From: a virus
Virus record (IMG/VR): IMGVR_UViG_3300031658_002726
Location: 1-22,940 of that record
DNA: 22,940 bases
Strand: one strand, 5' to 3'
In this document: positions 1 through 22,940 of the stretch, in pieces
How the letters are laid out: each line of letters begins with the position of its first letter
Position numbering within the stretch: position 1 is the first letter of the stretch
Notes under the pieces: model-generated
Told to the model about the DNA's origin: nothing
The model's input: only the letters and a program-made list of their open reading frames with translations
The model's database searches: none
Made by a program: the position numbers and the translations under genes

Positions 1-99
1 TTCTACGCTGCCAAGGAAAACAACCGCTGCTACAAACACGGGGCTACAGAGCCACTAGCAGAGCCACTGAAGACCATCAAGGCATTCAAATACGGCTAA
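1..99 (+). CDS. 3' end of an unidentified gene (5' truncated)
   Basis: The frame is open from the first base to a TAA at 97-99 and encodes the last 32 residues of a protein whose start lies outside the window. The visible peptide is hydrophilic and basic, with Lys, Asn, His and one Cys, and ends in Phe-Lys-Tyr-Gly. It is too short to assign to a family. The gene lies just upstream of the packaging genes on the same strand, so a packaging or late-region role is possible but not shown. Reality of the frame is inferred from direction and from the stop being followed by a normally spaced downstream gene. Confidence 0.5.
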   Translation, partial: FYAAKENNRCYKHGATEPLAEPLKTIKAFKYG

Positions 100-143
100 G
101 TGTTAGACTCTGACGAACTATAAGTTTCAGCATAGGATTTATC

Positions 144-404
144 ATGGCACACAAAAGAACCAGCAAAACAGCTAACGATAAGATCAAGGCTCGACTCAAG
201 TCAGGGAAGTCAAAACCGTCTTTAACTGAGGGTTTAGTCTCGTATGATGAGCCGGGATACCCCGGTGGAAGGTTCAGGAAAACTGGACAGGCAAGCAGTT
301 CTGCCCCAGAGGGCAATAGCGCAAAGCCAGCACGACGGAAGAAGCCTTATTCCAGCCCTTTGCCAAAGGCGAAGCCCTCCCGGTATAAAGACCCTTTCAA
401 ATAA
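144..404 (+). CDS. Small basic protein next to the terminase; possible small terminase or packaging accessory
   Basis: This 86-aa protein is rich in Lys, Arg, Ser and Pro and has few hydrophobic residues, so it is probably largely disordered and may bind nucleic acid. The start is supported by AGGA at 134-137, six bases before the ATG. Its TAA is followed immediately by the terminase ATG at 405. Small terminase subunits usually sit directly upstream of the large one, and this is the only candidate in the window. However, I see no helix-turn-helix or oligomerisation region, and 86 aa is short for that family. A simple annotation as hypothetical DNA-binding protein is safest. Confidence 0.6.
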   Translation: MAHKRTSKTANDKIKARLKSGKSKPSLTEGLVSYDEPGYPGGRFRKTGQASSSAPEGNSAKPARRKKPYSSPLPKAKPSRYKDPFK

Positions 405-1958
405 ATGCCGTATACCCCACACGAACATCAACTAAAACTCCACAAGTCCAAAGCTAAGATCAAGTGGAACCAAACAGGCAGGCGTGGTGGGAAGACCCGT
501 TCTGCCCTTGAGGAAGACCTAGCGGTCATCGAATCGCTGTCTCACAAATATGTTGAATTCCCCGGTCAAGAAGATCAAACTGCAGAAGCTGCTCGTCTCG
601 TTCCTGCTATCCACGTCTGGACAGTTGCCCCTACTAAGGCGCAGATGTATCAGGTTTGGAACGAGATGCAGGCATTCATTCCCGAACACTTGGTCAGTAA
701 AACGAACCCGTATCGTGACAATAAACTCGGAGGAGGTCGAGGTAGTGGGTTTAAGGAAGATGCTCTGCATGTGTGGCTTACATTCAAAGATAGAAACGGG
801 CGATGGCTCCGTGGAAGAGATGGAAAGCAACGCCCTCGACCGATTGTATTTTGGGAACTCAAGTCGGCGGATAACCCAGAAAGTCTCCAGTCGGTTGGAC
901 TCGACTTCCTCCACGTCACTGAAGCACAGGAAATAGCTGAAATTGGATGGAACAAACTCCGCCCTACACTATCTTCACCGGGACGTGCAGGTCGTGCGCT
1001 CATCGAAGGAATCCCTCCAGTCTCCCCCTCCCACTGGTTCGCTCGAAACTTCCGAAGGGCTAAGGAATCTCCTAATCGCCGTCGAGAGTCATTTAGCTGG
1101 ACAGCCTTCGACAACCCGCTCCTGACGGAAGACCAGAAACAGGAAATCTTAGAAGACAAAGAAACCATGATGGAAGACGACTGGAATCGTCTCTACATGG
1201 CTATTCAGCCAGAAGGTGCTGGAGCGTTCTTCCGCAAGGTAGATGTCGCCTCTCGTGGAGTTGAACTAGCGAAGCCTGCTCCCGGTCAAGAGTACGTAGC
1301 AGGGCTTGATCTAGGTCGTAGCAATGATGCTACGGTACTTATAGTCAAAAACCGCAAGACACGAGAATCCGTATCAGCTACAGAACTCCTGAAGACTGAT
1401 TGGGTATTGCAAATGGAGACTATCCGCAGTGAAGCACGAAGATGGAACCTCAAGCAAATCGTTATGGACTCGACAGGATTGGGAGGCCAATTCGCTCGTG
1501 ACATCATGTACAACGAAATGCTGGCTGAGGGAATTCCAGTCATCGCCTTCAACTTCTCACCGGTGGCGAAATACCACGACCTGTACCTGCCTTATAGAAT
1601 TGCCCTTGAACATGAGCAAGTTAGTTTCCCAGAACACTGGAATAAGCTAACATCACAGTTGATGGACACCACGCACAAGGAAACGGCGAACCGTGGACAT
1701 GTGTTTGGAACTGCGGGTGGTACTCACGATGACTGGGCTGACGCAGAGGTGCTTGCCTTGTATGGATGCGACCCAGTGGAGTATGCTCAAAGCACGCGAC
1801 CGACTAGAGCGTCAGGTGGAATTGAGCCGTTGAGACCCAATTTTGTATCTAAACGCCGTAAAAAACTTGACTATATCGGTCTAACTCGTGAGTCTCGTCA
1901 TTCCGACCGCAACGATGAAATAGACCAGCGTATTCTGGAATCGGAAAAAGTTCTGTAA
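405..1958 (+). CDS. terL: Terminase large subunit (packaging ATPase and nuclease)
   Basis: This is the motor that pumps DNA into the prohead through the portal and cuts the concatemer. The 517-aa length is normal for the family. The ATPase half has a Walker A loop, GRRGGKT at residues 25-31. A Walker B-like strand at about 166-173 ends in Thr-Glu, with E173 the likely catalytic base. The C-terminal RNase H-like nuclease half shows the three expected acidic sites: D302 in LDLG, D355 in VMDSTG, and D442/D443/D446 in HDDWADA. The ATG directly abuts the upstream TAA and has no clear ribosome binding site, so it is probably translated by coupling. The portal starts at the base after its stop. Confidence 0.95.
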   Translation: MPYTPHEHQLKLHKSKAKIKWNQTGRRGGKTRSALEEDLAVIESLSHKYVEFPGQEDQTAEAARLVPAIHVWTVAPTKAQMYQVWNEMQAFIPEHLVSKTNPYRDNKLGGGRGSGFKEDALHVWLTFKDRNGRWLRGRDGKQRPRPIVFWELKSADNPESLQSVGLDFLHVTEAQEIAEIGWNKLRPTLSSPGRAGRALIEGIPPVSPSHWFARNFRRAKESPNRRRESFSWTAFDNPLLTEDQKQEILEDKETMMEDDWNRLYMAIQPEGAGAFFRKVDVASRGVELAKPAPGQEYVAGLDLGRSNDATVLIVKNRKTRESVSATELLKTDWVLQMETIRSEARRWNLKQIVMDSTGLGGQFARDIMYNEMLAEGIPVIAFNFSPVAKYHDLYLPYRIALEHEQVSFPEHWNKLTSQLMDTTHKETANRGHVFGTAGGTHDDWADAEVLALYGCDPVEYAQSTRPTRASGGIEPLRPNFVSKRRKKLDYIGLTRESRHSDRNDEIDQRILESEKVL

Positions 1959-3899
1959 ATGGTTTCACCAGCAATATCCACCGCCAGCCTTGCTACGCCA
2001 CCAACCCGCGGCAACGTAGAAGACACGATCAGATTAGAGGCGGCTAACCCTCAATCAGAACCAGCCCTCACAGAGGCATGGGTCGAGGGGATGATCTCAG
2101 ATGGACGCATTCGCTTCGGAAAATTCTGGAAGAAATGCAGACAAGCTGACGAATACATCAAGGGTGAGTTCGACTTCCCCACCACAGAGAACGGGACTAA
2201 GGTCAGACTTGGAACTGCACACTCAGTTGTCAAGACTCTTACCGATCACATCACTCCCCCGTTCGTAGATATAACAGTCCCGCCTCCCGGCCCAAGAGGC
2301 CAAGCCCGCGCCGAGAAGATCGAGAAGTTCCTACGTGGAGCAACTCACCGACTCGAACAGGAAACCCCTACCAGACGCACAGTGAACTTCCATGCAGCCT
2401 CTTATGGCGTTGCTTGGGAGAAGACTGAGTTCATCGGTAACCGCTGGTCAAACTTTCCAGAACCACCTGATGAAGACGGTGACTCTGCTCAGTACAAAGC
2501 AGACCTCGAAGAGGCTATGGACAAGCGGTCTGTTGAGTGGCCTATCACTACGAAAGCAGTGAACCCTCAATCAGTTATCTGGGACACCAATAATCAATAC
2601 GACCCACGATGGGTCATTCACTTCTTCGATGTAGACAACGAGTGGATACACGCTCACTTCCCCGGCTGGGAAGGTGCTAACTCTGGTCGTTCACAGTTCA
2701 CTGAAGTATGGACTCACTCACAGGTCGCCTACATGGCAGGCCGTCAGTGGGTAATGAAGCCACGTAACCACGGTTACAAGATGCGACCATGGACGATGTA
2801 CTGGCCTCAGACCGGTATCTCCACAATGGGCAACAAGCCTGAAGACCTGTACATGGGCATCTTGGATGGTAACTTCGAGATGATTCAGGCTGAGTCTCAG
2901 CTTGCTTCTCAGTATCTGGACATCGTTGTTAGCGCAACACATCCAGTCACGAACATCAAAGGCCCACCGGGTATGGCTGATGAATATGCCAACCAGTACG
3001 ACACCGCTCCGGGTGCGATGAACGTGCTTCCTCCGAACATTGAAGTAGAAGTTCCGAGGGTTCCTGAGCCACCGCAGACAATCATGCTGGCGAAGAACAT
3101 GTTCGATAGTGCCATTGAGGCGAACACCGCTCCATCCGTTACTCGTGGACAGCGTCCTTCGGGAGCGTCTTCGGGTTATGAGACAGCCGTACTGTCTGGT
3201 ATCGGTCGCCTCAACTTTGCTGCATACGTCGATGCTTCTAACCGTGGATTACAGCACCGTAACGAAATCATTCTTAGCATCGTAGAGAACGTAATTCAGG
3301 ACAGGATTACTGTTTGGGGTCAGACTGAGTCTGGAACCGTAGAGGCAGGAATCGGCCCTAAAGATATCAGGGGTCACTATGTCAACTTTGTGCAACTCAA
3401 CCCTACTGCTCCTGAAGAGCGAGAGAGAATCCTCAACCTATGGGCAACCAGATGGCGTGAGGGATTTGTTGACCACGACACCGCACTTCGTGAAGGTGGA
3501 GTCTCGAACGCTTTGGAGGTTCAGTCCAAGTTGCTTGCAGAGAACTTCCTCAAGAGCGAGAATATTCAGGGAATTCTTCAGGGTATTGCAGCACAACGCA
3601 TTCCTCTTCTGGAAGGCATCGTAGAAGCGGCAGGCGCATCTCCGGGTGAAGCCGACGCTATCGCTCAATCCGTACTGGATACTCAAGGGGGCGATCAACT
3701 ATCTAACGCTGGGAATTTCTCTCCCGGCAACCAAGCTGGAACTCGGCCGCAGACACCCGGAACAGGCGCACCAACAACAACTAGGCCAGTAATGCCGGGG
3801 TCTCTTGCCGAGTCCGACTTGGTGGGGCGACAAATCAGTAGCCCTGCCCGTAGTGGGCCAAGACGTGTTCCAACTAGCAACCTACCGGCAGGCAGATAA
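1959..3899 (+). CDS. Portal protein
   Basis: This 646-aa protein would form the dodecameric ring at the capsid vertex that is the DNA channel and the seat for terminase and tail. Support comes from its place directly after the large terminase, its size, and motifs seen in phage portals. These are a VNPQSVIWD segment at about 201-209 and a TRGQRPSGASSGYE segment at about 395-408 that is followed by a long helical stretch. Residues after about 570 form a Gly/Pro/Thr/Ser-rich tail that looks disordered and extends past the usual portal core. The start has only a weak GGAAAAAG upstream. The stop overlaps the next ATG by one base (TAATG). Confidence 0.88.
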   Translation: MVSPAISTASLATPPTRGNVEDTIRLEAANPQSEPALTEAWVEGMISDGRIRFGKFWKKCRQADEYIKGEFDFPTTENGTKVRLGTAHSVVKTLTDHITPPFVDITVPPPGPRGQARAEKIEKFLRGATHRLEQETPTRRTVNFHAASYGVAWEKTEFIGNRWSNFPEPPDEDGDSAQYKADLEEAMDKRSVEWPITTKAVNPQSVIWDTNNQYDPRWVIHFFDVDNEWIHAHFPGWEGANSGRSQFTEVWTHSQVAYMAGRQWVMKPRNHGYKMRPWTMYWPQTGISTMGNKPEDLYMGILDGNFEMIQAESQLASQYLDIVVSATHPVTNIKGPPGMADEYANQYDTAPGAMNVLPPNIEVEVPRVPEPPQTIMLAKNMFDSAIEANTAPSVTRGQRPSGASSGYETAVLSGIGRLNFAAYVDASNRGLQHRNEIILSIVENVIQDRITVWGQTESGTVEAGIGPKDIRGHYVNFVQLNPTAPEERERILNLWATRWREGFVDHDTALREGGVSNALEVQSKLLAENFLKSENIQGILQGIAAQRIPLLEGIVEAAGASPGEADAIAQSVLDTQGGDQLSNAGNFSPGNQAGTRPQTPGTGAPTTTRPVMPGSLAESDLVGRQISSPARSGPRRVPTSNLPAGR

Positions 3900-4069
3900 T
3901 GGCTAAGAAGCAGAACGTCCTGATAGAGGGCGCAATAACGCAGTTCGATGAAGTCGTGAAGAGGTTCTTGGACAGGGTTCCAAAGCAGCTTCAGACACCG
4001 AAGATTGACCCACCAGCAGGCAAGAAGGCTAATAAGCCTCGGCCGTTCAGCCCATTAGGGGGCATTTAA
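3899..4069 (+). CDS. Small hypothetical protein (56 aa)
   Basis: This short ORF fills the whole space between the portal and the 833-aa gene. Its ATG shares one base with the portal TAA, and its own TAA at 4067-4069 directly abuts the next ATG. That exact fit is the main evidence that it is real. The peptide is basic: an N-terminal half that could form an amphipathic helix, then a Pro/Lys-rich segment ending Pro-Leu-Gly-Gly-Ile. There are no Cys residues and no recognisable domain. It is translated in step with its neighbours, so a minor head or DNA-associated role is possible, but no function can be assigned. Confidence 0.65.
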   Translation: MAKKQNVLIEGAITQFDEVVKRFLDRVPKQLQTPKIDPPAGKKANKPRPFSPLGGI

Positions 4070-6571
4070 ATGGCACAGTTCGTAGTTCAGGTTCCAGTAG
4101 CCTACAGGTCTAAATTTAGTAACTATACTGCCGTAACCGTTGAGGCTGAATCTGCCAATTCGGCAAGGATGCAACTCGTACAGTACGGAGTTCCGTTCGC
4201 TGCGGTCGGTAAGGCTTCTCGTGGCCCGTCTCCACAGGTTGGGGCTAGAGGTACAGATGCTTTCAATGCACAGCCGAACTCTGCTCCTGCGATTGGTTTA
4301 GTTGGTAAAAGTCTCGACGCTGCGAATAACCCTGCGTCTCTAAACAACTTTGGGGGTAACAATGCGCTACCCCCTACTTCGGGGCCAGCAGGTGCTGCCG
4401 GTGCAAATGCGTACGCAAATGCGTACTACGGTAATAAAGCCGGTCAGCCCGGATTTTCCGGTTTTGGTGGAGAAGAATCTAGTACCACCAGCTTTGCTCC
4501 GAATGTGAATCCTCTTCCTACTTCACAGCAGGTTCAGGACGCTCTTCCGTTCACTCCCGGTACTGCCGATGACCCATTTTCACAACCTTCACAATATCAA
4601 CGTCTAACCCCTGCGGATTTCGCAAAGATCAGGGCTGCCGCATCAGCGGGAAGCGTGGTTGGAACTGACGACGGGCCGGGTGGCATCGGTGGTTCAGGCA
4701 ACGCTAACCAAGAATTCGATGTCTCAAGATTCTTTGGAGGGTCGTTCAATAGTGATACCCCACCTCCACCACCTCCACCACCTCCACCACCTGCTGCTCG
4801 TGGGTTCAATGATCTTATCAGCGACCTCAAAACAGGAGCCATCTTCATATATGGTGGCGGCACGTTTGACCTGACCCCGTTTGAAAGTCCAGCATTCTGG
4901 GATGCAGTGTTCCAAGACTTTGGCGCAGTCAATCCGGGAGCCACTTATGCTGCCCAGATGGACGCAATAGCGCGCCAGATAGCAGCGTCTAAGCCTGACC
5001 AAAACGGAGACTTTGAGGCTAAGAAGGCTCTAACTGAGTTCTACAAACAGGCAGAACAGCAGATCAACGCTCGTGGGCTAGACACCCTTGAAGATGCTGA
5101 TGGTGCGTTACTGAACATACGTGCTTTCAATCAGGCGAAATCGTCGTCAACTGACGAGATGCTCGGAATTACTCAAGAGCAAGCCGACAAGGAATTGGAG
5201 GACGTAGTTAAGGTCAACCCTGAACTTGGTGATGAACAAAAAGACCTTGATCTTGACCCTGACCTTGGTGATGAACAAAAAGACCTTGAACCTGACCTTG
5301 GTAGTGGTGGAGGCGAAATTGGTGGCGAGGGCGAAGGCTTCTTCCCTGATTCACTCACGCAAGATTTAGCTGGAAATACTACCGACACTAGGTTCCTGCC
5401 TTCGTTTGAGGAAAGACTTGGCCCAACAGAAAGAGGTTTCGGAGCCTCAACTGCTGGCGGTGGTGGCAATCTTGTAAACATACAAGACATCATTGATAAC
5501 TTCGAGCAGGCAAACGGAATGCCTCCGATATCTCAAGTCCCTCGAAGAGACCCTGTTAGCTTAGATATAATGCGCGGCCCGAACAGGTTTAGTGAGGGTG
5601 CGCCCGGAGTGTTACCCGGTGTCGAGATACCGAACTCAGGTGAGATACTCTACGAGACTGTAGTCAATCCTCTTCTTTCAGAGTTGCTGGATGCAGCCAA
5701 TCTAAACAACGGTCTTCTTACTGACCAACAGATCGCCGATGCCACAGCGAAATCTGCGGTAGATGTTGCCCAGTTGCAGGCAGAGTCAGCTATTGGCGTT
5801 GCCGAAGCTAACGGCGCATCTGATGCTGAGGTGGCAAACATCCGTGCTAAGGGTGACGCTGCGATAGCACTAGCACAGCAAGGTGCAGACAAGTACATAG
5901 CCGATCAGCAACTTGCTGGTACGCAGGCTACTGCGGGTGCATCATCTGACTTCGGGTTCGTCGGGCAGGGTGGAACTCAAGAGCAACTTGACTCTATTCA
6001 GGAGTTTCGTAATTCTCAGATCGCCGCTGAACTCAACCCGTTTGGCTTCACGCCAGAGCAGGGGTTCGGTCTTGAGCAAGGCCGAGTATCTGATAATCAG
6101 TTCGGGTTCCTTCAACAGAACCTTGGGCAGGGTCTTGAGCAGCAACAGAACCGTAATGCACTAGATCAGGTGCTTCGTGGTGGTATATCTCCTGAACAGC
6201 AGAGGCAGCTTGCCATTGCTAATCAGGCAGGCCAGATGCAGGCAAACAATCTCAACTTCATTAGTAATCCTTCAGCGGTAGGCTTCGCTACAGAGCAGGG
6301 TCTATTCAACCCTGCTGGCGGATTCAACCTTGAGGACATCAACAACTCTCCTGAAGGCCAGATTCCCGGCTCGCTGTTTGGGTTCAATTCTCCAAAGGCT
6401 GGAGGAGCAGGTGGTGGACAAACTACAAACACCGGCAACTTCAACGCAAACACACTGCGTAACACCAGTGATGAGCAACTAGGATTCTTGCAGGGTGCTG
6501 CTTCCGCAGGGGGTCAAACTCCAAGTGAGTTCAACGCAAGTGTCGAAGCATTTACTCCACAGGGGATTTAG
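4070..6571 (+). CDS. Large modular low-complexity phage protein (probable virion protein)
   Basis: This 833-aa protein matches no family I recognise. From the N terminus: a folded-looking segment of about 50 residues, a Gly/Ala/Asn/Pro-rich region, and 11 consecutive prolines (231-241). Around 386-410 is an acidic repeat built on LGDEQKDL. An Ala-rich helical segment at about 560-615 may be a coiled coil. The Gln/Gly-rich C-terminal third has five Phe-Gly motifs between about 628 and 772. The start is supported by AGGGGG eight bases upstream of the ATG, and the stop abuts the next gene. Its place between portal and scaffold suggests an internal or portal-associated virion protein. That is inference, and no enzymatic motif is visible. 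Confidence 0.8.
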   Translation: MAQFVVQVPVAYRSKFSNYTAVTVEAESANSARMQLVQYGVPFAAVGKASRGPSPQVGARGTDAFNAQPNSAPAIGLVGKSLDAANNPASLNNFGGNNALPPTSGPAGAAGANAYANAYYGNKAGQPGFSGFGGEESSTTSFAPNVNPLPTSQQVQDALPFTPGTADDPFSQPSQYQRLTPADFAKIRAAASAGSVVGTDDGPGGIGGSGNANQEFDVSRFFGGSFNSDTPPPPPPPPPPPAARGFNDLISDLKTGAIFIYGGGTFDLTPFESPAFWDAVFQDFGAVNPGATYAAQMDAIARQIAASKPDQNGDFEAKKALTEFYKQAEQQINARGLDTLEDADGALLNIRAFNQAKSSSTDEMLGITQEQADKELEDVVKVNPELGDEQKDLDLDPDLGDEQKDLEPDLGSGGGEIGGEGEGFFPDSLTQDLAGNTTDTRFLPSFEERLGPTERGFGASTAGGGGNLVNIQDIIDNFEQANGMPPISQVPRRDPVSLDIMRGPNRFSEGAPGVLPGVEIPNSGEILYETVVNPLLSELLDAANLNNGLLTDQQIADATAKSAVDVAQLQAESAIGVAEANGASDAEVANIRAKGDAAIALAQQGADKYIADQQLAGTQATAGASSDFGFVGQGGTQEQLDSIQEFRNSQIAAELNPFGFTPEQGFGLEQGRVSDNQFGFLQQNLGQGLEQQQNRNALDQVLRGGISPEQQRQLAIANQAGQMQANNLNFISNPSAVGFATEQGLFNPAGGFNLEDINNSPEGQIPGSLFGFNSPKAGGAGGGQTTNTGNFNANTLRNTSDEQLGFLQGAASAGGQTPSEFNASVEAFTPQGI
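4760..4792 (+). repeat. Run of 11 proline codons
   Basis: Eleven successive CCA or CCT codons lie in the 833-aa gene. They are laid out as a roughly 9-bp microrepeat (CCA CCT CCA). Such a run usually needs elongation factor P for smooth translation and could change length by slippage. It separates the Gly/Asn-rich N-terminal region from the next globular-looking segment. Confidence 0.95.
5225..5289 (+). repeat. Tandem repeat with a 39-bp period encoding an acidic repeat
   Basis: A 26-nt sequence beginning CTTGGTGATGAACAAAAAGA occurs at 5225-5250 and again at 5264-5289. A third, degraded start of the unit follows at about 5295. The period is 13 codons and the frame is kept. The encoded unit is Asp/Glu/Leu-rich (LGDEQKDL). 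The DNA identity between copies suggests a recent duplication. Confidence 0.9.
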
Positions 6572-9500
6572 ATGGTCAACCAGTTCAGGCCTGAACGCTC
6601 TAGCAATAGGCGGATGCAGCAGCTAGAGGCTATAAAAGCTAAAAGGGAAGAGCGAAATCGTAAGGCTCAGGCTCAACTTGCCCAGTATGGTGGGGCGGGT
6701 GCAGCTATTGCTCGCCAGTTAGCTAATCAAGAGCAGTCCACGCTCGATGCTCCTGCTGAACCGGCAATCCCCCAACGTCAACAAGAGGCCTTCGACCAAG
6801 GACAATCTGCGACAGAGCAGGTGAAGTTGCCTCTTGGTATTGAGGCAACTGTTGGCGCAAAAACAGGCGCAAGAGAGAACAGTGGAAACCCTGAGTTCGG
6901 GTCTGGATTCGGGTCTGGTGTAGCTGAGGCAATAGCAGGCAAGGGTCTTGCTGTAGCTTCAAATTTCCAAAAGGGTATTGAAACATCAGTTGGAGCCGCC
7001 ACCTCGACAGTAAGTTCGCTTATTCCGGGCGTTGACATACTTGGGATTGAAAGTAATTTGGCTCAAGAGAGAGAGAAGCGTGGGGTTGAGTCAAGACTCC
7101 CCGGTTTCTTACAAGCCAGCCCCCTAAAGGTATTAGATACCTTATTGAGCGGAAACCCCGCAGGCGAGTTACAGGCTCAAGCAGAGGCTTTCCGTATCAC
7201 TGACATGCCTTCGTTCAAGCTGGACTTGGTTCCGGGAGAAGGTATAAATCTTCCGGGTGACGCTACTCTCAACGAATTCCAGTTCGGACTAAAGGGCGCA
7301 CTCGAACTACTGCCTGACGCTGCCCTTACTATTCTTACTGGCGGAACCAGCCTTATTGCTACAGGCACTAAACTCGGTCTTGCTAAAGGTGTGGGTACTG
7401 TGGCTGCTCGCACTGTCGGGCTAGACGTTCTTGCTGCTGGAGTAAAGTCGATTCCTAAAGTTGTCACTAAGGCAGCTACGATCAGGCAACTGGCAAAGCC
7501 GGTATACAGGAACATAACCAACCTCACATTTCACACTGGGTGGGAAGCGGTTCAGCGCGCTAAGAACCCTGAGATGAGACAGATGTTGAACCGCCTGAAC
7601 ACTGTCAGTAGTTCTGCTGGTGGTGCGCTTGGTGGTGTGATGCACGCAGTCAACCCAGTCATGCTTCTTGAGAACGGCAAGAACAGGATGACTGACCTTG
7701 TGTACGGTCGCCTTAACGCTCTTTCACTAATTCCGGGTGCTGTTGAGGCCAACGTTGCTGTATTTGCAGAGAAGTTACGTGGCATAGGCAATGCTCCGAG
7801 AATGATTGGTGAAGGAGAAGGCTTTGACATAGGTCGTCGTGTCGCTAGTTCTCCTATCGGTCGAGGGCTTGGAAAAGTTCGAGACAAAGTATTCGGGCCT
7901 AACGATCAGGCCCCAATGTTTGTATATAACAAGGAAGGGCTTATTACCTCAGAGTTGTATAGTGCAACTACAGACACTTACAAGACCCCTTTGAACGGTC
8001 GGGTCTGGACGGATGCAGTAAGTAGTGCGTTCAAGGTTTCTGATGAAGGCGAACTGGTCATACGTCTAGGTGACGACGCTGTAATTCCTACTGAAATTGC
8101 AGAGCAGTACATCGCTGTAAGTAGAGAAGGTCGGGAAATCAACCGGGCTTCATTTGACGTTCCAGAACAGTTCGACAGGTATGTGGAAGTGCGACAAGTT
8201 GCTGATGGTACTTTCGAGTTGGTAGAAACTGAAGGCACTCGCTTCTACACCGCTTCACGGCACATGGTCGAAACCTACCAAGACATGGCGAAGCATTACA
8301 CATGGTCTACCGGGAAGATGGTCAAGCAGACCACTGCGTTGAGATTCACTGACGCTGCCTATGTCCCACAGGTTCCGAACGGTGGAGACTGGTTCGATGA
8401 AGTCAAAGACGCTCTAGGCGCACGACCGGGAGACAAGAAGCGTCCATTCCAAGAGCGAACATTCTTCGGTGACGATCTTCAGGCAGCAATCGACAATGGT
8501 CATTACACAATGGCTGGGCCGATGGAAGCCATGCAGTCGTTTATGACGAATATGTACTCAGCGACTATCGACGCTGAAATGATCAAGCAGATCAATTATC
8601 TGTCAGGAGACGCACGAAGTGGTGTTGTGAACTTTGACAGGCTTATGAAGACCGTGAAGTCTTCTATCACAAAGATTTCTAAGGGTGGTAACGCCGGGGA
8701 GAAATTCATAAAGAAACTTGAAGGTATAGGGTTCGACTCCTTGCCTCAAGAGATGCGCCGAATAAAGAAACTTGAAGGCGAAGAGAGGGCAGATGCACTC
8801 AAGCGATTGAAGGCTGCGTTCAGTAACGACCGTCGCAATTTGAATGGTCAGTATCACTCAATAGATGAGTCCAAGAGTAGAAAAGCTCCAGCTTTCGCAG
8901 GAATTCTATTCAGAGACGCAGATGAAGCCAAGCAGGTTTCTAAGGCTGCCGATCTTGGTGACGGGTCTAAGGCTTCAGGTGCGGTAGAGGTTGCTGCCGA
9001 GGCGGGGGACTTGCTTCGTGTTGGTAAGACCGGATTCGACTTCGGCTTCCACATGATTCACGGTATCCCTGCGCTTGGTATTGCAACAGGCAGGTTCCTT
9101 GCAGGGCATCCTGCTGAATCAGCGAAGTTATTCAAGGCGTGGAGTAGGTCAACAGTCAACACGTTCGATGCCTTCTTCCGTCCGCAGGTACTTATGCAAA
9201 CTCTTATGAAAGACCCTGCGCTCGTGATGGAAGCTGTTGAGAACGGCCTTCAGATGAGCAAAGAGGCTCAAGACTTCTTCCTTGCTACCCAGAACGCTAC
9301 TCTTCTTCGTAAAATCCCTAAGGCGGGAGAGAGGATGGATGGTGTCCTAGCTGATCTGGCTAACTCATTTGAACGAGCATTCGTTGCTCCGGGTGACCTT
9401 CTGCGTATTGAGGGCTACAGGATTCTTCGTAACACCGCAGGCCAGTCTGAGAACGGACTCTCAGAACTCGCTGGATTCCTGAACAAGATGACCGGTGCGT

Positions 9501-11185
9501 TGAACTCGTCTGCATCAGGCGTGTCTCGTGGTCAGCAGCAGGCTGAGAGGGCATTCCTATTCTTCTCGCCACGTTACACACGGTCTGCAATGGCTCTACT
9601 GACAGATGTATACAGGGGCGGAACTAAGGGGGAACTTGCTAGGCAGACAATGGTCGGCATGGCATTCTTCGGTGCTGCTTCGTATTACGCTATGTCCAAA
9701 GCTATGGGGCAGGAAGCTAAGTTCGACCCGACCAAGTCAGACTTTATGACAGTTCAGATAGGAGACAGCAGTGTTGGTGTTGGTGGGTTCTGGACACAGT
9801 TCGTAAGGCTTACATCTAAATTGGCTGAAACGTCGTGGGACGAGGACGCTCAGGCTTCCTTCGGTGACGCAAGTGAGAATCCTCTATGGCGATGGGTTCG
9901 CTCAAGGGCGGCTCCGGGTGCAGGTCTCGCTTGGGACATAGCTAACGGTGAAGACTACATGGGTCGGCAATTTACTAGCTTGGGTGATACTAGTAAACAT
10001 GTGGGTCGGCAGCTTATGCCTATATGGCTCGAAGCAGCCCTGCTAGAAGACCCGTACAGGACCGGCCCAGCCGGGTTGACCGCCGAGGTGCTTGGTTCCC
10101 GTACTAACCCTCTCTCTGCGTCTAAGAGGCGCAGGCAGTTGCGTGACTCTGTGGCGGTTGACGCTTACGGAAAGAAGTGGGACAAACTGAATGCCCAGCA
10201 GCGTAAGGCGATCAATGAGGGTGACGAATCTGTAGGTATGACCGCTCAGGAGACTGACAGGTTAGAGGCCCTGACTGCTGAAGTCATGTCAGGTAACGCT
10301 GACCGTGGTGAAGCTGTTGATATAAATGTTGAGAAGTGGCACGCCGCCCGTGAAGGCATCGACCTTGATTTCAAGGAACAGGTCGATGCTGGTATCACCC
10401 ACTTGCAGACAGAAGGCTCAGGAGTTGACCCTAAGTTCTTCAGGCAGTTCTACCTGAACAACGCAAACGGGGCGCGCCGAACACGTCTTGAAGACCTGAA
10501 CAACCCAGATGGTGAATACTCTCTAACAATGGCGTACTACACCGACATAGCTGAGAAGTTCGGAAGCGAACACCCAGAGGATGTCGCATACGCTGAGTAC
10601 ATCGACAACATCATTGCTACTGAAGACTTCGACGACCCTAACGGGTACGACTTCAGGCGCAGGGATGATGCTGTACTAGCTTTCCGTCAGCGATGGGGAG
10701 ACGATGTCTACGCCTATGTCCAAGAGACGTTCGGTGTGGGAAGGGACTTGCACCCAGTCGTTGAAGAGTTCTACAAGGGTCGGGCAAGGTTTGAGTTCTA
10801 CTGGAGGGATGTCGAAGAGGCAACCCTCTCAAAGATGCCTCGTGCTGGGGAAGTCAGAGAGACCTATCAGGAATATCTCAATGCTGACGCAAACGGCAAG
10901 AGGGTACTAAAAGACAACGACCGTCTACTGAGCAAGTACCTCAAACTGATGACCAGTGTGAAGAAGGAACTCAGGAAGCAAGACCCGCTCCTTGACGCAT
11001 GGCTATTCAGATGGGGATACACGGACACGCTTTCTCACAGAGAGAACAGTGTTGCTCCCGATGGCATATCAAATCCGAGGGAATACTGGCGCGCTCCAGA
11101 ACCATTCTCACTTAGTGTATTTGGCATTAGGGAAGGTGTGAACGTATCTGCTATTGAGCAGCCAAGTTTGCAACCTGACGCATAG
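6572..11185 (+). CDS. Giant (1537 aa) internal or polyvalent-type phage protein
   Basis: This is the largest gene in the window. The first 50 residues are basic and helical. Small-residue-rich hydrophobic stretches lie at about 240-295 and 340-365. A hydrophobic segment at about 1026-1045, before AMGQE, could insert in a membrane. Residues about 810-1210 have the look of the conserved C-terminal part of phage large polyvalent proteins: FFSPRYTRS (997-1005), an AAPGAG segment near 1113, and a GSRTNPLS segment near 1175 followed by a helical basic stretch. I cannot name the domain for certain. No lysozyme, protease or polymerase motif is visible. Lying between portal and scaffold, it may be packaged and ejected with DNA. 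A tape-measure role is unlikely given its place and mixed composition. AGGGGA precedes the ATG, which directly abuts the upstream TAG. Confidence 0.8.
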   Translation: MVNQFRPERSSNRRMQQLEAIKAKREERNRKAQAQLAQYGGAGAAIARQLANQEQSTLDAPAEPAIPQRQQEAFDQGQSATEQVKLPLGIEATVGAKTGARENSGNPEFGSGFGSGVAEAIAGKGLAVASNFQKGIETSVGAATSTVSSLIPGVDILGIESNLAQEREKRGVESRLPGFLQASPLKVLDTLLSGNPAGELQAQAEAFRITDMPSFKLDLVPGEGINLPGDATLNEFQFGLKGALELLPDAALTILTGGTSLIATGTKLGLAKGVGTVAARTVGLDVLAAGVKSIPKVVTKAATIRQLAKPVYRNITNLTFHTGWEAVQRAKNPEMRQMLNRLNTVSSSAGGALGGVMHAVNPVMLLENGKNRMTDLVYGRLNALSLIPGAVEANVAVFAEKLRGIGNAPRMIGEGEGFDIGRRVASSPIGRGLGKVRDKVFGPNDQAPMFVYNKEGLITSELYSATTDTYKTPLNGRVWTDAVSSAFKVSDEGELVIRLGDDAVIPTEIAEQYIAVSREGREINRASFDVPEQFDRYVEVRQVADGTFELVETEGTRFYTASRHMVETYQDMAKHYTWSTGKMVKQTTALRFTDAAYVPQVPNGGDWFDEVKDALGARPGDKKRPFQERTFFGDDLQAAIDNGHYTMAGPMEAMQSFMTNMYSATIDAEMIKQINYLSGDARSGVVNFDRLMKTVKSSITKISKGGNAGEKFIKKLEGIGFDSLPQEMRRIKKLEGEERADALKRLKAAFSNDRRNLNGQYHSIDESKSRKAPAFAGILFRDADEAKQVSKAADLGDGSKASGAVEVAAEAGDLLRVGKTGFDFGFHMIHGIPALGIATGRFLAGHPAESAKLFKAWSRSTVNTFDAFFRPQVLMQTLMKDPALVMEAVENGLQMSKEAQDFFLATQNATLLRKIPKAGERMDGVLADLANSFERAFVAPGDLLRIEGYRILRNTAGQSENGLSELAGFLNKMTGALNSSASGVSRGQQQAERAFLFFSPRYTRSAMALLTDVYRGGTKGELARQTMVGMAFFGAASYYAMSKAMGQEAKFDPTKSDFMTVQIGDSSVGVGGFWTQFVRLTSKLAETSWDEDAQASFGDASENPLWRWVRSRAAPGAGLAWDIANGEDYMGRQFTSLGDTSKHVGRQLMPIWLEAALLEDPYRTGPAGLTAEVLGSRTNPLSASKRRRQLRDSVAVDAYGKKWDKLNAQQRKAINEGDESVGMTAQETDRLEALTAEVMSGNADRGEAVDINVEKWHAAREGIDLDFKEQVDAGITHLQTEGSGVDPKFFRQFYLNNANGARRTRLEDLNNPDGEYSLTMAYYTDIAEKFGSEHPEDVAYAEYIDNIIATEDFDDPNGYDFRRRDDAVLAFRQRWGDDVYAYVQETFGVGRDLHPVVEEFYKGRARFEFYWRDVEEATLSKMPRAGEVRETYQEYLNADANGKRVLKDNDRLLSKYLKLMTSVKKELRKQDPLLDAWLFRWGYTDTLSHRENSVAPDGISNPREYWRAPEPFSLSVFGIREGVNVSAIEQPSLQPDA

Positions 11186-11239
11186 TGTGAGTAAATAACA
11201 ACATCAATTCTTTCGGGAACATAAGAGGTTTCGGCCACG
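11186..11239 (+). other. 54-nt gap before the head gene block
   Basis: This is one of only two real gaps after the packaging genes. It is A/T-rich and holds AAGAGG at 11223-11228, eleven bases before the scaffold ATG, which is a usable but slightly distant ribosome binding site. I see no convincing promoter pair and no hairpin. Confidence 0.5.
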
Positions 11240-12004
11240 ATGACAACAGATAACGGTGTTTCGGCACAGGACGACATAGCGGTAATAGCAGCAGATGTTT
11301 CGGCAGCAGCAGCAACACCCGTTGTAACAGGGGAGCCACAGGCTCCAGAGCCACAAGCCACTCCCGGCGTTACGCTCTCAGACCTAGAGAACACCTTCAA
11401 GTCTTACGAAGGACGACAGGCGAATTACACGTCTGGTCGCTTCAGAGACATGGAAGCGAATCTCAACGCCAAGATAAACGAAGAACTTGCTCCCTTACGG
11501 GAATTGGTTTCACGTTCAGAACAGGCACAGGTTGAACAGCTAGACGAATCGGAGCAGATTGAGTATTGGAAAAACAAGTCAGCTAAACCCGCACCTGAAC
11601 CTCAGCAACCAGCCCCAGTGGCTGTAAATGCTGACCAGTACAGTTCGGATGACCGGCTTGCAATTATCAATAACACTACGGCGATGCTTACCCAACTAAA
11701 GCTGAACATTCCTTACACGGATGAACGTCTTTGGGCGGGAGCCACGAACGGTATGTCGCAAGAACAGCTTCTACAAGTTGCTCGAACGAATGCTGTAAAT
11801 CTTGGCGCAGCACCTCCACCTGCACAGGTACAGACTCAACAGCCACCGGCAACCCCGCCCTCCACTCAGGCAGCCCCTGCTTCCACTGGTTCCACTTATG
11901 GTTCCCGTACAGAAGCCAATGCTGCTCTGCTTCGTGGAGACATCAAAGACATAGACGCATTCAAAGCAATCGGCCTTTCCGAAGGTTGGTTGAAACAAAG
12001 GTAG
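11240..12004 (+). CDS. Probable capsid scaffolding protein
   Basis: The 254-aa protein lies directly upstream of the major capsid gene, the standard place for a scaffold. Its composition fits: a disordered Ala/Pro-rich N terminus, a long charged helical segment at about 45-113 that probably forms a coiled coil, Pro/Gln-rich linkers at about 116-127 and 190-215, and a short C-terminal helix ending in basic residues (WLKQR) of the kind that contacts the capsid inner face in other scaffolds. No protease motif is seen. Scaffolds diverge fast, so the call rests on position and architecture, not on sequence similarity. The C-terminal codons overlap the ribosome binding site of the capsid gene. Confidence 0.75.
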   Translation: MTTDNGVSAQDDIAVIAADVSAAAATPVVTGEPQAPEPQATPGVTLSDLENTFKSYEGRQANYTSGRFRDMEANLNAKINEELAPLRELVSRSEQAQVEQLDESEQIEYWKNKSAKPAPEPQQPAPVAVNADQYSSDDRLAIINNTTAMLTQLKLNIPYTDERLWAGATNGMSQEQLLQVARTNAVNLGAAPPPAQVQTQQPPATPPSTQAAPASTGSTYGSRTEANAALLRGDIKDIDAFKAIGLSEGWLKQR

Positions 12005-12005
12005 G
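11997..12005 (+). promoter_or_regulatory. Ribosome binding site of the capsid gene overlapping the scaffold stop
   Basis: AAAGGTAGG spans the scaffold TAG and lies six bases before the capsid ATG at 12012. It decides for this start: the ATG at 12007 runs into a stop after six codons. Confidence 0.7.
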
Positions 12006-12011
12006 TATGTT

Positions 12012-12917
12012 ATGGCTGAAGGCCTAACAGTTTCCAGCTCTTCGAGTCTGTCCAGTATGTCCTTGACCGTAGTGACAGACGCTATTGCGAACATTGAACC
12101 TGCTGGCCCAACGGCTGGTTTGGTTACTCGATATGACCTTGCACAGGGTCAGACGCAGAAAAACATCCCTCTTTGGGGTCGTTTGACTGCTGCTGCTCTT
12201 ACCGAGGGTGTCGAGATCAACGCAGCACAGCAGGTATCCGTTACAGTTCGTAACGTGACTGCCTCTGAGCATGGTGTGTTGACGTTCGTATCACGCGTGC
12301 TGGAGCGAGAGAACTCTGAAGACGTTCTCTCTGAGGTCGGGATGATGCAGGGACTTGCACTAGGTAGACTCCGTGAGTCTGACTTGGTTACGTTATTCGA
12401 CTCAGTAACCGGACTTTCAATTCCGGGTGCTGGTGCGGCACTTACGTTCCAAGACCTCGCAGGTGCTGTTGCATATATGCAGACAGACAACAATTCGTCA
12501 TTTGGCCCTGCTCCGGGTGGTCAAATCAACGCAGTTCTTCACCCGGAACAGATTCGCCGCCTAGTCGAAGAAGACTCAGGCATTGGTGCTGGTGGCACTT
12601 CGATGGCAACAGGCGCACGACCCGCAGGGCCGAGTGAAGATGTCATCAAGAACTACTGGCGTGGTCAGGAACAACGATTTGGCGTACAGATTTGGTCTTC
12701 GGGAGTTATCTCTCGTGACGGCTCTGGTGACGCTAAGGGTGCGATCTTCGTACCACAGGCTTTCGCTCTCTGCATGGCGCAGGAAATTGAAGCCGATGAC
12801 CAGAAAGACATACGTTCCCGTGGTACTGACATCGTAACGGTGGGTACATGGGGCGAAACCGAGATCGTTGATGAATGGGCTGTAGAGGTTCATTCAGCAG
12901 CGGACGTAATTAGTTAG
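12012..12917 (+). CDS. Major capsid protein (HK97-like fold expected)
   Basis: The 301-aa product follows the scaffold, is preceded by a good ribosome binding site, and has the composition of a phage major capsid protein. It has a Ser-rich N-terminal arm, an extended charged loop around residues 40-65 that would be the E-loop, and mixed alpha/beta stretches. A typical capsid segment, VLHPEQIRRL, lies at about 177-186. It ends with a beta-rich part containing GTWGETEIVDEWAVEV. The length is at the small end of the normal range. There is no sign of a cleaved prodomain, which agrees with a separate scaffold and no visible maturation protease. The fold is inferred, since HK97 folds are poorly conserved in sequence. 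Confidence 0.85.
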   Translation: MAEGLTVSSSSSLSSMSLTVVTDAIANIEPAGPTAGLVTRYDLAQGQTQKNIPLWGRLTAAALTEGVEINAAQQVSVTVRNVTASEHGVLTFVSRVLERENSEDVLSEVGMMQGLALGRLRESDLVTLFDSVTGLSIPGAGAALTFQDLAGAVAYMQTDNNSSFGPAPGGQINAVLHPEQIRRLVEEDSGIGAGGTSMATGARPAGPSEDVIKNYWRGQEQRFGVQIWSSGVISRDGSGDAKGAIFVPQAFALCMAQEIEADDQKDIRSRGTDIVTVGTWGETEIVDEWAVEVHSAADVIS

Positions 12918-12923
12918 GCATTC

Positions 12924-13337
12924 ATGGCAGGTCTCACCGAAAGTTGGATAAGCGAGCAGTCTCAGGCTGGTATACAGCTATCTGGGAGTGGAGAAGATTA
13001 CGCAGTAGGCGTTCAGGAGCAATCTGAAGACGACTACCTCGTAATCTTCGACACTAAAGATGGGCATCCTTTACGGATTCCCGTTCAAGATAGGTCGTAC
13101 CAGCTTGCGAAAGTTCGCCCTACAACTCCGGGTGATCGTGCAAAATGGGTGAAGGTGAAGGGTCGCAAAGGCATGGTTCACTATGCCGAGCATGGCTCAA
13201 CACCAGCATATTCGGAGACTCCGCCTGTGATAACGCAGTCAACCAGTCCTGTAGCACCGCAAATGCCGCAGGAAGGTAAAGCTGGCAAGGGCAGGCGTAA
13301 ACGTGGAAATCGCGGCAAGCGAAAGGCTTCATCATAG
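12924..13337 (+). CDS. 137-aa head-block protein with a strongly basic C-terminal tail
   Basis: This gene starts six bases after the capsid stop and shares its last base with the GTG of the next gene (TAGTG). The first 85 or so residues are acidic then beta-rich and look folded. A Pro/Thr/Ser linker follows, and the last 20 residues are almost all Lys, Arg and Gly (GKGRRKRGNRGKRKASS). Such a tail would bind DNA or an acidic protein surface. I do not recognise a family. Its place directly after the capsid gene suggests a head completion, head-tail joining or DNA-contacting virion protein, by context only. The start has a weak TTAGG upstream. Confidence 0.75.
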   Translation: MAGLTESWISEQSQAGIQLSGSGEDYAVGVQEQSEDDYLVIFDTKDGHPLRIPVQDRSYQLAKVRPTTPGDRAKWVKVKGRKGMVHYAEHGSTPAYSETPPVITQSTSPVAPQMPQEGKAGKGRRKRGNRGKRKASS

Positions 13338-13819
13338 TGGTAATCTCGAATCATGTCCGACCCCCTGAACTCATGCTTGAGCAGGCAACAGCATCTATAC
13401 GGGATAAAGCCCGTGGCAATGCTAAGTTCGCCGAAATCTTGGGTGAGTTCGAGCGTCGTTTTGGCGACCTTGAGGGCAACCTCAAGCGGTTAGATTTTGT
13501 TTCGGCTGATTCCGCATACCTGCTTCAACCGCAGAAGGATGGTAGCTATGAACCTGTCGTCCGCAACATCCGTCCCGGTCAACTCGCCACTGCACTAGAG
13601 CGCGGTTTTCTTCCACTGGCTCATGCTGTCTATATGTCAGCGTTAGAGACGTTGGAAGTTCGCAAGAATTCAAGTGAGAGTGACGACGAAACTCAGGCGG
13701 GGTCTCAGACTTCTAAGCCCAAGGCACGTCCATTCAAGTGTGACCAGTGTGGAACCTCAACTACAACTAAGCGAAGACTCAACACTCATGTTGAGAATAA
13801 ACACTCAGGAGGCTCGTAA
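13337..13819 (+). CDS. 160-aa protein with a C-terminal C2H2 zinc finger
   Basis: The first 110 residues are helical and charged and match no family I know. A Ser/Asp/Glu/Thr linker leads to a zinc finger with C135, C138, H151 and H156 (Cys-x2-Cys-x12-His-x4-His). The Lys-Arg-rich stretch between the pairs has the layout of a classical DNA-binding finger helix. The start is GTG, sharing one base with the upstream TAG and preceded by AAAGG. An internal ATG at 13373 would give a protein 12 residues shorter with the finger unchanged. The place in the head block suggests a virion or assembly protein that contacts DNA. A regulatory protein is also possible. Confidence 0.8.
   Translation: MVISNHVRPPELMLEQATASIRDKARGNAKFAEILGEFERRFGDLEGNLKRLDFVSADSAYLLQPQKDGSYEPVVRNIRPGQLATALERGFLPLAHAVYMSALETLEVRKNSSESDDETQAGSQTSKPKARPFKCDQCGTSTTTKRRLNTHVENKHSGGS
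13739..13804 (+). other. C2H2 zinc finger coding segment
   Basis: The codons for C135 and C138 start at 13739 and 13748, and those for H151 and H156 at 13787 and 13802. The residues before it, RPFKC, and the closing HVENKH closely resemble classical fingers, including the aromatic residue two before the first Cys. All four metal ligands are present. Confidence 0.85.
13807..13812 (+). promoter_or_regulatory. Perfect AGGAGG ribosome binding site
   Basis: AGGAGG lies six bases before the ATG at 13819, inside the last codons of the zinc-finger gene. It is the best-matching ribosome binding site in the window and suggests that the 106-aa product is made in large amounts. Confidence 0.75.
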
Positions 13820-14139
13820 TGAGCATTGGTATTCCCCGTATTAGGGATGCAAACACTGAGACTCTAACTGGGACTCGTGTCCTGACTGCTTCTGACGCAT
13901 ACCACCAGATCATTGACCCTGCTGGGGCTAATGAGGTGGACTTGCCGTCAGGTACAGGCACTCAGGGCGGCGAAGTGATGATTACCAACACTGCTGACGC
14001 AGCAGAGGCAATCACGGTTAAGCAGAGTGACTCGTCTACGACAGTCATTGTGATTGACCAGAACCAATCGGCTCGTCTAGTTTGCAACGGCGCATCTGCT
14101 GCTGCTGGCTGGCAGGCTGTTGGTGTCACTGAAGCCTAG
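13819..14139 (+). CDS. Small beta-rich protein, possible capsid decoration protein
   Basis: The 106-aa protein is mostly short beta strands with Thr, Val, Gly and Asp turns. Examples are ANEVDLPSGTGTQGG, EAITVKQSDSS and SARLVCNG, followed by a closing Gly-Trp segment. This pattern occurs in small phage surface proteins such as capsid decoration or fibre-base proteins. The strong AGGAGG site and the hairpin straight after the gene suggest a high-copy product at the end of the head block. No specific family can be named. The ATG overlaps the preceding TAA by one base. Confidence 0.72.
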   Translation: MSIGIPRIRDANTETLTGTRVLTASDAYHQIIDPAGANEVDLPSGTGTQGGEVMITNTADAAEAITVKQSDSSTTVIVIDQNQSARLVCNGASAAAGWQAVGVTEA

Positions 14140-14157
14140 TCCTAACCAGACTCTCAA

Positions 14158-14187
14158 GGGGCAGGGCGTAGCAATACGTTCTGCCCC
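14158..14187 (+). terminator. Strong GCAA-tetraloop hairpin after the head block
   Basis: Two 13-nt arms, GGGGCAGGGCGTA and TACGTTCTGCCCC, flank a GCAA loop. All 13 positions pair in RNA, with two G-U wobbles. The wobbles pair only in the + strand transcript, so the structure is built for that direction. It lies 18 bases after the 106-aa gene. The following bases (TATCTAAAATT) hold no run of T, so it is a weak intrinsic terminator by the usual rule. It may instead be a partial terminator, an RNA 3'-end stabiliser or a processing site. Confidence 0.7.
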
Positions 14188-14267
14188 TATCTAAAATTGG
14201 TGCGGGAAACGCTATTCTGACAAACAAGTCACTAGCTAAATAATAAATAAAGAGAAAGAGGCCAAAG
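14188..14267 (+). promoter_or_regulatory. Leader of the tail block with a weak promoter candidate and a ribosome binding site
   Basis: Within this A/T-rich leader, CTGACA (14217-14222) and AATAAT (14239-14244) are each one base from the sigma-70 -35 and -10 consensus, with a 16-nt spacer. Such a promoter would start near 14251, just before AAAGAGG at 14255-14261, which is six bases before the next ATG. The promoter is a guess, but the ribosome binding site is clear. A phage-specific promoter cannot be judged from one copy. Confidence 0.3.
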
Positions 14268-15104
14268 ATGCCCACTCAGATTAGAGCAGCAGTAGATCAC
14301 GAACTACGAAGCGCAGGTTTCGTATCGGGTGGACTTGCCGCCACGACCGCAGTGAAGACCACAGGATTCCCTGTTGGAACTAAGTCACTGTTCTCACATG
14401 TTCACAACCTTTCCTCCTCTACGGTTGTGAAGTTCGCTCTGAACCCTTGGCTAACAGTTCTGAAAACTGCTGATGCCGGGGCTACGTTTACGGACTACTC
14501 ATCAGTCGCCCAGAACGACCTTGCCGATTCCGGTGTAGTCCTATCGTCCCTACCAACTCTCGCCAATGGCGGTGCAGTATTCGTAGGTTCACATCTTCCA
14601 TTTAGAGGCTTGAACATTGACGTAAGTGATGTCAACGGGACAGCTTCGTTGCTGACTGCTGACTATTACAACGGCACTGCATTTGTTGATGCTACCGAAA
14701 CAGACGGCACAGATTCCGCTGGTACTGCGTTGGCTCAAGACGGCACAGTTACATTTGCAGTTCCAAGTGATTGGGCTGCGGCTCCACTTCGAGACATTAT
14801 GGATACTGCTAATGAGCCGTTCAATCCAACGTATGTCAAGCCGACTACAGATGGACGCTCACACGTATTACCTCTGTACTGGATTAGGCTCAAGGTAAGC
14901 GCAGCTTTAGACAGTGCTACTACGATCAACTCAATCCACGCCCTGAACCGGTCGGTAAGCTACGCCCAACTAGGTGCTGGTGTTCCGTTTGAGCGATCAC
15001 TTACTCGTGGCTTTGGTGGATTCGGTTCTCTTGAATATCTAACAGATGCGGGAACCGCTGACTTCAACGTAACTATTGGTAGCGGAAATGGGTACTTCGG
15101 ATAA
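14268..15104 (+). CDS. Beta-rich virion protein, probably tail or neck
   Basis: The 278-aa protein is built mainly of beta strands. Residues about 100-228 have a layout I associate with phage tail-surface beta-sandwich domains: a PFRGLNIDVSDVNG strand-turn, an ADYYNGTAFVDATETDGT strand pair, a GTVTFAVPSDW segment, and YWIRLKVSAALDS near the end. A Gly/Phe-rich C terminus (RGFGGFGSLEY) follows. It is the first gene after the hairpin, with a good ribosome binding site, so it is probably abundant. Possible roles are a tail or neck structural protein or a surface fibre. No enzymatic motif is visible. Its TAA overlaps the next ATG by one base. Confidence 0.72.
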   Translation: MPTQIRAAVDHELRSAGFVSGGLAATTAVKTTGFPVGTKSLFSHVHNLSSSTVVKFALNPWLTVLKTADAGATFTDYSSVAQNDLADSGVVLSSLPTLANGGAVFVGSHLPFRGLNIDVSDVNGTASLLTADYYNGTAFVDATETDGTDSAGTALAQDGTVTFAVPSDWAAAPLRDIMDTANEPFNPTYVKPTTDGRSHVLPLYWIRLKVSAALDSATTINSIHALNRSVSYAQLGAGVPFERSLTRGFGGFGSLEYLTDAGTADFNVTIGSGNGYFG

Positions 15105-15589
15105 TGGCTAACAGCAATATTCACATGGTTCAAAAGCCCCGGATGGTATTTGCAGAAGCAGATGCTCCGGGCGGCATCGTCTCAAAGTCAGGCAAAAGGA
15201 TTACGGCTAAGGTCATAATCCCTGATGGTGAGAGAGGCTATGGTGACCGTGAGTCTCTTGCTGCTATGACCGGAGATACTGTTGCAAGAGTCTCAACTGA
15301 CTCAGCAGCAGGTGACAAGGCTTACGAATCTGCTCTTGAGCAGTACGATCAGGACTCAGACTTACGCCTGAAGAAGATTGCAAACACGTCTGCCTTGTCG
15401 AAGACTCCTGCCATAAAGATGTTCTATGAGTCAGCTACTGACACATGGGATATCAACTGGCTTGATGAAGACCAACTTTCGGGAGTAGTTACTCCCCGCA
15501 GTAAAAAGCTGACAGATGCCCAAACTGGTTACATGTGGCAGCAATATCAAGACGCTCAACTAGCGAAGAAGATTCAGAAGGATGAGTAA
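15104..15589 (+). CDS. Hypothetical protein (161 aa) in the tail block
   Basis: I do not recognise this protein. The N-terminal third has several beta-like segments with Gly turns. The middle is Asp/Ala/Ser-rich and helical. The C-terminal third is charged and helical, with Trp residues in a DTWDINWLDED stretch and a final helix ending KKIQKDE. There is no signal peptide or membrane segment. It overlaps both neighbours by one base (TAATG at each end), so it is translated with the tail genes. A neck, adaptor or assembly role is possible from position only. Confidence 0.7.
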   Translation: MANSNIHMVQKPRMVFAEADAPGGIVSKSGKRITAKVIIPDGERGYGDRESLAAMTGDTVARVSTDSAAGDKAYESALEQYDQDSDLRLKKIANTSALSKTPAIKMFYESATDTWDINWLDEDQLSGVVTPRSKKLTDAQTGYMWQQYQDAQLAKKIQKDE

Positions 15590-16878
15590 TGACAACCACC
15601 ACGCTGAACACGATGCTTCCCGGCTTCGGCAGGTTCATTGGAGCGTTCATTGGGACGTTCTCGACTACAACTAACATAGCGGCAGACACCGCACTGATCT
15701 CAACAGGGTTGACTTCGTACTTCGAGGATAACGATCAGGCTAACGATTCGTTCGCATATATCAAAGGCACTGCTAATAACGGTGTTTCTCGTAGCGTACT
15801 CGACCATACAGGCCTCACAGGTGCATTAGACCTACGTGGGGTCGCCTTGTCTGCTGAGAGTGGCTCTGTAGACTTCGATTTGTACAGATATGACCCTGCA
15901 CAGATGGTTGATGCCCTGAATGATGGAATCAAGTCGTCATTCCCTACGTTGTACCTGCATAAGTACGACCGTACTCTTTACGGCGTGGCGCATCAGCGTA
16001 ACTACGCTCGTCCTTCCAGTATTGAGCCGGGATACGTCCGTAAGTTGTTCGTCGAGAGTCGGATAGACGCTAACTCGTTTGGTGACAACATCGCGAAGTC
16101 TAAGGACATTGACTTCGAGGATGACCTTACGGATTGGACTACTACAAATATCACGCTCACGGCTGAAGTAGAGACTAACGAGCCTGACAACATGATGGTG
16201 TTCGCTGGCAATCAGTCAGGCAAGCATGTCGTAGGAGCGTCTTCGCTAGGCAGTTCTTATGTGTCAATCGGTAGCCCGACTAATTACGACGGAGAAAAAA
16301 TCAACGTCACTGTCTGGGTCTATTGCCAAACAGCCAGCAGAGTATCGGCTGCGATTAGCGTAGATGGTGGCACAGCTACCGTCGGTACTACTCATTCTGG
16401 AGGTGGATGGGAGCGACTCTCAGTCAGCACTTCAGTGGGTGCTGTCTCTTCTTCTATCGCAGTGGGAGTCTATGCAACGTCAGGTACTGCGCTAACTTTC
16501 TATGCTGATGAACTGATTGCTACTGCCGGTCGCACAGAGGGGCCTCGTCCAGTATCAGGCTCTCTTGAATACTGGCGAGACGAAGCTGACGACTTATATG
16601 TTCCTTACGAAATCCCTTCCTCACAACAGCTTGTTGTTGAGGGTATGGGTCTCCTGAGTAGTGTCTCCTCTGGCACTGACACGGTGGAGATCGGCGGTAC
16701 TCAGCTACAGCGTCTGTACGCATACGCTGCGATTGAGTTCTTCCAAGGTGACATCGACCAGATGGATGACGGTGAGCAGAATTCTGCACTACGGAAGTTG
16801 ACTAGCTGGCGCAACAGAATCAATGAAGGCAGGGGCATTATGGCTCCGGTCTCGAAGCGGAAAGTACCGGTCTACTAA
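15589..16878 (+). CDS. Head-tail adaptor candidate with an inserted jelly-roll domain
   Basis: This 429-aa protein appears to be a host scaffold split by an insertion. Residues about 95-122 (DLYRYDPAQMVDALNDGIKS) recall phage adaptor-type proteins, which often carry such an alternating helix near a conserved Asn. Residues about 370-415 are helical. Between these, residues about 172-314 form a beta jelly-roll of the carbohydrate-binding-module type. It begins FEDDLTDW, continues with strands such as EKINVTVWVYC and GGGWERLSVSTSV, and ends FYADELI. Removing it leaves about 286 residues, plausible for an adaptor. AAGGA lies upstream of the ATG, and both ends overlap neighbours by one base. The adaptor role is inference from order and size. 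Confidence 0.7.
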   Translation: MTTTTLNTMLPGFGRFIGAFIGTFSTTTNIAADTALISTGLTSYFEDNDQANDSFAYIKGTANNGVSRSVLDHTGLTGALDLRGVALSAESGSVDFDLYRYDPAQMVDALNDGIKSSFPTLYLHKYDRTLYGVAHQRNYARPSSIEPGYVRKLFVESRIDANSFGDNIAKSKDIDFEDDLTDWTTTNITLTAEVETNEPDNMMVFAGNQSGKHVVGASSLGSSYVSIGSPTNYDGEKINVTVWVYCQTASRVSAAISVDGGTATVGTTHSGGGWERLSVSTSVGAVSSSIAVGVYATSGTALTFYADELIATAGRTEGPRPVSGSLEYWRDEADDLYVPYEIPSSQQLVVEGMGLLSSVSSGTDTVEIGGTQLQRLYAYAAIEFFQGDIDQMDDGEQNSALRKLTSWRNRINEGRGIMAPVSKRKVPVY

Positions 16879-19364
16879 TGGCTACCGCAGGGAAGAATGC
16901 TGACATAACAGTCTCCAATGCTGACGGCTCTACCAATCAGGTAGCCCTGACGCTATGGAGAGACGACCCAAGCCGCCCCGGTGGATGGGAAGACGGTGCT
17001 GTCCCTACAACGCCTGTGCCGCAGGCTCAAGGTGAGAGTAACTACGCTTCACTGTCTCCTGAGTTCGGCAGGGTGTATTCGCAGTCAGACTGGACTAGAG
17101 GGTTCGGGATGTCTAGTGTGAAGGAACATGTTGACAACCGTGAGTACGGGTACACCGATGGTGTGCTTGCCATGTTCGAGCATGAACTTGTCCCCGGATA
17201 CAGAGAGGATGAAGTCGATGCGATCATGCGTAACGGACGATTTGAAACCGGTGGCATCGGAGGCTGGACAGACGGAACTAACACCACCCTTGCTTCTAGT
17301 ACCTCTGCGAAGTCTGGTTCCTTCGCCTTGTCTGTTACCGCTGATGCCAACGCTGGAACCTGTACCCAGAACTATCTCGGAACAGACTCAGTCTTACAGT
17401 CCATCGAGATCACTGTTGTCGCTTATGTTAAAAGGTCGTCAGGCTCCGGGACGATCTCTCTGGGTATTGCTGACGGAGTCGGAACGTCTACGTCGTCAAC
17501 CAGTTCAAGCACTGATTGGACTCTCTTGGAGGTCACTCGAACGATTGATGCTTCAGCGAGTGCTATCCAATTCATCTTCACGCTCAGTACCAGTGGTGAC
17601 GTATTCCTGATTGACGACGCTGGCGTAATACCAACCGGTGGTAGTGAGTGGAAGTCCCGCCCGATCAAGTTCGGCACAGACCTTTACTCCACGATGGGTC
17701 GTTACATAATGAAGTGGGATGAAGATTCAGACACATTCCTGCCTGTTTACGTTGATGCTTCGTATGAGATTACGGGGCTTGCTTCGTTTGAATCGAATAT
17801 GTACGCAGGTCGTGGGTCTGATAATAACTATCTAACCAGTACGGACGGGGCTACGTGGTCTGACCCTGCTACCAACTCAGGTGACAACAGGCTGGCTGAG
17901 TTCTTTGTTGTGGTGAAGAATGCTCGTGGTGACTGGGCATTGATGAAAACCCGCGCCAATAAAATCTCTATTTCAGTAGTGCCAACAGACACCTTGAACT
18001 GGGGGGCAGAGATTCAGGCTGGAGACCCTGCCAAAAGTATCACAAGCCTTACGGCTGCTGCTGGCACTGCCTACATCGGTCGAGAGGATGGACTGTTTGT
18101 TTATGACGACCACACCAACCTGTTCTCTGATGTAGAGCCTGACGCTAACTTCTTCTCATCTTCAAAGAACTTCAAGTCTGCTATTGGTAGAGGTGGCGCG
18201 CTGTGGGCATCTGGTGGTGAGCAGACATTTTGGAACGCTTCACCTACAGGTCGTGGAACTAACCATGATTGGTCTAACATGACTCACTTGGTTCAGTCCA
18301 ATGCTTATCAGGGGTTTGGTGGTCACGTAGCCGCTCTTGCACAGGACAGGGCTAACGTATTCGTTGCTCTATCTGACAACGCCGCTACTGAATCAGGCAC
18401 GTTCCCGTACACATTCCCGTTCTCGTTCGTTACGGCAGGGCTGTCTTCAAAGGTCAGACTTCTCTCGATCAGGAACATGAGTGCTGCTGGCGACCCTAAC
18501 ATTCTCGGTGCTGACCGAACGGTAAGCGTCAGTGTTCACACGCTCACATCATTTGCTGTATCTCAGATAGATCAGATATCACGGTTCGATGACGGTAACC
18601 AGTCGTCCATGTTCGCCTTTGGTTCATTGACAGACCCTGACATTACCGGCACGTACAAGAGCATTCCTCGCTGTACACGGCTCAGGATGCCCAGAGACAA
18701 CGAGAACCCCCGTCGTGCCAACAACATTCATGTTCGATTGGCCTCGACGTTCTACACTCCTTGGATTGATTACAACTACCCAGATACAGAGAAGGCTGAA
18801 GGCACTCTCACTATCGGTAGTAGCAACTTCAGTTCTGGTTCTAAATACGTGACTGTCTCTTACAAGACGGATGACGACACTGACGACGACTCTACGGGGT
18901 GGACAGTGTTTGGCGACGACGGAGTGTTTGATGTGTCTCCGTCTGAGACTAAATCTGCGGTACTCACTACGCCTGTGACGTTCAAGCGCATCAGGTTCAA
19001 GGTGGAGTTCACTACTAATTCACATACTGACGTACCCCCAGCTATTTCCTCGATGGTGTTCAAGTCTGTGTGGAATGAAGACGAGCCGCGTAAGTTCAAG
19101 GGGTCAGTCAAGCTGACTGATCGTAAGAGCCTTCAGTTGCGTAGAGTTCCCCAGCGAACACTGCGTACTGCTGACATTTCAAAACTAGAGTTGCTTCGTA
19201 AGCAGCCCTTCATACAGTTAGTGACTCCTGAAGGGGAGTCCATCAATGCGACGTTCCGTTACAGGAGTCGTACAATCGGTGGAAGAGTGGATGCAACAAG
19301 AGGTCGCCCGGTTGACCAAGTTCGCGCACTTGACCTAGAGTTCACAGAAGTATTGACCAGCTAA
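16878..19364 (+). CDS. Tail nozzle or beta-propeller candidate with an inserted jelly-roll domain
   Basis: The 828-aa length and place after the adaptor candidate match the tubular tail (nozzle) proteins of short-tailed phages, which are beta-propellers. After an N-terminal segment of about 110 residues comes a carbohydrate-binding-like jelly-roll at about 114-252, beginning MRNGRFETGGIGGW and ending VFLIDDAGVI. Residues about 258-500 then show repeated blade-like units, such as FGTDLYSTMGRYIMKWDED, ITGLASFESNMYAGRG and GTAYIGREDGLFVYDD. The last 300 residues are beta-rich with a basic stretch (RKSLQLRRVPQRTLR) near 755-770. It overlaps the upstream gene by one base. The nozzle role is inferred. 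A host-binding surface protein is the alternative. Confidence 0.72.
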   Translation: MATAGKNADITVSNADGSTNQVALTLWRDDPSRPGGWEDGAVPTTPVPQAQGESNYASLSPEFGRVYSQSDWTRGFGMSSVKEHVDNREYGYTDGVLAMFEHELVPGYREDEVDAIMRNGRFETGGIGGWTDGTNTTLASSTSAKSGSFALSVTADANAGTCTQNYLGTDSVLQSIEITVVAYVKRSSGSGTISLGIADGVGTSTSSTSSSTDWTLLEVTRTIDASASAIQFIFTLSTSGDVFLIDDAGVIPTGGSEWKSRPIKFGTDLYSTMGRYIMKWDEDSDTFLPVYVDASYEITGLASFESNMYAGRGSDNNYLTSTDGATWSDPATNSGDNRLAEFFVVVKNARGDWALMKTRANKISISVVPTDTLNWGAEIQAGDPAKSITSLTAAAGTAYIGREDGLFVYDDHTNLFSDVEPDANFFSSSKNFKSAIGRGGALWASGGEQTFWNASPTGRGTNHDWSNMTHLVQSNAYQGFGGHVAALAQDRANVFVALSDNAATESGTFPYTFPFSFVTAGLSSKVRLLSIRNMSAAGDPNILGADRTVSVSVHTLTSFAVSQIDQISRFDDGNQSSMFAFGSLTDPDITGTYKSIPRCTRLRMPRDNENPRRANNIHVRLASTFYTPWIDYNYPDTEKAEGTLTIGSSNFSSGSKYVTVSYKTDDDTDDDSTGWTVFGDDGVFDVSPSETKSAVLTTPVTFKRIRFKVEFTTNSHTDVPPAISSMVFKSVWNEDEPRKFKGSVKLTDRKSLQLRRVPQRTLRTADISKLELLRKQPFIQLVTPEGESINATFRYRSRTIGGRVDATRGRPVDQVRALDLEFTEVLTS

Positions 19365-19377
19365 GGAAGCGGCAAAC

Positions 19378-21975
19378 ATGTCAAACGAGTTCAAGCATCT
19401 CTCCGTCGGTGGAGAGATGACTCAAGCAGAGTACGAAGCCATTGGCGCACACGTACTGGAGTCTCAGGCTGTAGGTGACATCATCTACGCCCTCTCCCCC
19501 ACTCAGCTTTCCCGATTAGGGATTGGTGCAGAGAACGGCATCCTGAATGTCTCTTCTGGGGGAGTCCCTGAATGGGGAACAACTCTTGCTGGACTAACGC
19601 TCACCTCGCCTGTGCTGAACACTGGCGTGTCTGGTACGGCTATATCTACCGATACTGCTCTTGGCACAAGTAACACCCTTCTATCCACTCAGGGTGCAGT
19701 CAAGTCCTACGTTGATTCTGTCGCTACAGCCTCTGACCTAGATTTCCAAGGGGACACTGGTGGGGCATTAGCAATCGACCTCGACGCAGAGGTTCTGGAC
19801 ATTGCTGGTGGTACAGGTATCGACACTAGTGGTTCTCTGAACACCCTGACTGTCGCCATTGATAGCACCGTTGCAACTCTTACAGGGGTACAGACCCTAA
19901 CTGATAAGACGTTGACCGCTCCAGTGATGACTGCTCCAGTGCTTGGCACTATCGCATCTGGTGTAGCAACTAATCTGACAGGCACAGCCCCAAGTCTTAC
20001 GGCTGGAAACGTAACGACTAACGCTGACCTAACAGGAATGGTGACCTCATCAGGCAATGCTGCAACGGTTGTCACTAACGCCAGCCTCACTGGTCATATC
20101 ACCTCATCAGGTAACGCAACTGTCCTTGGTACAGGCTCGTTCACTTCGGCTCACCTTGCTGGCGCACTTACGAACGAAACAGGTACAGGGCTTGCGGTAT
20201 TCAACACCTCTCCAGCCCTTGTTACTCCTGCTCTTGGCACTCCAGCATCAGGCGTACTAACCAGCACGACCGGATACCCCGGTGATTCTTCACTGGTTAC
20301 AACTGGTGTACTGGGTGCTGGCTCCATCGGCACAAGTTTCGGTGTAATCAATAACGCCGCTGCGATTAGCGGAACAGTTCTTACTGCCGCAACCAACTTC
20401 ACGATGGGTAGCACAGTTGTAACCGACGGTGTTATCACCGACGCAACCGGATTGTCGCTTGCTGCTGACGTAACAGTCACCGGAGACCTGACCGTTAGCG
20501 GCACTACTACAACTGTTGACTCTACCGTTACTACTTACGTAGACCCGATTATTCATTTGCAAACCGCTTCGGGTGGTGGTGCTTTAGGTTCTGACTCCAA
20601 TAAAGACGTAGGGCTTGCGCTCCAATATCACACTGGGGCTGCTGCTAAACAGGCGTTCTTAGGTATAGACGACAGCGACTCTTACAAGTTGATGTTTATC
20701 CCTGACGCTACGCTCACATCGGAAGTTGTCACTGGTGCAGTAGGAACAATCAAGGCTAATCTGGAAGGTGACGTCACTGGCGCGCTGACAGGTAATGCTG
20801 ACACTGTAACTACCAATGCAAACCTCACTGGTCACATAACTTCGACAGGCAATGCTGCCGTACTTGGCTCGTTCACTCTAGCCCAGTTGAACACAGCCAT
20901 CTCAGACGACTCGCTTGGTGGCGGTGGCTCGGACATGGTGTCAACGAACAACCTGTCAGATGTTGCTAGTGCGCTTACATCCCGTACTAACCTAGGCGTT
21001 GCGATTGGAAGCGACGTTCAGGCTTACTCAGCAGTCCTTGCGGCTGTCGTAGCAGGGACAGACATTACTATTGCTCAAGGTGGCACAGGCGCAAGCACAG
21101 CAACGGCTGGCTTCGATGCCTTGTCTCCTATGACTACGTCTGGTGACGTTGTATATGGCGGTGTTGCTGGAACTGGAACGAGATTAGCTAAAGGTGCAAA
21201 CGGTCAAGTTCTAACTCTTGCAGCAGGAGTCCCCTCGTGGTCATCAGTAGCAGCGACCTACACTGACGCAGAAGCAGTCTTGGCAATAGAAGCAGAAGCC
21301 ACTCTCGTACTGAGCAGCGGCATGACCGCTACGGGTGCAGTTCTAACTGCTCCGGTACTAGGCACTCCTGTATCAGGCGATATGTCTAACATGACCGGAC
21401 TGGTCAATGCTGGTGTAGCTGCCGGGGCAGCCATCGCAGTATCTAAGACTGCACTTGCTGCTGGTACTGGTATGACTCTTGCGACTAACAGCTTGAGTGT
21501 CGATGCGGCACAAGCCGGTATCACATCTATCTACAATGCTGCTCTCCACGTTGGTCGTGATGCAGACAACACGATTGACTTCACGGTTGACAATCAGGTT
21601 CGATTCCAAATATCCAACGTATTAGACGAGATTCGATTTATAGCCGGTGGTGTAGGTCACTTCCACGGTGACGTATACGCCTTCTCGACCACGACTGCAT
21701 CTGACCGACGCTTGAAGAAGAACATCGTCAACCTTGATGACTCTATCGGTAAGATCAAGCAACTCAACGGGGTTAGCTATGACTGGAAGGACGAGAAGCG
21801 GGGTTCATCCACAGGGCTGATCGCTCAAGAAGTTCAGGCGATTTTGCCTCAACTCGTTAGTGAAGTCCCGAACATGGGTGGCGAGACTGGCACTCACCTG
21901 ACGCTGAACTACGATGGCATCATAGGATTGCTGGTCGAAGCCGTGAAGGAACTCTCCGAGAAGGCTGGTCTGTAA
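19378..21975 (+). CDS. Tail fibre protein with a C-terminal S74 intramolecular chaperone/protease
   Basis: The 865-aa protein is a trimeric-fibre type. After an N-terminal attachment segment it is built of repeats known from phage fibres: TAPVLGTPxSG units (three places), SGNAxVLG and LTGHITS units, a VTGDLTVSGTTTTVDST unit near 380, a NLSDVASALTSRTNLG unit, and a QGGTGASTATAGFDALS unit. Residues 775-865 match the S74 chaperone: SDRRLKKNI, then GLIAQEVQAILPQLV and LNYDGIIGLLVEAVKEL. S775 and K780 form the expected catalytic pair, and self-cleavage would occur just before S775 after the trimer folds. AAGGAAG at 19363-19369 serves the start. No enzymatic depolymerase domain is seen. Confidence 0.88.
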   Translation: MSNEFKHLSVGGEMTQAEYEAIGAHVLESQAVGDIIYALSPTQLSRLGIGAENGILNVSSGGVPEWGTTLAGLTLTSPVLNTGVSGTAISTDTALGTSNTLLSTQGAVKSYVDSVATASDLDFQGDTGGALAIDLDAEVLDIAGGTGIDTSGSLNTLTVAIDSTVATLTGVQTLTDKTLTAPVMTAPVLGTIASGVATNLTGTAPSLTAGNVTTNADLTGMVTSSGNAATVVTNASLTGHITSSGNATVLGTGSFTSAHLAGALTNETGTGLAVFNTSPALVTPALGTPASGVLTSTTGYPGDSSLVTTGVLGAGSIGTSFGVINNAAAISGTVLTAATNFTMGSTVVTDGVITDATGLSLAADVTVTGDLTVSGTTTTVDSTVTTYVDPIIHLQTASGGGALGSDSNKDVGLALQYHTGAAAKQAFLGIDDSDSYKLMFIPDATLTSEVVTGAVGTIKANLEGDVTGALTGNADTVTTNANLTGHITSTGNAAVLGSFTLAQLNTAISDDSLGGGGSDMVSTNNLSDVASALTSRTNLGVAIGSDVQAYSAVLAAVVAGTDITIAQGGTGASTATAGFDALSPMTTSGDVVYGGVAGTGTRLAKGANGQVLTLAAGVPSWSSVAATYTDAEAVLAIEAEATLVLSSGMTATGAVLTAPVLGTPVSGDMSNMTGLVNAGVAAGAAIAVSKTALAAGTGMTLATNSLSVDAAQAGITSIYNAALHVGRDADNTIDFTVDNQVRFQISNVLDEIRFIAGGVGHFHGDVYAFSTTTASDRRLKKNIVNLDDSIGKIKQLNGVSYDWKDEKRGSSTGLIAQEVQAILPQLVSEVPNMGGETGTHLTLNYDGIIGLLVEAVKELSEKAGL
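21700..21972 (+). other. S74 chaperone/protease domain of the fibre
   Basis: This segment encodes residues 775-865, with S775 (codon at 21700) and K780 in the SDRRLK motif. In known members this part directs trimerisation of the fibre and then cuts itself off, leaving the mature fibre without it. All landmark segments are present, so the domain looks functional. Confidence 0.88.
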
Positions 21976-22940
21976 TGCCGGTTCCTTCATCAGGTGAATT
22001 ACAGTGGTCGGACTTCCAAGCCGAGTTTGGTGGGTCGCACCCGATCACGCTTGCTGAGTATTACGGCAAGTCAACACTCCCTGCGAGTGGACCGATTAGT
22101 GCCAGTGATTTCTATGGCACATCTGATGTTACGTATACGGCAGCAACCGGCGGTGTCATTACGACTGATGGTGACTACAAGGTTCATACCTTTAACTCAT
22201 CAGGGACTTTCACCATATCCTCAATCGGTTCTGACATTACATACCTTGTCGTCGGCGGCGGCGGCGGCGGTGGTGGTGTTTACGGAGGTAACTGGAGCGC
22301 ACCGGGCGGAGCGGGTGCAGGAGGGTACAGAACTGCAACAAACTACACGCCAAGCGGGACAGGTAGTTACGGTATAACTGTCGGGGCAGGAGGTGTTGGT
22401 GGTGGCGGGTCTTGGAGTCAAGCAGCAAATGGTTCAAATTCAGTATGGAACACTGGAAACACTAACTCGGACGGCACAATAACTCTGCTTGGTGGCGGCG
22501 GTGGTGGTGGTCATAACGGCTCATCACCCGACTTAGCTAATTCTGGAGGCTCTGGTGGCGGGGGTTGGTCACACTGGTACGGTGCTTCATACAAATCAGG
22601 TGCAGGGAGCGGGTCTTACGGCAATAATGGTGGCTCTGTAACCGGCGGCGACGCAGTTCCTACCAACGCAGCAGGTGGCGGTGGTGCTGGCGCATCAGGT
22701 GCAAGTGTTACTGCGGGCGGCAACTCTGGGGCTGGCGGGTCTGGCTCGGCTAGTTCTATTACTGGCTCTTCTGTATATAGGGCTGGCGGAGGCGGTGGAG
22801 GCGGCGGAACAGGTTTCGGTGCTTGGACTGGCGGGGCTGGCGGTAACGGAGGTGGTGGTGCTGGGTACTCTGGTGGCGGAACGGGTAATGCAGGTACAGC
22901 GAACAAAGGCGGAGGCGGAGGCGGGGCAGGTGCTAATGGG
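21975..22940 (+). CDS. Glycine-rich tail tip adhesin (3' truncated)
   Basis: The ATG overlaps the fibre stop by one base, and the frame stays open for 322 codons to the window end. Residues 1-50 form an N-terminal module seen in phage tail proteins, with PSSGELQWSDFQAEFGG and ISASDFYGTS. Residues about 52-90 lead, through FNSSGTFTI and LVV, into a very glycine-rich region with runs of six to eight Gly. This matches the phage glycine-rich domain type, where Gly-rich strands pack as polyglycine II sandwiches and exposed loops contact the receptor. Loops with Trp, Tyr, Asn and His (NGSSPDLANS, HWYGASYKS) would be the binding parts. It is probably a receptor-binding tip or fibre partner. Its end is not visible. 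Confidence 0.82.
   Translation, partial: MPVPSSGELQWSDFQAEFGGSHPITLAEYYGKSTLPASGPISASDFYGTSDVTYTAATGGVITTDGDYKVHTFNSSGTFTISSIGSDITYLVVGGGGGGGGVYGGNWSAPGGAGAGGYRTATNYTPSGTGSYGITVGAGGVGGGGSWSQAANGSNSVWNTGNTNSDGTITLLGGGGGGGHNGSSPDLANSGGSGGGGWSHWYGASYKSGAGSGSYGNNGGSVTGGDAVPTNAAGGGGAGASGASVTAGGNSGAGGSGSASSITGSSVYRAGGGGGGGGTGFGAWTGGAGGNGGGGAGYSGGGTGNAGTANKGGGGGGAGANG

Follow-up and report, generated by a model that had tools for sequence, protein, structure and literature searches.

Carbohydrate-binding-type jelly-rolls inserted in an adaptor-like and a nozzle-like phage protein, and apparent exchange of the nozzle allele between close relatives

Why should two neighbouring proteins of the putative short tail of an uncultured phage each be interrupted by a domain resembling a carbohydrate-binding module (CBM)? 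The original prediction for this locus had placed such domains as glycan-binding knobs on the tail shaft, apart from the fibre, and had considered that they form an exchangeable pair or arose by duplication between neighbours. In the window, by which we mean the entire 22,940-base virus record, genes for terminase, portal and capsid precede a set of small genes, after which come three genes encoding, in this order, proteins of 429 aa and 828 aa and a fibre protein of 865 aa. The ORFs of the 429-aa and 828-aa proteins (15589-16878 and 16878-19364) were confirmed, as were the motifs by which the domains had been recognized, with FEDDLTDW, GGGWERLSVS and FYADEL at their places in the 429-aa protein and RFETGGIGGW, DWTLLEVTRT and FLIDDA in the 828-aa protein. 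The features discussed here are as follows.

15589..16878, + strand: adaptor-like protein, 429 aa (ORF; subthreshold SU10_adaptor, PF24175, match in relatives; order of helices and strands)
15589..15888, + strand: extra beta-rich N-terminal region, residues 1-100 of the adaptor-like protein (outside the SU10_adaptor match)
16081..16533, + strand: CBM-type jelly-roll insert, residues 165-315 of the adaptor-like protein (model; profile kinship with the nozzle insert)
16878..19364, + strand: nozzle-like protein, 828 aa, with a predicted T7/P22-type propeller fold (ORF, model, structure matches)
17217..17633, + strand: CBM_4_9-type jelly-roll insert, residues 114-252 of the nozzle-like protein (Pfam, model)
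17262..18038, + strand: equivalent of a swapped tract, residues ~129-387 of the nozzle-like protein, comprising most of the CBM and the next propeller blades (contig L060 vs. L061 and L075)
19378..21975, + strand: tail fibre gene adjoining that of the nozzle; its product carries a Peptidase_S74 chaperone domain at the C-terminus (ORF, Pfam)

Relatives are referred to below as group A (the window, L027 and L036-L038), group B (L032-L035, L041-L047, L050 and L051), group B' (L062, L067 and L072) and group C (L049, L077-L085 and L097-L100). Some features of the upstream genes are recorded here in their own right. The capsid protein (12012-12917) has 26-29% identity to its counterparts in Pelagibacter phages and two others, all of which have genes of the long-tailed type, although the adaptor and nozzle here are those of a short tail; the head and tail modules form a mosaic. 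A 160-aa protein (13337-13819) ends in a C2H2 zinc-finger-like motif, FKCDQCGTSTTTKRRLNTHVENKH, that seems unusual among phage head genes, and a 278-aa gene (14268-15104) has BLAST relatives in the tested group A loci, with none found in L032, L033 and L035.

The 429-aa protein was modelled whole with AlphaFold2 from an alignment of 23 sequences, yielding helices at residues 6-17, 103-116, 370-391 and 394-412 around a beta region, as candidates for the four-helix up-down bundle of adaptor proteins; in this model the insert sits between strands of the beta region, which is flanked by the putative bundle helices. The borders of the insert in the predicted structure, residues 165-315, represent a small shift from the 172-314 proposed earlier, with pLDDT of ~78-91 across most of the domain and ~62-65 at residues 191-210. 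Compared with solved CBMs, the predicted domain gave Z scores of 13-15, with families 4, 16, 22 and 61 among the matches (14.4 to 8xmz, 14.1 to a CBM16 and 13.6 to a CBM22). The insert had no Pfam match, CBM_4_9 being absent in the window protein and 22 relatives at E up to 1, and we have therefore placed it in the fold superfamily only, outside this Pfam family. As for the protein that carries it, the SU10_adaptor profile gave a weak match from residue 105 on in relatives L079 and L081, extending over residues 105-214 in intact L079 (E 5.6e-4). Upon removal of the insert from L079, the match ran in one stretch (profile positions 20-177, E 3e-5), still 2 bits below the cut-off, and three group C relatives without their inserts reached 23.4-25.0 bits vs. 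a cut-off of 27; the window protein itself had no match to this profile, with or without its insert. That removal renders the match continuous argues for a true insertion, and on the basis of this weak sequence match the 429-aa protein is SU10-adaptor-like. A viral structure-library entry, A0A1B1ITR8, matched the 429-aa model over its full length (TM 0.64-0.65, 23% identity), suggesting that the architecture probably reaches beyond these contigs. Pfam PF10109 matches at the adaptor C-terminus were below cut-off and on the terminal helices, and we have put them down to chance or helix similarity.

For the 828-aa protein, the insert borders of 114-252 were unchanged after structure prediction (21 sequences), with pLDDT of ~92-95 over most of the length of the insert. 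This insert matches Pfam CBM_4_9 (PF02018) at residues 115-238 (E 5.2e-8, 33.8 bits vs. a cut-off of 25.9), and 11 of 21 nozzle relatives carry a match to the same family at E up to 1; its model resembles the porphyran-binding bacterial CBM 8xmz (TM 0.81 by target length), which the insert also matches by sequence. Foldseek of the 828-aa model returned as its top four the tail/nozzle proteins of Kp9, E1004, T7 and Carin-1, with P22 close behind, although the global TM to the top nozzle structures was low (0.19-0.28). VIA-align laid residues ~104-610 onto propellers with Z of ~21-23, and from this alignment strand 108-115 and the strands from 263 appear to belong to one predicted propeller, with the CBM between them. 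Judged by the fold of the model, the 828-aa protein is a T7/P22-type nozzle, the propeller of which gates the DNA channel in T7. Since Pfam Phage_nozzle (PF25675), which T7 gp12 matches end to end, has no match in the 828-aa window protein, we call the latter nozzle-like and keep it outside that Pfam family; sequence profiles of the adaptor and nozzle cores found no solved structure. Both insert models display the two-sheet jelly-roll of ~140 residues that typifies the CBM4/16/22-like superfamily. Taken together, the models and the SU10_adaptor comparison bear out the proposal that two different proteins are each interrupted by a separable CBM jelly-roll, and the naming of these proteins as adaptor-like and nozzle-like holds as well.

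Are the two inserts related to each other? Direct BLASTP of the two proteins gave a weak in-register match (E 0.028), and the first comparison of ten-sequence insert profiles was also weak (27% probability), but deeper profiles aligned (95% probability, E 4.2e-8) at a score of 51.8, vs. 12.6 +/- 2.2 (maximum 18.2) for 40 column-shuffled control profiles. The profiles contain conserved aromatic columns, candidates for residues lining a binding cleft. At the level of the superfamily, then, profile comparison indicates that the inserts are homologous, as distant relatives. This kinship and the adjacency of the two genes are what one would expect if one neighbour had given rise to the insert of the other by duplication within this lineage, as had been suggested at the outset, but we consider this unlikely: the inserts are just ~20% identical, the bacterial CBM 8xmz is a sequence match of the nozzle insert but not of the adaptor insert, and the data are accounted for equally well if each insert was acquired separately from the large CBM superfamily.

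To gather relatives without bias for the inserts, we used the nozzle core alone, the adaptor N-terminal core alone and the capsid protein as queries. Both inserts were present in 36/36 distinct contigs reaching far enough into these genes, two of which end inside the nozzle insert, and this distribution across contigs implies that both are long fixed in the lineage and are not optional. The original prediction would have taken presence of the region in all homologues, as an integral part of the core fold, as evidence against insertion; presence in every relative comes close to this, yet the adaptor domain is an insertion with respect to SU10-type adaptors. DNA and protein searches of a phage collection with both proteins and divergent relatives gave no match, and a genome scan for a prophage relative found none. 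When isolates were searched with the capsid as anchor, Pelagibacter phages HTVC026P/111P/112P/202P, DSL-LC06 and Mae-JY09 came up and were considered as insert-free homologues, but they could not serve as such because the tail genes annotated in them, for a tape measure or a major tail protein, are those of long-tailed phages.

As every relative has the inserts, our first view was that both are non-exchangeable; analysis of distances overturned this view for the nozzle insert only. Outside the insert, the nozzles of groups B and C are the closest among A, B and C (0.54-0.68 identity), whereas over the insert A and C are the closest (0.45 vs. 0.34). This order of similarity was reversed in 99% of triples over the nozzle insert vs. 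0-2% in other blocks; among 139-residue windows, only those overlapping the insert had the reversal, with a peak at 109-247, and BLAST scores, which do not depend on a shared alignment, showed the same. Unrooted trees of insert and core did not clearly disagree on how A, B, B' and C group, and hence the reversal among these old groups alone could also reflect a change of rate in one lineage. More telling are three near-identical contigs, L060, L061 and L075 (the same contigs as L032, L051 and L033, respectively, in the dS comparison), in which the DNA around the tract is mostly 97-100% identical, with some dips to 87-95%, and L060, an allele represented by a single metagenomic contig, differs over nozzle residues ~140-400 of its own numbering (~129-387 in the window), down to 65-92% identity. 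The dS of this swapped tract is 0.64-0.78 vs. ~0.1 on either side; for L032 and L051 it is 0.64 at residues 114-252 and 0.75 at residues 253-391, whereas the remaining blocks of the two proteins range from 0.00 to 0.11. The recent swapped tract is thus not confined to the CBM, as it spans several propeller blades too. L061 and L075 have the insert allele in common and differ in their distal fibres.

An alternative to exchange would be that relaxed or diversifying selection has sped up the evolution of the nozzle insert in some lineages, consistent with the absence of clear topological conflict between groups and with a dN/dS that is mostly higher in the insert than in the rest of the nozzle. 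However, between the near-identical contigs the borders of the tract are sharp and synonymous divergence jumps ~six- to tenfold across it, a jump not expected from selection acting only on the protein, and we regard this alternative as quite improbable. By these sequence comparisons, the nozzle insert appears to be mobile as an allele between closely related phages. For the adaptor insert, no independent exchange was seen among the relatives compared: no change in the pattern of similarity coincides with its borders, and where it differs strongly, in L034/L047, the remainder of residues 111-429 differs with it. Of the exchangeable domain pair once envisaged, the nozzle half is therefore supported and the adaptor half is not, and the two do not move together. 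Separately, residues 1-110 of the adaptor-like protein form a second swapped tract in L075, L060 and L061, with dS of ~0.53 vs. ~0.08 elsewhere in the protein.

What, then, might the inserts do? If the copy numbers are as in T7, the adaptor CBM would be present in 12 copies and the nozzle CBM in 6. We surmise that the nozzle CBM would project beside the fibre attachment site and bind a host-surface glycan weakly, with avidity, as a second and variable adsorption device with alleles traded by recombination; variable and recombining as it is, it looks like an accessory adhesin. The adaptor CBM may act as an adhesin that recognizes a common sugar, or as a structural element, e.g. part of a fibre dock, alternatives to which its greater conservation points, given that it is conserved to the same degree as its core, unlike a determinant of host range. 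In T7 and P-SCSP1u, adaptor and nozzle hold the fibre between them, so that by analogy both CBMs may be situated close to the base of the fibre.

The chief rival to glycan binding is that both inserts are structural, i.e. CBM-type jelly-rolls that do not bind sugar and that form or extend the docks holding the fibre between adaptor and nozzle. Precedent exists in T7 and P-SCSP1u, where one dock on the adaptor, a small jelly-roll in the case of T7, and another on the nozzle flank the fibre (PMC6702177, PMC10575957), and the location of the adaptor insert between strands of the beta region flanked by the putative bundle helices, its occurrence in all relatives and its 33 invariant residues fit with such a role; for the adaptor insert, fibre docking is a serious rival. 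The nozzle insert fits less well, as evidenced by: 1) an identity of 0.47 vs. an average of 0.62 for the core of its protein; 2) the swapping of its tract; and 3) the occurrence of one insert allele with different distal fibres, an argument that is weak because the fibre N-terminus is conserved. For the two inserts jointly, we deem a structural role possible but somewhat doubtful. We lean towards the reading that CBM jelly-rolls were inserted in the tail-shaft proteins and long fixed there, with that of the nozzle acting as a second, variable and recombining glycan-binding adsorption device. More tentatively, the nozzle CBM could be a second device for host recognition that recombines apart from the fibre while the related adaptor CBM stays constant, such that host range would be set by two exchangeable parts. 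If the nozzle domain does bind a host glycan, the nozzle would itself touch the cell surface, and part of the specificity would escape any prediction of host range based on the fibre only; the two natural alleles present in near-identical contigs render this glycan-binding reading testable.

In the open-access literature searched, we found no report of short-tailed phages that carry CBMs in their adaptor and nozzle. Vibrio phage Peru-2 was considered as a precedent and set aside, its CBM being in the tailspike (PMC13320782). Among short-tailed phages, T7 is similar in having adjacent genes for adaptor gp11 and nozzle gp12 after the capsid gene, together with a propeller-based nozzle and a fibre held between the two proteins (PMC6702177); it differs in that gp11 and gp12 are covered largely or entirely by matches to PF17212 and PF25675, neither of which the window proteins match by sequence, and in having no CBM in a Pfam scan of either protein. 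In SU10, the adaptor is akin to the group C adaptor core, which without its insert gives a single continuous match to PF24175, and the nozzle likewise has extra domains inserted; however, these nozzle inserts are Ig-like and lie between blades 2 and 3, and an adaptor CBM has not been described (PMC9509320). CBMs on tail and neck proteins are already known in long-tailed phages. Lactococcal siphophages of the 936 group carry them on the neck passage structure, as an extension of the major tail protein and on an evolved Dit, as added CBM-type domains separate from the receptor-binding protein, and two of these, on neck and tail, were shown to bind host cells; unlike the phages studied here, they are long-tailed, infect Gram-positive hosts and use carrier proteins other than a short-tail adaptor or nozzle (PMC6669499). 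The marine roseophage R4C also bears added carbohydrate-binding-type domains on its tail machine, in Dit and megatron proteins, but these are distal tail and baseplate proteins of a siphophage rather than an adaptor or nozzle (PMC10276861). With respect to exchange, the neck passage structure offers a parallel in which closely related phages have exchanged domains of a tail protein, although what is exchanged there are non-homologous C-terminal domains and not internal CBM alleles (PMC10684548).
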